Source: a virus
DNA: 59,621 nucleotides
Strand: one strand, 5' to 3'
IMG/VR virus record: IMGVR_UViG_3300042197_002679
Span: 1-59,621 of that record
Part shown: positions 1 to 59,621 of the stretch, piece after piece
Layout: every line of letters starts with the position of its first letter
Numbering within the stretch: the first letter of the stretch is position 1
Notes under the pieces: generated by a model
Told to the model about the DNA's origin: nothing
The model's database searches: none
What the model saw: only the letters and a program-made list of their open reading frames with translations
Translations under genes and position numbers: made by a program

Positions 1-2
1 GT

Positions 3-140
3 CGCAAAATCTTCTTCCTGTATCACTTTGCTCCCGATCGTTATACTCAATTCACGGACCTGATGTATACTCTGAACACCGATTATCATCAAGGTCTGAT
101 CACTAAAGAGCAGTTTGATAATACACTTCTGGCATTCTGA
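3..140 (+). CDS. C-terminal part of an unidentified protein (truncated by window edge)
   Basis: An open frame runs from the first bases to a TGA at 138-140 and gives the last 45 residues of a protein that ends in ITKEQFDNTLLAF. Its base composition is less AT-rich than most of the window and its codons look phage-like. I do not recognise the family, and no start or domain is visible because the gene begins outside the window. It is followed by about 90 bases without a gene and then a small ORF on the same strand, so it may be the end of an operon. Confidence 0.6.
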   Translation, partial: RKIFFLYHFAPDRYTQFTDLMYTLNTDYHQGLITKEQFDNTLLAF

Positions 141-230
141 TTATCTCTTCTAACTGATCATCAAGGGGAATGAGATGCGCCCTATAAAGACACTCACTCA
201 ACACACAGTTACTAACACACAAAACACAAA

Positions 231-356
231 ATGTCCAAGCAAGTTCTTATCTCTCTTCTGGCACAAGGTAACAACGGAAATGAAATTCTTCAGATCCTGG
301 ATACTCTTGCTGCTGATGCTGTGAATGATACTGAGGAGGCAGAAGTCGAGTTCTGA
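231..356 (+). CDS. Small acidic orphan, 41 aa, cyanophage type
   Basis: The ATG at 231 opens a 41-residue frame ending in TGA at 354-356. The peptide starts MSKQVLISLLAQGNNGNEIL and ends in a run of acidic residues. The first half could form an amphipathic helix; there is no signal peptide or membrane segment. Small proteins of this look are, as far as I remember, common in T4-like cyanophages, but no function is known to me. A hairpin that can act as a terminator begins 16 bases downstream. The leader is A/C-rich and I see no clear Shine-Dalgarno sequence. Confidence 0.6.
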   Translation: MSKQVLISLLAQGNNGNEILQILDTLAADAVNDTEEAEVEF

Positions 357-371
357 TTGATACTAACTGTG

Positions 372-400
372 GGGGCACTGGTTGACACTGGTGCCCCTTT
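372..400 (+). terminator. Hairpin terminator overlapping a promoter
   Basis: GGGGCAC at 372-378 pairs with GTGCCCC at 391-397, extended inward by two G-T wobbles and one G-C pair. The loop, 382-387, is exactly TTGACA. The stem is followed by TTTATGTTAT, a poor but present T-rich tail. It would end transcription from the 231-356 gene. The same bases serve as the -35 region of the next promoter. Confidence 0.5.
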
Positions 401-410
401 ATGTTATACT
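382..410 (+). promoter_or_regulatory. Sigma70-type promoter, TTGACA-17-TATACT
   Basis: TTGACA at 382-387 is a perfect -35 hexamer and TATACT at 405-410 is a good -10, separated by exactly 17 bp. The -35 hexamer is the loop of the hairpin at 372-397. Transcription would start near 417 and read the GC-rich element and the small genes after it. This is a host-polymerase (early) promoter type. Confidence 0.75.
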
Positions 411-440
411 CATAAGTATATGCGTAACAGCAGTATGTTT

Positions 441-543
441 ATGCGTTGATATCGTCGTTTGGCAGTGTTTTGCGGTCGGGGGGTTATAGCGGCGGGCGGC
501 GTTGTTATTAATGCCCCCCGTATTAAAAAAAGCAAACTACCCT
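441..543 (+). other. GC-rich element with a possible hairpin and micro-ORF
   Basis: This stretch is strikingly richer in G and C than its surroundings. CGGGGGG at 477-483 can pair with CCCCCCG at 514-520 across a 30-base loop. It also contains an open frame after the TGA at 447-449 (TTG at 459 or GTG at 465, ending TAA at 541-543). That frame would encode roughly 27 residues, GRGVIAAGGVVINAPRIKK in part. The same frame begins with ATG CGT before the TGA. It lies directly downstream of the promoter at 382-410. It could be a structured leader, a small RNA or a tiny gene; the sequence alone does not decide. Confidence 0.35.
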
Positions 544-568
544 AACCTACAGAGGTGACAAATCGACC

Positions 569-576
569 TCTAAATA
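569..576 (+). promoter_or_regulatory. Possible late promoter box (TCTAAATA)
   Basis: TCTAAATA matches the variant seen ahead of several structural genes here (38778, 45775, 54629). It lies 31 bases before the ATG of the 607 gene. An AGAGGT/ACCTCT inverted repeat (551-571) overlaps its first bases. Confidence 0.4.
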
Positions 577-606
577 TCACTTTCATAAAAAATTTCCGGA
601 AGTAAA

Positions 607-762
607 ATGCACTCACAATACCTTTCTAGATACTATCACCGAAAACCTTATTGGACATTCTGGAAAGTTATACTTGCAGGTTGGATCATTCGCTATCCAA
701 AACTTGTATGGGTGCCCTTTGGATTTTTATTTGCAGTCATATATAATGCAGTAACAAAATAA
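607..762 (+). CDS. Small membrane protein, 51 aa
   Basis: ATG at 607 to TAA at 760-762. The N-terminal third is basic and aromatic (Tyr, Arg, His, Lys). A hydrophobic stretch follows from about residue 20 to 47 with a proline-containing break, rich in Val, Ile, Leu, Phe and Trp. That would make one membrane helix or a hairpin of two short ones, with a positively charged cytoplasmic side. GGAAG about 7 bases upstream of the ATG is a plausible ribosome binding site. I do not recognise a family; similar tiny membrane proteins are frequent in cyanophages. A late-type box lies upstream, which would fit a role late in infection, but this is inference. Confidence 0.55.
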   Translation: MHSQYLSRYYHRKPYWTFWKVILAGWIIRYPKLVWVPFGFLFAVIYNAVTK

Positions 763-798
763 GATTTGTTACAAAAATTTTCCGGAGATATTTTTTGT

Positions 799-990
799 AT
801 GGAAAAGATTTATCACATCTATGCAAAAGATAGATGTTTATTTCATTCACTTAAAGAAGAAGAATTTTCAACTACTTGGGACATTTTAAACAATATGATT
901 GGTATTATGAAAACTGATTATCTTATTGAAGATCTATCATACGAAGAATTAAGTGTTAATAAAGAAGTAGCACTTAATTCTTCGTATTGA
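799..990 (+). CDS. Orphan, 63 aa, cyanophage type
   Basis: I start at the ATG at 799 because GGAG (784-787) precedes it at a usable distance; an upstream TTG at 766 would add 11 unlikely residues. The product starts MEKIYHIYAKDRCLFHSLKE, is mixed alpha/beta in character and has no membrane segment. I recall similar cyanophage proteins sharing the YHIYAKD and DLSYEEL motifs, with no function assigned. Its last 50 bases form a 17-bp perfect inverted repeat, so the C-terminal peptide is shaped by a DNA or RNA constraint. The following promoter starts inside the last codons. Confidence 0.65.
   Translation: MEKIYHIYAKDRCLFHSLKEEEFSTTWDILNNMIGIMKTDYLIEDLSYEELSVNKEVALNSSY
939..987 (+). repeat. 17-bp perfect inverted repeat, 15-base loop
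   Basis: Bases 939-955 (ATACGAAGAATTAAGTG) are the exact reverse complement of 971-987. The arms lie inside the 3' end of the 799-990 gene and stop one base before its TGA. No T-run follows, so it is not a classical intrinsic terminator. The -35 hexamer of the next promoter begins on the last base of the right arm. Confidence 0.85.
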
Positions 991-1015
991 CAAACCATAT
1001 ATAAACTGTTAAAAT
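987..1015 (+). promoter_or_regulatory. Sigma70-type promoter, TTGACA-17-TAAAAT
   Basis: TTGACA at 987-992 and TAAAAT at 1010-1015 are separated by 17 bp. The -35 overlaps the stop codon of the 799-990 gene and touches the inverted repeat. The predicted start, near 1022, is about 18 bases before the ATG of the glycosyltransferase-like gene, whose ribosome binding site would therefore be weak. Confidence 0.7.
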
Positions 1016-1039
1016 CTGAACTGAAAGTTATTTAATCTT

Positions 1040-1804
1040 ATGGCAAAAGGATTTACTGTTAAAGCTGCTGCACCAAAACCTAAAGAAGAATGGGATATTG
1101 ATGCGATTAAAGAAAGAATGCGTGGAAAGAGTATTGTATTCTGTCTTCCTGGTCGAGGGTGTTCTTTTATTTTTCTAAAAGCATTTGTACAACTGTGCTT
1201 TGATATGGTACAGAATGGTATGAGTATTCAAATTTCTCAAGACTATTCATCGATGGTTAATTTTGCGCGGTGCAAGTGTCTTGGTGCAAATGTACTTCGT
1301 GGACCAAAACAAATTCCTTGGGATGGAAAATTGCAATATGATTATCAACTTTGGATTGATAGCGATATTGTTTTTGATACAAATAAGTTCTGGCAACTTT
1401 GTGATCTGGCAATTTCGGAAGACGGCACCGAAAAGGAAGTAGTTGCTGGGTGGTATGCTACCGAAGACGGTCACACAACTTCTGTCGCACATTGGTTAGA
1501 GGAAGATGATTTCCGTAAGAATGGGGGAGTCATGAATCATGAAACTGTGGAATCGATCAGCAAGCGTCGTAAGCCATTTACTGTAGATTACACTGGTTTT
1601 GGATGGGTGCTTATTAAGAAAGGTGTATTTGAAAATCTTGAATACCCTTGGTTTGCTCCAAAGATGCAAGTGTTTGAATCTGGCAATGTTCAGGATATGT
1701 GTGGTGAAGATGTTTCATTCTGTCTTGATGCAAAAGAAGCAGGATTTGAAATTTGGTGTGATCCACGTATTCGTGTCGGACATGAAAAGACTCGTATTAT
1801 CTAA
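1040..1804 (+). CDS. Glycosyltransferase-like protein (GT-A fold type), 254 aa
   Basis: Probably a nucleotide-sugar transferase of the GT-A fold class. It has a beta-strand/turn pattern with DSDIVF near residue 109, which fits the metal-binding DxD motif. Near the C-terminus is a GEDVSFC segment followed by AGFEIWCDPRIRVGH, the arrangement of the catalytic acid loop and the following His in family-2-like transferases. No signal peptide or membrane segment is present. It has its own sigma70-type promoter just upstream and overlaps the next gene by one base (TAATG), so it heads a three-gene operon that ends at the 2102 terminator. The substrate cannot be told; modification of phage DNA or of a host surface glycan are both possible. 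Confidence 0.65.
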   Translation: MAKGFTVKAAAPKPKEEWDIDAIKERMRGKSIVFCLPGRGCSFIFLKAFVQLCFDMVQNGMSIQISQDYSSMVNFARCKCLGANVLRGPKQIPWDGKLQYDYQLWIDSDIVFDTNKFWQLCDLAISEDGTEKEVVAGWYATEDGHTTSVAHWLEEDDFRKNGGVMNHETVESISKRRKPFTVDYTGFGWVLIKKGVFENLEYPWFAPKMQVFESGNVQDMCGEDVSFCLDAKEAGFEIWCDPRIRVGHEKTRII

Positions 1805-1953
1805 TGAAAAGATATAACGTACTTTATCAAGGACGTAAAATTTATCAAAATCTCACTGAGGAAGAATGTAGTAATATTCTTCAAGACTTCTCCGAAAAGT
1901 TTTATGAAGGAGAAGAAATATATCCAGAACTCATTGAATTGGAGGAAGTTTAA
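1804..1953 (+). CDS. Small acidic orphan, 49 aa
   Basis: Its ATG overlaps the stop of the glycosyltransferase-like gene (TAATG), which implies coupled translation. The product starts MKRYNVLYQGRKIYQNLTEE, then has a helical, acidic second half ending in ELIELEEV. It lacks cysteine pairs, membrane segments or recognisable motifs apart from a short beta-like N-terminus. Its own stop overlaps the next ATG by one base, so it is the middle gene of a tightly packed operon. I do not recognise the family. Confidence 0.65.
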   Translation: MKRYNVLYQGRKIYQNLTEEECSNILQDFSEKFYEGEEIYPELIELEEV

Positions 1954-2096
1954 TGGCAAATCGCAAATCTCTGAGTGGCTCAGCACAAATTGAGTCGCAT
2001 CCAAAAAACACTCGACAGGGACTTGGGAAGAATACAAGATATTCTGCAACCAGCAGAAACAAAGCAAAGAAACCTTATCGAGGACAAGGTAAATAA
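1953..2096 (+). CDS. Small basic orphan, 47 aa, conserved in cyanophages
   Basis: ATG at 1953 overlaps the previous stop (TAATG). The 47-residue product is strongly basic, rich in Ser, Asn, Arg and Lys, and ends in KKPYRGQGK. I recall near-identical small proteins in many T4-like cyanophages, all without a known function. The composition suggests a disordered nucleic-acid-binding peptide, which is inference. A strong intrinsic terminator starts six bases after the stop. Confidence 0.7.
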   Translation: MANRKSLSGSAQIESHPKNTRQGLGKNTRYSATSRNKAKKPYRGQGK

Positions 2097-2101
2097 TCTA
2101 C

Positions 2102-2140
2102 AAAGCACTTAGAGGTCTCTTTAAGTGCTTTTTTATTTTT
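2102..2140 (+). terminator. Intrinsic terminator
   Basis: AAAGCACTTA (2102-2111) pairs with TAAGTGCTTT (2122-2131) over a 10-base loop. It is followed by a T-tract broken by a single A (2131-2140). It closes the operon 1040-2096. Confidence 0.85.
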
Positions 2141-2146
2141 TATAAT
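2141..2146 (+). promoter_or_regulatory. Possible -10 element (TATAAT) fused to the terminator
   Basis: TATAAT follows the terminator T-tract without a gap. No good -35 hexamer is found at 17 bp; TTTAAG at 2120-2125 gives a 15-bp spacer. It would place a start near 2153, about 70 bases upstream of the 2224 gene. Weak on its own; listed because the same arrangement recurs at other terminators here. Confidence 0.35.
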
Positions 2147-2223
2147 TAGTTACCGGAAGCGCCGTCGTTTCTCGTCCTGAAGAAAACCGTAACCCGAAAA
2201 CCTAAAACACAGAAATCCTTTGA

Positions 2224-2919
2224 ATGTCTTACCTAAACCACAATCTTCCCACGATTACTTGCTATATTCGTAATGAATTTCTCTTTAATCATAAAAAAGG
2301 TCATGGGGAGGTAACTTTATGTGACGTACACTCTGTAGCGTCCTTAGAGAAGCACGTACCCCTCTTTGAGGCGTTTTTAGAGAATGGGGTGAACTGGACT
2401 CGAAGACCAATTCATGCATTTTGTTGGAAACCAGATGCGCCCGTTCCTGAATTAGAAGAATGTATGTGGTGGGATTGTTTTTCTCCATATATCGATGTTC
2501 AAGTACGATCAAGATTGTCTAACTTACGTGCTGAACTGATCAATTATAAAGGGAAAAAGAATGAAGGAACTTATATGTTTACTCTTGATTGGTCATGGGA
2601 ATCAAAATCGACGTTAAATACAAATTTTAGTGAGACCCCAGAACACAAATGTGCCCATTTTTTCAAGATGGACAATGGAAACTTCTATGCATACCCAAAT
2701 AATAAGATTTTATGGTACGATGATGCATGGACTCGCAATAGAATTACTAAAAATCCAGGATATGAAATTGATTTAACCGAATATTCTGTTGAAAATCGTC
2801 GTAAAATTGAGACATCAGACGATTTTATGTACGAAATTAAAGAAATTCGGGATAGCAACCCCGTAAAAAGTTCTGATTTAACAAATCAGGAGCAAAACAA
2901 TGACCAAACAAGTCGATAA
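2224..2919 (+). CDS. Conserved cyanophage protein upstream of gp25, 231 aa, function unknown
   Basis: The 231-residue product opens with MSYLNHNLPTITCYIRNEFL and has many aromatic residues (Trp, Tyr, Phe) spread through a globular body. Sequences such as KKGHGE, WTRRPIHAFCW and HKCAHFFK look conserved and include several His/Cys, but no known metal-binding pattern. The last 30 residues are polar and probably flexible. I recall a homolog in the same place, before gene 25, in most T4-like cyanophages; no function is known to me. It overlaps the next gene by 20 bases, which suggests translational coupling. Confidence 0.75.
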   Translation: MSYLNHNLPTITCYIRNEFLFNHKKGHGEVTLCDVHSVASLEKHVPLFEAFLENGVNWTRRPIHAFCWKPDAPVPELEECMWWDCFSPYIDVQVRSRLSNLRAELINYKGKKNEGTYMFTLDWSWESKSTLNTNFSETPEHKCAHFFKMDNGNFYAYPNNKILWYDDAWTRNRITKNPGYEIDLTEYSVENRRKIETSDDFMYEIKEIRDSNPVKSSDLTNQEQNNDQTSR

Positions 2920-3160
2920 AGACGAAAAATTTATGAAAAATGAGTGGGGAACTGAATTTTTATCATCAGAATATGGTTGGGAAGCAAAAATAGAAAAGCA
3001 AAAAATTCTTCGTGAAATTAAAAATGACGATTTAACGCCAAAAAAACACGATTTTTATATTCAAAATGAAATTCACGAATTAATTCGCAATGATGACGAT
3101 TATGATGATTGGGAATATGGAACAGAACCTCTTTATGAGTCAAAAATCCCGAATAAATAA
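2900..3160 (+). CDS. Charged orphan preceding gp25, 86 aa
   Basis: ATG at 2900 lies inside the end of the previous gene and is preceded by AGGAG (2888-2892), a good ribosome binding site. The product is very rich in Lys, Glu and Asp and probably mostly helical or disordered; it ends in an acidic patch followed by EPLYESKIPNK. It has no recognisable domain. Its TAA stop lies at the end of a late promoter box (AATAAATA) that serves gp25, so it is the last gene before the baseplate operon. Confidence 0.7.
   Translation: MTKQVDKDEKFMKNEWGTEFLSSEYGWEAKIEKQKILREIKNDDLTPKKHDFYIQNEIHELIRNDDDYDDWEYGTEPLYESKIPNK
3152..3159 (+). promoter_or_regulatory. Late promoter box AATAAATA (gp25)
   Basis: AATAAATA differs from the T4 late consensus TATAAATA by one base. 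It sits 20 bases before the gp25 ATG and shares its last bases with the TAA of the upstream gene. Confidence 0.65.
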
Positions 3161-3179
3161 GATAGATTTATAGTATTCA

Positions 3180-3581
3180 ATGCCTTTAGAAAGGGTAAGT
3201 CAAAGTTTCAAAGACATCAGTATGACTTTTCAGAGCAATCCTCTGAACAGTGATTTAATTGCACTTAGAAATGAAAATGCAATTGCTCGTTCAATCAGAA
3301 ACATTGTCTTTACTGTTCCTGGAGAAAAATTTTATGATGAAACTTTTGGATCAAACATTTCAAATTCATTATTTGAAAATATTGATGACATCACGGCTTC
3401 AATCATTGTAGATGAAATTAAACAATCAATTATAAATTTTGAACCAAGAGTAAATTTAATCGACGTTCAAGCATTTCCTGATTTTGATAATAATGCATTT
3501 GATGTCATAATTACATATGAAATCGTAGGAGCAGATGTTCCAGCACAAGAATTACAGTTTGTTTTGCAACCAACTAGGTAA
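3180..3581 (+). CDS. gp25: Baseplate wedge protein gp25
   Basis: Homolog of T4 gp25 (132 aa; here 133), the small wedge protein with a lysozyme-like fold that joins the gp6/gp7 core bundle and helps hold the sheath start. The family landmark EPRV is present near residue 83 (FEPRVNLIDV), after the usual R/N-rich helix ENAIARSIRNIVFTVPGE. Beta-strands follow that match the C-terminal half of the family. It is directly followed by gp6 (two-base gap), the standard neighbour. A late box lies upstream, as expected for a virion gene. Confidence 0.93.
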   Translation: MPLERVSQSFKDISMTFQSNPLNSDLIALRNENAIARSIRNIVFTVPGEKFYDETFGSNISNSLFENIDDITASIIVDEIKQSIINFEPRVNLIDVQAFPDFDNNAFDVIITYEIVGADVPAQELQFVLQPTR

Positions 3582-3583
3582 AA

Positions 3584-5530
3584 ATGACACTAGTCAATTT
3601 CTCTAATCTAGATTTCGATCAGATTAAAACAACACTTAAAGATTACTTGAAGTCAAATTCAAACTTCACTGATTATGACTTTGAGGGGTCAAATTTATCC
3701 ACAATTCTTGATGTATTAGCATATAACACATATATTACTTCATATAATGCAAATATGGTTGCAAATGAAGTTTTTATTGATAGTGCAACACTTAGGGAAA
3801 ATGTTGTTGCTCTTGCTCGAAACATTGGATATATTCCAAAATCAAGAAAATCTTCAAGAGCAACAATCAGTTTTTTCGTGGACTGCTCAAACCCAACAGA
3901 ATTTCCAGTCATACCGGTATCATTAACTCTTAAAAAAGGTCCAGTAGCTAGCACTTCTGGAACTTTTGGAACCCAGTCTTTCGTTTTTTCAATCTTGGAA
4001 GACATCACAGTCCCAGTTTTCAACAATATTGCAACATTCAATAATATAACAATTTACGAAGGATCTTTGTTAACCTCAAATTTTACTTTTAGCACAAGAA
4101 ATATAAATCAAAGATTTATATTGCCAAACACTGGTGTTGATACTGAATTAATTTCAGTAAATGTCAAATCAAATGCGCAAGCATCTTCTCAAGTTTCATA
4201 TGTTCTTCAAGATAATTTGTTCTCAGTAAATTCGGAATCTAAAGTTTATTATTTGCAAGAAATTGAAGATGAAAGATATGAATTGTTATTTGGTGATGGT
4301 ATTTTTGGTAAAGCATTGGAAGAGGGAAATTATATTACTGCAGACTACATTGTCTCAAATGGAGATAGCGCGAATGGGATTAACCAATTTACTTTTTCTG
4401 GAAGACTCACATATACAAGAAATTCTATAGTGTATAATGCAACATCTGGCATATCACTATTAACTGCAGGATTACCATCTTCTGGTGGTGAAAATATTGA
4501 ATCGGTAGAATCTATTAAAAAATTTGCTCCAAGAATTTATGCTTCTCAAAATAGAGCTTTGACTGCAGATGATTATGAAACTTTAATACCATCTAAAATT
4601 TATCCAGAAACCGAATCAATTTCAGTTTTTGGTGGCGAAGAATTAATTCCACCTCAATATGGAAAAGTTTTTATTAGCATCAAACCAAGATTTGGAGATT
4701 TCTTACCAAATCTTGTGAAAGAAAATATTAAACTAAAATTGAAAAAATATGCTGTTGCGGGAATAGTTCCGGAGATTTTAGATTTAAAGTATCTTTATAT
4801 TGAAATAAATTCAAAAGTTTATTACAATACAAATCTTGCCCCATCCTCTGAATATGTTTCATCAATTGTCCAAAATAATGCAACAAAATATTCAGAATCA
4901 TCTGAATTAAATAAATATGGTGCTAGATTTAAATATAGTAAATTTTTAAAAGTTATTGACGATAGTCACGAATCTGTAACTTCAAATATTACAACTTTAC
5001 AAATAAGAAGAGATCTGCGAATTACTTTAAATACTTTTGCGGAATATCAAATTGGATTTGGAAACGAATTTAATATTAATAGTATGAATGGATATAATAT
5101 CAAATCAAGTGCGTTTAGAATATCTGGAATACAGCAAAATGTTTATCTATCAGATCTTCCAAACACCAATAGAGTAGATGGTTCTTTATTTTTATTCACT
5201 TTACCTTCATTGAATTCTACAAATCCCACTATAGTGAGAAGAAATGTTGGTAATATAAATTATAAGCAAGGAATTATAACATTAAATCCAGTTAATGTGC
5301 AGGCAGGAAAACTAAAAGATGGACAAACAATTATTGAAATATCTGCAACTCCTCGATCAAATGATGTAGTTGGATTGCAGGATTTATATTTGCAGCTAGA
5401 TATTAATAACAGCAATTTTGAAATGGTCGTGGATAATATATCATCCGGTCTTGATCCATCCGCGTCGAATTATATTTCATCTTCAAGTTATGTAAATGGT
5501 GCTTTAGTAAGATCTACAAGCATTTCATAA
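3584..5530 (+). CDS. gp6: Baseplate wedge protein gp6
   Basis: Homolog of T4 gp6 (660 aa; here 648), the baseplate J-like protein that forms the inner ring linking wedges. The N-terminus (about residues 1-110) holds the helical pattern ending in NIGYIPKSRKSSRA, typical of gp6/BaseplateJ proteins. The middle region has the beta-rich core with ELLFGDGIFGKALEEGNYI near residue 230. The segment ASQNRALTADDYETLIP near 325 is the conserved J-domain signature. Position between gp25 and a gp7-like gene agrees with T4 order. It is preceded by gp25 with almost no gap, so the two are co-transcribed. Confidence 0.93.
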   Translation: MTLVNFSNLDFDQIKTTLKDYLKSNSNFTDYDFEGSNLSTILDVLAYNTYITSYNANMVANEVFIDSATLRENVVALARNIGYIPKSRKSSRATISFFVDCSNPTEFPVIPVSLTLKKGPVASTSGTFGTQSFVFSILEDITVPVFNNIATFNNITIYEGSLLTSNFTFSTRNINQRFILPNTGVDTELISVNVKSNAQASSQVSYVLQDNLFSVNSESKVYYLQEIEDERYELLFGDGIFGKALEEGNYITADYIVSNGDSANGINQFTFSGRLTYTRNSIVYNATSGISLLTAGLPSSGGENIESVESIKKFAPRIYASQNRALTADDYETLIPSKIYPETESISVFGGEELIPPQYGKVFISIKPRFGDFLPNLVKENIKLKLKKYAVAGIVPEILDLKYLYIEINSKVYYNTNLAPSSEYVSSIVQNNATKYSESSELNKYGARFKYSKFLKVIDDSHESVTSNITTLQIRRDLRITLNTFAEYQIGFGNEFNINSMNGYNIKSSAFRISGIQQNVYLSDLPNTNRVDGSLFLFTLPSLNSTNPTIVRRNVGNINYKQGIITLNPVNVQAGKLKDGQTIIEISATPRSNDVVGLQDLYLQLDINNSNFEMVVDNISSGLDPSASNYISSSSYVNGALVRSTSIS

Positions 5531-5538
5531 TATAAAAA
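5531..5538 (+). promoter_or_regulatory. Possible late promoter box (TATAAAAA)
   Basis: TATAAAAA directly follows the gp6 stop and lies 32 bases before the next ATG. It differs from TATAAATA by one base at a position that matters in T4, so it is a weak candidate. Confidence 0.3.
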
Positions 5539-5569
5539 TTACTAATTAAGAAAATAAAATCCAATTAAA

Positions 5570-8500
5570 ATGACAGTAAAAAGAATTCAGTTTAGTAATA
5601 TTGTACAAAATCAACTTCCTGCATATGTTAGGGAAGAATTTCCTTTGATATCTGAATTTTTAAAGCAATATTATATCTCACAAGAGTTTCAAGGAGCTCC
5701 ATTAGATCTTATTCAAAATATTGATGAATACATCAAATTAAATGAAACAACAAATTTATCAGAAACATTGATATTGGGGACAGATGCAACTTTTGACGAT
5801 GATACAATAGTTATAGATTTAATTGCATCTCCTACAGGAACAGATGGATTTCCAGATTCTTATGGACTATTAAAAATTAATAATGAAATTATTACTTACA
5901 CGGGAAAAACATTCTCTTCCTTTACTGGATGTATTAGAGGATTTTCTGGTATAACCACTTACGTTACGGAAAACAATCCAGAGCAACTTACATTTTCCAC
6001 ATCAAGCGCAGAGGAACACGCTGGTAGTGTTTATGATGAAACAACAGGAGAATTAATATTTCTTGGAAGTAAAATAAACAATTTAAACGCACTTTTTTTA
6101 AAAGAATTTTTGACCAAGATAAAACATCAATTTTTACCCGGATTGGATGGAAGAAATTTAAATTCCCAATTAAATCAAAATCTTTTTATAAAACAATCAA
6201 AAGATTTTTATTTATCAAGAGGAACAGATAGATCATTTGAAATATTATTTAAGTCTTTATATAATGAGGATGTAAAAATTGTACGACCAGGTGATTATTT
6301 AATTACTCCTTCAAATGCAAATTATACAATTACAAATAATTTAGTTGTCGAAAGTATTTCTGGAGACCCATTACAACTTAAAAACTCTACCATTTTTCAG
6401 GACAAATATGGAGATACATTTACTAAGTCATATGCCCCAATTACAAAAGTAGAAAAAGTTATTTCTGGGATTGGTCAAACTTTTTATAAAATTAGTTATG
6501 ATGCTGGATATAATAGAGATATTAGAGTTGAAGGTGCATTGTATGGAAATTTTAAAGTTCATCCAAAAACAAGACTTATTGGACAAGTCTCTGCTGGAAC
6601 TACAATAATTGATGTAGATTCAACTGTCGGATTTAACAATAGTGGAGAACTTTTTGTCACCTATGAGGATACTACAACTGGTATAGTGTCATATACATCA
6701 AAATCATTAACTCAATTTTATGGGTGTTCTGGTATAAATGGAGAAATCTTAGATAAGTCTGATGTTGGTATTAATACTTATGCATATGGCAAATATTTTC
6801 TTGACGGATCAGAGGAAATAGTAAAATTTAGAATTAGTTCCGTATTAAATTCTATTGACTACCCAGATAATACATATTACAATTCAATAAATGACTCCAT
6901 TTTAATAAAAACTTTGGGTTCAAAAGCAAAAGATTTTGTTTCAAAAAATTGGTTTTATAATATATCTTCAACTTATCAAGTTTTAAGCATATCAATTGCA
7001 GATTCATCAAATAATACATATAGATTAACATTAGATACTGAACATTATTTAAAAATAGGAGACAAAATTAAAATTTTTGGGTCTGATAATATTGAAAAGG
7101 ATTCATTTGTTGTAGAAATTTTATCAGATAAATCCTTCATAATTACAGGACAGGGGCAATTATCGTTAACTGATACTTATACAGTTAAACGAAAGTTGTT
7201 AAAGGGGGAATCCAATACATTTCCAAATATTTCTAATTTTTCTGCAAATGTTCAAAATGTTTATACTGATTCTTCTGAGACTGGAAGTAAATCTAAAAAA
7301 ATATTAGTATCTTCTCAGTCCTTGCCATATTACAACGGACAACCTTTAGATGCAACGGACAGGTCAGTAGTTTTTTCTGGAACTTTTTTGGGAAATGAAT
7401 TTGCAATTTCATCATCTGATCATAATTTTTATACCGGAGATGCTGTTTACTATAAATCTTCCAGCAGTGTTCCACTTTTTGATGAGGGGCTTTATTTTAT
7501 TAAGAGAGTTAATTCGACAAAAATAAAATTATCTAAAAGTAGGACTGATATTTTTAATTTAAAATTTGTATCGGTTGACAATGAAACTACCGTAACAAAT
7601 GACAAATTAATACCATATAAATTTTATTTAAAAACTTTATATCCCCAAAATCTTCTTAGAGAAATTTCTGAACCAATATCGGACGGAAAATTATACGAAA
7701 CAATTCCTGGAACTACAGGGATTTTAATAAATGGCGTAGAGATACTTAATTATAAATCAACAGATACACTTTATTATGGCAAATTAGATGAAATTGAAGT
7801 TATTTCGCCAGGAAACAATTATGATATTATTGATCCTCCAATATTAAACATAGCAGATAATGTTGGAACAGGAGCAACTGGATATGTTACAGTTTCTGGG
7901 TCTTTAAAAGAAATTAGAATTTTAGATTCGGGATTTGATTATATTGAAACCCCAACAGTTAGCATTACTGGTGGTAATGGTGTGGGTGCTATTGCCAATG
8001 TAAATATGAAACTAATTGAGCACTCTACCGAATTCTTTTCCGATTTTGGATCTTCTCAAGTAAGTTTGGGATCTTCACTTTCTACTATAGGATTTGGCAC
8101 ATACCATAAATTTAGAAATGCGGAGCAAGTAATATATCAAACACAATCTCAACTTGCTATTGGAGGAATTACAACAAACTCATCATATTTTGTTTCTGTA
8201 GTAAATCCATTAACTGTAAAGTTACATAAAACACAAATTGACGCAATATCAGGCATTAATACAGTAGTTCTAACTTCTTATGGTATCGGCAAACATAATT
8301 TAAAATCATACAATAAAAAATCTGTAGTAGAATCTATCAATGTAATATCTGAGGGTGTTGGATATCAAAATAAACAGAGAACATCAAATTCTTCAGGAAT
8401 AAGTACTTTTTCTAACCAAATATTAATTACAAATCACGATTATGCATCGGGAGAAATAGTTAAGTATGTTGCGTCAGGATCGCCTGTAGGGGGTCTTATA

Positions 8501-11500
8501 AGTGGTTCTGAGTACTATGTTACCAAAACAGATAATAATACTTTTAAATTATCTGAAGTTGGTGTCGGATCAACTGCAAAAGACTATTTTTATAGAACAA
8601 AACAATACATCAATTTTACCTCCACCGGTTCAGGAACACATTCTTTTAACTATTCAGATATAACAGTTTCTTTAATTGGAAAAATAGGTATTTCGTCTGT
8701 AGGACAACAAACATTTGAGGCTCAAATTCAACCGATATTTAGAGGAAGCGTAACTTCTGTCCATTTGTCAAATCAAGGAGTTGGATATGGATCATCCGAA
8801 ATTATTAATCTCGAAAGAGAACCTTTAGTAACATTATCTTCGGGACAAGATGCTCAATTATTTCCTGTAGTAAATGACGGAAAAATAACAGAGGTTTTGG
8901 TCTTAAACTCTGGAAAATCGTACAATTCTCCACCAAATTTAATTATCACTGGAGATGGAATCGGTGCAGTAATAACCCCAGTGGTTGTTAATGGTCTCCT
9001 AACTTCTGTTCGAGTTATAGAAAGTGGTAATGGATACACACAATCTGCAACTTCGGCAAGGGTTATTTTTCCTGGATCTGGAGTATCATTTAAAACAAAA
9101 ATACAAAAATGGAGAATAAATCTCTTTCAAAAATATTTAAATACTTTTACTGGAGATGACGGATTTATTCATCCTTCAGTTAATGAAAAATACCAATTAC
9201 AGTATTGTCACATATACGCTCCAAGAAAACTTAGAGAATCTATTTTTTCCACAGATCAAACTGGAAAAATTTTATATGGCAAAAGGGATTTAAAATTATC
9301 CGCAAATGTAGAAGTTAATTCCATTGACCATTCCCCAATTATTGGATGGGCTTATGATGGATATCCAATTTATGGTCCATATGGATATATTACAAAATCT
9401 GGTGGCATAGTTAAACAAATGAAGTCTGGATACAGACTGAATACCACAAGAGAATATGGTCCATCAATATCAATTTATCCTTTGGGATTTTTTGTCGAAG
9501 ATTATACGTATAAAAAAATAAGCGATGAAACAGTTCTTGATGAAAATAATGGACGATTTTGCATAACACCAGAATTTCCAAAAGGAACTTATGCTTATTT
9601 TGCAACATTTGATACTTTATCGGTCGATACTGCTCCTCCCTTTTTAGGGTACAAACGACCAGAATTTCCATACTTAATTGGAAATAATTTTAAAGCCATT
9701 CCAAACGAATTCAATTACAAATTAAGTTCAAATCAAGATAATTTGGATTTAAACAAAACAAATTGGTTTAGAAACACTGCACCATATAATTTATTAAATT
9801 ATGAATATGTAGGAATACCAAATAATCTTAATCAAAACGCAGTAATAACCTCAATAACGCCGGGAGAAATTGATTCTATTAGTATTGTATCGGGAGGAAA
9901 TAATTATAAAGTTAATGATGTTATTGCTTTTAATAATTCCCAAACTGAGGGATTCAATGCATCTGCAAAAGTAACAAGAGTTCTTGGAAAATCTGCTAAT
10001 ACAATAAGTGTTGCGACAAGCAGTATTACTAATGTTGAAATTTCTCCATCAGAAAATTTGGGGGTATATACCTTAATATGCAATAATCCACATAATTTTA
10101 AAAATGGAGATAAAATTTTAGTAACTGGTCTTTCTACCACATCTTCCAAAATTGAAGGATCTTACACTATTGGTATTGGATCAACCGCCGTTTTTTCTGT
10201 TGTTGGACTTGGAACAACTTCATCCGGAATTGGAAGTGTTGGGATAACTGGAATTGTTACATACTTTAATTTATCGGGAAGAATTGTAAATCTTAAAGAA
10301 AATGATATATTGAAAGTTGGGTCTGAGCAGATAAAAGTATTAAATGTAGATCCTCAGTTGTCAAGAATAAGAGTGCTTAGACAAGTTAATAATACTGTTG
10401 GAGTTGCACATAGTGCCACAACAATTGCATATGTCGATCCAAGAAGGTTGGATGTTGTTGTTGGTTTTGAAACAGTTTATAATTATAAACAAAATAAGGA
10501 AATATACTTCAACCCTATTGAATCTGTTGCAATAGGGACAAATTTTGGTGTTGGAATAGGAACAACAATATTTTTATCAAATCCCGGAACAGGAATAACT
10601 CAAATTTTTATTCCAACCCGATCAATTTATATAAAAAATCATAATTTAGAAACAGGTGATGAATTGACATATTCCCCAAATGGAGGAAACGGTATAGTTA
10701 TTGTTGAAAATGGAGTTGGAATTGGTACGACATTAAAAGATCAGCAAAAACTGTATGTTGCAAAAATAAATGAAGATCTTATTGGATTAGCAACAGTTAG
10801 AGTTGGATTGGGATCAACTGGTACTTTTGTTGGTATTGCAAGTACGGTGAGATCTTCTACAATTTTATCTTTTAGTGGCATAGGAACTGGTGTTTACCAT
10901 AGTCTTAAAACAAATTATGAAGTTATTACCGGTGAAATTTTAAGAAATATCGTTACTGTGTCTACGGCACAAACACATGGATTGCAAAATAATGATACTG
11001 TTTATGTAAACGTAAATCCGTCAATTTCTACATCCTACACCTTGGCGTATAACGATTACAACAGAAAGATTTTAATTAACCCAAAATCATTTACTTCTGG
11101 AGGAATTAATACTTTTACAAATACAATCACAATTATTGATCACGGTTTTAAAAGTGGTGATAAAGTTTTACATACATCACCAAACCCAGCACAAGGATTA
11201 TATGACAATTTTGAATATTTTGTTGTGCAAATAGATAAAGATAATTTTAAACTTTCAAATACTTATTATAATTCCATTCAACTTAAACCCTCAATAGTTG
11301 GAATTTCAAGCACTTCTTCTGGAACACTTTCACTCATAAACCCATCAATTACAGTATATAAGGATTCTACAATTATATTTGATTTGTCAGATTCTTCATT
11401 ATCATATATTAATCAATCTACACCGTATTCGGCTTTTGATTTAAATTTTTATCTTGATGAAAATTTTACAAAAATTTATGATAAAAATACAGATAGTGAA

Positions 11501-14500
11501 ACTTTTCAAGTTCAAAAATTTGGTGCTGTTGGGGTTTCTTCAAATGCAAGAACAATTTTAAATATCTCAAATGATAGTCCCCAAGTTTTATTCTATAAAT
11601 TAGATCCAGTTTATGACAGCGATCTTCCAATTACTAAACAAGAAATTAATGTTGATACTGAAGTTACATCATATAATAGAATTCTTTCAAAAAACAGTTT
11701 ATATAATGGAAAACATTCAGTATCCATTGCATCTACAAATTCATTTACATATACTTTAGATTTAATTCCAGAAAAAGGATCTTATATATCTTCAACATCA
11801 AAAATAAATTATGAAACTGATTCAATTTACGTTTATGGACCAATATCGAAAATTGACATAGAAAATTCTGGAAGAAATTATTATTCAATACCTAATGTTG
11901 AAAATGTTATTACTGAAATTGGATCTGGATCTATTCTTGACGTGACGAGTAAAAATATTGGAAGAATTAAAAATATTCAAATTAAAGATATTGGATTTGA
12001 TTTTCCCTCAGATAATACTTTAAGACCAAGTGCTTCACTTCCCCAAGTTCTTAAAATAAATCCTTTTACTTCATTTGAATCAATTGGAATTACATCTGTT
12101 GGTAGAGGTTACAACACCGCTCCAAAATTATTAGTTTTTGATGGCAAAACTAATGAATTAGTTCCAGATGTAGATTTAAAGTATAATTTAGGAGATGGTA
12201 CTGTCACAATTCTTAAAAATACATACGGACTCAATAATGTAACTCCTCGTATTTTACCAACACAAAATACAAATGGTGTTGGAATTGGTTCAATTTCTTT
12301 CAACAGTTCAAATAAAAGCGTAACTGTAATTCTTTCTGTTGGTTTTAGTACTTTTGGTTCTTTTCCTTTTAGCGTCAATGATAAAGTTCTTATAGAAAAT
12401 ATAAGTATTGGAATTGGATCTACTGGAAGAGGATTTAATTCTAAAAATTATAATTATGAGTTATTTACATTAACATCAGTGGATGAAAATATTGGTGGAA
12501 TTGGATCAGTATCTTATAGTTTATCCGGTCTTTTAAATGATGGGGATATTGTAGGAACTTTTGATGTCGCAAATTCTTCAGGAAGAATAATTCCGCAAAA
12601 ATATTTTCCAATTTTTAACCCAATATTAACTACAAATGACTACTTTGAAGGTGAAATTGTAAAATCTGCTACATCACAAGGAAGAGTTGAAAGTTGGGAT
12701 AATAAAAATAAAATACTAAGAATTTCTTCAAATGAAAATTTCAGTATTAATGAAATTATTGAAGGAATTTCATCAAAAACTCAAGGAGTAGCATCTTCTA
12801 TAACATATTTTGAGTCTTCATATAAATTAGGATCCGATTCAAAAGTATTTAATGGTTGGCAAACAGTTTCAGGATTTCTTAATAATAATTTACAAAGAGT
12901 ACAGGATAGTTTCTATTATCAAAAATTCTCATATTCTTTGAAATCTAAAATTGATTTTGACACATGGAATGATGCAGTTGGATCACTAAATCATACTTTA
13001 GGATTTAAAAAATTCTCAGATTATCAATTAGAATCCAGTTTACCTGAAGAAAATAAAAATTCTTTAGTAGTTGGTTTGTCAACAGATGTTGGATATTTTG
13101 AATTAATTAATGATTTAACATCATTTGCTAATTTAAATTGCGTATATGATTTCGATTTAGTTTCTGAAAATTCAATAAATCTTGACTCTAGAATAATTTC
13201 AGATGAAATATTATTTTCTAGTAGAATTTTAACAGATTATGAAGAGTCTGTAGGAAATAGAGTTCTTTTAATTGATGACTTAAGTAATTTATTCAATAGC
13301 AATCCAAGAGGAACTACTTTTAGTATAGTAAATACCTTTAAATTGTCTGAAAACAGAGCACAAAAATATATAACATTTATTACCGATAAAAGATTTTCCG
13401 CACAAAGACAACTATTGATAGTTGATTTAATTCATGATAATTCATTTGCATACATTAATCAATATGGGAGAGTAGAAACTCAATACGATCAAGGATCTTT
13501 CGATTTTTCAATTTCTGGAGATGAAGGACAACTTTTATTTTATCCAGTAAAATCTACCGTAAATGATTATAATATTACATGCATTTCATATAACTTGGAT
13601 GATAACTTACTTGGCGTTGGTAACACCATTATCGGTGAAATAGTTTTAATAGATACGGATAGTACAAATTTATCTGCAGGAATTACAACCACGATTGTTG
13701 GAATTTCTAGTGCATACAGTTCGGTAAAAGTTTTAGTTGAAATTACTCCAGATGTAAATTCGAAAGAATTTGAATTTATAGAATTAAATTTAGTACATGA
13801 TGGAGAAAATATTGAATTATTAGATTATGGGCAATTAACAACTTCACCTGGACCATTTTCAACATCTGGTCTTGGAAGTTATAGTGCATATTTTAGTGGA
13901 TCATTATTGAATATTGATTTTATTCCAAATTCTGGTGTTGGAATAGGAACGACCGGTGTCATCAATACAATTCAGGTTGGATTGACAAATTCGTCGATTA
14001 GTGGAATTGGAACAGTGGATATGAAACACGCCCGTATAGAATCAAGATCTACAAATATACCCTCTTCTAGTTCACCATCCGAAAATATTATAGGACAATA
14101 TCCAAATGACTATGATGCAGCATATTTCATTATTCAAATATCGGATACTACAAATAATAACTATCAAATGTCAGAGGTTATTGTTGTCGATGATTATATT
14201 TCTTCTTCAAGTTTTGGTACAACCTATGATACTGAATTTGGAATAGTCAAAACTTCCTCTGGATTAGGGACCATTGGAACAAGAGTATCTTTTGCTGGGA
14301 CAGTAGAACTTCTTTTTACACCAAATCCAAATATTAATGTACAAACAAAAGTTTATATGAATGCACTTAGGCATCAAGATGACAGCAAAGATCTTATAGA
14401 TTTTAATAATGGTACAATAGAGACATTTTTCTCAGAGTATACTGGCACTGAAAGAGATATTAAAAGATCTTTCAATTTAACACACAAGAATTATCCTATT

Positions 14501-17500
14501 TTTGAAAGATATTTTGACGCTAGCGATTCATCAATCGTTGATATTTCGGAAAATACTATTACCATACCAAATCACTTTTTTGTGACTGGAGAGAACGTAA
14601 TTTATTATCAATCTGGAGTTGGATCAACACAATCTATTGGAATTGGCACTACATCTTTAGTTGGAGTTGGAAATACTGATAAACTTCCATCCGGAATAAC
14701 AACAAGCATATATGTGGTTAAAGTTGATGAAAATAAAATAAAATTAGCGTCAAGTCCACAAAATGCACTTAAACCAATTCCAGCAGTTTTAAATATCACA
14801 AATGTTGGAATTGGAACATCGCATAGATTTGTTGCAACAAATCAAAATGCAAAAGTTCTTCTTACATTGGATAATGTAATCCAATCTCCAATTATTTCAA
14901 CTGTGGTAACTACCACACTTGCAGATCAAGTATTTACTACAGACGATTTAATTAAATTTAGTGGAATTTCTTCATTTTTTGGTAGTGATTTAATAAAAAT
15001 TGGGGACGAAATTATGAAAATAGAAGGAGTTGGTATTGGAAGTACAAATCTAATAAAAGTGCGTAGACAGTGGTTGGGAACCCCCCTATCTGGATATTCT
15101 ACCGGACAAAAAGTTACTAAAGTTGTCGGTAATTATAATATTATTGATAATACTTTAACTTTTGCCGAAGCTCCTTATGGAAATATTCCTATAGGAACAA
15201 GTACAAATTCTCCTGATGAACGAGATTGGGCAGGAATTTCCATTTCATCAAAATTTCAGGGAAGAACATTTATGAGGTCTGCGCCTCAGAATTCTTCGAA
15301 TGAAACATATCATAAAAATTATGTTTTTAATGATATTTCATCTGCTTTTGATGGTACAAATAAAACATTTACTTTAAAATCAAATGAATTAAATGTAACG
15401 GGAATATCTGCAGAAAATGCTATTATTTTAATAAACGATATTTTTCAGGGTCCTGGGATATCTTATGACTATACACTATCAGAAGCTGCTGGAATAACTT
15501 CCATAACATTTACAGGAACAGCGACATCAATATCATCGGATGTAAATACATCCAATTTACCCGCAGGGGGAATTATTGTATCTGTTGGATCTACGGAAGG
15601 ATTTGGGTATCAACCACTTATATCTGCGGGAGGAACTGCAATTGTATCTTCATCTGGAACAATTCAATCTATTTCTATAGGTAATATGGGATCTGGTTAT
15701 AGAGCTTCAACTAAATATCAAATTTTAACTGAAATTGAGTCATCAGTTGGTGTTGGATCTACAGAAATCTATTTAAAAAATCAAAATAGTGTTTTTGGTT
15801 TACTTAATTTACTAAACACTGGTTCAAATTGTAATATTGGAATTGGAACTTACATAACCCAAACAAATGTAGTTTCAATAGCATCAACATTCATTCGTAT
15901 TGGTGTTAGTGGTGTCAGTTCATATTCAATTCCAAAAGAAACCTCGGTGCTTATCGATATTTTAAACCCCCCTGTTGGGATAGTAAATATTGGTATTGCA
16001 AGTAGTTCTGTTGGAGTTTCAACCGTTACTCATATTGGATTTACAACTATTATTTCAGGAAACATATCAACATCAGTATCTATTACAAATGCTGGTACTG
16101 GATACACAAATACAAATTCGCCTTTAGTCATTATCGAGGATCCAGATTCATATACAAACGTTCCATTAATTTACAGTTCTTCCTTTGGGAGTGGATTTGG
16201 AACAGAATCTAAAATAGATATAGTTGTTGGGCAAGGATCCAGTATTATTGATTTTGAGATTACCAATACTGGATATGGATATGGTAATGGGGAAATTTTA
16301 ACTATTCCTACCGGAGGATTAACAGGGATTCCAACAACTTCGGGATTTAAAGAATTCCAGATAACAGTCCAATCAATTTTTACCGATGAATTTTCAGGGT
16401 GGTCAATCGGAGAACTGGAAGTTTTTGATAATTTTGATGAACTTTTTGATGGTGAAACTAAAAATTTCCAATTAAGAAAGTCCGGAACAATAAAATCAAT
16501 TGTTGCGGCAAAAGGATCAAACATTGATGTCAAAGATGTTATTTTAATTTTTATTAATGATATACTTCAAGTGCCTGGAGAAGGTTATATTTTTAATGGA
16601 GGAAGTGTTATAACCTTTACAGAAGCACCAAAAGTTGGAGATACATCAAAAATTATTTTTTATAGAGGTAGTGGATCAATAGATGTTATTTCGAGAGAAA
16701 TTATAGAAACTGTTAAAGTTGGAGATAGATTAATAATAGAAAATGACCAATCCTTTGGGCAAGGTTCATTTTTACAAGAGGATCCAAGAACTATAACTTC
16801 AGTGGATTCTACCAGTCAAGTTTCAACTCTGCCATATTTTGGTCCTGGAAATACCTCAGACGAAAATCTTCTTCGTCCTGTTGTTTGGTGCAGACAAACT
16901 GAAGATAAAATAATTAATGGTAAAGAAATCGGAAAAAATAGAGAACTTTATGAACCTTCCATTAATCCATTTGCTTATATGATCAAAAGTGTTGGTATAG
17001 GATCGACTATAATATATGTTGATAATTTAAGACCATTTTTTGATTCTAAAAATGAAAATGATACGTCTTTAACTTTCCAAAATAGCGTTAAATTAATATC
17101 ACAGGATACTGTGGCAGGAGCTGCTGCAACAGCAATTGTCTCTGGTATAGGAACTGTATCGTCAGTAGTAATATCCGATGGTGGAGTTGGATATACCACC
17201 GCTACCGTAAGTTTTGGTTCGACTATTGGCATTAAAACGACAACACAAGCATTTGGATCTGTAATTATTGGGGTTGGTGGAACAATTGTCGGGATTGCTA
17301 TTACGAGTTCTGGTGTTGGATATACAGCAACAAATCCACCACAAGTTCTCATTTCTTCACCAACACTTACTAAGGAAATAGATGATGTTGCATCTTATTT
17401 GGGAGATTCTGGATTAATTGTTGGATTTGGTACGACTACGGTTGGTGCAAATGATCAATTTATATTTGATCTTTATATTCCGGAAAATTCTTATCTAAGA

Positions 17501-17947
17501 AATTCATATTTAGTTGGAACAGCTATAACTTTAAGTCAAATATCCGTTAATGATTATTTTGTAGTTTATGAGTCTAATATTGGATCTTCATCAACTTCAT
17601 TCTCATCAAAAGATAATACCGGATCAACGATTGGAATTGGAACCAACTTTATCGATAATATCTATCAAGTTTCCTCTGTTTCCAGTTTATCTTCAAATAT
17701 AATTGGAATTGGAACAACTACAATTAAAAGAATTAATGTTATAGTTTCTGGAATTGGTTTTACAAATCATGGTATTGTAACAACATCAAATTATTTTGGT
17801 AGTTACAGTTGGGGCAAAATAATTCTTTCTAGTAGAAGTGAGAATAATTCTTTTAATTTCTATGGAAACAATGGAATTTCTGGAATCACTACATCAGCAA
17901 TTGTTTCCAGAACTTCTCCATTAAAATTTAGCAATTATCTCATTTAA
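5570..17947 (+). CDS. gp7-like: Giant gp7-like baseplate/tail protein with YHYH domain, 4125 aa
   Basis: A single 12.4-kb frame. Near residues 212-245 the segment DFYLSRGTDRSFEILFKSLYNEDV closely follows the C-terminal core of T4 gp7 (which reads roughly DFYSTKGIEASYKFLFKVLYNEEV, from memory). I therefore place it as the gp7 equivalent, consistent with its site between gp6 and gp8, although T4 gp7 has only 1032 residues. The rest is extension: several HxxxTGD-type repeats (about residues 614, 953, 1688, 1855, 2998), many GxGY repeats, and an RG-type module at 94-130. A YHYH domain lies around 1210-1375 (HSPIIGWAYDGYPIYGPYGY; LDENNGRF; PKGTYAYFAT). VGIGTT-like tracts recur throughout. It probably forms a baseplate wedge with long beta-rich arms reaching the cell surface. 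Receptor binding is inferred from the YHYH domain and size, not shown. Confidence 0.85.
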   Translation: MTVKRIQFSNIVQNQLPAYVREEFPLISEFLKQYYISQEFQGAPLDLIQNIDEYIKLNETTNLSETLILGTDATFDDDTIVIDLIASPTGTDGFPDSYGLLKINNEIITYTGKTFSSFTGCIRGFSGITTYVTENNPEQLTFSTSSAEEHAGSVYDETTGELIFLGSKINNLNALFLKEFLTKIKHQFLPGLDGRNLNSQLNQNLFIKQSKDFYLSRGTDRSFEILFKSLYNEDVKIVRPGDYLITPSNANYTITNNLVVESISGDPLQLKNSTIFQDKYGDTFTKSYAPITKVEKVISGIGQTFYKISYDAGYNRDIRVEGALYGNFKVHPKTRLIGQVSAGTTIIDVDSTVGFNNSGELFVTYEDTTTGIVSYTSKSLTQFYGCSGINGEILDKSDVGINTYAYGKYFLDGSEEIVKFRISSVLNSIDYPDNTYYNSINDSILIKTLGSKAKDFVSKNWFYNISSTYQVLSISIADSSNNTYRLTLDTEHYLKIGDKIKIFGSDNIEKDSFVVEILSDKSFIITGQGQLSLTDTYTVKRKLLKGESNTFPNISNFSANVQNVYTDSSETGSKSKKILVSSQSLPYYNGQPLDATDRSVVFSGTFLGNEFAISSSDHNFYTGDAVYYKSSSSVPLFDEGLYFIKRVNSTKIKLSKSRTDIFNLKFVSVDNETTVTNDKLIPYKFYLKTLYPQNLLREISEPISDGKLYETIPGTTGILINGVEILNYKSTDTLYYGKLDEIEVISPGNNYDIIDPPILNIADNVGTGATGYVTVSGSLKEIRILDSGFDYIETPTVSITGGNGVGAIANVNMKLIEHSTEFFSDFGSSQVSLGSSLSTIGFGTYHKFRNAEQVIYQTQSQLAIGGITTNSSYFVSVVNPLTVKLHKTQIDAISGINTVVLTSYGIGKHNLKSYNKKSVVESINVISEGVGYQNKQRTSNSSGISTFSNQILITNHDYASGEIVKYVASGSPVGGLISGSEYYVTKTDNNTFKLSEVGVGSTAKDYFYRTKQYINFTSTGSGTHSFNYSDITVSLIGKIGISSVGQQTFEAQIQPIFRGSVTSVHLSNQGVGYGSSEIINLEREPLVTLSSGQDAQLFPVVNDGKITEVLVLNSGKSYNSPPNLIITGDGIGAVITPVVVNGLLTSVRVIESGNGYTQSATSARVIFPGSGVSFKTKIQKWRINLFQKYLNTFTGDDGFIHPSVNEKYQLQYCHIYAPRKLRESIFSTDQTGKILYGKRDLKLSANVEVNSIDHSPIIGWAYDGYPIYGPYGYITKSGGIVKQMKSGYRLNTTREYGPSISIYPLGFFVEDYTYKKISDETVLDENNGRFCITPEFPKGTYAYFATFDTLSVDTAPPFLGYKRPEFPYLIGNNFKAIPNEFNYKLSSNQDNLDLNKTNWFRNTAPYNLLNYEYVGIPNNLNQNAVITSITPGEIDSISIVSGGNNYKVNDVIAFNNSQTEGFNASAKVTRVLGKSANTISVATSSITNVEISPSENLGVYTLICNNPHNFKNGDKILVTGLSTTSSKIEGSYTIGIGSTAVFSVVGLGTTSSGIGSVGITGIVTYFNLSGRIVNLKENDILKVGSEQIKVLNVDPQLSRIRVLRQVNNTVGVAHSATTIAYVDPRRLDVVVGFETVYNYKQNKEIYFNPIESVAIGTNFGVGIGTTIFLSNPGTGITQIFIPTRSIYIKNHNLETGDELTYSPNGGNGIVIVENGVGIGTTLKDQQKLYVAKINEDLIGLATVRVGLGSTGTFVGIASTVRSSTILSFSGIGTGVYHSLKTNYEVITGEILRNIVTVSTAQTHGLQNNDTVYVNVNPSISTSYTLAYNDYNRKILINPKSFTSGGINTFTNTITIIDHGFKSGDKVLHTSPNPAQGLYDNFEYFVVQIDKDNFKLSNTYYNSIQLKPSIVGISSTSSGTLSLINPSITVYKDSTIIFDLSDSSLSYINQSTPYSAFDLNFYLDENFTKIYDKNTDSETFQVQKFGAVGVSSNARTILNISNDSPQVLFYKLDPVYDSDLPITKQEINVDTEVTSYNRILSKNSLYNGKHSVSIASTNSFTYTLDLIPEKGSYISSTSKINYETDSIYVYGPISKIDIENSGRNYYSIPNVENVITEIGSGSILDVTSKNIGRIKNIQIKDIGFDFPSDNTLRPSASLPQVLKINPFTSFESIGITSVGRGYNTAPKLLVFDGKTNELVPDVDLKYNLGDGTVTILKNTYGLNNVTPRILPTQNTNGVGIGSISFNSSNKSVTVILSVGFSTFGSFPFSVNDKVLIENISIGIGSTGRGFNSKNYNYELFTLTSVDENIGGIGSVSYSLSGLLNDGDIVGTFDVANSSGRIIPQKYFPIFNPILTTNDYFEGEIVKSATSQGRVESWDNKNKILRISSNENFSINEIIEGISSKTQGVASSITYFESSYKLGSDSKVFNGWQTVSGFLNNNLQRVQDSFYYQKFSYSLKSKIDFDTWNDAVGSLNHTLGFKKFSDYQLESSLPEENKNSLVVGLSTDVGYFELINDLTSFANLNCVYDFDLVSENSINLDSRIISDEILFSSRILTDYEESVGNRVLLIDDLSNLFNSNPRGTTFSIVNTFKLSENRAQKYITFITDKRFSAQRQLLIVDLIHDNSFAYINQYGRVETQYDQGSFDFSISGDEGQLLFYPVKSTVNDYNITCISYNLDDNLLGVGNTIIGEIVLIDTDSTNLSAGITTTIVGISSAYSSVKVLVEITPDVNSKEFEFIELNLVHDGENIELLDYGQLTTSPGPFSTSGLGSYSAYFSGSLLNIDFIPNSGVGIGTTGVINTIQVGLTNSSISGIGTVDMKHARIESRSTNIPSSSSPSENIIGQYPNDYDAAYFIIQISDTTNNNYQMSEVIVVDDYISSSSFGTTYDTEFGIVKTSSGLGTIGTRVSFAGTVELLFTPNPNINVQTKVYMNALRHQDDSKDLIDFNNGTIETFFSEYTGTERDIKRSFNLTHKNYPIFERYFDASDSSIVDISENTITIPNHFFVTGENVIYYQSGVGSTQSIGIGTTSLVGVGNTDKLPSGITTSIYVVKVDENKIKLASSPQNALKPIPAVLNITNVGIGTSHRFVATNQNAKVLLTLDNVIQSPIISTVVTTTLADQVFTTDDLIKFSGISSFFGSDLIKIGDEIMKIEGVGIGSTNLIKVRRQWLGTPLSGYSTGQKVTKVVGNYNIIDNTLTFAEAPYGNIPIGTSTNSPDERDWAGISISSKFQGRTFMRSAPQNSSNETYHKNYVFNDISSAFDGTNKTFTLKSNELNVTGISAENAIILINDIFQGPGISYDYTLSEAAGITSITFTGTATSISSDVNTSNLPAGGIIVSVGSTEGFGYQPLISAGGTAIVSSSGTIQSISIGNMGSGYRASTKYQILTEIESSVGVGSTEIYLKNQNSVFGLLNLLNTGSNCNIGIGTYITQTNVVSIASTFIRIGVSGVSSYSIPKETSVLIDILNPPVGIVNIGIASSSVGVSTVTHIGFTTIISGNISTSVSITNAGTGYTNTNSPLVIIEDPDSYTNVPLIYSSSFGSGFGTESKIDIVVGQGSSIIDFEITNTGYGYGNGEILTIPTGGLTGIPTTSGFKEFQITVQSIFTDEFSGWSIGELEVFDNFDELFDGETKNFQLRKSGTIKSIVAAKGSNIDVKDVILIFINDILQVPGEGYIFNGGSVITFTEAPKVGDTSKIIFYRGSGSIDVISREIIETVKVGDRLIIENDQSFGQGSFLQEDPRTITSVDSTSQVSTLPYFGPGNTSDENLLRPVVWCRQTEDKIINGKEIGKNRELYEPSINPFAYMIKSVGIGSTIIYVDNLRPFFDSKNENDTSLTFQNSVKLISQDTVAGAAATAIVSGIGTVSSVVISDGGVGYTTATVSFGSTIGIKTTTQAFGSVIIGVGGTIVGIAITSSGVGYTATNPPQVLISSPTLTKEIDDVASYLGDSGLIVGFGTTTVGANDQFIFDLYIPENSYLRNSYLVGTAITLSQISVNDYFVVYESNIGSSSTSFSSKDNTGSTIGIGTNFIDNIYQVSSVSSLSSNIIGIGTTTIKRINVIVSGIGFTNHGIVTTSNYFGSYSWGKIILSSRSENNSFNFYGNNGISGITTSAIVSRTSPLKFSNYLI

Positions 17948-17953
17948 ATCAAT

Positions 17954-17965
17954 AATAAATAAATA
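17954..17965 (+). promoter_or_regulatory. Late promoter boxes AATAAATAAATA (gp8)
   Basis: Two overlapping AATAAATA boxes lie between the giant gene and gp8; the first ends 17 bases before the gp8 ATG. Confidence 0.6.
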
Positions 17966-17978
17966 AAAACTCGGTAAA

Positions 17979-19523
17979 ATGGCAGCAATTATAACTGACC
18001 AAATTAGAATATTAAATGCAAAAAATTTCATTGCAGATATTGAAACTAATGCATATTATTCTTTTATAGGTCTTCCAAACCCAAGCGATTATCAATCTGA
18101 TTGGGACAGCGATCCTCCTTCACCCAAAGACAATTTTGATCAAGAGAATGATTATTGGGATACAATGATTGCTTTGAAAAAAATCAATTCTTCAGATGTT
18201 AGACAAGTAATTGCAAGAAGAATGTGGGCATCTGGAACCACTTATGATTATTATCGACACGATTATAGTAGGTCAAACACAGCTAAAATTTCTGGATCAA
18301 CAAATTTATATTCTTCCACATTTTATGTTATAAATGAAGATTATCAAGTTTATATTTGCCTTCAGAATGGAACAGATCCAGATAATCCAAATGGAAGACC
18401 ATCCTTGGACCAACCAACTTTTACGGATTTAGAACCAAGGTCTGCAGGAAGTAGTGGAGATGGGTACATTTGGAAATATCTTTATACTATTAAACCTAGT
18501 GAAATTATTAAATTTGAAACTTCTGACTTTATCCCTGTTCCAGAAAATTGGGAAACTTCAACTACAAATGCTGCCGTAAGAGACAATGCTGTTGACGGTT
18601 CAATTAAAATCGTTGTAATAACAAATCGTGGAGTTGGGGTTGGAACCGCAAATAGAACCTATACAAGAGTACCTATTAAGGGAGATGGTACGGGTGCTGA
18701 GTGTACTATTATTGTAAATAATGATTCCCAGGTAGATTCAATAACAATTTCTAATCAAGGTTCTGGATATACTTTTGGAAATGTCGATTTAGTTGCTGGG
18801 GGAGTTCCTACAGGAACAGTTAGACCGTCATTTGATGTCATCATATCCCCAAAGGGTGGGCATGGAGCAGATATTTACCGAGAGTTGGGAGCTTACAATG
18901 TTCTTCTATATTCAAGAATTGAAAATGATAACGAAAATCCAGATTTTATCACAGGAAACCAAATATCTAGAATTGGGATAGTTCAAAATCCAGAAGTAAC
19001 TTCGGGAACAGTTTTAAGTGCTAATAAATCTAGTGCAGTATTTGCACTTAAACTTACCGGTATAGGATATAGTTCTGCATCTTTCACATCAGATTCTTAT
19101 GTTACTCAGACAGTATCGGCAGGAACAACTGCGGTTGGAAGAGTTGTAAGTTATGATTCTACAACAGGTGTTTTAAAATATTGGCAAGATCGCTCATTGG
19201 CAGGATTTAATACCGTAGGCACTGCCCAAACATCCCCACAATATGGATTTGATCTAACAGAATTTACATCATCACCATCTACCGGAGGAAGTTTAACAAT
19301 TATTCCATCATCTGGATCAAATTTAACAATAGATTCTTTATTTACCGGTATAAGTACTACAATAAATAATAGAACATATTACCTCGGTCAAAATTTTACC
19401 AACGGTATTTCATCTCCAGAAGTTAAAAAATATTCTGGAAATATCATATATGTTGATAATAGACCATCAATTACAAGGTCATCCAATCAAAAAGAAGATA
19501 TCAAAGTCATTTTGCAGTTCTAA
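17979..19523 (+). CDS. gp8: Baseplate wedge protein gp8, enlarged
   Basis: Homolog of T4 gp8 (334 aa), here 514 aa. Landmarks seen are GSSGDGYIWKYLYTIKPSE near residue 160 (T4 has a GDGYVWEYLFEI stretch) and the C-terminal YVDNRPSITRSSNQKEDIKV before the end, which matches the T4 C-terminus (ENRPPI...TEEINILF). Between them sits an insertion with a GxGY repeat (SITISNQGSGYTFGN, about residues 240-275) and more beta-rich sequence, which accounts for the extra length. gp8 forms the wedge dimer that anchors gp7 and gp10 in T4. It has its own late box and is followed after six bases by the next structural gene. Confidence 0.88.
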   Translation: MAAIITDQIRILNAKNFIADIETNAYYSFIGLPNPSDYQSDWDSDPPSPKDNFDQENDYWDTMIALKKINSSDVRQVIARRMWASGTTYDYYRHDYSRSNTAKISGSTNLYSSTFYVINEDYQVYICLQNGTDPDNPNGRPSLDQPTFTDLEPRSAGSSGDGYIWKYLYTIKPSEIIKFETSDFIPVPENWETSTTNAAVRDNAVDGSIKIVVITNRGVGVGTANRTYTRVPIKGDGTGAECTIIVNNDSQVDSITISNQGSGYTFGNVDLVAGGVPTGTVRPSFDVIISPKGGHGADIYRELGAYNVLLYSRIENDNENPDFITGNQISRIGIVQNPEVTSGTVLSANKSSAVFALKLTGIGYSSASFTSDSYVTQTVSAGTTAVGRVVSYDSTTGVLKYWQDRSLAGFNTVGTAQTSPQYGFDLTEFTSSPSTGGSLTIIPSSGSNLTIDSLFTGISTTINNRTYYLGQNFTNGISSPEVKKYSGNIIYVDNRPSITRSSNQKEDIKVILQF

Positions 19524-19529
19524 AGAATT

Positions 19530-22500
19530 ATGTCCCAACAAACAAATCTCAATGTATCTCCATATTTTGACGACTTTGATTCAACATTAGGATATCATAG
19601 AGTTCTTTTTAAACCTGGGTATCCTATTCAAGCTAGAGAATTAACGACATTACAATCAATATTACAAAATCAAATTGAAAAATTTGGTCAACATTTTTTT
19701 AAAGAAGGCGCAAAAGTTATTCCAGGAAACACCGGATATACACAACTATATTATTGCGTCCAATTAAATAACACATATCAAGGAGTTCCAGTATCATCTT
19801 ATGCAAATCAACTAGTCGGAACAAAAATAACTGGGCAAAGTTCTGGTGTAACGGCATATGTTGATAAAATTTTATTGCCACAAGATTCTGAGAGGGGTAA
19901 TTTAACTCTCTATATCAATTATTTAAATAGTAGTACAAATAATAATTCAACTCAAACATTTTCGGATGGAGAATCTTTAACGTGTGATACAATTATAACT
20001 TCTGGACTTTTAGGAAATACATCTATTGCTATTGGCAGTCCATTTGCAACTACACTGGCATCAAATTCTACAGCAACAGGGTCATCATTTCAAATTCAAG
20101 ACGGTGTTTATTTTATTCGTGGAAACTTTGTCAATGTAAATAAAGAGACTCTTATATTAGATCAATACTCAAATGTTCCAAATTATAGAGTTGGACTATT
20201 TGTTAGGGAAGAAATTATAAACTCAAACATCGATGAATCTTTGAATGATAATTCGCAAGGATTTAACAACTATTCAGCTCCTGGAGCAGATAGACTAAAA
20301 ATATCTGCTAGCTTGTTTAAAAAACCACTTACGGATTTCAATGACGATAGTTTCGTCGAATTATCTACCATAGTTGATGGTAAAATTAAATCAAAAGTCG
20401 ATCGTGGAGATCTTGGTGGAGGACCAGGATATTTAGATATTAGAGATACTCTTGCAAAAAGAACTTATGCAGAGTCTGGAGATTACTGCGTAACACCATT
20501 TAATGTTACTGTTTTAGAATCTTTAAATGATAACATTGGTAATAGAGGAATATTTCAAGAAGGTCAATTTACTTATGGTGGGTCTGTTCCTTCAGATAAT
20601 TTATCACTATATAAAATTTCTCCAGGCAGAGCCTTTGTTCGTGGATATGACATAGAAACTTTAAATCCTACTTTTATTGATGCCGAAAAGCCAAGAAATA
20701 CTAAAATAATAGAGGACCAATCAATAATTTACAATACTGGACCAACATTAAGTTTAAATCGAGTTGATGGTTCCCCAATACTTGGAATTGGTAACACATA
20801 TGTTTTAAGTTTAAGAAATGCTAGATCCGGTTCCGATCCAAAAGTTTTTGCCGGAAAAGAAATAGGAATTGCTAGAGTTTATGATTTTAGATTAGAATCT
20901 GGTTCTTATAGCTCAACAAATGGAAATACTAATCAGTGGAATATTTCATTATTTGATGTTCAAACAATCACCAATATTACACTAAATCAAAGTATTACTT
21001 TATCAACGCCAACGTTTATCAAAGGATCTAATAGTGGTGCAACTGCATTTTTAAAAGAATCTGTTTCTGCAGGAACAGCTTTAACCGTTTATGAAACTTC
21101 TGGAAAATTTTTAGAAAATGAATCTTTAATATTCAATGGAATTGGTAATGGTAGAATTGCAATAGCGGTTACTGAATACTCCATTTCTGATGTAAAATCT
21201 GTTTTTGGCACAAATAACGGCGTTGTTGGTGTAGGATCAACTTTTAGTGCGGATGTAGTTCAAAGTATAAAGTTCAATATAGGTATAGCAACAATTAGTG
21301 CTGCATCTGGTGGAATAAGTACGATTAGAAGCACAAATCCACAATTTCCGGGAAATATTATAAAATTAGATGATTTAGTGCAATTTAGTAATTCCGAAAA
21401 TTTAAATATAAGTTATGCGAAAGTAACAAGTATTGGATCTTCTACTGCCACAATTCAAGCGGTGACATCAGTCACGGGAATTGCTTCGGGAAGTCTTCCA
21501 ACGACACAATTAAATGTAACAGATCTTAAAGTATTAAGTACAAAACTTGAATCATCTTCGAACAATACTCTTTATACTGTTTTGCCAAAATCAAATGTTG
21601 CCACTGTAGATCTTACAGAAGCAAATTTGGTTATTAGAAGACTTTTTAAAGTAAATATTTCATCAAATCAACTATCAACACCAGTAATTGCTGGAAATAA
21701 TGAAACTTTCTTACCGTTTGATGAAGAGAGATATTCTTTAATTAGGTCCGATGGTTCTACCGAGGTTTTAACCTCCGACAAAGTGGCATTTTTGGTCGGA
21801 AGCACACAACTTCAAATTTACAATCTTGGAACAAATGATACTGGTGCCACTTTAGTTGCAACTTTGAGAAAAATAAACATTAAAGCAAAAGAAAAAATTA
21901 AAAATAGAGTTAATTCGATAACTATAACAAAATCAAAGTATAATGGATCTGGAATTGGATCTACAACGTTAAACGATGGACTTACATATGGAAATTTTCC
22001 ATTTGGCACGAGAGTTCAAGATGAAATTTTATGTTTAAATGTTCCAGATATTGTAGAAATACATGGAATATTCGAATCGTCCAACACATCAGATGCATCT
22101 GCTCCCAAAATAATTTTGTCGTCGATAAACAGCTCCTCCACTACAACATCAGAACTAATTATTGGAGAAATTTTAATTGGACAAACAAGTGGTGCTGTTG
22201 CGATATGCGCTGAAAAATTGACCGATTCACAGATTTCATTTATTTACAAAAATGATATCAGATTTAAAGAAGGGGAAACGGTAATTTTTCAAGAGTCTGA
22301 TGTTCAAGCAATAGTTACAACATTAGACTCTGGTAGTTTTGAAATTTCTTCAAATTATTCTTTTTCTACAGGACAAGAAGAAACTTTTTATGATTATGGA
22401 ACCATAAAAAGAAAACCAGAGTCTCAAGAACCCACAAAAAGATTAAAAATTTATTTTTCAAATGGATATTATAATTCAACAGATGATGGTGATGTTACTA

Positions 22501-25500
22501 CAGTAGAATCATATCGCCAATTTAATTATTCCAAAGATTTGCAATCAATAAACGGACACTCTGTATCAGATATAATTGATATTCGTCCAAGAGTTTCAAC
22601 ATATACTGTTTCCGAGAATACTAGATCCCCTTTAGAATTTTATGGAAGATCTTTTAATTCTTCTGGAAATTCAGCATCTAATATTTTAGCTTCAGATGAA
22701 TCAATTTTAACTACTTTTTCTTATTATTTGGGAAGAATAGATAGAATTTTCTTAACAAAAGAGGGGGTGTTTCAAGTAAAATATGGACAACCTTCAGAAA
22801 GACCAGAAAAACCAGTCTCTGTTGATGAGGCAATAGAAATTGCAACAATAACCCTACCCCCATATCTTTATACGACAGAACAAGCATCTGTGCAATTTTT
22901 AGAGCATAAAAGATATAGAATGGTTGACATTAAACAACTTGAAAATAGAATTAGAAATTTAGAGTACTATACTGCATTATCTCTATTGGAAACAAATACT
23001 GCAAATCTTTTTGTTCCAGATTCAGATGGATTAAATAGATTTAAGTCTGGATTTTTTGTTGACAATTTTGGATCCTTTAAACCCCAAGAAGAAAATATAT
23101 CTATCAAAAATAGTATAGATATTAAAAATAAGGAACTACGTCCAAGACATTACACAAATTCCGTTAACTTAGTTTTTGGTCCCGTTATTAACAATGATCC
23201 AACATCTGATCTTGCCTTTTCTACTATTGAAGGAAATAATGTAAGAAAAGGTAATGATGTTGTAACTTTAGATTACGCCGAAATTGAGTGGTTAAAACAA
23301 ACATTTGCAACAAGATCTGAAAGTGTTACTCCATTTTTAATTAGTTTTTGGCAAGGTACTCTTGAGTTAACTCCATCATCAGATACTTGGGTGGACACCT
23401 CAAGATTGGAAGCAAAAATTATTAATACTGAGGGAAATTATGCAGAAACTTTAAATAATTTAGCAAGAACTCAAAATGTAGATCCACAAACAGGATTTGG
23501 TCCCATTTTGTGGGATTCTTGGCAAACAAATTGGACTGGAAGAGATGTAATAAACACTTCCAGAACAAGGGAAGTTAGTTTTGGTGGTGAATGGATTGGA
23601 TGGGCAGGAAGACCGGGAATACCAGGAACTGCTTGGGGAACCAGAACAACCCAAGTAATTAGAGATGATCTAAGAGAAATTGTCGAAACTGGTGTACAAA
23701 CAAGATCTGGAAATAGAACTATTGTTACTGAACAATTTGATCAAACTTCCGTTGGAGATAGAGTCGTCAGTAGAGATCTCATACCATTTATGAGATCTAG
23801 AAATATCGAATTTGTTTCTAAAAGAGTCAAACCTTTAACTCAATTGTATGCATTTTTTGATGGAATTAACGTTACAAAATATTGTGTACCAAAGCTTCTT
23901 GAAATTACAATGACATCTGGAACATTTCAGGTAGGAGAAAATGTCATTGGTAGAGTTATTAATACTGGTTTAAACCCAGATTTAACTGACGGAACTCCAA
24001 GAATTTCTTTTAGAGTAGCACAATCCAATCATAAGGAAGGTCCATATAACACACCAACATCAATATTTCCCAACAACCCATATACAAATCAACCACTTTC
24101 TGGAGCATACTCTTCAACTTCATCAATTTTAAATGTGGATACATTTTCACTTTCAAATCAAGCACAGGGACAATATAGTGGATATGTTGAATCGGGAATG
24201 ATTTTAATTGGAGAAACAAGTGGTGCAAGAGCAACAGTTACAAATGTGAGATTAATATCCGATCTTTCTGCAACTTTAATCGGAAGTTTCTTCATTCCAA
24301 ATCCAAATAACGTAAATCACCCTAGATTTGAAACTGGAACAAAAACATTCACACTTTTAAACGATCAAAATAACAATCAAGATACATCTACTACAATTGC
24401 AGAAGAAGGATTTTCTTCATCAGGAACTCTTGAGACAGTTCAGGAAAACATAATATCTGTCAGAAACGCAAGAATTGAAAATAAACAAGAATTTGAAAGT
24501 AGAAATGTAAATCGTTCTTTGGGAACACAAGTGGTGGGAAGTTCCGTAGTTTCCCAATCGCAAAGAGACGTTGTAATTGGATGGTACGATCCACTTGCAC
24601 AGTCATTTTTAGTTGAAGATGAAACTGGCGTTTTTCTAACAAAATGCGATGTTTTCTTTAGATCAAAAGATGACATGGATATTCCAGTTGTATTTCAACT
24701 AAGAACAATGGAAAATGGTTTTCCAACTCAAAAAGTTTTGCCATTTTCAGAAATAGTTTTAGAACCAGGTAGTGTAAATATTTCTGGAGATGGTTCTGTT
24801 GCAACAACTTTTGAATTTAAGGCGCCAGTTTATTTGGAAGGTGGTAAAGAATATGCGATTTGTTTAGCATCCAATTCTACAAAATATAGTGTTTATATTT
24901 CTAGAATAGGTGAAAATGATATTTTAACACAAACATTTATTTCTAACCAACCATATCTTGGATCTCTATTTAAATCCCAAAATGCCTCAACTTGGGAAGC
25001 AAGTCAATGGGAGGATCTTAAGTTTACTCTTTATCGAGCAGATTTTGTTGAATCTGGATCTGTGGAGTTTTATAATCCGGAATTATCGGAGGGAAATGGA
25101 CAAATTGCCACTCTACTTCCAGATTCATTAAATCTTAATTCAAGAAAAATAAGAGTCGGTCTTGGAACGACTTTATCAGATTCTGGATATGTTTTGGGAA
25201 ATACTTTTTCTCAATTAGGTACTAATGCTACAGGTAATCTTGTTGGGGTTGCTGGTTCAGCTGTAGGTTCATTAACAGTTTCTAATGCTGGACTTGGATA
25301 TACACCGGCAAGTGGAGGATCGACATTTACTGGGGTAAATCTAACCACTGTTACTGGAAATGGACGTGGAGCGATAGCAAATGTGTCGATCAATAATGGT
25401 GTTGCTGTTGCTGCCACTATTACCAGTGGCGGATCTGGTTATCAAGTTGGTGATGTTTTGGGAATTTCTACAATAGGATCAACTTCTGTTGGAACAAATG

Positions 25501-27029
25501 CTAGATTTACTGTTGCCGGAATTGGTGTTACAAGTGAGCTTATCTTAGATAATGTGCAGGGAAATTTTGTAACTGGCGCAGGATACACGATGACATATAC
25601 GAATAATTCGGGAATTACAACTATACTCAATTATTCCTCTGGCGGAAACGTAACTTTATCATCAATTAATGTTGATAACGATGGACTGCATATTAAAGTC
25701 AATCACCAAAATCACGGTATGTATTTTAACGATAATTTGGTTAAGATATCGGGAGTTCTTCCAGATATTAAACCTACAAAATTAAGTGCTCAATATGATG
25801 TGGCATCAACAGGTCCAATAACAGTAGACAATGCATCTACTTTTTCGACTTTTGAAAATGTTGGAGTTGGAACAACTAATATAGGATATGCTTTAATTGG
25901 AAATGAAATTATTGAGTATACATCCGTGAGTGGGAATATAATTGGTGGAAATATTGTAAGGGGATCCAATCCGTTAACATATCCAATTGGAACGCCAATT
26001 TATAAATACGAACTTGGTGGGATTAATTTAAAAAGAATTAATAAAATTCATAATTTAAATGATGTTACTATTAATGATCCAATTACTTTTGATTCTTATC
26101 ATATTAAATTGAATATGGAGGCATTGGACATTGATAATGATGATAGAAGTAATAATTCAGGATTCCCAGCACTTTATATAAATCAAACAAAATCGGCAGG
26201 GGGATATAACATTAAAGCATCACAAAATATGCCATTTGAAATAATAACACCAATGGTTCAAAATATAACTGTTCGTGGAACAAACATTTCTGCTGAATTA
26301 AGGACAATTACAGGAAAAAGTATAAGCGGAACGGAAATCCCATATGTGAATAATGGATTTGAACAAATTGCAATTAATGAAACAAATTATCTTAATAGTC
26401 CAAGACTAGTTGCATCTAAAGTTAATGAAGACAACAAACTTGCAACTTTACCGGGAGCAAAATCTTTAAATATGAGATTACTACTCAATACAGTAGACAC
26501 TCGTGTTTCTCCAGTAATCGATGCGCAAAGAGTAAGTGCAATTTTTACATCAAATAGAGTTAATAGCGTAATTTCAAATTACGCTACGGATAGTAGAGTA
26601 AATAGTATTGACAGTGATCCTACAGCTTGCCAGTATATATCAAAAGAAATTATTTTAGAAAATTCCGCATCTTCAATAAAAATTTTAGTGTCAGCGCACA
26701 TTAATTTAAAATGTGATATTAGAGCATTTTATGCTATTAGTGAAAATCCTGGATTTAATCCAATATTCATACCATTTCCAGGGTATTCAAATCTTGATGC
26801 AAGGGGTCAAATAATTTCAGAAGAAAATAATAATGGCGAATCTGACACATTTATCACTAAAACAAATACATATGGATTTTCGAGTGATAATATAGAGTAT
26901 AAAGAATATGTTTTTACTGCTGATCAATTGCCACCATTTAGATCATATAGGATAAAACTACTACTCACATCAACAAGTCAGGTTTATGTTCCAAGAATTA
27001 AAGATTTGAGGGTTATTTCACTTGCTTGA
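19530..27029 (+). CDS. Large virion structural protein, DUF4815 type, 2499 aa
   Basis: The N-terminus contains NVSPYFDDFDSTLGYHRVLF and PGYPIQARELTTLQSILQNQ, the hallmark of the phage family I remember as DUF4815, common in cyanophage structural clusters. A helical EHKRYRMVDIKQLENRIRNL stretch lies near residue 1125, then a Trp-rich region. A jelly-roll-like part around 1690-1840 carries DPLAQSFLVEDETGVFLTKC. GxGY repeats lie at about 1907-1997 and an RG-type module (IGNEIIEYTSVSG) near 2125. The size, position after gp8 and modular beta-rich make-up suggest a baseplate-attached fibre or adhesin, perhaps taking the place of T4 gp9/gp10; that is inference. It follows gp8 by six bases and is surely in the same transcript. 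Confidence 0.8.
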   Translation: MSQQTNLNVSPYFDDFDSTLGYHRVLFKPGYPIQARELTTLQSILQNQIEKFGQHFFKEGAKVIPGNTGYTQLYYCVQLNNTYQGVPVSSYANQLVGTKITGQSSGVTAYVDKILLPQDSERGNLTLYINYLNSSTNNNSTQTFSDGESLTCDTIITSGLLGNTSIAIGSPFATTLASNSTATGSSFQIQDGVYFIRGNFVNVNKETLILDQYSNVPNYRVGLFVREEIINSNIDESLNDNSQGFNNYSAPGADRLKISASLFKKPLTDFNDDSFVELSTIVDGKIKSKVDRGDLGGGPGYLDIRDTLAKRTYAESGDYCVTPFNVTVLESLNDNIGNRGIFQEGQFTYGGSVPSDNLSLYKISPGRAFVRGYDIETLNPTFIDAEKPRNTKIIEDQSIIYNTGPTLSLNRVDGSPILGIGNTYVLSLRNARSGSDPKVFAGKEIGIARVYDFRLESGSYSSTNGNTNQWNISLFDVQTITNITLNQSITLSTPTFIKGSNSGATAFLKESVSAGTALTVYETSGKFLENESLIFNGIGNGRIAIAVTEYSISDVKSVFGTNNGVVGVGSTFSADVVQSIKFNIGIATISAASGGISTIRSTNPQFPGNIIKLDDLVQFSNSENLNISYAKVTSIGSSTATIQAVTSVTGIASGSLPTTQLNVTDLKVLSTKLESSSNNTLYTVLPKSNVATVDLTEANLVIRRLFKVNISSNQLSTPVIAGNNETFLPFDEERYSLIRSDGSTEVLTSDKVAFLVGSTQLQIYNLGTNDTGATLVATLRKINIKAKEKIKNRVNSITITKSKYNGSGIGSTTLNDGLTYGNFPFGTRVQDEILCLNVPDIVEIHGIFESSNTSDASAPKIILSSINSSSTTTSELIIGEILIGQTSGAVAICAEKLTDSQISFIYKNDIRFKEGETVIFQESDVQAIVTTLDSGSFEISSNYSFSTGQEETFYDYGTIKRKPESQEPTKRLKIYFSNGYYNSTDDGDVTTVESYRQFNYSKDLQSINGHSVSDIIDIRPRVSTYTVSENTRSPLEFYGRSFNSSGNSASNILASDESILTTFSYYLGRIDRIFLTKEGVFQVKYGQPSERPEKPVSVDEAIEIATITLPPYLYTTEQASVQFLEHKRYRMVDIKQLENRIRNLEYYTALSLLETNTANLFVPDSDGLNRFKSGFFVDNFGSFKPQEENISIKNSIDIKNKELRPRHYTNSVNLVFGPVINNDPTSDLAFSTIEGNNVRKGNDVVTLDYAEIEWLKQTFATRSESVTPFLISFWQGTLELTPSSDTWVDTSRLEAKIINTEGNYAETLNNLARTQNVDPQTGFGPILWDSWQTNWTGRDVINTSRTREVSFGGEWIGWAGRPGIPGTAWGTRTTQVIRDDLREIVETGVQTRSGNRTIVTEQFDQTSVGDRVVSRDLIPFMRSRNIEFVSKRVKPLTQLYAFFDGINVTKYCVPKLLEITMTSGTFQVGENVIGRVINTGLNPDLTDGTPRISFRVAQSNHKEGPYNTPTSIFPNNPYTNQPLSGAYSSTSSILNVDTFSLSNQAQGQYSGYVESGMILIGETSGARATVTNVRLISDLSATLIGSFFIPNPNNVNHPRFETGTKTFTLLNDQNNNQDTSTTIAEEGFSSSGTLETVQENIISVRNARIENKQEFESRNVNRSLGTQVVGSSVVSQSQRDVVIGWYDPLAQSFLVEDETGVFLTKCDVFFRSKDDMDIPVVFQLRTMENGFPTQKVLPFSEIVLEPGSVNISGDGSVATTFEFKAPVYLEGGKEYAICLASNSTKYSVYISRIGENDILTQTFISNQPYLGSLFKSQNASTWEASQWEDLKFTLYRADFVESGSVEFYNPELSEGNGQIATLLPDSLNLNSRKIRVGLGTTLSDSGYVLGNTFSQLGTNATGNLVGVAGSAVGSLTVSNAGLGYTPASGGSTFTGVNLTTVTGNGRGAIANVSINNGVAVAATITSGGSGYQVGDVLGISTIGSTSVGTNARFTVAGIGVTSELILDNVQGNFVTGAGYTMTYTNNSGITTILNYSSGGNVTLSSINVDNDGLHIKVNHQNHGMYFNDNLVKISGVLPDIKPTKLSAQYDVASTGPITVDNASTFSTFENVGVGTTNIGYALIGNEIIEYTSVSGNIIGGNIVRGSNPLTYPIGTPIYKYELGGINLKRINKIHNLNDVTINDPITFDSYHIKLNMEALDIDNDDRSNNSGFPALYINQTKSAGGYNIKASQNMPFEIITPMVQNITVRGTNISAELRTITGKSISGTEIPYVNNGFEQIAINETNYLNSPRLVASKVNEDNKLATLPGAKSLNMRLLLNTVDTRVSPVIDAQRVSAIFTSNRVNSVISNYATDSRVNSIDSDPTACQYISKEIILENSASSIKILVSAHINLKCDIRAFYAISENPGFNPIFIPFPGYSNLDARGQIISEENNNGESDTFITKTNTYGFSSDNIEYKEYVFTADQLPPFRSYRIKLLLTSTSQVYVPRIKDLRVISLA

Positions 27030-27030
27030 T

Positions 27031-27258
27031 ATGGATTATTACAATGTAGATGGACACTCTGATTTAGCTAGAGATCCAGAAACAAATTCTATTGTTAATG
27101 TAAATAAATTGGAATACGAACAGTATGTTTATAGAAGAACTGCAAAATTAGAAAAGAATCAAAAAGCACAAAATATAGAATTGGAAGTTGCTAATATGAA
27201 AGAGGATATTAATGAGATTAAATCACTACTTAGGGAGATTTTAAATGGATCCAAATGA
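27031..27258 (+). CDS. Coiled-coil orphan in the neck cluster, 75 aa
   Basis: I start at the ATG at 27031, one base after the stop of the large structural gene; a TTG at 27022 is less likely. The product starts MDYYNVDGHSDLARDPETNS and then forms a long charged helix (residues 27-73) with heptad-like Leu/Ile spacing, suggesting a coiled coil. Similar small proteins occur at this place in other T4-like cyanophages as far as I recall; function unknown. It overlaps the next gene by 14 bases, so translation is probably coupled. Confidence 0.7.
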   Translation: MDYYNVDGHSDLARDPETNSIVNVNKLEYEQYVYRRTAKLEKNQKAQNIELEVANMKEDINEIKSLLREILNGSK

Positions 27259-27427
27259 AATAGTATTAGAAAATTTAAATAAAAATTTTGAATATCATAA
27301 AGCTTGCATAGAAATAGATTCCATAGACGATATTGAAGATTTGAAAACAATAAGCAAAGCATATATGAAATTATACTTGAAGCAGCAAGAAGTTATTTCA
27401 AATATGGCATTTTTAGATAAACGATAA
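27245..27427 (+). CDS. Small helical orphan before gp13, 60 aa
   Basis: ATG at 27245 inside the end of the previous gene. The 60-residue product (MDPNEIVLENLNKNFEYHKA...) looks entirely helical and acidic in its first half, with SKAYMKLYLKQQEVI later. No domain is recognised. Its TAA is part of the GATAAATA late box that serves gp13. Size and place suggest a small assembly or adaptor protein of the neck, but nothing in the sequence proves it. Confidence 0.65.
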   Translation: MDPNEIVLENLNKNFEYHKACIEIDSIDDIEDLKTISKAYMKLYLKQQEVISNMAFLDKR

Positions 27428-27430
27428 ATA
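27423..27430 (+). promoter_or_regulatory. Late promoter box GATAAATA (gp13)
   Basis: One mismatch to TATAAATA; it contains the TAA stop (27425-27427) of the preceding gene and lies 20 bases before the gp13 ATG. Confidence 0.6.
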
Positions 27431-27449
27431 ATTTAAGAAGTATAAAAAA

Positions 27450-28298
27450 ATGGCGCAACCAACAAGCAGACAAGAATTGATAGATTTTTGTAAAAGGAAA
27501 CTGGGAGCGCCAGTTTTAGAAATTAATATTGCCGATGAACAGGCAGATGATATAATTGATGATGCAATTCAATATTTTCAAGAAAGACATTTTGATGGTG
27601 TTGGGCAAGTTTTTTTAAAATATCAACTTACCCAAAATGATATTGATAGAGGTAGAGCTCCAAATGGAAATTCTCCAACGGCAGGAATAGCAAATACCTC
27701 TGCAACAACAACAATTGCTGGGATTTCCACAACATTTACATATAAAGAAAACAGCAATTTTTTGCAGGTGCCACCTTCTGTAATTGGTATTACAAAAATA
27801 TATCATTTTGATGGTGCCAATACCACAACAAATAATATGTTCAGTGTTAAATACCAATTATTCTTAAATGATATTTACTATTGGGGTTCAACAGAAATAT
27901 TAACATATGCGATGACAAAAACATATCTTGAGGATATCGATTTTTTACTAACAACACAAAAACAAATAAGATTCAATCAAAGACAAGATAGATTATATTT
28001 GGATATTGATTGGGGAAGCGTAAAGGCTGGCGAATATATTATTATAGATTGTTATAGGGCATTGGATCCAAACGATTATGTAAGAGTGTGGAACGATTCA
28101 TTTCTTAAACAATATGTGACAATTTTATTTAAAAAACAGTGGGGGCAAAATTTAATTAAATTTCAAGGCGTTAAATTACCTGGTGGGGTAGAACTCAATG
28201 GAAGGCAGTTATATGATGACGCGCAGAGAGAATTAGATACTTTAATGGAAAAAATGTCAAATACATATGAATTGCCACCTTTAGATATGATTGGATGA
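27450..28298 (+). CDS. gp13: Neck protein gp13
   Basis: Homolog of T4 gp13 (309 aa; here 282), which with gp14 closes the filled head and joins the tail. The N-terminus SRQELIDFCKRKLGAPVLEI followed by an acidic helix and HFDGVGQVF mirrors T4 (KRRLGAPxxxVE...YHFDG). The C-terminus KLPGGVELNGRQLYDDAQRE matches the T4 LPGGVTVDGQRL motif and ends in a conserved PPLDMIG. A short Thr/Ala-rich insertion lies near residues 70-90. gp14 follows after six bases. Confidence 0.92.
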   Translation: MAQPTSRQELIDFCKRKLGAPVLEINIADEQADDIIDDAIQYFQERHFDGVGQVFLKYQLTQNDIDRGRAPNGNSPTAGIANTSATTTIAGISTTFTYKENSNFLQVPPSVIGITKIYHFDGANTTTNNMFSVKYQLFLNDIYYWGSTEILTYAMTKTYLEDIDFLLTTQKQIRFNQRQDRLYLDIDWGSVKAGEYIIIDCYRALDPNDYVRVWNDSFLKQYVTILFKKQWGQNLIKFQGVKLPGGVELNGRQLYDDAQRELDTLMEKMSNTYELPPLDMIG

Positions 28299-28304
28299 TA
28301 TTGT

Positions 28305-29750
28305 ATGTTAAATCCATTTTTTCTTCAAGGATCTGCTGGAGAACAAGGTCTCGTACAAGATTTGATAAATGAACAGTTAAGAATGTATGGTGTTGAAGTT
28401 TATTATCTACCCAGAAAATATGTAACAGAAAAAACAATCATAAAAGAAGTAATTCAATCAGAATTTGTCGATGCGTACCCAATAGAGGCATATATTGAAA
28501 ATTATGAAGGTTATGCTGATAATACAACACTCTTGTCTAAATTTGGAATACAATCCACACAAGAAATAAATTTAGTTATTTCTAAAGAAAGATTTGAAGA
28601 GTATATAAGTCCATTAATTAAGAATAAACCAAACATTAAACTATCAACAAGACCCAAAGAAGGTGATTTGATTTATTTTCCTTTGGGAGATAGACTATTT
28701 GAAATTAAGTTTGTGGAGCATGAAAAACCTTTTTATCAACTTCAAAAAAATTATATTTACTTATTAAAATGTGAACTCTTTAGATATGAAGATGAAATTT
28801 TTGATACTAGTATTGATGAGATAGATGATATTTTGACTGGGGGAGAATCTGATGGATTGTCGGATGATAATATTAATGTTATTTTGGGGCAGACTCAAAC
28901 TTTAACTTTAGTTGGAACTGGAATAACAGCTACCGCAGTTTCCAGTATAATTTCATCTGGCGGGATAAGATTTATTACAGTTACGAATAGAGGTGGTGGA
29001 TATATAACCACACCAACTGTGGGAATATCATCATCTCCTATTGGTGGAAAAACTGGAATTGCAACTGCAATTATGATTGGTGGTATAGTTGCTTGTACAG
29101 ACAATGTAAACCCTAAAGCTCAGTCAGTTCAGAGTGTTGAAATTACAAATCCTGGATCTGGATATACTGTTGCTCCTGGAATTAGATTTATTGGTGGCGG
29201 TGGCGCAGGTGCAGCTGCAACAGCTACAATTGGTGACGGAGTAATTGGAATAATAACAGTTACAAATGGCGGATCTGGATATTCCACTTCGCCAACAATT
29301 TCATTTACAAATCAAATCTTTAAAGTAGGAGTTTCAACAGCAGCTGCTACGGCTACAGCAGTAGTTAGCGCGGCTGGAACTATCGCTGCAATTAGAATTA
29401 CAAATGCTGGTTTAGGATATAGTGTTGCCCCTACTATTGTAATTTCAAATCCATCACTTGCTTCTACTGGAAATTTTGTTTTTAATGAAGTTGTTGTTGG
29501 GTCTTCTAGCAGTACGACTGCAAAAGTTAGAACTTGGAACTCGATTACAAATATTTTAGAAGTTTCGAATGTTTCTGGATCTTTTATAATTGGCGAAAAT
29601 ATAATCGGATCAACATCCGGAGCTTCACATCAACTAAGACTAATTGATTTAAATGTAAACAATGATGGGTTTTCTGATAATTCAGAAATTGAATCCGAAG
29701 CAGACTTGTTAATTGATTTTAGTGAAAGTAATCCATTTGGAGTTCCATAA
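28305..29750 (+). CDS. gp14: Neck protein gp14 with repeat insertion
   Basis: The first 190 residues match T4 gp14 (256 aa): NPFFLQGSAGEQGLVQDLIN, the YLPRKYV motif, and the RPKEGDLIYFPLGDRLFEIK core. Residues about 195-440 are extra: four GxGY repeats (for example TVTNRGGGYITTPTVGIS, EITNPGSGYTVAPGIRFI, TVTNGGSGYSTSPTISFT, RITNAGLGYSVAPTIVIS) and a further beta-rich segment. The acidic tail, with FSESNPFGVP at the very end, resembles a normal gp14 C-terminus. The protein is 481 aa, nearly twice the T4 length. The same repeats occur in the giant tail proteins upstream. gp14 acts at the head-tail joint, so the insertion may form whisker- or collar-like projections; that is inference. Confidence 0.9.
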   Translation: MLNPFFLQGSAGEQGLVQDLINEQLRMYGVEVYYLPRKYVTEKTIIKEVIQSEFVDAYPIEAYIENYEGYADNTTLLSKFGIQSTQEINLVISKERFEEYISPLIKNKPNIKLSTRPKEGDLIYFPLGDRLFEIKFVEHEKPFYQLQKNYIYLLKCELFRYEDEIFDTSIDEIDDILTGGESDGLSDDNINVILGQTQTLTLVGTGITATAVSSIISSGGIRFITVTNRGGGYITTPTVGISSSPIGGKTGIATAIMIGGIVACTDNVNPKAQSVQSVEITNPGSGYTVAPGIRFIGGGGAGAAATATIGDGVIGIITVTNGGSGYSTSPTISFTNQIFKVGVSTAAATATAVVSAAGTIAAIRITNAGLGYSVAPTIVISNPSLASTGNFVFNEVVVGSSSSTTAKVRTWNSITNILEVSNVSGSFIIGENIIGSTSGASHQLRLIDLNVNNDGFSDNSEIESEADLLIDFSESNPFGVP

Positions 29751-29753
29751 ATA
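29746..29753 (+). promoter_or_regulatory. Late promoter box CATAAATA (gp15)
   Basis: It contains the gp14 TAA stop (29748-29750) and lies about 42 bases before the gp15 ATG. Confidence 0.6.
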
Positions 29754-29795
29754 ATACTTATTGTTGTTAAATAATACCATAATAGGAATATAAAA

Positions 29796-30797
29796 ATGTT
29801 TGAATATTTTTATAACGAAATTTTAAGAAGAACCGTTGTATCTTTCGGCACCCTTTTTAATAATATTTCAATTAAACATACAAATTCCTCTGATGATGTT
29901 GTTAGTGTAATTAAAGTTCCATTATCATATGGTCCAACACAAAAATTTCTTGCGCGATTAAATCAATCTGCAGATTTAAACAAATCTACGGCAATTACTT
30001 TACCAAGAATGTCGTTTGAATTTACCGGATTAACTTATGATTCCTCAAGAAAAGTTACAACAACACAAACATTTGTTGCAAAAGATCCAGATACTGGAAC
30101 TGAAACTAAAAAAATGTATATGCCAGTTCCGTATAACATGCAATTTGAACTTTCTATTATGTCAAAGTTAAATGATGATGCACTTCAAATCATAGAACAA
30201 ATTTTACCTTATTTTCAACCAGCATATAATTTAACAATAAATTTAGTTGAAGAAATTCAAGAAAAAAGAGATGTTCCTATAGTTTTAGAAAATGTAACAA
30301 TGCAGGACGATTATGAAGGAGATTTTTCGACAAGGAGAGTTCTCCTTTACACTTTAAGATTTACGGCAAAAACATATCTATTTGGACCAGTTTCAAGTGC
30401 AACAAAAGATATTATTAAATCTGCAAAAATTAGTTATCTTACTGGCACAGACATTGCAAATACAACTAGGGAAGTTGTATTTACATCGACACCAAGAGCC
30501 ATAAAAAATTACACTGGAACAATTTTAACAACTTTATCGAAAGATATTTCTGCAACAGATATATTAATAACGGTTGAAGATGCAAGTGGAATTTCTATAA
30601 AAACATATTTAGAAATTGAAGGTGAAGAAATATATGTAAAATCTAAAAATGGAAACGTCCTAACTGTTGACAGGGGTAAAGATAATACTACAATTACATC
30701 TCACTTAAGAGGTGAAGAAGTTAAATCAATTTCCTCCGCAGATAATGAATTAATTGAAGAAGGTGATGACTTTGGATTTAATGGATCTATAGAATGA
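29796..30797 (+). CDS. gp15: Tail sheath stabiliser / tail completion protein gp15
   Basis: Homolog of T4 gp15 (272 aa; here 333), the hexamer that caps the tail and binds the neck. The opening MFEYFYNEILRRT and the central QIIEQILPYFQPAYNLTINL match T4 (MFGYFYN..., VEQILPYFQPHFN...), followed by a DIVL-like strand and ALxxT-type beta region. Residues about 238-313 are an addition: an RG-type module reading GEEIYVKSKNGNVLTVDRG and then HLRGEEV. This module is also found in the giant gp7-like and DUF4815-type proteins. The C-terminal ATGs overlap gp16 by four bases. Confidence 0.92.
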   Translation: MFEYFYNEILRRTVVSFGTLFNNISIKHTNSSDDVVSVIKVPLSYGPTQKFLARLNQSADLNKSTAITLPRMSFEFTGLTYDSSRKVTTTQTFVAKDPDTGTETKKMYMPVPYNMQFELSIMSKLNDDALQIIEQILPYFQPAYNLTINLVEEIQEKRDVPIVLENVTMQDDYEGDFSTRRVLLYTLRFTAKTYLFGPVSSATKDIIKSAKISYLTGTDIANTTREVVFTSTPRAIKNYTGTILTTLSKDISATDILITVEDASGISIKTYLEIEGEEIYVKSKNGNVLTVDRGKDNTTITSHLRGEEVKSISSADNELIEEGDDFGFNGSIE

Positions 30798-31237
30798 AGA
30801 TGACTAAAAAATTTGATGGATTAAATGAAACGTTTAATATTGATGGAGAAATAGTTCCTATTGAACCTATTGAAAAAGAAACTTCAATACAAAAAATTGA
30901 ATCAATTGGATCAACCGTCGAAGATATAAAAAAAGACTATGAATACACCAGAGGAAATTTGTATAGTCTCATAGAGAAAGGACAAGAAGCAATTAATGGT
31001 ATTCTTGATCTGGCACAAGAAAGCGAAATGCCTAGAGCATATGAAGTTGCAGGTCAATTAATCAAAAATGTTGGAGATATCACAGACAAGTTAATGGATT
31101 TGCAAAAAAAGTTAAAGGAAGTAGAAGAAGAAAAACAAATAAAAGGACCTACAAATGTTACTAATGCTCTTTTTGTTGGATCAACCGCAGACTTAGCAAA
31201 ATTTTTAAAACAGCAAACACAAAATGAAAACGTTTAA
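30794..31237 (+). CDS. gp16: Terminase small subunit gp16
   Basis: Homolog of T4 gp16 (164 aa; here 147), the ring protein that regulates the packaging motor. The order is an acidic N-terminal arm, a central pair of long helices (DYEYTRGNLYSLIEKGQEAI ... MPRAYEVAGQLIKNVGDITD), a Lys/Glu-rich coiled coil, and a C-terminal VGSTADLAKFLK segment. The latter matches the MGSPTELMDEI stretch of T4. Two ATGs (30794, 30800) are possible; the first overlaps gp15. In T4 gene 17 follows at once, whereas here four other genes intervene. Confidence 0.88.
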   Translation: MKMTKKFDGLNETFNIDGEIVPIEPIEKETSIQKIESIGSTVEDIKKDYEYTRGNLYSLIEKGQEAINGILDLAQESEMPRAYEVAGQLIKNVGDITDKLMDLQKKLKEVEEEKQIKGPTNVTNALFVGSTADLAKFLKQQTQNENV

Positions 31238-31379
31238 GCAATTTCAAGAAAATTGGAGCGATAAATATAAAAAGAGTATTGATTGCTCCAATCCAAAAGG
31301 ATTTTCTCAACGTGCTCATTGTGCGGGAAGAATAAAAAGAGCAAAAAGTGAAAAAACAAAATCCAAATCAATTGAATGA
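31224..31379 (+). CDS. Small basic Cys/His protein, 51 aa, possible capsid-targeted
   Basis: The ATG at 31224 lies within the end of gp16 and the frame ends with TGA at 31377-31379, overlapping the next gene start. The product begins MKTFKQFQENW, similar to a T4 capsid targeting sequence but without the ideal IxE/LxE cleavage site. It then has CSNPKGFSQRAHCAGRIKRA, a Cys/His motif that I recall on many marine phage proteins, and a Lys/Ser tail. It is strongly basic and may bind DNA. Function is unknown. The short GATAAATA inside it (31260-31267) is probably accidental. Confidence 0.65.
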   Translation: MKTFKQFQENWSDKYKKSIDCSNPKGFSQRAHCAGRIKRAKSEKTKSKSIE

Positions 31380-32968
31380 ATAGATCAAAGTTTTCACACG
31401 TAACAAGGCATCTAAAAGGAAAACAACATCAGTTAGATCCTAATTTAGATTTAAAACAATTAGTTCATCACGCAACAGTTCAATATGTTGATCGTGATGC
31501 AGATGGTGACGTTGACGTGTATGATAACCCCAAAAAGAAAACACCCGATGAAAATCCAAAAGATATTAATGTTGGATATGGATCTAAAAAATTGATCAGA
31601 AAACAAAAGGGTGAAGTAAAACATACTAAAGTGGGCATGGCTTTTGAAGATCTTCGCAAATGGTTTGGTAAAGGTGATGAAGGTGGTGTTGGCGGCGGCG
31701 GGTGGGATAGGTATAACACACAAGGAGAACGTATTGGCAAGTGTGCTCGTGAACCGGGAGAAGCAAAACCAAAATGTTTATCAAAAGAAAAAGCAGCAAA
31801 AATGACTAAAGATCAAATTTCTGCTGCGGTAAAGAGAAAGCGTAAAGAGGATCCAGTGGCAGATCGTCCAGGAAAAGGAGGTAAACCAATTATGTCTTCT
31901 AACAAAATTAATGAAAATATTTTGGAAGAAAAAAGATATTGTATGAAATGTAAAAAAAGAGAATCCCGTAATGAATGCTCATATGGACCAGAAATGTGGG
32001 ACAAAATGACAGTGAAAGGATTTATGGAAAGCATGAAACCTGAACCAGACCACGAACATTCAATGATACGTTCAGAACTTGAAACAATTAGGGCAGCAGT
32101 TAATAGATTGAAAAAGAAAATGAAAGGCGAAGGTAATGTAGAAGCATGGGTGCAATCAAAAATTACAAAAGCTGCTGACTATATCGATTCTGCTGCAGAC
32201 TATGTTGAGAGTGGAGAGCATAATGTCCACAATTCAATGGATGAAGAAAAAGGTCCTTGTTGGGTCGGATACAAGCAAGTTGGCATGAAAAAGAAAAATG
32301 GTAAAATGGTTCCCAATTGTGTTCCAGAAAATACTGAATATATTATGGAAAAGAATGCTCCAACAAATCCAAAATTATGGGCAAAGTGGAAAGCAAAAGC
32401 AAAGGCAAAATTTGACGTTTATCCATCCGCATATGCTAATGGGTGGGCAGCAAAAGGATATAAATCTGATGGCGGTGAATGGAAATCTGTAAATGAAAAT
32501 CTTAAAGAAGCAGTTCGTATTTCATCTAAAACGGGAAATATTATTTTAGTAACTTTATCTTGGAGAGGAAGATACTACATGATAAAAATGTTTTTCCCCC
32601 AGATTTCCAAACCAAATCGTCAAGAAGTACAAGATCAAATTTCTAAAGTTTATCCTGGTTCCAGAGTTCAATCATATCATATTTCAGACATCAAACCAGG
32701 TGAACAGTTTTTACAAACTGAAAGTGCTGCATGGACTCGTGAGGAAGGGAAAAACAAAGAAGGTGGTTTGAATGAAAAAGGTCGTAAGTCCTACGAAAGA
32801 GAAAATCCAGGAAGTGATCTTAAAGCACCTTCAAAGAAAGTTGGTAATAAGCGTCGTGCTTCATTCTGTGCCAGAATGAGTGGGATGAAAAAGAAACTAA
32901 CTTCTGCCAAAACTGCTAACGATCCTAATAGCAGAATCAATAAGTCCCTTAGAGCTTGGAACTGCTAA
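31376..32968 (+). CDS. Mosaic Lys/Cys-rich protein between terminase genes, 530 aa
   Basis: A string of small modules rather than one fold. In order: residues 20-60 with VQYVDRDADGDVDVYDN; 85-175, a Gly/Lys-rich part with GGVGGGGWDRYNTQGE and KPKCLSKEKAAKM (like the family I remember as DUF5872); about 190-215 with CMKCKKRESRNEC; about 265-290 VQSKITKAADYIDSAADYVE; about 300-320 GPCWVGYKQVGMKKKNGKM; 330-375 KFDVYPSAYANGWAAKGYK; 385-450 a beta domain ending VYPGSRVQSYHISDIKPGE; and 455-530 RRASFCARMSGMKKKLTSAK ending SLRAWNC (like DUF6321). Such modules recur singly in many marine phages and large viruses. The role is unknown; a packaging-associated or virion-carried nucleic-acid-binding protein is a guess. 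Its GC content is higher than the tail genes. Confidence 0.75.
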   Translation: MNRSKFSHVTRHLKGKQHQLDPNLDLKQLVHHATVQYVDRDADGDVDVYDNPKKKTPDENPKDINVGYGSKKLIRKQKGEVKHTKVGMAFEDLRKWFGKGDEGGVGGGGWDRYNTQGERIGKCAREPGEAKPKCLSKEKAAKMTKDQISAAVKRKRKEDPVADRPGKGGKPIMSSNKINENILEEKRYCMKCKKRESRNECSYGPEMWDKMTVKGFMESMKPEPDHEHSMIRSELETIRAAVNRLKKKMKGEGNVEAWVQSKITKAADYIDSAADYVESGEHNVHNSMDEEKGPCWVGYKQVGMKKKNGKMVPNCVPENTEYIMEKNAPTNPKLWAKWKAKAKAKFDVYPSAYANGWAAKGYKSDGGEWKSVNENLKEAVRISSKTGNIILVTLSWRGRYYMIKMFFPQISKPNRQEVQDQISKVYPGSRVQSYHISDIKPGEQFLQTESAAWTREEGKNKEGGLNEKGRKSYERENPGSDLKAPSKKVGNKRRASFCARMSGMKKKLTSAKTANDPNSRINKSLRAWNC

Positions 32969-32969
32969 A

Positions 32970-33293
32970 ATGAAATCCTTCAAACAGTTTTTATCAGAAA
33001 GTATCACCATTAACGGTGACTTCAACGGAACCTTAAATGTAGGTGGCCCATCTCAAGAACCACAACCTCAAACAGAAGAATTTTCTGCTGATATTGTGTA
33101 TATGGGAAATCTTCACAGGATTTCTATGGTGACTGAAAGTGGAGTTCCTTCAAAAATTGAACTCACCGGGTATCTTCAGAAAGAATATCCAGGTTCTATT
33201 GTTCATCATATATACGTTAAAGAGAATTCAAAAGGTTCTATCAAAGTAACAGACGACAAAAGATATCATCCAGCAAAGTTAGATTGGATTTAG
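32970..33293 (+). CDS. Candidate capsid-targeted internal protein, 107 aa
   Basis: ATG at 32970, one base after the mosaic gene. The N-terminus MKSFKQFLSES fits a T4-type capsid targeting sequence ending in the gp21 cleavage motif LxE|S (cut expected after residue 10). The mature part has a glycine-rich beta segment (TINGDFNGTLNVGG), a Pro/Gln/Glu linker, then a beta domain (SADIVYMGNLHRISMV ... YLQKEYPGSIVHHIYV). That domain resembles the PGS domain of the preceding mosaic protein. No known enzymatic motif is present. It may be packaged in the head and delivered with the genome; this rests on the N-terminal motif and location only. Confidence 0.7.
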   Translation: MKSFKQFLSESITINGDFNGTLNVGGPSQEPQPQTEEFSADIVYMGNLHRISMVTESGVPSKIELTGYLQKEYPGSIVHHIYVKENSKGSIKVTDDKRYHPAKLDWI

Positions 33294-33300
33294 GCGAATA

Positions 33301-34575
33301 ATGGCACAGTGGAATAAGAACACACAGGACTTTCTAAATCAAGAAAGAAGTCTTTTTGAAACTTTTAACATTGCAGATCACTGGGGAAACCAGACAGACT
33401 GGAGACCCCAGTTTTCTAATAATAATAGATTAAAAGTTTCACCGTTCCAAACAGTTTTCTTTAATACCTTCCAATATGGTAAAGAGACTGATGTTTGGGA
33501 TGAGAGGATAGTTGGAGTCGGAACTGCAACTCATAATGTTGCTGCTAGTAATGTGATTATGCAAGTTGGTGTTACCACTGGAAGTAAAGTCATTAGACAG
33601 ACCAAGAATGTGATGAGATATATTCCTGGAAGACCCGCAACACTTGCATTTGCAATTCGTTTGGAAACACCGCAGGTAGGTATTCGTAGAAGATTTGGAT
33701 TGTTTGATGAATATAATGGTGCTTATTTTGAGGATGATGGAGGAACATATTCTTATGTCATTCGCACATCTACATCTGGTATTACTACAGAAGTAAGAGT
33801 TAGTAGAGATGATTGGAATGGTGAAAAGTTTGATGGTAATGGTTGGACTGGTGTAATCGCAGACCCAACAAAACAACAGATGATTTCTATTTCATATGAA
33901 TGGTATGGTGCAGGGACTGTAGAATTTAATTGGTTGATGAAAGGTGAAACGATTAGAAGTCACAAATTTGATAATTCAAATAGTCTAGATAAAGTTTGGT
34001 GTTCTACACCATTTCTTCCCATTCGTGTAGAGATTGAAAATGTAACTGGTGTTGCAGGAACTCATTACATCTATCAGGGTTCTAATTCTCTTATTCAGGA
34101 AGGAGAACCAGAAAAACTTGGAACTCTTGTAAGTATCGCAAATCCCATTACGGGGACAACGATGACATCTGCAAACACATTTTATCCTATTGTAAGTATT
34201 CGTTTAAAATCTGATGATTTATCTGCAGTGATGCTTTTGAGATCTCTACAGGCAGCAACGAATGATAATACAAATATATATTGGAAACTTATTCAGAATG
34301 CAACAAATACAGGCGGAACTTGGGTAGATCATCCAGATCCAAACTCTTTTATGCAATATAATATTACTGAAACTGCAACGACTGGTGGAACTACTTTGTT
34401 AAATGGATTTGTTGTTGGTGGTGGTTCAGCATTGATTAATGTTGATGATAGGGCAGATTTACAACTTGGAAGATCTGGTATTGGAACAATCAGTGATACT
34501 TACACTCTTGCTTGTGCATCTCCGAATACCAACAAAGCAGCACTTGCAGTATTAAACTGGATTGAACAAAGGTAA
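33301..34575 (+). CDS. Virion structural protein between gp16 and gp17, 424 aa
   Basis: The N-terminal NKNTQDFLNQERSLFETFNI and DWRPQFSNNNRLKVSPFQTV lead into a long beta-rich protein with Trp/Tyr-rich strands (RPATLAFAIRLETP, FGLFDEYNGAYFEDDG, MISISYEWYGAGTVEFNWLM), compatible with a lectin-like jelly roll. I recall similar proteins found in virions of T4-like cyanophages and other marine phages, with no assigned function. Cys residues are few. The last residues, AALAVLNWIEQR, are compact, not a fibre tip. It is preceded by a seven-base gap and followed by gp17 after six bases, so it is transcribed with the packaging genes. Capsid fibre or decoration is possible but unproven. Confidence 0.75.
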   Translation: MAQWNKNTQDFLNQERSLFETFNIADHWGNQTDWRPQFSNNNRLKVSPFQTVFFNTFQYGKETDVWDERIVGVGTATHNVAASNVIMQVGVTTGSKVIRQTKNVMRYIPGRPATLAFAIRLETPQVGIRRRFGLFDEYNGAYFEDDGGTYSYVIRTSTSGITTEVRVSRDDWNGEKFDGNGWTGVIADPTKQQMISISYEWYGAGTVEFNWLMKGETIRSHKFDNSNSLDKVWCSTPFLPIRVEIENVTGVAGTHYIYQGSNSLIQEGEPEKLGTLVSIANPITGTTMTSANTFYPIVSIRLKSDDLSAVMLLRSLQAATNDNTNIYWKLIQNATNTGGTWVDHPDPNSFMQYNITETATTGGTTLLNGFVVGGGSALINVDDRADLQLGRSGIGTISDTYTLACASPNTNKAALAVLNWIEQR

Positions 34576-34581
34576 TTTTTT

Positions 34582-36225
34582 ATGAGTGACGTATATCTTG
34601 GTAATCCATTATTAAAAAAAGCAAATACCCCAATTGAGTTTACTCAAGAACAAATTATCGAATTTGTAAAATGCAAAGATGATCCGGTTTATTTTGCAAA
34701 AAATTATGTAAAGATCGTAACCCTTGATAAAGGATTACAACCATTTGCGATGTATCCTTTTCAAGAAAAATTGGTGAATAATTTTCACCAACATAGATTT
34801 AATATTTGTAAGATGCCACGACAGACTGGTAAATCGACTACTGTTGTGTCGTTCCTGCTTCATTATGCAGTCTTTAATGATAATGTTAACATAGGCATTC
34901 TCGCAAACAAAGCAGCAACAGCAAGAGAACTTTTAGATAGGTTGCAAACTGCATATGAAAATCTACCAAAATGGATGCAACAAGGAATCATCGCATGGAA
35001 TAAAGGATCTTTGGAACTGGAAAATGGAAGCAAAATCTTGGCTGCTTCTACTTCTGCTTCTGCGGTTCGTGGTATGTCATTCAACATCTTGTTTTTGGAC
35101 GAATTTGCGTTCGTTCCAAATCACATCGCAGATTCATTCTTTGCATCAGTTTATCCTACAATTACTTCAGGTAAAAGCACAAAAGTGATTATTGTTTCCA
35201 CTCCACATGGCATGAATCACTTCTACCGAATGTGGCATGATGCTGAGAAAGGTAAAAATGAATATATTTTCACTGACGTTCATTGGAGTGAAGTTCCTGG
35301 AAGAGATGAAGCATGGAAAGCGCAAACTATTGCAAACACTTCTGAACAACAATTTAAAGTTGAGTTTGAATGTGAGTTTTTAGGGTCTGTTGACACATTA
35401 ATTGCACCATCTAAATTAAGAAATTTAGTATATGATCATCCCAAAACACGTAGTGCGGGATTGGATGTTTATGAAGATCCAATAGAGGATCATGACTATC
35501 TCATCACTGTAGACGTTGCTAGAGGTGTTGGAAATGATTATTCAGCATTTGTTGTAGTAGATATCACTCAGTTCCCACATAAAGTGGTGGCAAAGTATAG
35601 AAATAATGAAATTAAACCTATGCTTTTTCCAAGCATTATTGAAGAAATTGGAAAAAGTTACAATGAGGCATACATTTTATGCGAAGTTAATGATGTTGGA
35701 GATCAAGTAGCAAGTATTCTTCAATACGATTTAGAATATAAAAATTTACTAATGTGTTCTATGCGAGGTAGAGCAGGACAAATAGTTGGGCAGGGATTTT
35801 CTGGAAAGAAAACTCAACTTGGAGTTAAGATGTCTAAGACTGTCAAAAAAGTAGGATGTCTTAATCTTAAGACAATGATTGAAGAAGATAAGTTATATTT
35901 GAACGATTACGAAATTATATCCGAACTTACAACATTTATTCAAAAGCACAATTCATTTGAGGCAGAAGAGGGATGCAACGATGACCTCGCAATGTGTCTT
36001 GTAATCTATGCTTGGTTGGTCGCACAAGACTACTTTAAAGAACTTACTGACCAAGATGTAAGAAAAAGATTATATGAGGAACAAAAAAATCAGATAGAGC
36101 AAGATATGGCACCATTTGGATTTGTTTCGGATGGATTAGATGAAAGTAGTTTTGTTGATGAGGATGGTGATAGGTGGTTTTTAGATGAATATGGAGATCG
36201 TTCTTATATGTGGGAATACATGTAA
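34582..36225 (+). CDS. gp17: Terminase large subunit gp17
   Basis: Homolog of T4 gp17 (610 aa; here 547), the ATPase/nuclease that pumps DNA into the prohead. The ATPase half shows Walker A MPRQTGKST near residues 79-87 and Walker B ILFLDEFAF near 168-176, with a coupling-motif-like STPHGMNHF at about 207. The nuclease half shows the first catalytic Asp in LITVDVARG (about 308-316) and a conserved CEVNDVGDQ, then EGCNDDLAMCLVIYAW with the C-terminal Asp pair. The acidic C-terminus is shorter than that of T4. A late promoter is not visible immediately upstream. The stop overlaps the next gene (TAATG). Confidence 0.95.
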   Translation: MSDVYLGNPLLKKANTPIEFTQEQIIEFVKCKDDPVYFAKNYVKIVTLDKGLQPFAMYPFQEKLVNNFHQHRFNICKMPRQTGKSTTVVSFLLHYAVFNDNVNIGILANKAATARELLDRLQTAYENLPKWMQQGIIAWNKGSLELENGSKILAASTSASAVRGMSFNILFLDEFAFVPNHIADSFFASVYPTITSGKSTKVIIVSTPHGMNHFYRMWHDAEKGKNEYIFTDVHWSEVPGRDEAWKAQTIANTSEQQFKVEFECEFLGSVDTLIAPSKLRNLVYDHPKTRSAGLDVYEDPIEDHDYLITVDVARGVGNDYSAFVVVDITQFPHKVVAKYRNNEIKPMLFPSIIEEIGKSYNEAYILCEVNDVGDQVASILQYDLEYKNLLMCSMRGRAGQIVGQGFSGKKTQLGVKMSKTVKKVGCLNLKTMIEEDKLYLNDYEIISELTTFIQKHNSFEAEEGCNDDLAMCLVIYAWLVAQDYFKELTDQDVRKRLYEEQKNQIEQDMAPFGFVSDGLDESSFVDEDGDRWFLDEYGDRSYMWEYM

Positions 36226-36458
36226 TGGATTTAGATAGACAAATTAAATTGGGACATTTATTATTTACTGATAGAAAATGTAGGATATGTGACGAAGTAA
36301 AAAATTTAGTTGATGGATTTTATAGAACTCGTAAAGATAGGGGTTTTGTTGCATCATCATATTCATATGAGTGTAAAGATTGCACAATAAAAAGGGTAGT
36401 AAATAGTAAAAAAAATAATATTCTAAAAGTTTCAGATAAAGAATATCCTGATTGGTAA
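36225..36458 (+). CDS. Small zinc-ribbon-like protein after gp17, 77 aa
   Basis: I start at the ATG at 36225, which overlaps the gp17 stop; a GTG at 36210 is less likely. The product has CRIC at about residue 20 and CKDC at about 49, two CxxC pairs, the spacing of a small zinc ribbon. FYRTRKD lies between them. This pattern is known in phage zinc-binding regions linked with HNH nucleases, but no HNH motif follows here. It may be a remnant of one or a regulator bound to DNA or RNA. A basic tail follows (VVNSKKNNILKV). Confidence 0.65.
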   Translation: MDLDRQIKLGHLLFTDRKCRICDEVKNLVDGFYRTRKDRGFVASSYSYECKDCTIKRVVNSKKNNILKVSDKEYPDW

Positions 36459-36497
36459 ATATTCGCGCTAAGTTTCCCCCACCAAAAATAACATTTT

Positions 36498-36505
36498 AAT
36501 AAATA
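36498..36505 (+). promoter_or_regulatory. Late promoter box AATAAATA (gp18)
   Basis: In a T-rich context 43 bases before the gp18 ATG. A strong Shine-Dalgarno AGGAG (36530-36534) follows at good spacing, as expected for a highly expressed virion gene. Confidence 0.75.
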
Positions 36506-36540
36506 TTTTTTAGATAAACTGAGACTTTCAGGAGAAAAAA

Positions 36541-38769
36541 ATGGCGACTCCTCAATTATCTCCAGGCGTTCTCGTCAGAGAGGTTGATTTAACAGTAGGA
36601 AGAGCTGATAATGTTTTAGACAATATTGGTGCTATTGCTGGACCTTTCTCAATTGGACCCGTTAACGAACCAATTGACATCACCACAGAGCAAGATCTAA
36701 TTAATGTATTTGGTAAACCTTTATCAACTGATGCACAATATGAGTATTGGATGAGTGCTTCATCCTTTCTTTCATATGGCGGAATTCTTAAAGTTGTTAG
36801 AACTGGCGGATCAACTCTTAATAATGCAAATGCGGGGGTTGGAATAGCATATACAACTGCATTAGATATCGATAATTATGATGATTATATTAATAATCAT
36901 TCAGAAGCAACAGATTTTACATTCGCAGCAAAAAATCCAGGAACTTGGGCAAATGGTTTAAAAGTTTGTTTTATTGATGATAAAGCAGATCAAATCATCG
37001 GTATTACAACATCTAACCTTTCTACTGCTGGCGCCACAATTGGTGCTGGTGTGACTGCTTCACTTTCAGGAGTTGTAATTCCAGGAACAGGAACCACATC
37101 TTCTTTCAGTGGATATTTGAAAGGAATAATCACGGGAGTAACAACAGATTCTACCAATTCATCAAGTACAATTGAAGTAAAAATTGTTTCTCGAGTAGAA
37201 ACAGTCGGTAGTGGATCAACAGAAACAAAGATCAATTATGCAGAAGGGTCTGCATTTGCAGCATTTGATGTGTCTGATAGTTTATATTTTATCAATAGTG
37301 TTGGAGTTAACACGGGAGTTTCAGCCTCCTCACCATATACCCCAACATCTATTAGTGACTGGTATGATAATCAAACTTTAGGTCTTACAAATACAACTAT
37401 TTTTTGGAAAGAACTTGCGCCAAAACCAGTATCAAACATCTACGCAACAGAGAGACAAGGTAAAAATGATGCTCTTCATATAGTTGTTGTTGATGATACT
37501 GGATCAATTACGGGAATTCGAGGAAATGTTATTGAAAAACATTTAGGACTTTCTAAAGCGTTTGACGCAATATCGAATGTCAATTCTCCACAAAAAATTT
37601 GGTATGAGCAATATATTGCCGATTTTTCTCAAAATGTTTATGCTGGAGGAAATCCATCAAATTCTTCAGATTCTTATCACGGCACGACACCTGTTGCAAC
37701 AGGATTTACAACTTATTCGGGAGTTAAATCTGCATCATTTACACCAATTTCAATTGCAAGTGGTCTTTGGGGACAAGATGCTCAAGGAATAACTTACAGC
37801 GCAATTGGAAATGTATCTTATACATTAAATGGTGGAGTTGATTATTCTACTAGTGGTGGAATGAAAGCAGAATTAAGTGATCTAGTTACATCATATGGAT
37901 ATTTCCAAAACAAAGATGAAATTGAAGTTGATTATTTAATCATGGGCCCGGGGCTTACAAACCAGGAAGATTCGCAAGCAAAAGCAAATTATATTATTTC
38001 TCTCGCAGAATCAAGAAAAGATTGTATTGCTTGTATTGGACCACATAGAGCGAATTTAATCGGAATTACAAATACTACTACACAAACAAATAACTTAATT
38101 AATTATTTTAGTCCACTAAATTCTTCATCTTACGCTGTGTTTGATAGTGGATATAAGTACACATATGATAGATTCAATAATAAGTTCCGTTATGTTCCAA
38201 CAAATGCAGATATTGCAGGATTGATGACTCGAACAAATATTGTTTCTTACCCTTGGTTCTCGCCTGCTGGACAACAGCGTGGATTAATTAATAATGCAGT
38301 TAAACTTGCATATAATCCAAATAAGACTCAAAGAGATAAATTATATCCTTTGCGAATTAACCCCATTGTTACTCAACCAGGAATTGGATCTCTTCTTTTT
38401 GGCGATAAAACTGCTCTCGGATATGCTTCAGCGTTCGATAGAATTAATGTTCGTCGATTATTTCTCACAATAGAACAGGCTTTACAAAGAGCAGCTGAAG
38501 CTCAACTTTTCGAATTAAATGATGAATTGACAAGAGCAAATTTCAGAAATATTATTGAACCATATCTCCGTGATGTTCAGGCAAAAAGGGGTCTATATGG
38601 ATTCCTTGTTGTTTGCGATACAACAAACAACACTCCTGATGTTATTGATAACAATGAATTTAGAGCAGACATTTTCCTGAAGCCAACAAAATCTATTAAC
38701 TACATCACACTAACATTTGTTGCCACTCGCACAGGTGTAAGTTTTGAAGAAGTTGCAGGAAGAGTTTGA
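36541..38769 (+). CDS. gp18: Tail sheath protein gp18
   Basis: Homolog of T4 gp18 (659 aa; here 742), the contractile sheath subunit. The N-terminus LSPGVLVREVDLTVGRADNV carries the family PGVxxxExD motif and the strand that is exchanged between subunits. The middle part has beta-rich protruding domains. The C-terminus includes GLMTRTNIVSYPWFSPAGQQ (with WFSPAG, characteristic of T4 sheath proteins), NPIVTQPGIGSLLFGDKTAL, and NVRRLFLTIEQALQRAAEAQ, the conserved core domain. It is preceded by a late box and strong ribosome binding site and followed by gp19. Confidence 0.95.
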   Translation: MATPQLSPGVLVREVDLTVGRADNVLDNIGAIAGPFSIGPVNEPIDITTEQDLINVFGKPLSTDAQYEYWMSASSFLSYGGILKVVRTGGSTLNNANAGVGIAYTTALDIDNYDDYINNHSEATDFTFAAKNPGTWANGLKVCFIDDKADQIIGITTSNLSTAGATIGAGVTASLSGVVIPGTGTTSSFSGYLKGIITGVTTDSTNSSSTIEVKIVSRVETVGSGSTETKINYAEGSAFAAFDVSDSLYFINSVGVNTGVSASSPYTPTSISDWYDNQTLGLTNTTIFWKELAPKPVSNIYATERQGKNDALHIVVVDDTGSITGIRGNVIEKHLGLSKAFDAISNVNSPQKIWYEQYIADFSQNVYAGGNPSNSSDSYHGTTPVATGFTTYSGVKSASFTPISIASGLWGQDAQGITYSAIGNVSYTLNGGVDYSTSGGMKAELSDLVTSYGYFQNKDEIEVDYLIMGPGLTNQEDSQAKANYIISLAESRKDCIACIGPHRANLIGITNTTTQTNNLINYFSPLNSSSYAVFDSGYKYTYDRFNNKFRYVPTNADIAGLMTRTNIVSYPWFSPAGQQRGLINNAVKLAYNPNKTQRDKLYPLRINPIVTQPGIGSLLFGDKTALGYASAFDRINVRRLFLTIEQALQRAAEAQLFELNDELTRANFRNIIEPYLRDVQAKRGLYGFLVVCDTTNNTPDVIDNNEFRADIFLKPTKSINYITLTFVATRTGVSFEEVAGRV

Positions 38770-38777
38770 TATTATCA

Positions 38778-38785
38778 TCTAAATA
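38778..38785 (+). promoter_or_regulatory. Late promoter box TCTAAATA (gp19)
   Basis: It lies 20 bases before the gp19 ATG, with AGGAGG (38791-38796) as a strong ribosome binding site in between. Confidence 0.6.
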
Positions 38786-38804
38786 ACACAAGGAGGATTT
38801 AAAA

Positions 38805-39395
38805 ATGGCAACAACAAGAGAGAACAAAACAATTTCTCAATTTAAATCAGCACTTATAGGTGGTGGTGCTCGTCCCAATCTCTTTGAAGTAGAGTTAACA
38901 ACTCTCCCTAATGGTATTGCTTGGGATGCGGACAATTTTAGATTTATGTGTAAGTCTGCCGCACTTCCAGCACAAAATGTGGCATCAATTGATGTTCCTT
39001 TTCGTGGAAGAATTTTTAAAGTTGCTGGTGATAGAACAATTGATGTTTGGACAGTAACTGTTATTAATGATGAAGGATTTGTTTTAAGAAATGCATTTGA
39101 GGAATGGTCCAATTTAATTGCCGATCTTGGCACTAATCTTGGAGCAACAGATCCATCAGCATATATGGTAAATGCCAAAGTTTATCAGTTAGGCAGAGGA
39201 TCTGTTGCAAGCAGCAGGGACAATTTAGGTAATGCAAACGCAGTGTTAAAAGAATATGAATTTATTGACATTTTTCCAACTAATGTAGCACAAATTGATC
39301 TTTCATACGATTCTTCAGATACAATTGAAGAATTTACTGTAGAATTCCAAGTTCAATCGTTTACTTATACTGGAGCGGGTGGTCCTAACCCATAA
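38805..39395 (+). CDS. gp19: Tail tube protein gp19
   Basis: Homolog of T4 gp19 (163 aa; here 196), the subunit of the inner tail tube. Visible landmarks are RPNLFEVEL in the first strand, then FMCKSAALPAQNVASIDVPF, the typical loop with the ALPA/VPF residues, GRIFKVAGDRTIDVWTVTV, and YEFIDIFPTNVAQIDLSYDS near the C-terminus. It ends in a short flexible GAGGPNP. The order sheath-tube-portal is that of T4. It has its own late box and an almost perfect Shine-Dalgarno. Confidence 0.95.
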   Translation: MATTRENKTISQFKSALIGGGARPNLFEVELTTLPNGIAWDADNFRFMCKSAALPAQNVASIDVPFRGRIFKVAGDRTIDVWTVTVINDEGFVLRNAFEEWSNLIADLGTNLGATDPSAYMVNAKVYQLGRGSVASSRDNLGNANAVLKEYEFIDIFPTNVAQIDLSYDSSDTIEEFTVEFQVQSFTYTGAGGPNP

Positions 39396-39401
39396 TAAAT
39401 A
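39394..39401 (+). promoter_or_regulatory. Late promoter box AATAAATA (gp20)
   Basis: It begins inside the gp19 stop codon and lies 37 bases upstream of the gp20 ATG. A second candidate, CTAAATA, is at 39420-39426 but is very close to the ATG. Confidence 0.65.
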
Positions 39402-39430
39402 GTAAAAGGTTAGAATACACTAAATAAATT

Positions 39431-41101
39431 ATGGCAAAATTATTTGGGTTCTCCATAGAGAACACTGAACCACTATCTCCTACAGCAGTTTCCCCCGTCC
39501 CACCTAATAATGAGGATGGGGTTGACCACTATATGAGTAGTGGTTTTTTTGGTTCATATGTTGATATAGAAGGAGTTTATAGAACAGAATTTGAATTACT
39601 CAAAAGATATCGTGAAATGGCACTTCATCCAGAAGTAGATAGTGCTATTGAGGATATTGTCAATGAAGCAATTGTTTCGGATACGAATGACACACCAATT
39701 CAAATTGATTTGGATAATTTAAATGCAAGTGATGGGATAAAGAAAAAAATAAGACAAGAGTTCAAATATATCTTAGACTTATTAGATTTTGATAAAAAAT
39801 CACACGAAATATATAGAAATTGGTATATTGATGGTAGAATTTATTATCACAAAATTATAGACTTAAAAAATCCCCACGAGGGAATACAAGAACTTCGTTA
39901 TATTGACGCAACAAAAATGCGTTTTGTTCGGCAACAAAAAAATAAACCAGAAAATAAATTTAATGCTATTAGCCGAATTCAAAGTGATAATCCTATGGAT
40001 TATGAATTTCCCGAAATTGAAGAATATTTCATTTATAACCCCAAAACTCCTTATCAGTCCGCTAATCCATCCCAAACTGGTGCAAGTCAAGGAATTAAAA
40101 TAGCAAGAGATGCTGTTACTTATTGTACGTCTGGATTGGTAGATAGAAATAAAGGAAATACTTTATCTTACCTACACAAGGCAATTAAATCACTTAACCA
40201 ACTTCGTATGATTGAAGATAGTCTCGTTATCTATAGACTGTCTCGTGCTCCAGAAAGAAGAATTTTCTATATTGATGTGGGCAATCTTCCAAAAGTAAAA
40301 GCAGAGCAATATCTCCGTGATGTTATGATGCGTTATCGTAATAAACTTGTTTACGATGCAAATACTGGAGAAATTCGTGATGATAAAAAATACATGGCGA
40401 TGCTTGAAGATTTTTGGTTACCTCGTCGTGAAGGTGGAAGAGGAACAGAAATTACAACTTTGCCTGGTGGACAAAATTTAGGGGAAATTACAGACATTGA
40501 GTATTTTAAGAAAAAACTTTATCGCTCATTAAATGTTCCACCATCAAGAATGGATGGTGAGGGTGGATTTAATCTTGGTCGCTCTTCTGAAATTTTAAGA
40601 GATGAGTTAAAATTTAGTAAATTTGTTGGAAGATTAAGAAAAAGATTTTCCAATATGTTTAGTGATATGCTTAAGACCCAATTAATTTTAAAAAATATTG
40701 TGACTCCAGAAGATTGGGAGTCTATGAGTGAGCATATTCAATATGATTTTCTTTATGATAATCATTTTGCAGAACTAAAAGAATCAGAGTTATTGAATGA
40801 AAGACTTACAATGGTTGCAACTGCTGAACCATATGTCGGGAAATATTTTTCTCAAGATTATGTAAGAAGAAAAATTTTAAGACAAACTGATGTAGAAATT
40901 CTTGAGCAAGACGCTTTAATTGATAAAGAAATTAAAGATGGTATTATCTCAGATCCAAATGCTCCAATTGAACAAGATTTCGCAACTCCAGGAGTACAAC
41001 AAAGTACATCTCAAATGGATTTGGGGAGACCTATTATGGAACCAGATTTAGAATCACAAGCAACAAAATCTACACAACTTCCAAAGGGCGGAGAGATATA
41101 A
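39431..41101 (+). CDS. gp20: Portal protein gp20
   Basis: Homolog of T4 gp20 (524 aa; here 556), the dodecameric portal and the standard marker of cyanomyoviruses. Clear landmarks are the GVDHYMSSGFFGSYVDIEGV start region, YREMALHPEVDSAIEDIVNE, the RIYYHKIID strand, and SYLHKAIKSLNQLRMIEDSL. Further on are VIYRLSRAPERRIFYIDVGN and NVPPSRMDGEGGFNLGRSSE. The last 50 residues are flexible and rich in Gln, Ser and Pro. Its stop codon is part of the next late box. Confidence 0.96.
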   Translation: MAKLFGFSIENTEPLSPTAVSPVPPNNEDGVDHYMSSGFFGSYVDIEGVYRTEFELLKRYREMALHPEVDSAIEDIVNEAIVSDTNDTPIQIDLDNLNASDGIKKKIRQEFKYILDLLDFDKKSHEIYRNWYIDGRIYYHKIIDLKNPHEGIQELRYIDATKMRFVRQQKNKPENKFNAISRIQSDNPMDYEFPEIEEYFIYNPKTPYQSANPSQTGASQGIKIARDAVTYCTSGLVDRNKGNTLSYLHKAIKSLNQLRMIEDSLVIYRLSRAPERRIFYIDVGNLPKVKAEQYLRDVMMRYRNKLVYDANTGEIRDDKKYMAMLEDFWLPRREGGRGTEITTLPGGQNLGEITDIEYFKKKLYRSLNVPPSRMDGEGGFNLGRSSEILRDELKFSKFVGRLRKRFSNMFSDMLKTQLILKNIVTPEDWESMSEHIQYDFLYDNHFAELKESELLNERLTMVATAEPYVGKYFSQDYVRRKILRQTDVEILEQDALIDKEIKDGIISDPNAPIEQDFATPGVQQSTSQMDLGRPIMEPDLESQATKSTQLPKGGEI

Positions 41102-41104
41102 ATA
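41097..41104 (+). promoter_or_regulatory. Late promoter box TATAAATA, perfect consensus
   Basis: Exact match to the T4 late consensus. It contains the gp20 TAA stop (41099-41101) and lies 27 bases before the ATG of the gp67-like gene. Confidence 0.8.
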
Positions 41105-41130
41105 CTAACAGTTAATTATTGATTGTTAAA

Positions 41131-41304
41131 ATGGACGAACTCCTGGATATGATTGTTACTGATGAATCACCATCACAAATAAGCGATAAGATTAAAGAAT
41201 TATTGTTTACGAAATCCGCAGAAAAGATAGATGCTTTTCGTCCTTTAGTCGCATCGGACGTTTTTGGAACAGATTCCATTGAATCAGAAACTGAAAACGA
41301 ATGA
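41131..41304 (+). CDS. gp67-like: Prohead core protein, gp67-like, 57 aa
   Basis: ATG at 41131; an in-frame TTG at 41119 is less likely. The product is short, helical (DELLDMIVTDESPSQISDKI, then a Lys-rich helix) and ends in an acidic tail. T4 gp67 (80 aa) has the same plan, short helices followed by an acidic tail, and lies in the same place between the portal and the protease genes. I therefore call it gp67-like from synteny and composition rather than clear homology. It would be part of the scaffold core and be degraded by gp21. Confidence 0.6.
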   Translation: MDELLDMIVTDESPSQISDKIKELLFTKSAEKIDAFRPLVASDVFGTDSIESETENE

Positions 41305-41312
41305 GAATTTTT

Positions 41313-41320
41313 AATAAATA
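41313..41320 (+). promoter_or_regulatory. Late promoter box AATAAATA
   Basis: Nine bases after the gp67-like stop and 24 bases before the ATG of the 41344 gene. Confidence 0.65.
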
Positions 41321-41343
41321 ACTAAAAGTATGTCATACAAATA

Positions 41344-41895
41344 ATGGCTCATAGACCAGTTGGGGCTGGATCCTCATTTACATTTACTGCTGGAACCGCA
41401 TCAACATCATCCACATTTTCCGTCCAATCTAATGTGTTGAGAGTTGTTGCAGTTGGAGCGGCAGCACATATTTCAGTTGGATCAACTCCTTCAGCAACTT
41501 CATCGGATTATTATGTTCCGTCTGGTGGAACTGCAACTCTTGCATTAACTAAAGCATCAAATCGTGTCGTAGGGGTCATAACTGGCACAACAACTGTAGT
41601 TACAGTTCCAGAGGGAACACAAGTTCCCTTTGGTGTTGATGATTATGTTACTTTGTCCGTAAGTGGACAATCATATTACAACTTCACTCACCAAAAAGTT
41701 TTGTCGGTGGATACTACATCCAATATTGATGGATATTTCCAAAAAAGAATGACAATTAATTACAATTCAAGTGGCATTGTAACTGCATTTTCCTCAGTAG
41801 ATGCAACAATTAGTGCCTCAAATAAAGTTTCTGCATATGGTTTAGGTTCTGGAACTGTTTACTATCAACAAGTACAAATTTCGGGAGATGCTTAA
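41344..41895 (+). CDS. Beta-rich head-cluster protein, 183 aa
   Basis: The product is rich in Ser, Thr, Val and Gly with alternating hydrophobic residues, so it is almost all beta. The N-terminus (AHRPVGAGSSFTFTAGTAST) has no signal peptide. The body includes SVQSNVLRVVAVGAAAHISV and SDYYVPSGGTATLAL, and then a YFQKRMTINYNSSGIVTAFS stretch. It occupies the slot of T4 gene 68 but does not resemble that core protein. A capsid decoration or other structural role is likely from its fold type and its own late promoter. It overlaps the upstream alternative start of gp21. Confidence 0.65.
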   Translation: MAHRPVGAGSSFTFTAGTASTSSTFSVQSNVLRVVAVGAAAHISVGSTPSATSSDYYVPSGGTATLALTKASNRVVGVITGTTTVVTVPEGTQVPFGVDDYVTLSVSGQSYYNFTHQKVLSVDTTSNIDGYFQKRMTINYNSSGIVTAFSSVDATISASNKVSAYGLGSGTVYYQQVQISGDA

Positions 41896-41896
41896 A

Positions 41897-42547
41897 ATGA
41901 AACTAATCACCGAAGAAATCGAAAAGGTAGAAGTTATTACCGAAAGCATAAATGGTAGAAAAAATCTTTTTATTAAAGGGATTTTTCTCCAGGCAGAACA
42001 AGTGAACAGAAACGGTAGAATGTACCGTATGCCTGTAATGGAAAGAGAAGTAAAGCGTTATACTGAACAATACGTGAATAAAGGTCGTGCTTTAGGTGAA
42101 CTTGGACATCCAGACGGTCCTACAGTAAATCTTGATAGGGTTTCACATAAGATTACAGAACTTTACCGTGATGGAAATAATTTTGTTGGTAAAGCGCAAA
42201 TTTTATCCACTCCAATGGGCAAAATTGCAGAATCACTTTTAAAGGAGGGTGTTTGTCTTGGCGTCTCTTCTCGTGGTATAGGATCATTAAGAGAGACCCG
42301 TGAAGGATATAAAGAAGTTGGTGAAGATTTTATGCTTGCAACTGCTGCAGACATTGTTGCAGATCCTTCAGCGCCTGATGCTTTTGTTCAGGGAATTATG
42401 GAGGGGAAGGAATGGATATGGGACGGTAACATTTTAAGAGAAAAAGTAGCAAACAATACTAAAAATAAAATAAATACTCTTGTTGATGAAGGTATTCTTG
42501 AAGAATACAAACTGTCATTATTTAATGAGTTTTTAAATAAACTGTAA
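41897..42547 (+). CDS. gp21: Prohead core protease gp21
   Basis: Homolog of T4 gp21, the serine protease that matures the prohead by cutting after Glu in (I/L)xE|(A/S/G). I choose the ATG at 41897 because GGAG (41884-41887) precedes it by nine bases; ATG 41888 would add three residues. Visible catalytic candidates are His71 in ELGHPDG and Ser124/125 in LGVSSRGIG, both in the expected order. RNGRMYR near residue 40 and DIVADPSAPDAFV near 158 are other family landmarks. The N-terminus itself contains VITE|S, a possible self-cleavage site. gp22 and gp23, its substrates, follow. Confidence 0.93.
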   Translation: MKLITEEIEKVEVITESINGRKNLFIKGIFLQAEQVNRNGRMYRMPVMEREVKRYTEQYVNKGRALGELGHPDGPTVNLDRVSHKITELYRDGNNFVGKAQILSTPMGKIAESLLKEGVCLGVSSRGIGSLRETREGYKEVGEDFMLATAADIVADPSAPDAFVQGIMEGKEWIWDGNILREKVANNTKNKINTLVDEGILEEYKLSLFNEFLNKL

Positions 42548-42557
42548 ATTATTAAAT

Positions 42558-42565
42558 TATAAATA
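42558..42565 (+). promoter_or_regulatory. Late promoter box TATAAATA, perfect consensus (gp22-gp23)
   Basis: Followed by a second AAATA and by GGAGAG as ribosome binding site before the gp22 ATG at 42602. I see no equally good box directly before gp23, so this one probably drives both scaffold and major capsid genes. Confidence 0.8.
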
Positions 42566-42601
42566 AATATAGATTTCATAAAGGAAAATCGGAGAGTTCA
42601 A

Positions 42602-43741
42602 ATGTCTCGTGGTACACAATTACAAGAAATGGAAGTAGGCACTAAGCAATCCAAAACTGCAGTTAATGCTGGAGCAAAAGCAGCAGAACCAATGCCTAGC
42701 CTTTCAGGATTAACACCAGGACAAACTGGTTCTTGGGAAGATCTTGGAGGACCTACACCAGAAAATTATAAGTCTGATGATGATTCTGCAAAGTTAAAAA
42801 CTCCAGGAACATCTCTTAAGCAAGTTAAGGATGTTGTTAATAAAGGAGCAACACCTGCAGACTCAATGAAAGGTGTAAAAGAGGAGGAAGAACTTGAAGA
42901 TGATGAAGTGATTGCCGAGTCTGAAGAGGAAGAACTTGAAGATGATGAAGTGATTGCCGAGTCTGATGATGAAGAGGAAGAAGGTGATGATGAAGAGGAA
43001 GAAGGTGATGAGGAAGATTATGATATTGAAGAAGATGTAAATGCACTTCTTGCTGGAGAGAATCTTTCCGAAGAATTCCAAGAAAAAGCGAAAACAATTT
43101 TTGAGGCAGCAATTACTTCAAGAATTTCCAAAATTCAAGAATCACTCGAAAATCAATACGCAGTTGCACTTAAAGAAGAAGTAGAAGAGATTAAAGAAAT
43201 TCTTTCCGAAAGAGTAGATTCTTATTTGGAATATGTTTCTGATGAATGGTTCCAAGAGAACGCATTAGTTGTTGAAAAAGGTCTAAAGGAGGAGTTGACT
43301 GAATCCTTTATGACTGGTCTGAAAGGACTTTTTGAAGAACATTATGTATCAATCCCTGATGATAAATATGATGTACTTGAGAGCATGGTAGAAAAACTTG
43401 ATGAAATGGAGACAAAACTCAACGAGCAAATAGAAAAAAATGTTTCCCTAAACAAGCGTCTCGCAGAGTCGGTTGCTGATGGAATCTTTGAACAGGTTTC
43501 TGAGGGTCTTGCGGCTACTCAGAAAGACAAGCTCGCTTCACTTGCCGAAAGTGTTGAGTTTGAAAGTGAAGACGAATATCGTGAAAAACTGGAGACTTTG
43601 AGGGAAGCATATTTCCCAACTAAAGGATTTTCTCCATCTGCTAAATCTGAGTCCCTCTCTGAGGGTGTAGACAATTCACCTGAAAATATTTCAGGCACTA
43701 TGGCTGCATATTTGAACACTCTTTCAAAATTTAGCAAATAA
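42602..43741 (+). CDS. gp22: Prohead scaffold protein gp22
   Basis: Positional and compositional homolog of T4 gp22 (269 aa; here 379), the main core protein around which gp23 assembles. It has an N-terminal flexible Gly/Pro/Lys part and an extremely acidic region (residues 93-140) with a 14-residue repeat EEELEDDEVIAESE, twice. Then come long amphipathic helices (SISxIQ-type, residues 145-320) as expected for a coiled scaffold. Several gp21-type sites (IAE|S in both repeats, IFE|A near 160) show it is degraded during maturation. It lies between gp21 and gp23. Confidence 0.88.
   Translation: MSRGTQLQEMEVGTKQSKTAVNAGAKAAEPMPSLSGLTPGQTGSWEDLGGPTPENYKSDDDSAKLKTPGTSLKQVKDVVNKGATPADSMKGVKEEEELEDDEVIAESEEEELEDDEVIAESDDEEEEGDDEEEEGDEEDYDIEEDVNALLAGENLSEEFQEKAKTIFEAAITSRISKIQESLENQYAVALKEEVEEIKEILSERVDSYLEYVSDEWFQENALVVEKGLKEELTESFMTGLKGLFEEHYVSIPDDKYDVLESMVEKLDEMETKLNEQIEKNVSLNKRLAESVADGIFEQVSEGLAATQKDKLASLAESVEFESEDEYREKLETLREAYFPTKGFSPSAKSESLSEGVDNSPENISGTMAAYLNTLSKFSK
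42884..43006 (+). repeat. Tandem repeats inside gp22 (2 x 42 bp, then 2 x 21 bp)
   Basis: Unit 42884-42925 is repeated at 42926-42967 with one base difference in the last codon. GATGATGAAGAGGAAGAAGGT at 42965-42985 (21 bases, seven codons) is then repeated at 42986-43006. All are in frame and encode acidic peptides. The 42-bp unit carries one gp21 cleavage motif. Confidence 0.9.
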
Positions 43742-43794
43742 TTGAATTTAATATAATTCAAACCCAAACATTCACTTACAAAAGGTAAACGCAA

Positions 43795-45228
43795 ATGTTC
43801 CATTCAGAGCAATTGCAGGAAAAGTGGGCACCTCTTCTTAACTATGATGGACTTGATCCAATCAAAGATTCACACAGAAGAGCAGTAACCGCTGTCCTGT
43901 TAGAAAACCAAGAAAGATTTTTAAGAGAGCAATCAGCATTTGATCATGGATCAATGGGAATGCTGATGGAATCTCCAACCAACAGCGGCAACGCTGCTGG
44001 TGCCCAGGGCGCTTTCGGTGGAGACGCTACCGCCGGTGGTCCTGTTGCAGGTTTTGATCCTGTTCTTATTTCATTGATCAGACGTTCAATGCCTAATCTG
44101 GTCGCTTACGACCTCGCTGGCGTTCAACCAATGAGTGGTCCTACTGGACTAATCTTCGCAATGCGTTCACGTTATACTAATCAGTCTGGCACTGAAGCAT
44201 TTTATAACGAATCTGACACTACATTTTCAGGCACAGATTCTGGTTTTGATACTACACTTACTCGTGATTTCTCCGACGTTAATGCTGGTATTGGTACAAC
44301 TATCCAGGCCGGTACCAATCCTTCAGTTCTAAATCCAGTTGGAACCGCAACTTCAACGGCATATAACGTTGGACAAGGTATGCCTACTGGTGATGCAGAA
44401 AATCTTGATAGTGGTTCGAACGCATTCAATCAAATGGCTTTCTCAATCGAGAAAGTTACTGTTACTGCTAAGTCAAGAGCACTGAAAGCAGAGTACAGTC
44501 TTGAGCTTGCACAAGACCTTAAAGCAATTCACGGTCTGAACGCTGAAGCGGAATTGGCAAATATTCTGTCAACTGAGATTCTTGCCGAAATCAACCGTGA
44601 AGTTATCAGAACCATTTATAAGGTTGCTGAGCAAGGTGCCGTTCAAAACGTTGCAACTGCTGGTGTATTTGACCTTGATGTTGATTCAAATGGTCGTTGG
44701 TCAGTTGAAAAGTTTAAGGGTCTACTCTTCCAGATCGAGAGAGATGCAAACGCAATCGCACAAAGAACTCGTCGTGGAAAGGGCAACATCATCCTATGCT
44801 CTGCTGATGTCGCTTCCGCTTTAACGATGGCTGGCGTGCTTGATTACACCCCTGCCCTCAATGCTAACCTAAACGTTGATGACACGGGCAACACCTTTGC
44901 TGGTGTTCTTCAAGGTAAGTATCGAGTTTATATTGATCCTTATGCTGCTAACCTAACATCGGGTAATGCAACTCCAGGAAACCAATACTACGTTGTTGGA
45001 TATAAGGGTTCTTCACCTTATGACGCAGGTCTGTTTTATTGCCCATATGTTCCTCTCCAAATGGTTCGTGCCGTTGGTGAGAACTCCTTCCAACCAAAGA
45101 TTGGCTTTAAGACCCGTTACGGTCTTGTTGCTAATCCATTTGCAGAAGGAACCGATCAGGGTCTTGGTCGTCTCAAAGTTAACACTAACCGCTATTATAG
45201 AAGAGTTGCGGTCAAAAATCTCATGTAA
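43795..45228 (+). CDS. gp23: Major capsid protein gp23
   Basis: Homolog of T4 gp23 (521 aa; here 477), HK97-fold capsid subunit. Landmarks are SLIRRSMPNLVAYDLAGVQP followed by MSGPTGLIFAMRSRY, the standard gp23 primer region. KVTVTAKSRALKAEYSLELA and DLKAIHGLNAEAELANILST follow. The C-terminal NPFAEGTDQGLGRLKVNTNR and YYRRVAVKNLM end the protein. A gp21 site, MLMESP, gives cleavage between Glu59 and Ser60, so the first 59 residues are a removable delta domain, close to the 65 of T4. Codon use is more C/G-rich than its neighbours, as in a very highly expressed gene. A terminator follows. Confidence 0.97.
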   Translation: MFHSEQLQEKWAPLLNYDGLDPIKDSHRRAVTAVLLENQERFLREQSAFDHGSMGMLMESPTNSGNAAGAQGAFGGDATAGGPVAGFDPVLISLIRRSMPNLVAYDLAGVQPMSGPTGLIFAMRSRYTNQSGTEAFYNESDTTFSGTDSGFDTTLTRDFSDVNAGIGTTIQAGTNPSVLNPVGTATSTAYNVGQGMPTGDAENLDSGSNAFNQMAFSIEKVTVTAKSRALKAEYSLELAQDLKAIHGLNAEAELANILSTEILAEINREVIRTIYKVAEQGAVQNVATAGVFDLDVDSNGRWSVEKFKGLLFQIERDANAIAQRTRRGKGNIILCSADVASALTMAGVLDYTPALNANLNVDDTGNTFAGVLQGKYRVYIDPYAANLTSGNATPGNQYYVVGYKGSSPYDAGLFYCPYVPLQMVRAVGENSFQPKIGFKTRYGLVANPFAEGTDQGLGRLKVNTNRYYRRVAVKNLM

Positions 45229-45247
45229 ATCTCATATGAGATCATCT

Positions 45248-45274
45248 GGAGGACCTCAAAGGTCCTCTTTTTTT
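45248..45274 (+). terminator. Intrinsic terminator after gp23
   Basis: GAGGACC (45249-45255) pairs with GGTCCTC (45261-45267) around a five-base loop, followed by seven T (45268-45274). The last T is the first base of the TATAAATA box. Confidence 0.9.
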
Positions 45275-45281
45275 ATAAATA
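45274..45281 (+). promoter_or_regulatory. Late promoter box TATAAATA directly after the gp23 terminator
   Basis: Perfect T4 consensus, starting on the last T of the terminator tail. It would drive the homing endonuclease gene 22 bases downstream and perhaps gp3. Confidence 0.75.
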
Positions 45282-45302
45282 ATATAGTTAAAAACTTCGG
45301 TG

Positions 45303-45779
45303 ATGTTTTATATTTACAAATCTACCAATAAAATTAATAATAAATTTTATATTGGTAGATGCAAAGGTCCTATAGAAAACAGAGAATATAAACACTGGTG
45401 GTACGCTACCAATAAAAACACTAATGCACCGTTCTCAAATGCTTTACGTAAGTATGGACGAGATAATTTTATATGGGAAATTATAGAAGAAACTGATGAA
45501 AATAATAATGGAGAAAGAGAAATATACTGGATAGATAAACTAAAACCATACTACAACGCTACTTTAGGGGGAGATGGTGGAACACTTGGTCGGCAATGCC
45601 CAGAACATGTAAAGGAAGCAACAAGGCAATCAAGAATAGTATCCGTTAAAGATAGAAAAACTGGAAAAATTTATAAATCTATGAAGGACGCCAGAAAAGA
45701 TATTGGAGTTTTGGAAAGTAGTATAAGTAGGTCTATAAAATACAATAGACCCGGAAGTAGATGGGAAAGAGTTATCTAA
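45303..45779 (+). CDS. Free-standing GIY-YIG homing endonuclease
   Basis: A mobile DNA-cutting enzyme with no apparent intron. The N-terminal domain has FYIYKSTNKINNKFYIGRC, the GIY...YIG core of the family. It then has a conserved Arg/His-rich helix, and EREIYWIDKLKPYYNATLGG, which carries the catalytic Glu region and the N-rich loop usual in phage GIY-YIG enzymes. The C-terminus (GKIYKSMKDARKDIGVLESS and ISRSIKYN) matches a NUMOD1-like DNA-binding helix. I start at the ATG at 45303; GTG 45300 is in frame. It sits between gp23 and gp3 with a late box on each side, so both its own expression and that of gp3 are kept after the insertion. Confidence 0.88.
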   Translation: MFYIYKSTNKINNKFYIGRCKGPIENREYKHWWYATNKNTNAPFSNALRKYGRDNFIWEIIEETDENNNGEREIYWIDKLKPYYNATLGGDGGTLGRQCPEHVKEATRQSRIVSVKDRKTGKIYKSMKDARKDIGVLESSISRSIKYNRPGSRWERVI

Positions 45780-45782
45780 ATA
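45775..45782 (+). promoter_or_regulatory. Late promoter box TCTAAATA (gp3)
   Basis: It contains the TAA stop (45777-45779) of the homing endonuclease and lies about 10 bases before the gp3 ATG, so leader length would be very short. Confidence 0.45.
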
Positions 45783-45791
45783 GTTCAAAAA

Positions 45792-46337
45792 ATGACATCT
45801 CAGATTGAAAATAGAAACTTTCTTTCCCCAACAGGATTTAAGTTTACTCTTAAAAGAAGTCCAAAGGTTGCATTCTTTTGCAATCAAGCAAACATTCCAG
45901 ATATATCTTTAGGTGTTGCTGTTCAAACAACTTGGTTAAAAGACATTGATACTCCTGGAGACAAGATAATTTTTGGTGATTTAAATCTTAGATTTTTAGT
46001 TGATGAAAATTTAGAAAATTATATGGAAATCCAAAGATGGATCCGTGGATTGGGATATCCAGAAAGTATGCAAGAATTTCGTAATTTGGAAAATTCTGGA
46101 ACTGTTGGTGGAATTTATGCCAACGAAGGAGATAATATTTACTCAGATGGAACTTTACAAGTTTTAAGTAGTAATTTGGTTGCAAAATTTAATGTAAATT
46201 TTAAAGATTTATTTCCATATTCATTATCTACAATTTCATTTGATGCTACTAACACTGATATACAGTACTTTACAGCAGACGTAGGTTTCAAGTATACTAT
46301 TTACGATATAACTACGCTTGGTGGAACTCCCCTATGA
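45792..46337 (+). CDS. gp3: Tail completion / sheath stabiliser protein gp3
   Basis: Homolog of T4 gp3 (about 176 aa; here 181), the hexameric tail terminator related to tube proteins. The segment LNLRFLVDENLENYMEIQRW is very close to the T4 MQIRFLVDEDLTAYQDMYKW region (from memory). The start LSPTGFKFTLKRSPKVAFFC, then IPDISLGVAVQT, are typical of tube-like folds. The place after gp23 is usual for cyanophages. Its stop overlaps the uvsY ATG (ATGA). Confidence 0.85.
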   Translation: MTSQIENRNFLSPTGFKFTLKRSPKVAFFCNQANIPDISLGVAVQTTWLKDIDTPGDKIIFGDLNLRFLVDENLENYMEIQRWIRGLGYPESMQEFRNLENSGTVGGIYANEGDNIYSDGTLQVLSSNLVAKFNVNFKDLFPYSLSTISFDATNTDIQYFTADVGFKYTIYDITTLGGTPL

Positions 46338-46771
46338 GTATTGATCTTGATAAAATTCAAGAAATGTGGGAAAAAGATTCAAAGATAGATCCAGACAATT
46401 TACATACGGAATCTTTAAATATTCCAGTTCTTCACGCAAAATATTTTGATTTGTATAATACGATTTTTCTTTTAAGAAAAAAAGCAGAGCAACAAAAAAG
46501 AAATATTCGACACGAACGTTATGAATATTATTCAGGAAAATCGGATCCAGAAGTTTATGTAGAAAATCCCTTCCCCAAAAAGATTCGTGATAAAGATACT
46601 ATGCAAAAGTATCTTGATGCAGATGAAAAACTTTCATCTGTTTGTTTGAAAATAGATTATTACGACACAATGCTTACTTACATTGAAAGCATTCTTAAAA
46701 TGATACAAAACAGAACATATCAAATTAAAAACTCAATTGAATTTATGAGATTTAATGCTGGACTGGGGTAA
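46334..46771 (+). CDS. uvsY: Recombination mediator UvsY
   Basis: Homolog of T4 UvsY (137 aa; here 145), the heptameric protein that loads UvsX recombinase on gp32-covered single strands. The order of motifs fits T4: an N-terminal acidic helix (DLDKIQEMWEKDSKIDPDNL), then HAKYFDLYNTIFLLRKKAEQ, the YEYYSGKSDP motif (T4 YYSGRGD). KIDYYDTMLTYIESILKMIQ and IKNSIEFMRFNAGLG follow, close to the T4 C-terminus (IKHIQDMRAFEAGK). The adjacent uvsW gene supports it. It overlaps gp3 by four bases and so lies in the late transcript. It may be left unnamed by automatic annotation because of low identity. Confidence 0.82.
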   Translation: MSIDLDKIQEMWEKDSKIDPDNLHTESLNIPVLHAKYFDLYNTIFLLRKKAEQQKRNIRHERYEYYSGKSDPEVYVENPFPKKIRDKDTMQKYLDADEKLSSVCLKIDYYDTMLTYIESILKMIQNRTYQIKNSIEFMRFNAGLG

Positions 46772-46778
46772 ATAAATA
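46771..46778 (+). promoter_or_regulatory. Late promoter box AATAAATA (uvsW)
   Basis: It begins on the last base of the uvsY stop (TAA 46769-46771) and lies 22 bases before the uvsW start. In T4, uvsW is also transcribed from a late promoter. Confidence 0.6.
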
Positions 46779-46799
46779 TTCATAGATGAATGAAGATGT

Positions 46800-48275
46800 G
46801 TGAGTGAGAAAGCAGCAAATCTTGTAATATCAAAATCAAACGAAGTATTTCTTAAGATTAAAACAGAACCTCATATTGAATATGAGTTAAGGGATCATTT
46901 TAAGTTTGATGTTCCAAATGCAAAGTTTATGCCACAATATCGTGGTAGAAATTGGAATGGAGAAATTCATTTATATGATACAAGATCCAAGCAAATCTAT
47001 GTTGGATTGTTGGATAAAATTGTTTCTTTTTGTAAGCAATATAATTATACTTATGAATTTGAAGAAAATAAATTCTACGGACAACCTTTTGAGATTAATG
47101 AGGGGATATCTTTAGAAGGTGTTAAAGATTATATGCAATCTATTTGCGTTCATACTCCTCGTCCGTATCAAGTAGAGGGAGTATACGATGCTCTAAGACA
47201 TAATCGAAAGCTATTGATAAGTCCCACTGCATCAGGCAAATCTCTGATGATTTATTCGTTAGTGAGATACTATGTTGATAGGAACGAAAAAATACTTTTA
47301 GTTGTTCCCACGACAAGCTTGGTAGAACAAATGTATAAGGATTTTCAGGATTATGGTTGGGATGCTGAGTCATATTGCCACCGCATTTATTCTGGAAGAG
47401 AAAGGACAAATGAATATCCAGTTACGATTACAACCTGGCAATCTGTATATAAGCTGGAACGTTCATTTTTTGAGGAGTATGGTGTCATTATAGGTGATGA
47501 AGCTCATTTATTCAAGAGCAAATCATTGATACAAATTATGACTAAACTTCATCATGCAAAATATCGTTTTGGTTTTACTGGAACTTTAGATGGAACACAA
47601 ACTCATAAATGGGTTCTTGAAGGATTATTTGGTCCTTCATATAAAGTTACAAAAACTGATGAGTTAATGAAACAGGGACACTTGTCTCAACTTGATATTC
47701 GTTGTCTTGTACTTAAACACCCATCACAAAAATTTGAAACTTATGAGGATGAAATTCAATATTTAATATCTCACGAAAAAAGAAACAAATTTATTCAAAA
47801 TCTTGCTTTAGATTTAAAAGGAAATACATTAATTCTTTTTTCGAGAGTAGAAGCACACGGAGCAATACTCTACGAAAAGATAAATAATAATAAGCGAGAT
47901 GACCGTAAAGTATTTTTTGTACATGGTGGAGTGGATGCTGAAGAAAGAGAATTAGTTAGAGAGATTACTGAAAGAGAAAACAATGCAATTATTGTTGCTT
48001 CTTATGGAACTTTTTCTACTGGTATCAATATTAAAAATCTCCATAATGTTATCTTTGCCTCTCCAAGTAAATCAAGAATTCGAAATCTTCAAAGTATTGG
48101 ACGAGTTCTTAGAAAAGGAAAAGATAAAGTAAAAGCAACACTTTATGATATTGCTGATGATTGTTCGAGTAAATCTAGAAAAAATTACACTTTAAATCAT
48201 TTTATAGAAAGAATTAAAATTTATAATGAAGAGAATTTCAATTATGAAATAATTACAATTCAATTAAAACAATGA
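46800..48275 (+). CDS. uvsW: DNA/RNA helicase UvsW
   Basis: Homolog of T4 UvsW (503 aa; here 491), an SF2 helicase that unwinds R-loops and branched DNA at the switch to recombination-dependent replication. The N-terminal DNA-binding domain (NEVFLKIKTEPHIEYELRDH) is present. Walker A SPTASGKS lies at 141-148, DEAH at 233-236, TGTLDG near 261. The C-terminal lobe has ASYGTFSTGINIKNLHNVIF and QSIGRVLRKG (motif VI with arginine finger). The start is a GTG at 46800; ATG codons just upstream run into stop codons. The stop overlaps the next ATG. Confidence 0.94.
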   Translation: MSEKAANLVISKSNEVFLKIKTEPHIEYELRDHFKFDVPNAKFMPQYRGRNWNGEIHLYDTRSKQIYVGLLDKIVSFCKQYNYTYEFEENKFYGQPFEINEGISLEGVKDYMQSICVHTPRPYQVEGVYDALRHNRKLLISPTASGKSLMIYSLVRYYVDRNEKILLVVPTTSLVEQMYKDFQDYGWDAESYCHRIYSGRERTNEYPVTITTWQSVYKLERSFFEEYGVIIGDEAHLFKSKSLIQIMTKLHHAKYRFGFTGTLDGTQTHKWVLEGLFGPSYKVTKTDELMKQGHLSQLDIRCLVLKHPSQKFETYEDEIQYLISHEKRNKFIQNLALDLKGNTLILFSRVEAHGAILYEKINNNKRDDRKVFFVHGGVDAEERELVREITERENNAIIVASYGTFSTGINIKNLHNVIFASPSKSRIRNLQSIGRVLRKGKDKVKATLYDIADDCSSKSRKNYTLNHFIERIKIYNEENFNYEIITIQLKQ

Positions 48276-48661
48276 TAGAAGAAGATTTTTATGCAACAGT
48301 TAAGTTAAAAACAGGTGAAGAAATATTTGCTAAAGTGGCAGCTTCAGAGGAAGAAGGTAGAACAATGTTGATTGTTTCTAACCCAATTATTATATCTGAA
48401 ATAAAAAGTAGAACAGGTGTTAGTGGATATAAATTAGAACCTTGGTTAAAAACAACAACTGATGATATGTTTATTATTAATTTCGAAGATGTATTAACTC
48501 TTTCGGAGTCTTCTGACATTGAAATGATTATCTTATATCAAAATTATATTAGACAATCATCTAAAAGAAATACATCGTCTAAAATTAGTCGTAAAATGGG
48601 ATATATATCATCAGTGACTGATGCTAAAGAAATATTAGAAAAGATCTTTAAGGGTAGCTAA
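48272..48661 (+). CDS. Orphan between uvsW and gp55, 129 aa, possible Sm-like fold
   Basis: The ATG overlaps the uvsW stop. The N-terminal ATVKLKTGEEIFAKVAASEE, then MLIVSNPIIISEI, reads like the first strands of an Sm/LSm-like barrel, and SGYKLEPWLKTTTDDMFIIN completes a possible barrel of about 85 residues. The C-terminal third is helical and basic (YQNYIRQSSKRNTSSK, then DAKEILEKIFKGS). I recall homologs next to uvsW in other cyanophages without function. RNA binding is an inference from the possible fold. No terminator is visible after it, only a weak TAACC/GGTTA hairpin. Confidence 0.65.
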   Translation: MIEEDFYATVKLKTGEEIFAKVAASEEEGRTMLIVSNPIIISEIKSRTGVSGYKLEPWLKTTTDDMFIINFEDVLTLSESSDIEMIILYQNYIRQSSKRNTSSKISRKMGYISSVTDAKEILEKIFKGS

Positions 48662-48711
48662 TACAGTCCTTTTAACCCTGACAAAGGTTATTGTACACAC
48701 TTTTAAGCACC

Positions 48712-48740
48712 TTGTCAAGCACATATGAAAGTGTTATAAT
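48712..48740 (+). promoter_or_regulatory. Sigma70-type promoter, TTGTCA-17-TATAAT (gp55 operon)
   Basis: TTGTCA at 48712-48717 (5 of 6) and a perfect TATAAT at 48735-48740, 17 bp apart. It would start near 48747 and drive gp55, gp47, the 50301 orphan and gp46. This is a host-type promoter, logical for a gene needed before late transcription. Confidence 0.8.
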
Positions 48741-48783
48741 ATCTACATAATAATGATAAGAATTTATGATAACCACAGCAATT

Positions 48784-49260
48784 ATGACCAAGAGAAAAAG
48801 GTCAGAGCATTACGTTAACAATAAAGAGTTTCTTGCAGCACTTATTAAATATCGTGAAGATAAAGAAATTGCAGAGATTCAAGGAAAACCAAAGCCTCCT
48901 ATTCCACGCTACATTGGAGAGTGTTTTCTGAAGATTGCTAATCACTTATCCTTTAAACCAAACTTTGTGAACTATATGTTCAAAGAGGATATGATCTCTG
49001 ATGGTATTGAAAATTGTGTTCAGTATATTCATAACTTTAATCCAGAGAAGTCTCAAAATCCTTTTGCATACTTCACTCAAATCATTCACTACGCTTTCCT
49101 TCGCCGCATTCAAAGAGAAAAGCGTCAATTAGAAATTAAAAACAAAATTCTTGAAAGGTCTGGATTTTCTGAAGTATTTGACGACAACAGCCTTGACGGA
49201 AGCAACTACAGCGACTATAATTCTATTAAGGATAATATTCACTCCAAACTTCGTTACTGA
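48784..49260 (+). CDS. gp55: Late-transcription sigma factor gp55
   Basis: Homolog of T4 gp55 (185 aa; here 158), the minimal sigma that recruits RNA polymerase to TATAAATA boxes with the gp45 clamp. Landmarks are the HYVNNKEF start (T4 YNYVNNKELLQAI), then MISDGIENCVQYIHNFNPEK and NPFAYFTQIIHYAFLRRIQR, the region 2-like core. An in-frame ATG at 48766 would add six residues; I prefer 48784 as it starts like family members (MTKRKRSEHYVNN). The T4 C-terminal clamp-binding peptide is not evident here; the protein ends in IHSKLRY. gp47 starts immediately after its stop. Confidence 0.9.
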   Translation: MTKRKRSEHYVNNKEFLAALIKYREDKEIAEIQGKPKPPIPRYIGECFLKIANHLSFKPNFVNYMFKEDMISDGIENCVQYIHNFNPEKSQNPFAYFTQIIHYAFLRRIQREKRQLEIKNKILERSGFSEVFDDNSLDGSNYSDYNSIKDNIHSKLRY

Positions 49261-50301
49261 ATGAAAGTCGCCATTATTACAGACACTCATTATGGTGCTC
49301 GTAAAAATTCAAAACTTTTTCATGATTATTTTAAAAAGTTTTATGATAATGTTTTTTTTCCGACAATAGATGAAAAGGGAATTAAAACAATTGTTCATAT
49401 GGGAGACGCTTTTGATAGTCGTAAAGGTATTGATTTTTCTGCCCTATCTTGGGCTAAAGATAATATTTTTGATCCCATAAAGCAAAGAGGTATCAAGTTA
49501 CATTTAATTGTTGGCAATCATGATAGTTACTATAAAAACACCAACGAAGTAAATGCTGTTGATTTATTGCTTCGTGAATATGACAATGTAACTGTATATT
49601 CTGAACCAATAGAAGTTAAACTTGATAAATTGAATGTTCTTTTTATACCTTGGATTAATCAAGAAAATGAAGAGAATGCTCTCAAGATGATTCAAAAGTC
49701 ATCATCCAAATGTGCGATGGGACACCTTGAACTTCGAGGATTTAGAGTCAATAAACAACTTGTGATGGAACACGGGTTGGAAAGTAAAGTTTTTGATAAA
49801 TTCAAACTTGTTTTCTCAGGACACTATCATACTCGTTCTGATAATGGGACAGTTTTTTATCTAGGAAATCCATATGAAATGTTCTGGAATGATGTAAATG
49901 ATGAAAGGGGATTTCATATTTTTGATACAGAAACTTTAGAAAAAACTGCAATCAATAACCCTTATCGTTTGTTTTATAATATTTACTACGAAGATACAAA
50001 CTACCAAACCTTTAATACAAAAGAATATGAGAACAAAATTGTGAGAGTGATTGTTCGTAAGAAAACTGATATCAAAAAGTTTGAAAAATTTATTGATAAA
50101 TTATATTCTTCTAATATTGCAGAACTCAAAATTATTGAAAACTTTGCAGTTCCAGAACTTGAAGATTTTGAAGCATTTGAATCTGAAGATACTTTATCAA
50201 TTTTGAATAGGTATATTGAAGAAGCAGAAATTAATCTTGATAAATCAATCGTTCAAAAAATGATTCAAGAAATTTATCAAGAAGCTTGTGAGTTAGTATA
50301 A
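49261..50301 (+). CDS. gp47: Recombination nuclease subunit gp47 (Mre11/SbcD family)
   Basis: Homolog of T4 gp47 (339 aa; here 346). All phosphoesterase motifs are visible: DTHYGAR at residues 7-13, HMGDAFDSRKG at about 46, GNHDSYY near 88, GHLELRGF around 155 and SGHYHTR near 185, giving the His/Asp metal ligands. The C-terminal part (after 240) is the capping domain, with acidic DFEAFESED. With gp46 it degrades host DNA and resects ends for recombination-dependent replication. It starts on the base after the gp55 stop and overlaps the next ATG by one base. Confidence 0.95.
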   Translation: MKVAIITDTHYGARKNSKLFHDYFKKFYDNVFFPTIDEKGIKTIVHMGDAFDSRKGIDFSALSWAKDNIFDPIKQRGIKLHLIVGNHDSYYKNTNEVNAVDLLLREYDNVTVYSEPIEVKLDKLNVLFIPWINQENEENALKMIQKSSSKCAMGHLELRGFRVNKQLVMEHGLESKVFDKFKLVFSGHYHTRSDNGTVFYLGNPYEMFWNDVNDERGFHIFDTETLEKTAINNPYRLFYNIYYEDTNYQTFNTKEYENKIVRVIVRKKTDIKKFEKFIDKLYSSNIAELKIIENFAVPELEDFEAFESEDTLSILNRYIEEAEINLDKSIVQKMIQEIYQEACELV

Positions 50302-50573
50302 TGTTTATTCTAACGATCGAAGGTAGAGAAAAAGAAGGTGCATATTCAGTAACCGATGATGATGGGGAGCAAATCATTTATTTATTTGAAGAAGAAGATG
50401 ATGCGGTAAGATATGCTATGATGTTGGAGGATGATGGATATCCTGAAATGCATGTGATTGAAATTGAAGACGAGGTTATGATAAAAACTTGTGAAATGCA
50501 CGATTACAAATACACTGTAATTACTGCAAATGATATTGTAATTCCTCCTGAAACTGATTATGATCTTATTTAA
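50301..50573 (+). CDS. Small acidic protein between gp47 and gp46, 90 aa
   Basis: The product is very acidic, with short strands and a helix: MFILTIEGREKEGAYSVTDD, then EDDAVRYAMMLEDDGYPEMH, and a final YKYTVITANDIVIPPETDYD. The layout suggests a small alpha/beta protein. I recall cyanophage homologs at this place and related cyanobacterial proteins under DUF3110, but I cannot confirm this. It is inserted between the two nuclease subunit genes with overlaps on both sides (one base and 14 bases), so its level is tied to the complex. Function unknown; a nuclease regulator or DNA mimic is only a guess from charge and place. Confidence 0.75.
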   Translation: MFILTIEGREKEGAYSVTDDDGEQIIYLFEEEDDAVRYAMMLEDDGYPEMHVIEIEDEVMIKTCEMHDYKYTVITANDIVIPPETDYDLI

Positions 50574-52272
50574 AACAATACGGTGGAAGAATTTTCTTTC
50601 AACTGGTAATCAATACACCGAAATTGATTTCACTGAAAATTCTACGAATTTAATTATTGGTACAAATGGTGCCGGAAAAAGTACAGTACTTGATGCTCTT
50701 ACTTTTTCCTTGTTTGGAAAACCTTTTCGTAAAATCAATAAACCTCAACTTGTTAATACAGTAAATGAAAAGGATTGTAAAGTTGAAGTTGAGTTTTCTG
50801 TTGGTGCAACCGAATGGAAAGTTGTAAGAGGAATTAAGCCTGCTATTTTTGAAATCTGGAGAAATGGTGCTGTCCTGGATCAATCTGCAGCAGCACTAGA
50901 TCAACAAAAATGGTTGGAGCAAAATGTTCTTAAGATGAACTATAAGTCATTTACGCAGATTGTAATTCTAGGTTCAAGTACTTTTGTTCCTTTTATGCAA
51001 CTTCCTGCTGCTCATCGTCGTGAGGTGATTGAGGATTTGCTTGATATTAAAATATTTTCCTCTATGAATGTTTTGATCAAAGAGAAAATTCGTTTGCTTC
51101 GGGAAGATATTAAAATTCTGGAACTTAAGAAAGAATCTCTTATTGATAAAGTTAATATGCAACAAAACTTTATTGAAGAACTTGAAAATCGTGGAAAAGA
51201 TAATATTAAAACAAATAAACAAAAAATTTCAAATCTGGATGAAGAAATTGAGCAATATGTAAATCAAAATAGTTCCTTAGAAAAACCTCTTCGTGAGTAT
51301 ATTAAAGAGCAAGATGAGATTACTGGTTATGCAGAGAAACTTCGTAAGTTAGTAAATCTTAAAGGTAAGATATCGCAAAAAGTTTCTACAATTAGTGAAG
51401 AACATAAGTTTTTTACTGAAAATACGGTATGCCCTACTTGCACTCAGGAGATTGATGATGCCTTTAGAATAAATAAAATTAACGACGCTCAAAATAAGGC
51501 AAAGGAGTTGCAATCTGGTTATCAAGAACTAGAGGAGGCAATTAAAGAAGAGGAAAGGCGAGAGCGTCAATTCACATCATTATCAAAGGAAATTAAAAAA
51601 CTCACAGATGAGATTTCTCAAAACAACATTAAAATTTCTGGGTGTAGAAGACAAATCAAAGACTTTGAATCTCAAATTCAAAGAATTACCGAACAACTTG
51701 AAAACCGAAATACTGAGCACGAAAAGTTAGAATCTTTTAAAGATAATTTAAAAATTACATATGATGATCTTGTTTCTAAAAAAGATTTAATTAACTATTA
51801 TGATTTTACTTATAGTTTGCTTAAAGACAGTGGAGTAAAATCTAAGATTATCAAAAAGTATCTTCCGTTGATCAATCAACAAGTGAATCGTTATTTGCAG
51901 ATGATGGACTTCTATATTAACTTCACACTTGATGATGAATTTAACGAAACTGTCCAGTCGCCTATTCACGAAGATTTTTCTTATGCTTCTTTCAGTGAAG
52001 GTGAAAAAATGAGAATCGACTTATCACTTCTTTTTACCTGGAGAGAAGTTGCAAGAATGAAAAATTCTGTGAATACAAATCTTCTTATTATGGATGAGGT
52101 TTTTGACAGTTCGCTTGATGGATTTGGAACAGAAGAGTTTCTTAAGATTATTCGTTATGTAATTAAAGATGCTAATATATTTGTCATCTCTCATAAAACA
52201 GGATTAGAGGACAAATTTGAAAGTGTCATAAAGTTTGAGAAAGTTAAAGGTTTTTCACGTATGGTGTCCTGA
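50560..52272 (+). CDS. gp46: Recombination nuclease subunit gp46 (Rad50/SbcC family)
   Basis: Homolog of T4 gp46 (560 aa; here 570). Walker A GTNGAGKST lies at 34-42, followed by a Q-loop region (FTQIVILGSSTFVPFMQLPA). A coiled coil (about 165-285) leads to the zinc-hook CPTC near 291-294 and the return coil to about 420. The ABC signature YASFSEGEKMRIDLSLLF lies around 475-490, Walker B LLIMDEVFD around 508-516, and the His switch VISHKTG near 545. The ATPase controls the gp47 nuclease. The start overlaps the 50301 gene by 14 bases. Confidence 0.95.
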   Translation: MILFKTIRWKNFLSTGNQYTEIDFTENSTNLIIGTNGAGKSTVLDALTFSLFGKPFRKINKPQLVNTVNEKDCKVEVEFSVGATEWKVVRGIKPAIFEIWRNGAVLDQSAAALDQQKWLEQNVLKMNYKSFTQIVILGSSTFVPFMQLPAAHRREVIEDLLDIKIFSSMNVLIKEKIRLLREDIKILELKKESLIDKVNMQQNFIEELENRGKDNIKTNKQKISNLDEEIEQYVNQNSSLEKPLREYIKEQDEITGYAEKLRKLVNLKGKISQKVSTISEEHKFFTENTVCPTCTQEIDDAFRINKINDAQNKAKELQSGYQELEEAIKEEERRERQFTSLSKEIKKLTDEISQNNIKISGCRRQIKDFESQIQRITEQLENRNTEHEKLESFKDNLKITYDDLVSKKDLINYYDFTYSLLKDSGVKSKIIKKYLPLINQQVNRYLQMMDFYINFTLDDEFNETVQSPIHEDFSYASFSEGEKMRIDLSLLFTWREVARMKNSVNTNLLIMDEVFDSSLDGFGTEEFLKIIRYVIKDANIFVISHKTGLEDKFESVIKFEKVKGFSRMVS

Positions 52273-52286
52273 TACACCAAAGAACA

Positions 52287-52508
52287 ATGAACACTCCAAA
52301 TTGGCAGCATCATTCCAAGAAGGAACAAAAACGAAAACTTAAACCGCAAGCACTAAGGCAAGCGAAAGCACGACTTGCCCAATTCAAAAAGCGTCACATG
52401 GGTCGTCCAAAGGGCGACCTTTCGTCGTATTATGGGTTCATACGAAACGAAACAAATGCCTGTCCGTCACGAAATCAAATCTCAACTTGCCAAACTGCTT
52501 GCCACTGA
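52287..52508 (+). CDS. Small basic protein overlapping the VWA gene, 73 aa
   Basis: ATG at 52287, 14 bases after gp46. The first 50 residues look like a real protein: a basic helix (SKKEQKRKLKPQALRQAKAR) followed by FKKRHMGRPKGDLSSYYGF. The last 23 residues are encoded in the region that also encodes the start of the VWA protein in another frame and are Cys/Thr-rich without clear pattern. The overlap is 77 bases. It may be a DNA- or RNA-binding peptide. I cannot rule out that only part of it is translated or that it is spurious. Confidence 0.55.
   Translation: MNTPNWQHHSKKEQKRKLKPQALRQAKARLAQFKKRHMGRPKGDLSSYYGFIRNETNACPSRNQISTCQTACH
52401..52419 (+). other. Stem-loop just upstream of the VWA gene start
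   Basis: GGTCGTCC (52401-52408) pairs with GGGCGACC (52412-52419) over a three-base loop, with one G-T wobble. It lies 12 bases before the ATG at 52432, where the ribosome must bind, and within the coding region of the 52287 gene. TTTCG follows, too short for a terminator. Confidence 0.5.
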
Positions 52509-54633
52509 AGATTTGGTGGTGGAGCATAAGAAAGTTTCTACTGCCTGTTTTAATGTTCATACTCGTGTATTGACTCTTCCTTTGTGGGAAAAGGCAAGTA
52601 ATACTGTTTATGATTTGCTTGTTGGGCACGAAGTTGGACACGCGATTTTTACTCCAGATGAGGACTGGACTCAATCTGCAAAAATTCCTCCTCAATTTGT
52701 AAATGTAGTTGAGGATGCTCGTATTGAAAAATTGATGAAACGTAAGTATATGGGACTTGCAAAAACCTTCTTCAACGGATATAAAGAATTGAACGATCAA
52801 GATTTCTTTCAGTTGAATGATGAAAATCTGTCTAAATTCAATCTTGCCGATCGTGCAAATTTGTGGTTTAAAGTTGGTAACTATATTGATGTTCCTATCC
52901 AGAGGGGTAAAGAGACTGAAATTATAAACCTAATTGCTGATACTGAAACTTTTGCTGATGTTTTGGTTGCTGCAGAAGAACTTTATAAGTATTGTAAGGA
53001 AGAAAAGGAACAACAGCAAAAAGTTCCTGACTTTGATTCTCATGATCAACAAGGTGATTCTCAATCTTCTACTAATCAACCAGTAGAAACCGATGACTCC
53101 TCTCCAGAAGAAGAAGGTGAGAGTGATAAGTCACAACCAAATCCCGATAAATCTTATGGTGGCACTGCTCAAGGTAATGAGGTTCAAAATACTGTCAATG
53201 ATGAAAAAGAACCTGAAATTCTTACTGCAGATTCTTTAGAGAATAAACTTCGTGATTTGATCAATCACGATGGATATGAAAACGTTTATGTTGAGATTCC
53301 TCAAGTCAATCTTGAGACTGTAATTGGTAAAAATGCAGATGTTCATAAGGATATTGATTCTACTTTTAATCATCAGCAAGAAAAAAATAATCAACTTTGC
53401 GATGAAAGAGATTGGGATCGTGTAGATCTTTTTAAATATGCAGATGAGGACTATAAAAAGTTTAAACTATCTGCTCAAAAGGAAGTCAACTATCTGGTGA
53501 AGGAGTTTGAGTGCCGTAAGGCAGCAGATTCTTATGCTCGCGCTACTACTGCTCGCACAGGTGTTCTTGATACATCTCGTCTTCATTCTTACAAATATAC
53601 AGAAGATTTGTTTAAAAAAGTTTCTGTGATTCCTGATGGGAAAAATCACGGGTTGGTTTTCATTTTGGATTGGAGTGGATCTATGTCTCACGTTCTTCAA
53701 GATACTTGTAAGCAACTTTTTAATCTTGTTTGGTTCTGTAAAAAAGTTGCGATTCCTTTTGAAGTTTATGCTTTTACAAATGAATGGCGTCGTGGTGAAT
53801 ATGATTACGAAACTCAAACTTATAGTCCAGCTGATCGAACTTCTCATTATGAAGCAAAGGAAGGATTGATTCAGGTTGAAGAATCATTTGCTTTAATGAA
53901 TCTTCTTACCAGTAAAGTTTCTGGTAAAGAGTTGGAACATCAAATGCTTAATGTTTGGCGTCTTGCCGTTTGTTTCGGTGATTCTTATCGTGCTCAATAC
54001 ACATATTCAAATCGTTTGGCTCTTTCTGGAACTCCTTTGAATGAAGCATTGATGAGTCTTCATCAAATTCTTCCTAAGTTTCAAAAAGAAAATAAACTTC
54101 AAAAAGTTCAATGCATTGTGCTGACTGATGGTGAGGCAAATTATCCTCCTTATCACGTAGAAATCAAACGTGGATCTGATTCTTACATTGGCACTCGTGG
54201 TATTAATCCAGATAAAACTTTTCTTCGAGATCGTAAACTTGGCATCACCTACAAGTTTGATTATGGGTATCATCAATTTACTGAGGCTCTTCTTCGTAAC
54301 CTGAAAGATAAGTTTTCTTCAGTAAACTTTATTGGTATTCGTGTTCTTGAAGGACGAAATGCAAATCGTTTCATCGGTCTTTATCACAATCAAAGTGATA
54401 AGCAATATGAAGTGATTCAAAATGATTGGAAGAAATTGAAAAGTTTTACCATCACCAACTCTGGATATGATGCTTATTTTGGACTTTCTTCTTCTGCACT
54501 TTCTCAAGATGCAGAGTTTGATGTTGCTGATGATGCTACTAAATCACAAATCAAATCTGCTTTTGTTAAATCTCTAAAAACTAAAAAATTGAATAAAAAA
54601 GTTCTTGGGGAGTTTATTTCTCTTGTTGTCTAA
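52432..54633 (+). CDS. VWA-domain protein with HExxH metalloprotease motif (CobT/MoxR-partner type), 733 aa
   Basis: I start at the ATG at 52432 (MGSYETKQMPVRHEI); the frame continues upstream but only with non-ATG starts. Residues 66-70 are HEVGH in LLVGHEVGHAIF, a zinc-protease motif, with a VVEDARIEKLMKRKYMGL segment 22 residues on that could give a third ligand (Glu94). A low-complexity acidic linker (about 195-260) follows. The C-terminal VWA domain has the MIDAS residues DWSGS at 413-417, SGTPLNEAL later and LTDGEANYP after that. This plan resembles CobT-type or DUF2201-type partners of MoxR AAA+ ATPases. A matching ATPase gene lies at 55739. The substrate is unknown; a metal-chelatase or complex-assembly role is inferred. 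Confidence 0.85.
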   Translation: MGSYETKQMPVRHEIKSQLAKLLATEDLVVEHKKVSTACFNVHTRVLTLPLWEKASNTVYDLLVGHEVGHAIFTPDEDWTQSAKIPPQFVNVVEDARIEKLMKRKYMGLAKTFFNGYKELNDQDFFQLNDENLSKFNLADRANLWFKVGNYIDVPIQRGKETEIINLIADTETFADVLVAAEELYKYCKEEKEQQQKVPDFDSHDQQGDSQSSTNQPVETDDSSPEEEGESDKSQPNPDKSYGGTAQGNEVQNTVNDEKEPEILTADSLENKLRDLINHDGYENVYVEIPQVNLETVIGKNADVHKDIDSTFNHQQEKNNQLCDERDWDRVDLFKYADEDYKKFKLSAQKEVNYLVKEFECRKAADSYARATTARTGVLDTSRLHSYKYTEDLFKKVSVIPDGKNHGLVFILDWSGSMSHVLQDTCKQLFNLVWFCKKVAIPFEVYAFTNEWRRGEYDYETQTYSPADRTSHYEAKEGLIQVEESFALMNLLTSKVSGKELEHQMLNVWRLAVCFGDSYRAQYTYSNRLALSGTPLNEALMSLHQILPKFQKENKLQKVQCIVLTDGEANYPPYHVEIKRGSDSYIGTRGINPDKTFLRDRKLGITYKFDYGYHQFTEALLRNLKDKFSSVNFIGIRVLEGRNANRFIGLYHNQSDKQYEVIQNDWKKLKSFTITNSGYDAYFGLSSSALSQDAEFDVADDATKSQIKSAFVKSLKTKKLNKKVLGEFISLVV

Positions 54634-54636
54634 ATA
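54629..54636 (+). promoter_or_regulatory. Late promoter box TCTAAATA
   Basis: It contains the TAA stop of the VWA gene (54631-54633) and lies 21 bases before the ATG of the candidate internal head protein. Confidence 0.6.
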
Positions 54637-54656
54637 CCTAAAAAGTATCTGCTTAT

Positions 54657-55484
54657 ATGAAAACCTACAGAGAGTTTATTGCTGAATCTGGTGACTGGTG
54701 GCATCCCGATCCAGTAAAAGATAAACTTATGCCCGGTAGAGGACCTAAACTTCGCGCTCGTCAAGATCGTGAACCAAAACCAGATTATAGTAATAAACTA
54801 AAACCAGGTGAAACATATATGCAGTTTGCGAAACGCAAAACTAGAGGTGAATCTGTTGAGTATGTTGATGAATTATTTGTAACAAAAAAGTCTTCAGAAG
54901 ATCAAAAAAAGAAAAAAGTTGCAGAACTTATTCGTTTAATGAAAGCTGCAAAAGATCCACTTTCGGATGCTCCAGCTAGACGTAAAAAGATAAACGCAAA
55001 TGAAGAATATATTGATGAAACTTCTCTTACTCGTGTAATGAGTAAGTCTAAGAAAGGTGGAATGGCAATTATGTCTGCTCAAAGAGGAGATAAATCAAAA
55101 GCAGAAAATAAAGCACGTTCAAAACAACTTGAAAAGGATGTAAGAGGTGCTGGTCTTCCTGGACCAACTAAAGTTGCTGGCAGATATACTGAAAATCCAG
55201 GAACTCCTCAGGAGAAAAAAGTAGGAGAGAAATCTCACATTATCACTCCTGGCAAAAAAGGTAAAAGAAAGTTTAAAAAGGCAATTGAAAAACTTGGTAA
55301 AAAGTATGATCAAGACTCGGTATTACTTCAACGTAAAGCGGGTGGAAGTTCTACTCTCAAAGGAACTTCAAAGACATCTTGGCCAGGTAAAGGAAAGAAT
55401 GTTAAAATAGGTAGTATGAAACCAGGTAGAACTGGTGAGTTTGATACCAAAGTTAAGAACAAAACATTTACAGTTGAGGATTAA
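54657..55484 (+). CDS. Candidate internal head protein with capsid targeting sequence, 275 aa
   Basis: The N-terminus MKTYREFIAES differs by one residue within the first ten from the T4 internal-protein targeting sequence (MKTYQEFIAE as I remember it). It ends in the gp21 cleavage motif IAE|S. The mature part starts SGDWWHPDPVKDKLMPGRG, is very basic (many Lys/Arg), and looks mostly disordered until about residue 170. A C-terminal domain follows: SHIITPGKKGKRKFKKAIEK, then YDQDSVLLQRKAGGSSTL, then GRTGEFDTKVKNKTFTVED. It has its own late box, in a region otherwise made of early-type genes, which fits a virion protein. Probably packaged in the head and injected. Its target is unknown. Confidence 0.75.
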   Translation: MKTYREFIAESGDWWHPDPVKDKLMPGRGPKLRARQDREPKPDYSNKLKPGETYMQFAKRKTRGESVEYVDELFVTKKSSEDQKKKKVAELIRLMKAAKDPLSDAPARRKKINANEEYIDETSLTRVMSKSKKGGMAIMSAQRGDKSKAENKARSKQLEKDVRGAGLPGPTKVAGRYTENPGTPQEKKVGEKSHIITPGKKGKRKFKKAIEKLGKKYDQDSVLLQRKAGGSSTLKGTSKTSWPGKGKNVKIGSMKPGRTGEFDTKVKNKTFTVED

Positions 55485-55485
55485 A

Positions 55486-55671
55486 ATGAAATCCAAATTC
55501 CCACTTGAACACGTAGTTAAGTGTGATACCAAAGAAGTTTGGGTAAAATGTGATAGTGCTATCACTGCTATGGGTATTTCTGCTATGGTAGAAAAATATT
55601 ATCCTGGATATAAGGGACATATTGGTAGCAAAGATTATCTTGAAAAACTCAAGAACCAGTTGGCAAACTGA
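55486..55671 (+). CDS. Small orphan, 61 aa
   Basis: ATG at 55486, one base after the stop of the internal-protein gene; an upstream frame exists but has no better start. The product (MKSKFPLEHVVKCDTKEVWV...) has a few strands, a helix with MGISAMVEKYYPGYKGHIGS, and a basic C-terminus. Two Cys lie 13 residues apart. The YYPGYKG stretch loosely resembles the YPGS segment of the 31376 and 32970 proteins, too little to claim kinship. A strong terminator follows. I do not recognise the family. Confidence 0.7.
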   Translation: MKSKFPLEHVVKCDTKEVWVKCDSAITAMGISAMVEKYYPGYKGHIGSKDYLEKLKNQLAN

Positions 55672-55676
55672 CCACG

Positions 55677-55702
55677 GGGGGTCTTGGTGACCCCTTTTTT
55701 GT
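55677..55702 (+). terminator. Intrinsic terminator before cobS
   Basis: GGGGTC (55678-55683) pairs with GACCCC (55689-55694) around the loop TTGGT, followed by six T, a G and four more T. Confidence 0.9.
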
Positions 55703-55710
55703 TTTATAAT
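55684..55710 (+). promoter_or_regulatory. Promoter fused to the terminator (TTGGTG-15-TATAAT)
   Basis: TATAAT at 55705-55710 is perfect and directly follows the terminator T-tract. The best -35 candidate, TTGGTG at 55684-55689, lies in the terminator loop at a short 15-bp spacing, so strength is uncertain. The start would be near 55717, after the ATG at 55709 but before the ATG at 55739, which supports the latter as the cobS start. Confidence 0.55.
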
Positions 55711-55738
55711 GACTTCAGTTGAAACAAACAACCTGATT

Positions 55739-56839
55739 ATGCCTCGCACTCAAATGACCGACGATCAAATCCTTAACGATCTTAAAAACACCTTTGGCAC
55801 TGAGTTCATTGCTGCCGATGTTCGTGGGTATTGTGCTTCTAAAAATGTTTCGTATCAAACTGTAACGAAGCGTCTTGAACCATTTAAAGTTGGTCGTGGA
55901 AAGTGGAATCTTGAAGTTACTCAACAAAAAGTTGAAGAAATCGAACGTACTTTTCAAGCTCCTGCTGTGATTCCTCCTGTAGAACAAACACTCATTCCTG
56001 AAAAAGATGATACCTTTGTCAAGTTTGGTAACTTTAATGATATTAAAAAAATTATTCAGTCCCGTCTTTTTTATCCAACGTTTATTACGGGTCTTTCGGG
56101 TAATGGTAAAACGTTCAGTGTTGAGCAAGCGTGTGCTCAACTTGGTCGTGAACTGATTCGTGTTAACATTACGATTGAGACTGATGAGGATGACCTGATT
56201 GGCGGTTTTCGTCTGGTAAATGGTGAAACTGCCTGGCATAATGGTCCAGTGATTGAAGCACTGGAACGTGGTGCAATTCTCCTTTTGGATGAGATTGACC
56301 TTGCTTCTAATAAAATCTTGTGTCTTCAGTCTGTCCTTGAAGGTAAAGGTGTCTTCCTGAAAAAGATTGGTCGTTTCGTGAAACCTGCCGCTGGATTCAA
56401 CGTGGTTGCCACTGCAAACACCAAAGGTAAGGGTTCGGACGACGGTCGATTTATCGGCACCAATGTGCTCAACGAAGCATTCCTTGAAAGGTTTCCTGTA
56501 ACCTTTGAACAATCCTATCCTGCTCCTTCTGTTGAACAAAAGATTCTTGAAGGTATTGCTCTGGATCTTGGTGTGGAAGATCGTGACTTCTGCAAGCGAT
56601 TGGTTGATTGGGCAGACATCATCCGCAAAACCTTCTATGATGGTGGTATTGAGGAAATTATCAGCACCCGACGCCTGGTTCACATTATCCGTGCTTATAG
56701 TATCTTTAACGATAAGACAAAGGCAATTCAAGTGTGTGTGAATCGATTTGACGATGAAACCAAGCAGGCATTCCTTGAACTTTATGATAAGGTTGATGCT
56801 GATTTTCAACTTCCTGTTGACGATCAGCAAGCAAACTGA
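55739..56839 (+). CDS. cobS: MoxR-type AAA+ ATPase, CobS-like
   Basis: A cyanophage core gene usually named cobS for its likeness to a cobaltochelatase subunit. With the start at ATG 55739 (366 aa), the N-terminal 75 residues form a small winged-helix-like part (DIKxxL/YCASKNVSYQTVTK). Walker A GLSGNGKT lies at 118-125, Walker B LLLDEID at 181-187, sensor-1 VVATANTKG near 225 and an arginine-finger-type LERF near 255, as in MoxR/CbbQ/NorQ proteins. DDLIGGFRLVNGETAWHNGP near 151-170 is the typical insertion helix. These ATPases act on VWA partners; one is encoded at 52432. Cobalamin synthesis by the phage is not implied by the sequence alone. Confidence 0.9.
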   Translation: MPRTQMTDDQILNDLKNTFGTEFIAADVRGYCASKNVSYQTVTKRLEPFKVGRGKWNLEVTQQKVEEIERTFQAPAVIPPVEQTLIPEKDDTFVKFGNFNDIKKIIQSRLFYPTFITGLSGNGKTFSVEQACAQLGRELIRVNITIETDEDDLIGGFRLVNGETAWHNGPVIEALERGAILLLDEIDLASNKILCLQSVLEGKGVFLKKIGRFVKPAAGFNVVATANTKGKGSDDGRFIGTNVLNEAFLERFPVTFEQSYPAPSVEQKILEGIALDLGVEDRDFCKRLVDWADIIRKTFYDGGIEEIISTRRLVHIIRAYSIFNDKTKAIQVCVNRFDDETKQAFLELYDKVDADFQLPVDDQQAN

Positions 56840-56845
56840 TATAAT
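56817..56845 (+). promoter_or_regulatory. Sigma70-type promoter, TTGACG-17-TATAAT
   Basis: TTGACG at 56817-56822 lies in the last codons of cobS; TATAAT at 56840-56845 just follows its stop; spacing 17 bp. It would drive the 56885 orphan, gp45, the 58046 gene and gp44. Confidence 0.8.
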
Positions 56846-56850
56846 ACTGG

Positions 56851-56875
56851 GAGGTAAATGTGCCTCATCTTTTTG
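56851..56875 (+). terminator. Weak terminator-like hairpin in the leader of the clamp operon
   Basis: GAGGTA (56851-56856) can pair with TGCCTC (56861-56866), one G-T wobble, loop of four. It is followed by ATC and a T-rich tract (56870-56880). It lies right where the promoter at 56817 would start transcription, so it can serve as terminator for cobS or as a start-site hairpin for the next operon. Confidence 0.4.
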
Positions 56876-56884
56876 TTTTTTACT

Positions 56885-57397
56885 ATGAAATCTATGTCCG
56901 AAAACTTTGAAAGCACTTATGAAAGTACAATTCCCAATCAAGACTTTTGGGAAAATGATGGTATTAGTTTGACTGGAAATCCTTATTATTCTCCAGACAC
57001 AATTACTTTTACCAGTTCTCATCTTCCTGGAGGACTGGGAGAAGACCATATTTCATTCAATTCTTCTTCTACCTTTAACTTTAATGTAACAGATAACAAT
57101 TTCTGGAAGTTTGGTGAAAATAAAACTCTGAAAGCAGTTGAAGATTATATCAAGAGCACTTATAATTCTCATTATGCTTCTGAGAATTCAAAAGTTCAAG
57201 TTCTTGATATTATTGATGCAATTGGTGATGGTGTTCCTTTCTGTCGGGATAATCTTATCAAATACTCTTCTCGTTTTGGCAAAAAAGATGGAATGTCTAA
57301 ACTTGATGCATTAAAGATTATTCATTACGGTATTCTTCTTTATCAATTTGCTGGATTTAATAATGAAACTGCGAAATCAAACTATGAAACTTTCTGA
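56885..57397 (+). CDS. Orphan preceding gp45, 170 aa
   Basis: I start at the ATG at 56885 (MKSMSENFESTYESTIPNQD); the frame extends upstream through the T-tract but only with a GTG. The N-terminal half is polar and rich in Ser, Asn, Phe (ITFTSSHLPGGLGEDHISFN), probably extended. The C-terminal half is helical (TLKAVEDYIKSTYNSHYASE, then DIIDAIGDGVPFCRDNLIKY and KLDALKIIHYGILLYQFAGF). No known domain is seen. It shares a host-type promoter with gp45 and overlaps its start by 14 bases, so it is expressed with replication genes. I recall similar cyanophage proteins without function. Confidence 0.75.
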   Translation: MKSMSENFESTYESTIPNQDFWENDGISLTGNPYYSPDTITFTSSHLPGGLGEDHISFNSSSTFNFNVTDNNFWKFGENKTLKAVEDYIKSTYNSHYASENSKVQVLDIIDAIGDGVPFCRDNLIKYSSRFGKKDGMSKLDALKIIHYGILLYQFAGFNNETAKSNYETF

Positions 57398-58049
57398 TAA
57401 GACTCTCTCTGTTCTTAAAAACTTTTCTTCGATTAATCAATCGATTCTTTTCAAGCAGGGAAATAAACTTCGCACAATCAGCGTGATGAAGAACATTCTT
57501 GCAGAAGCAACAATCACGGAAGAGTTTTCTAAAGACTTTGGTATCTATGATTTGAACCAATTTCTTAACGGATTGAATCTACACAAAACACCAGAACTGG
57601 ATTTTGGTAATGATGGATATGTGGTCATCAAAGAAGGAAAGTCCCGTTCTAAGTATTTCTTTGCTGATCCTAACGTCATTATTACTCCTCCTGACAAAGC
57701 AATCAATCTTCCTAGTGAAGATGTTTGTTTTGAGTTGAGCACTGAGCAACTGGACAAACTTCTTAAAGCTGCTGCTGTATATCAACTTCCCGATGTCTCT
57801 GCCGTTGGTGAAGCAGGTGTTGTGAAACTGGTTGTTCGTGATAAAAAGAACGACACATCAAATGACTTTTCGATTATTGTTGGGGAAACGAACTCTGAGT
57901 TTGTTTTTAACTTCAAGGTAGAAAATATTAAGATTCTTCCTGGAACATATGAAGTCGTTGTGTCACAAAAACTTTTGTCACGATTCACTTCTAAGAATCA
58001 CGATCTCTGTTATTATATTGCTCTGGAGCCTGATTCAACATTTGAATGA
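57384..58049 (+). CDS. gp45: Sliding clamp gp45
   Basis: Homolog of T4 gp45 (228 aa; here 221). I start at the ATG at 57384 because MKLSDKTLSVLKNFSSINQS fits the T4 start MKLSKDTTALLKNFATINSG. The DFGIYDLNQFLNGLNL segment near residue 51 (T4 FDVAIYDLNGFLGILSL) and the C-terminal YYIALEPDSTFE (T4 YVVALEADSTHDF) are clear. The trimeric ring tethers polymerase gp43 and, in late infection, activates gp55-dependent transcription of the boxes listed here. It overlaps the orphan before it and the next gene by four bases. Confidence 0.95.
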   Translation: MKLSDKTLSVLKNFSSINQSILFKQGNKLRTISVMKNILAEATITEEFSKDFGIYDLNQFLNGLNLHKTPELDFGNDGYVVIKEGKSRSKYFFADPNVIITPPDKAINLPSEDVCFELSTEQLDKLLKAAAVYQLPDVSAVGEAGVVKLVVRDKKNDTSNDFSIIVGETNSEFVFNFKVENIKILPGTYEVVVSQKLLSRFTSKNHDLCYYIALEPDSTFE

Positions 58050-58555
58050 ATATCTTCGTCACAAATCAATTTCCTGCTGAAAGTGCTATTTGTCTTCCCG
58101 ATAAGCACATAGTTAAAATGCCACTTGAATGTTGTCAGATGTTATCCATTGTGGCATCCAAGTGGTATCACAACTATGGTCCAGTTCATAAAGCAGATGG
58201 CAATCCTTATGCAACTGAAAAAGGTGCTTTTCGTAATCATCCTTGTACTCAGTGGGCAGCAAAAACAATCGATAATGCTTATTGGTTGATTAAGTGGGGA
58301 ATGAATCTTTGTGATGAATATTCCGTCCGTTACGGTAAGACTCATTCGTGCTATAATACTCTTTTGGAAGCATATTACTTGTTTCCAAAAGGAAAATTGA
58401 CAAATGTAACTCCATTTGCTCGTGCTATGCCCGATGAATTGAAATATGATAATACTATTGATACATTTGAGGCATACAAAAGATACATCGCATCCAAACC
58501 CTGGGTTGCATCCAATTATCTTCGTATGCCAGAACGCAAACCTTCTTGGGTCTAA
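58046..58555 (+). CDS. Conserved orphan between gp45 and gp44, 169 aa
   Basis: ATG at 58046 overlaps the gp45 stop. The product is compact and helical with distinctive motifs: MNIFVTNQFPAESAICLPDK, then HIVKMPLECCQMLSIVASKW, NHPCTQWAAKTIDNAYWLIK and DEYSVRYGKTHSCYN, with many conserved-looking His, Cys and Trp. This family, starting MNIFVT and carrying DK..VKM and HPC..W, is widespread in phages to my memory. Some database entries relate it to pyrimidine-dimer glycosylases, a link I cannot support from the residues here. It lies inside the clamp and clamp-loader operon, so a role in replication or repair is plausible. Confidence 0.75.
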   Translation: MNIFVTNQFPAESAICLPDKHIVKMPLECCQMLSIVASKWYHNYGPVHKADGNPYATEKGAFRNHPCTQWAAKTIDNAYWLIKWGMNLCDEYSVRYGKTHSCYNTLLEAYYLFPKGKLTNVTPFARAMPDELKYDNTIDTFEAYKRYIASKPWVASNYLRMPERKPSWV

Positions 58556-58558
58556 ATT

Positions 58559-59503
58559 ATGACAAGTGATTTTCTTTTTGTGGAAAAATATCGTCCTCAA
58601 GTGATTGATGATTGTATTCTTCCTGATGAAACTAAAAAAACATTTAAGGAGTTCGTTGAGAAGGGAGAGATTCCAAATCTTCTTCTTGCTGGACCTCCTG
58701 GAATTGGTAAAACAACTATTGCAAAGGCACTATGTAACGAACTGGGGGCAGATTTTTATGTCATCAACGGATCCGACGAAGGACGTTTCTTGGATACTGT
58801 ACGGAACCAAGCGAAGAACTTTGCTTCGACCGTTTCACTTACGGGATCTTCTAAACACAAAGTCATCATCATCGATGAGGCTGATAACACGGGGAACGAC
58901 GTTCAACTCCTTCTACGGGCAAATATTGAGGCATTTTATAACAACTGCCGATTTATTTTTACCTGTAACTACAAAAACAAAATCATCGAACCCCTTCATT
59001 CTCGATGTGCAGTCATTGACTTTACTATCAAAGGAAAACAAAAGGCACAACTTGCAGGAGCATTCTTTAAGAGACTTCAAACAATCTTGGATCAAGAAAA
59101 GATTGAGTATGATCCAAAAGTTCTTGCAGAGTTGGTATCGAAACACTTCCCAGACTTCCGTAGAGTCCTCAATGAATGTCAAAGATATTCTACGGGAGGA
59201 AAAATTGACTCGGCAATTCTTGCATCTTTCTCAGACATCTCTGTAAATGAACTTCTTAAAAATCTTAAGGAAAAGAACTTCACTGAAGTACGTAAATGGG
59301 TTGTATCCAATCTTGACAATGACAGCGGTGTTATTCTTCGTAGGGTTTATGATGCACTTTACGACTCAGTTGTTCCAGGTTCTATTCCTGCTGCTGTTCT
59401 TATTATTGCTAAGTATCAATATCAGATTGCATTCGTTTGTGACCAAGAAATAAATCTGCTTGCTGCCCTTACAGAAATTATGTGTGAAGTTGAGTTTAAA
59501 TGA
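58559..59503 (+). CDS. gp44: Clamp loader large subunit gp44
   Basis: Homolog of T4 gp44 (319 aa; here 314), the ATPase of the gp44/gp62 complex that opens gp45. The usual VEKYRPQ start, Walker A GPPGIGKT at 45-52, Walker B IIIDEAD at 103-109, sensor-1 FIFTCNYKNK at about 132 and the arginine-finger SRC at 148-150 are all present. FPDFRRVLNECQRYS near 198 (sensor 2) follows. The C-terminus forms the collar domain. In T4 gene 62 follows at once; here a Dam-type methyltransferase gene overlaps the stop (ATGA), so gp62 lies elsewhere or further on. Confidence 0.95.
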   Translation: MTSDFLFVEKYRPQVIDDCILPDETKKTFKEFVEKGEIPNLLLAGPPGIGKTTIAKALCNELGADFYVINGSDEGRFLDTVRNQAKNFASTVSLTGSSKHKVIIIDEADNTGNDVQLLLRANIEAFYNNCRFIFTCNYKNKIIEPLHSRCAVIDFTIKGKQKAQLAGAFFKRLQTILDQEKIEYDPKVLAELVSKHFPDFRRVLNECQRYSTGGKIDSAILASFSDISVNELLKNLKEKNFTEVRKWVVSNLDNDSGVILRRVYDALYDSVVPGSIPAAVLIIAKYQYQIAFVCDQEINLLAALTEIMCEVEFK

Positions 59504-59621
59504 AGTCTCTTAAAACACCCTTGAGGTATCCAGGCGGAAAGTCCCGTGCTTGCACCAAGATGGATCCTTATTTTCCAGATCTCCGCAACTATGATGAATT
59601 CCGTGAACCATTTCTTGGTGG
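59500..59621 (+). CDS. dam: Start of a Dam-type (D12 class) DNA adenine methyltransferase, truncated by window edge
   Basis: ATG at 59500 overlaps the gp44 stop. The 40 residues seen carry two signatures of D12-class N6-adenine methyltransferases: LRYPGGKSRACTKM near the start (family WxGGK motif, S-adenosylmethionine binding) and FREPFLGG at the edge of the window (motif I, PFxGGG). The catalytic DPPY lies beyond the window. It probably methylates GATC or a related site, as T4 Dam does, to protect the phage DNA or mark it. No terminator or promoter separates it from gp44. Confidence 0.8.
   Translation, partial: MKSLKTPLRYPGGKSRACTKMDPYFPDLRNYDEFREPFLG

What the first reader, a model, noticed from the sequence alone, without database searches (positions are those of the whole stretch)
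54657..55484. Protein with a near-exact T4 capsid targeting sequence: a candidate injected effector
The N-terminus MKTYREFIAES matches the ten-residue targeting sequence of T4 internal proteins (MKTYQEFIAE in IPIII, from memory) and ends in the gp21 site IAE|S. The gene has a late box (54629-54636) although it lies among non-structural genes, and its product is very basic. In T4 such proteins are packed in the head and injected; IPI blocks a host restriction enzyme. A cyanophage counterpart would be a direct lead to anti-defence or takeover proteins of cyanobacteria.
Basis: partly seen in the sequence, partly recalled or inferred. Interest (0 to 1): 0.8.

Follow-up and report, generated by a model that had tools for sequence, protein, structure and literature searches.

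The report
Capsid-packaged SAM-destroying enzyme of cyanophages
A cyanobacterial virus appears to load an enzyme that destroys the methyl donor S-adenosylmethionine into its own head behind a T4-style address tag, so that it probably enters the cell together with the DNA and switches off SAM-dependent defences from the first minute.

Summary
ORF 54657-55484 (275 aa, pI 10.1) begins MKTYREFIAE|S, 9/10 identical to T4 IPII/IPIII, with a late-promoter-like box at -27; the same window encodes gp21 protease, gp22 and gp23. Residues 138-261 are an S-adenosylmethionine lyase (Pfam PF23780; predicted fold closest to T3 SAM lyase and Svi3-3; catalytic G/Y/E/Q invariant). Across about 260 environmental relatives the 10-residue tag and the lyase are kept while the linker changes freely; every distinct relative with a separate linker has an [ILVMF]xE site exactly at the lyase boundary (76/76), so a second gp21 cut is likely. 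A relative in Synechococcus phage S-CREM2 was found in purified virions by mass spectrometry (19 peptides, PMC10665884). A tag profile trained on this family ranks five S-CREM2 proteins far above the rest; all five are virion-detected. Best reading: a head-packaged, injected SAM lyase that disarms SAM-dependent restriction/BREX-type defence. Packaging is well supported; injection and anti-defence function are inferred. The lyase family, the T4 tag and one virion detection were known separately; their union, its conservation, and the tag as a finder of other cargo appear new.

The parts
54629..54636 (+). late-promoter-like box TCTAAATA, 27 nt before the start codon
   Evidence: the box recurs in 117 of 138 distinct upstream regions of homologs against 21 of 1198 control windows
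54657..55484 (+). whole gene: tag - linker - SAM lyase, 275 aa
54657..54686 (+). capsid targeting sequence MKTYREFIAE (Tyr4 and Phe7 for targeting, Ile8 and Glu10 for processing, by analogy with T4 IPIII)
   Evidence: residue roles from PMC9026906
54687..55019 (+). linker, residues 11-121; begins with a GDWWHPDP module shared with larger proteins of the gp16-gp17 region of cyanophages; differs or is absent in other relatives
55011..55022 (+). predicted second gp21 site IDE|T (residues 119-122) at the lyase boundary
   Evidence: [ILVMF]xE at this place in 76 of 76 distinct relatives with a separate linker
55020..55481 (+). SAM lyase part, residues 122-275; profile match 138-261; conserved G175, Y177, E191, Q219
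   Evidence: PF23780 E=3.6e-14; invariant columns; predicted structure against PDB
41888..42547 (+). gp21-type prohead protease (Peptidase_S77)
   Evidence: PF03420 6.1e-39, phrog_207 1.1e-81
42602..43741 (+). gp22-type head scaffold, the core to which tagged proteins are thought to bind
   Evidence: PF25623 1.8e-79
43795..45228 (+). gp23 major capsid protein; contains LME|S before the folded part, a gp21-type site
   Evidence: PF07068 1.3e-150; sequence
32970..33293 (+). second tagged protein, MKSFKQFLSE|S, 107 aa, phrog_1742 (unknown function)

Best explanation
The gene makes a late-expressed head protein in three parts: a 10-residue capsid targeting sequence, a variable linker, and a SAM lyase of the T3/Svi3-3 kind. 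The tag brings the protein into the prohead core. The phage's gp21 protease then removes the tag after Glu10, and probably also cuts after Glu121, leaving free lyase in the head. The lyase enters the cell with the DNA and breaks SAM into methylthioadenosine and homoserine lactone (possibly also binding methionine adenosyltransferase, as T3's does). This disarms defences that need SAM (type I/III restriction, BREX) before any phage gene is expressed. Shown here: sequence architecture, conservation, late box, protease and scaffold in the same genome, fold and active-site match. Shown by others for a relative: presence in purified virions. Inferred: cleavage, injection, activity, anti-defence role.
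For: Tag 9/10 identical to T4 IPII/IPIII. Tag kept in most relatives while the linker varies. Late box 117/138 against 21/1198. gp21, gp22 and gp23 in the window. PF23780 3.6e-14 against a cut-off of 28 bits, with 53 bits; invariant G/Y/E/Q corresponding to Svi3-3 G56, Y58, E69, Q104. Foldseek: T3 SAM lyase 8bb1 1.9e-5 and 7ock (the only hits below 1e-3), then Svi3-3 6zm9/6znb; the next hits are above 0.08. S-CREM2 relative in CsCl-purified virions, 19 unique peptides, 26.3% coverage. A tag profile built without S-CREM2 gives the five top S-CREM2 scores to virion-detected proteins (p=6.5e-4; p=4.5e-4 among non-structural proteins of at least 78 aa). In S-SCSM1 and S-SM1 the tag pattern also lands on a virion-detected nucleotidyltransferase.
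Against: No experiment on this protein. The S-CREM2 authors caution that such proteins may co-purify with virions. S-H34 and P-TIM68 relatives have imperfect tags (MKNFEEFKDQ; an Asp at position 10). One fusion type (31 proteins) has the lyase at the end of a large protein without an N-terminal tag. Structure model confidence is only moderate (pLDDT 68). Defences of the host are unknown.
Confidence: 0.66

Rival explanations
1. Packaged SAM lyase, but for metabolic takeover rather than anti-defence: SAM depletion or MetK inhibition stops host methylation and polyamine synthesis early in infection.
For: T3 SAM lyase also inhibits methionine adenosyltransferase (PMC8406200; PDB 7ock, 8bb1 are such complexes). 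Other virion-detected tagged proteins look metabolic: a NMNAT-like cytidylyltransferase and a kinase.
Against: The best-studied role of this class is anti-restriction and anti-BREX (PMC7877911; PMC12255297 citing Andriianov 2023).
Confidence: 0.18
2. The enzyme cleaves SAM-AMP, the second messenger of some type III CRISPR systems, and is an injected anti-CRISPR.
For: SAM-AMP lyases share the fold and the Glu/Gln pair, and one phage enzyme with an extra N-terminal domain is specific for SAM-AMP (PMC12255297).
Against: The cysteine conserved in SAM-AMP lyases (C66) is missing: the protein has no cysteine at all. The fold is nearest to T3 and Svi3-3 SAM lyases.
Confidence: 0.07
3. A basic internal head protein that helps condense DNA, with a lyase domain that has lost or never uses its activity.
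For: pI 10.1; T4 internal proteins are basic.
Against: Catalytic residues are invariant in 37 diverse members down to about 30% identity.
Confidence: 0.06
4. The N-terminus is a coincidence or a cytoplasmic feature and the protein acts only in the cell during late infection.
For: MS detection can reflect contamination with abundant cell protein, as the S-CREM2 authors say.
Against: Tag conserved with variable linkers, late box, a relative in virions, and tag scores that single out virion proteins.
Confidence: 0.05

Closest known systems
T4 internal proteins IPI, IPII, IPIII with capsid targeting sequence
   Same: N-terminal ten residues (9/10), gp21-type cut site, basic product, late-promoter-like box, protease and scaffold in the genome
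   Different: No similarity to IPIII after the tag (best BLASTP E=2.8); the cargo is an enzyme domain, and a second gp21-type site lies before it
Phage T3 SAM lyase (SAMase) and Svi3-3, Pfam PF23780
   Same: Fold, catalytic G/Y/E/Q, profile match
   Different: T3's enzyme is the first protein made after infection, with no tag (PMC8406200 abstract); this one has a late box and a head address, so it would act without new synthesis
Synechococcus phage S-CREM2 ORF6, 'SAM hydrolase (virion protein)'
   Same: Homologous lyase, found in purified virions; authors already suggested entry with the virion and protection from restriction
   Different: Published without noticing the targeting sequence, the cut sites or the conservation of tag plus lyase across cyanophages
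[quoted passage not shown]
   Same: Same superfamily, extra N-terminal part
   Different: Different substrate; conserved cysteine absent here

Membership tests
S-adenosylmethionine lyase (PF23780) | match above the curated cut-off | tested here: met
   53.3 bits against 28
S-adenosylmethionine lyase (PF23780) | ferredoxin-like fold of T3/Svi3-3 SAM lyase | tested here: met
   AlphaFold2 model, pLDDT 68, pTM 0.61; top PDB hits are T3 SAM lyase and Svi3-3
S-adenosylmethionine lyase (PF23780) | residues corresponding to Svi3-3 G56, Y58, E69, Q104 | tested here: met
   G175, Y177, E191, Q219 invariant in 37 members; mapping by motif order and spacing, not by superposition
S-adenosylmethionine lyase (PF23780) | degrades SAM to MTA and homoserine lactone; trimer | not testable with these tools
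   needs purified protein
T4-type capsid-targeted (CTS) head proteins | N-terminal M-K-x-[FY]-x-x-F-[ILV]-x-E | tested here: met
   MKTYREFIAE; T4 IPII/IPIII MKTYQEFIAE
T4-type capsid-targeted (CTS) head proteins | gp21 protease and gp22 core in the same phage | tested here: met
T4-type capsid-targeted (CTS) head proteins | late expression | tested here: inconclusive
   late-type box conserved; no transcript data
T4-type capsid-targeted (CTS) head proteins | found in the virion | tested here: inconclusive
   shown by MS for the S-CREM2 relative (PMC10665884), not for this protein
T4-type capsid-targeted (CTS) head proteins | cleaved after residue 10 | not testable with these tools
   needs N-terminal peptide data
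T4 IPIII homolog (mature part) | sequence similarity downstream of the tag | tested here: not met
   best E=2.8
SAM-AMP lyase (AcrIIIB4-like) | conserved cysteine near the catalytic Glu | tested here: not met
   no cysteine in the protein; requirement from PMC12255297

The most novel reading that the evidence does not exclude
The ten-residue tag is a general, modular delivery address in T4-like phages, above all those of cyanobacteria: unrelated enzymes are placed behind it, packed in the head, freed by gp21 and injected. A tag search would then list the injected effectors of a whole phage group. A capped scan of viral contigs gave 128 matches in about 80 unrelated protein groups sharing only M1 K2 T3 F7 E10 among the representatives (positions partly fixed by the pattern), including ADP-ribosyltransferases, SAM lyase, NMNAT-like nucleotidyltransferases, an HD hydrolase, an acetyltransferase and an HNH nuclease.
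Probability: 0.6. Interest if true: 0.85.

Novelty: new variant of a known kind. Interest (0 to 1): 0.74.

Why it matters
Known SAM lyases have to be made after infection, so the phage genome is exposed while they are produced. A lyase carried in the head would act from the moment of entry. It also removes a paradox: all five SAM-lyase phages examined also encode a DNA adenine methylase, which needs SAM; storing the lyase in heads would separate the two in time. And the tag predicts which of the many unknown cyanophage genes make injected proteins, which can be tested with existing proteomes.

Tried and rejected
PDB sequence searches with the protein and with the family profile found no relative; only the structure comparison did. 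NCBIfam gave nothing usable, and the PADLOC hit (Cas7b, 0.018) is noise. The linker was suspected to come from the window's own gp114-like protein (31376-32968), but there is no similarity; it matches gp114-type proteins of other cyanophages instead. The first regular expression on S-CREM2 is not fully independent, since the N-terminus of ORF6 had been seen; the profile test was therefore done with training sequences from IMG/VR only. NMNAT-type hits in S-CREM2, S-SCSM1 and S-SM1 may be one evolutionary event. The boundary site in 76/76 relatives is also not independent evidence from each, because the region is homologous.

Full report
What is there. The ORF at 54657-55484 encodes 275 residues beginning MKTYREFIAE|SGDWWHPDP. 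The T4 record confirms that IPII and IPIII begin MKTYQEFIAE|A, so nine of ten residues agree, including the four that matter in T4: positions 4 and 7 for targeting, 8 and 10 for processing (PMC9026906). The product has pI 10.1. A late-type box, CTAAATA, lies at -27. Boxes of this type occur at similar distances before the window's structural genes and before none of the other gene starts examined in the surrounding replication region. The window also encodes the prohead protease gp21, the scaffold gp22 and the capsid protein gp23. The nearest major capsid proteins in the phage collection belong to T4-like Synechococcus phages, at about 77-78% DNA identity.

What the cargo is. Residues 138-261 match Pfam PF23780, S-adenosylmethionine lyase, E=3.6e-14. 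The 37-member alignment of the domain (A1) keeps G175, Y177, E191 and Q219 in every member, down to about 30% identity. By order and spacing these correspond to Svi3-3 G56, Y58, E69 and Q104, the ligand-binding residues shared by known SAMases (PMC7877911). The predicted structure (pLDDT 68) finds T3 SAM lyase (8bb1, 1.9e-5; 7ock) and then Svi3-3 (6zm9, 6znb) as the only confident matches in the PDB. The protein has no cysteine, which speaks against the related SAM-AMP lyases, where a cysteine is strictly conserved (PMC12255297).

Tag and lyase are kept, the rest changes. Relatives were collected from IMG/VR with four queries. Of 259 loci with a complete 5' end, 206 have a targeting sequence before the lyase. 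Of the 53 others, 31 are one fusion type (S-WAM1) in which the lyase ends a large protein and is preceded by an internal KSFKEFLEE; several more are near-matches such as MITFKEFMQE. Between tag and lyase there may be nothing, about ten residues, or up to about 270. In all 76 distinct sequences with a separate linker the residues just before the lyase read [ILVMF]xE; here it is YIDE|T at residues 118-122. gp21 cuts after such motifs, so the linker may be cut away too. This second cut is a prediction, and because the region is homologous the 76 cases are not independent. Upstream, 117 of 138 distinct regions carry a late-type box between -45 and -15, against 21 of 1198 control windows.

Evidence from virions. 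Synechococcus phage S-CREM2 ORF6 is a homolog and was detected in CsCl-purified virions with 19 unique peptides and 26.3% coverage (PMC10665884). The authors suggested that it might enter the cell and counter restriction, and warned of possible co-purification. Its N-terminus MKDFDSFLEE fits the tag. To test whether the tag predicts packaging, a position profile was trained on IMG/VR relatives only and applied to all 219 S-CREM2 proteins. Five stand apart (scores 6.4 to -0.1; the next is -4.2): the kinase ORF14, the cytidylyltransferase ORF154, ORF136, ORF6 and ORF13. All five are in the virion proteome of 52 proteins (p=6.5e-4; p=4.5e-4 among non-structural proteins of at least 78 aa). In S-SCSM1 the tag pattern hits the NMNAT annotated as a virion protein, plus a small protein of unknown function. 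In S-SM1 its only hit is the cytidyltransferase T4-GC190, also detected in virions (PMC3037559). In T4 it hits IPII, IPIII and the uncharacterised gp61.1.

Mechanism. The most likely course: late expression; binding of the tag to the gp22 core; closure of the prohead; removal of the tag and probably the linker by gp21; DNA packaging; injection of free lyase with the DNA; loss of SAM in the first minutes. T3 shows that SAM loss helps a phage against SAM-dependent defence (restriction, BREX; PMC7877911, PMC12255297). T3, however, has to make the enzyme first. Each of the five lyase-bearing phages tested also has a DNA adenine methylase, and the window's last, truncated ORF resembles one. Storing the lyase in heads would keep it from competing with that methylase. 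This is inference, and most cyanophages without the lyase have the methylase as well.

Wider meaning. A capped pattern scan of viral contigs gave 128 tagged starts, 125 of them opening frames of 51 codons or more, in about 80 unrelated protein groups. Recognisable cargo includes ADP-ribosyltransferases, SAM lyase, nucleotidyltransferases, an HD hydrolase, an acetyltransferase and an HNH nuclease. This fits the idea, stated for T4-like phages in PMC9026906, that the tag lets phages load diverse proteins, and extends it to a search tool.

Verdict. Injection, cleavage and the blocked defence remain to be shown.

Noticed in passing
window 32970-33293: Second tagged ORF, MKSFKQFLSE|S (107 aa, phrog_1742, unknown function), beside the gp114-like protein; homolog in S-SCSM1 (ORF30) also tagged.
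   Followed up: partly
window 59500-59619: Truncated ORF at the window end (MKSLKTPLRYPGGKSR...) resembles the start of phage DNA adenine methylases (S-PM2 Dam, E=1e-7 in a two-sequence comparison).
   Followed up: partly
T4 genome 18966-19130 (L342): T4 gp61.1 (54 aa, unknown function) begins MKTFKEFIKE, a near-perfect targeting sequence; a possible unrecognised internal head protein of T4.
   Followed up: no
S-CREM2 ORF12 (OR473000, 7704-10313): The Cas9-like nuclease found in S-CREM2 virions has an internal LRFASFMAE|A at residues 17-25, a tag-like stretch without its own Met; the start may be misannotated or the tag internal.
   Followed up: no
L443:6037-6813, L437:897-1478: Tagged ADP-ribosyltransferase-like proteins (PF18760, the first at 9.7e-24, the second weak at 0.0026), reminiscent of T4 Alt, which is also injected.
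   Followed up: partly
L432:6505-9422: Four tagged ORFs in tandem within 3 kb of one viral contig; looks like an effector cassette.
   Followed up: no
window 45300-45779: GIY-YIG-like ORF directly after the major capsid gene (by reading), probably a homing endonuclease.
   Followed up: no
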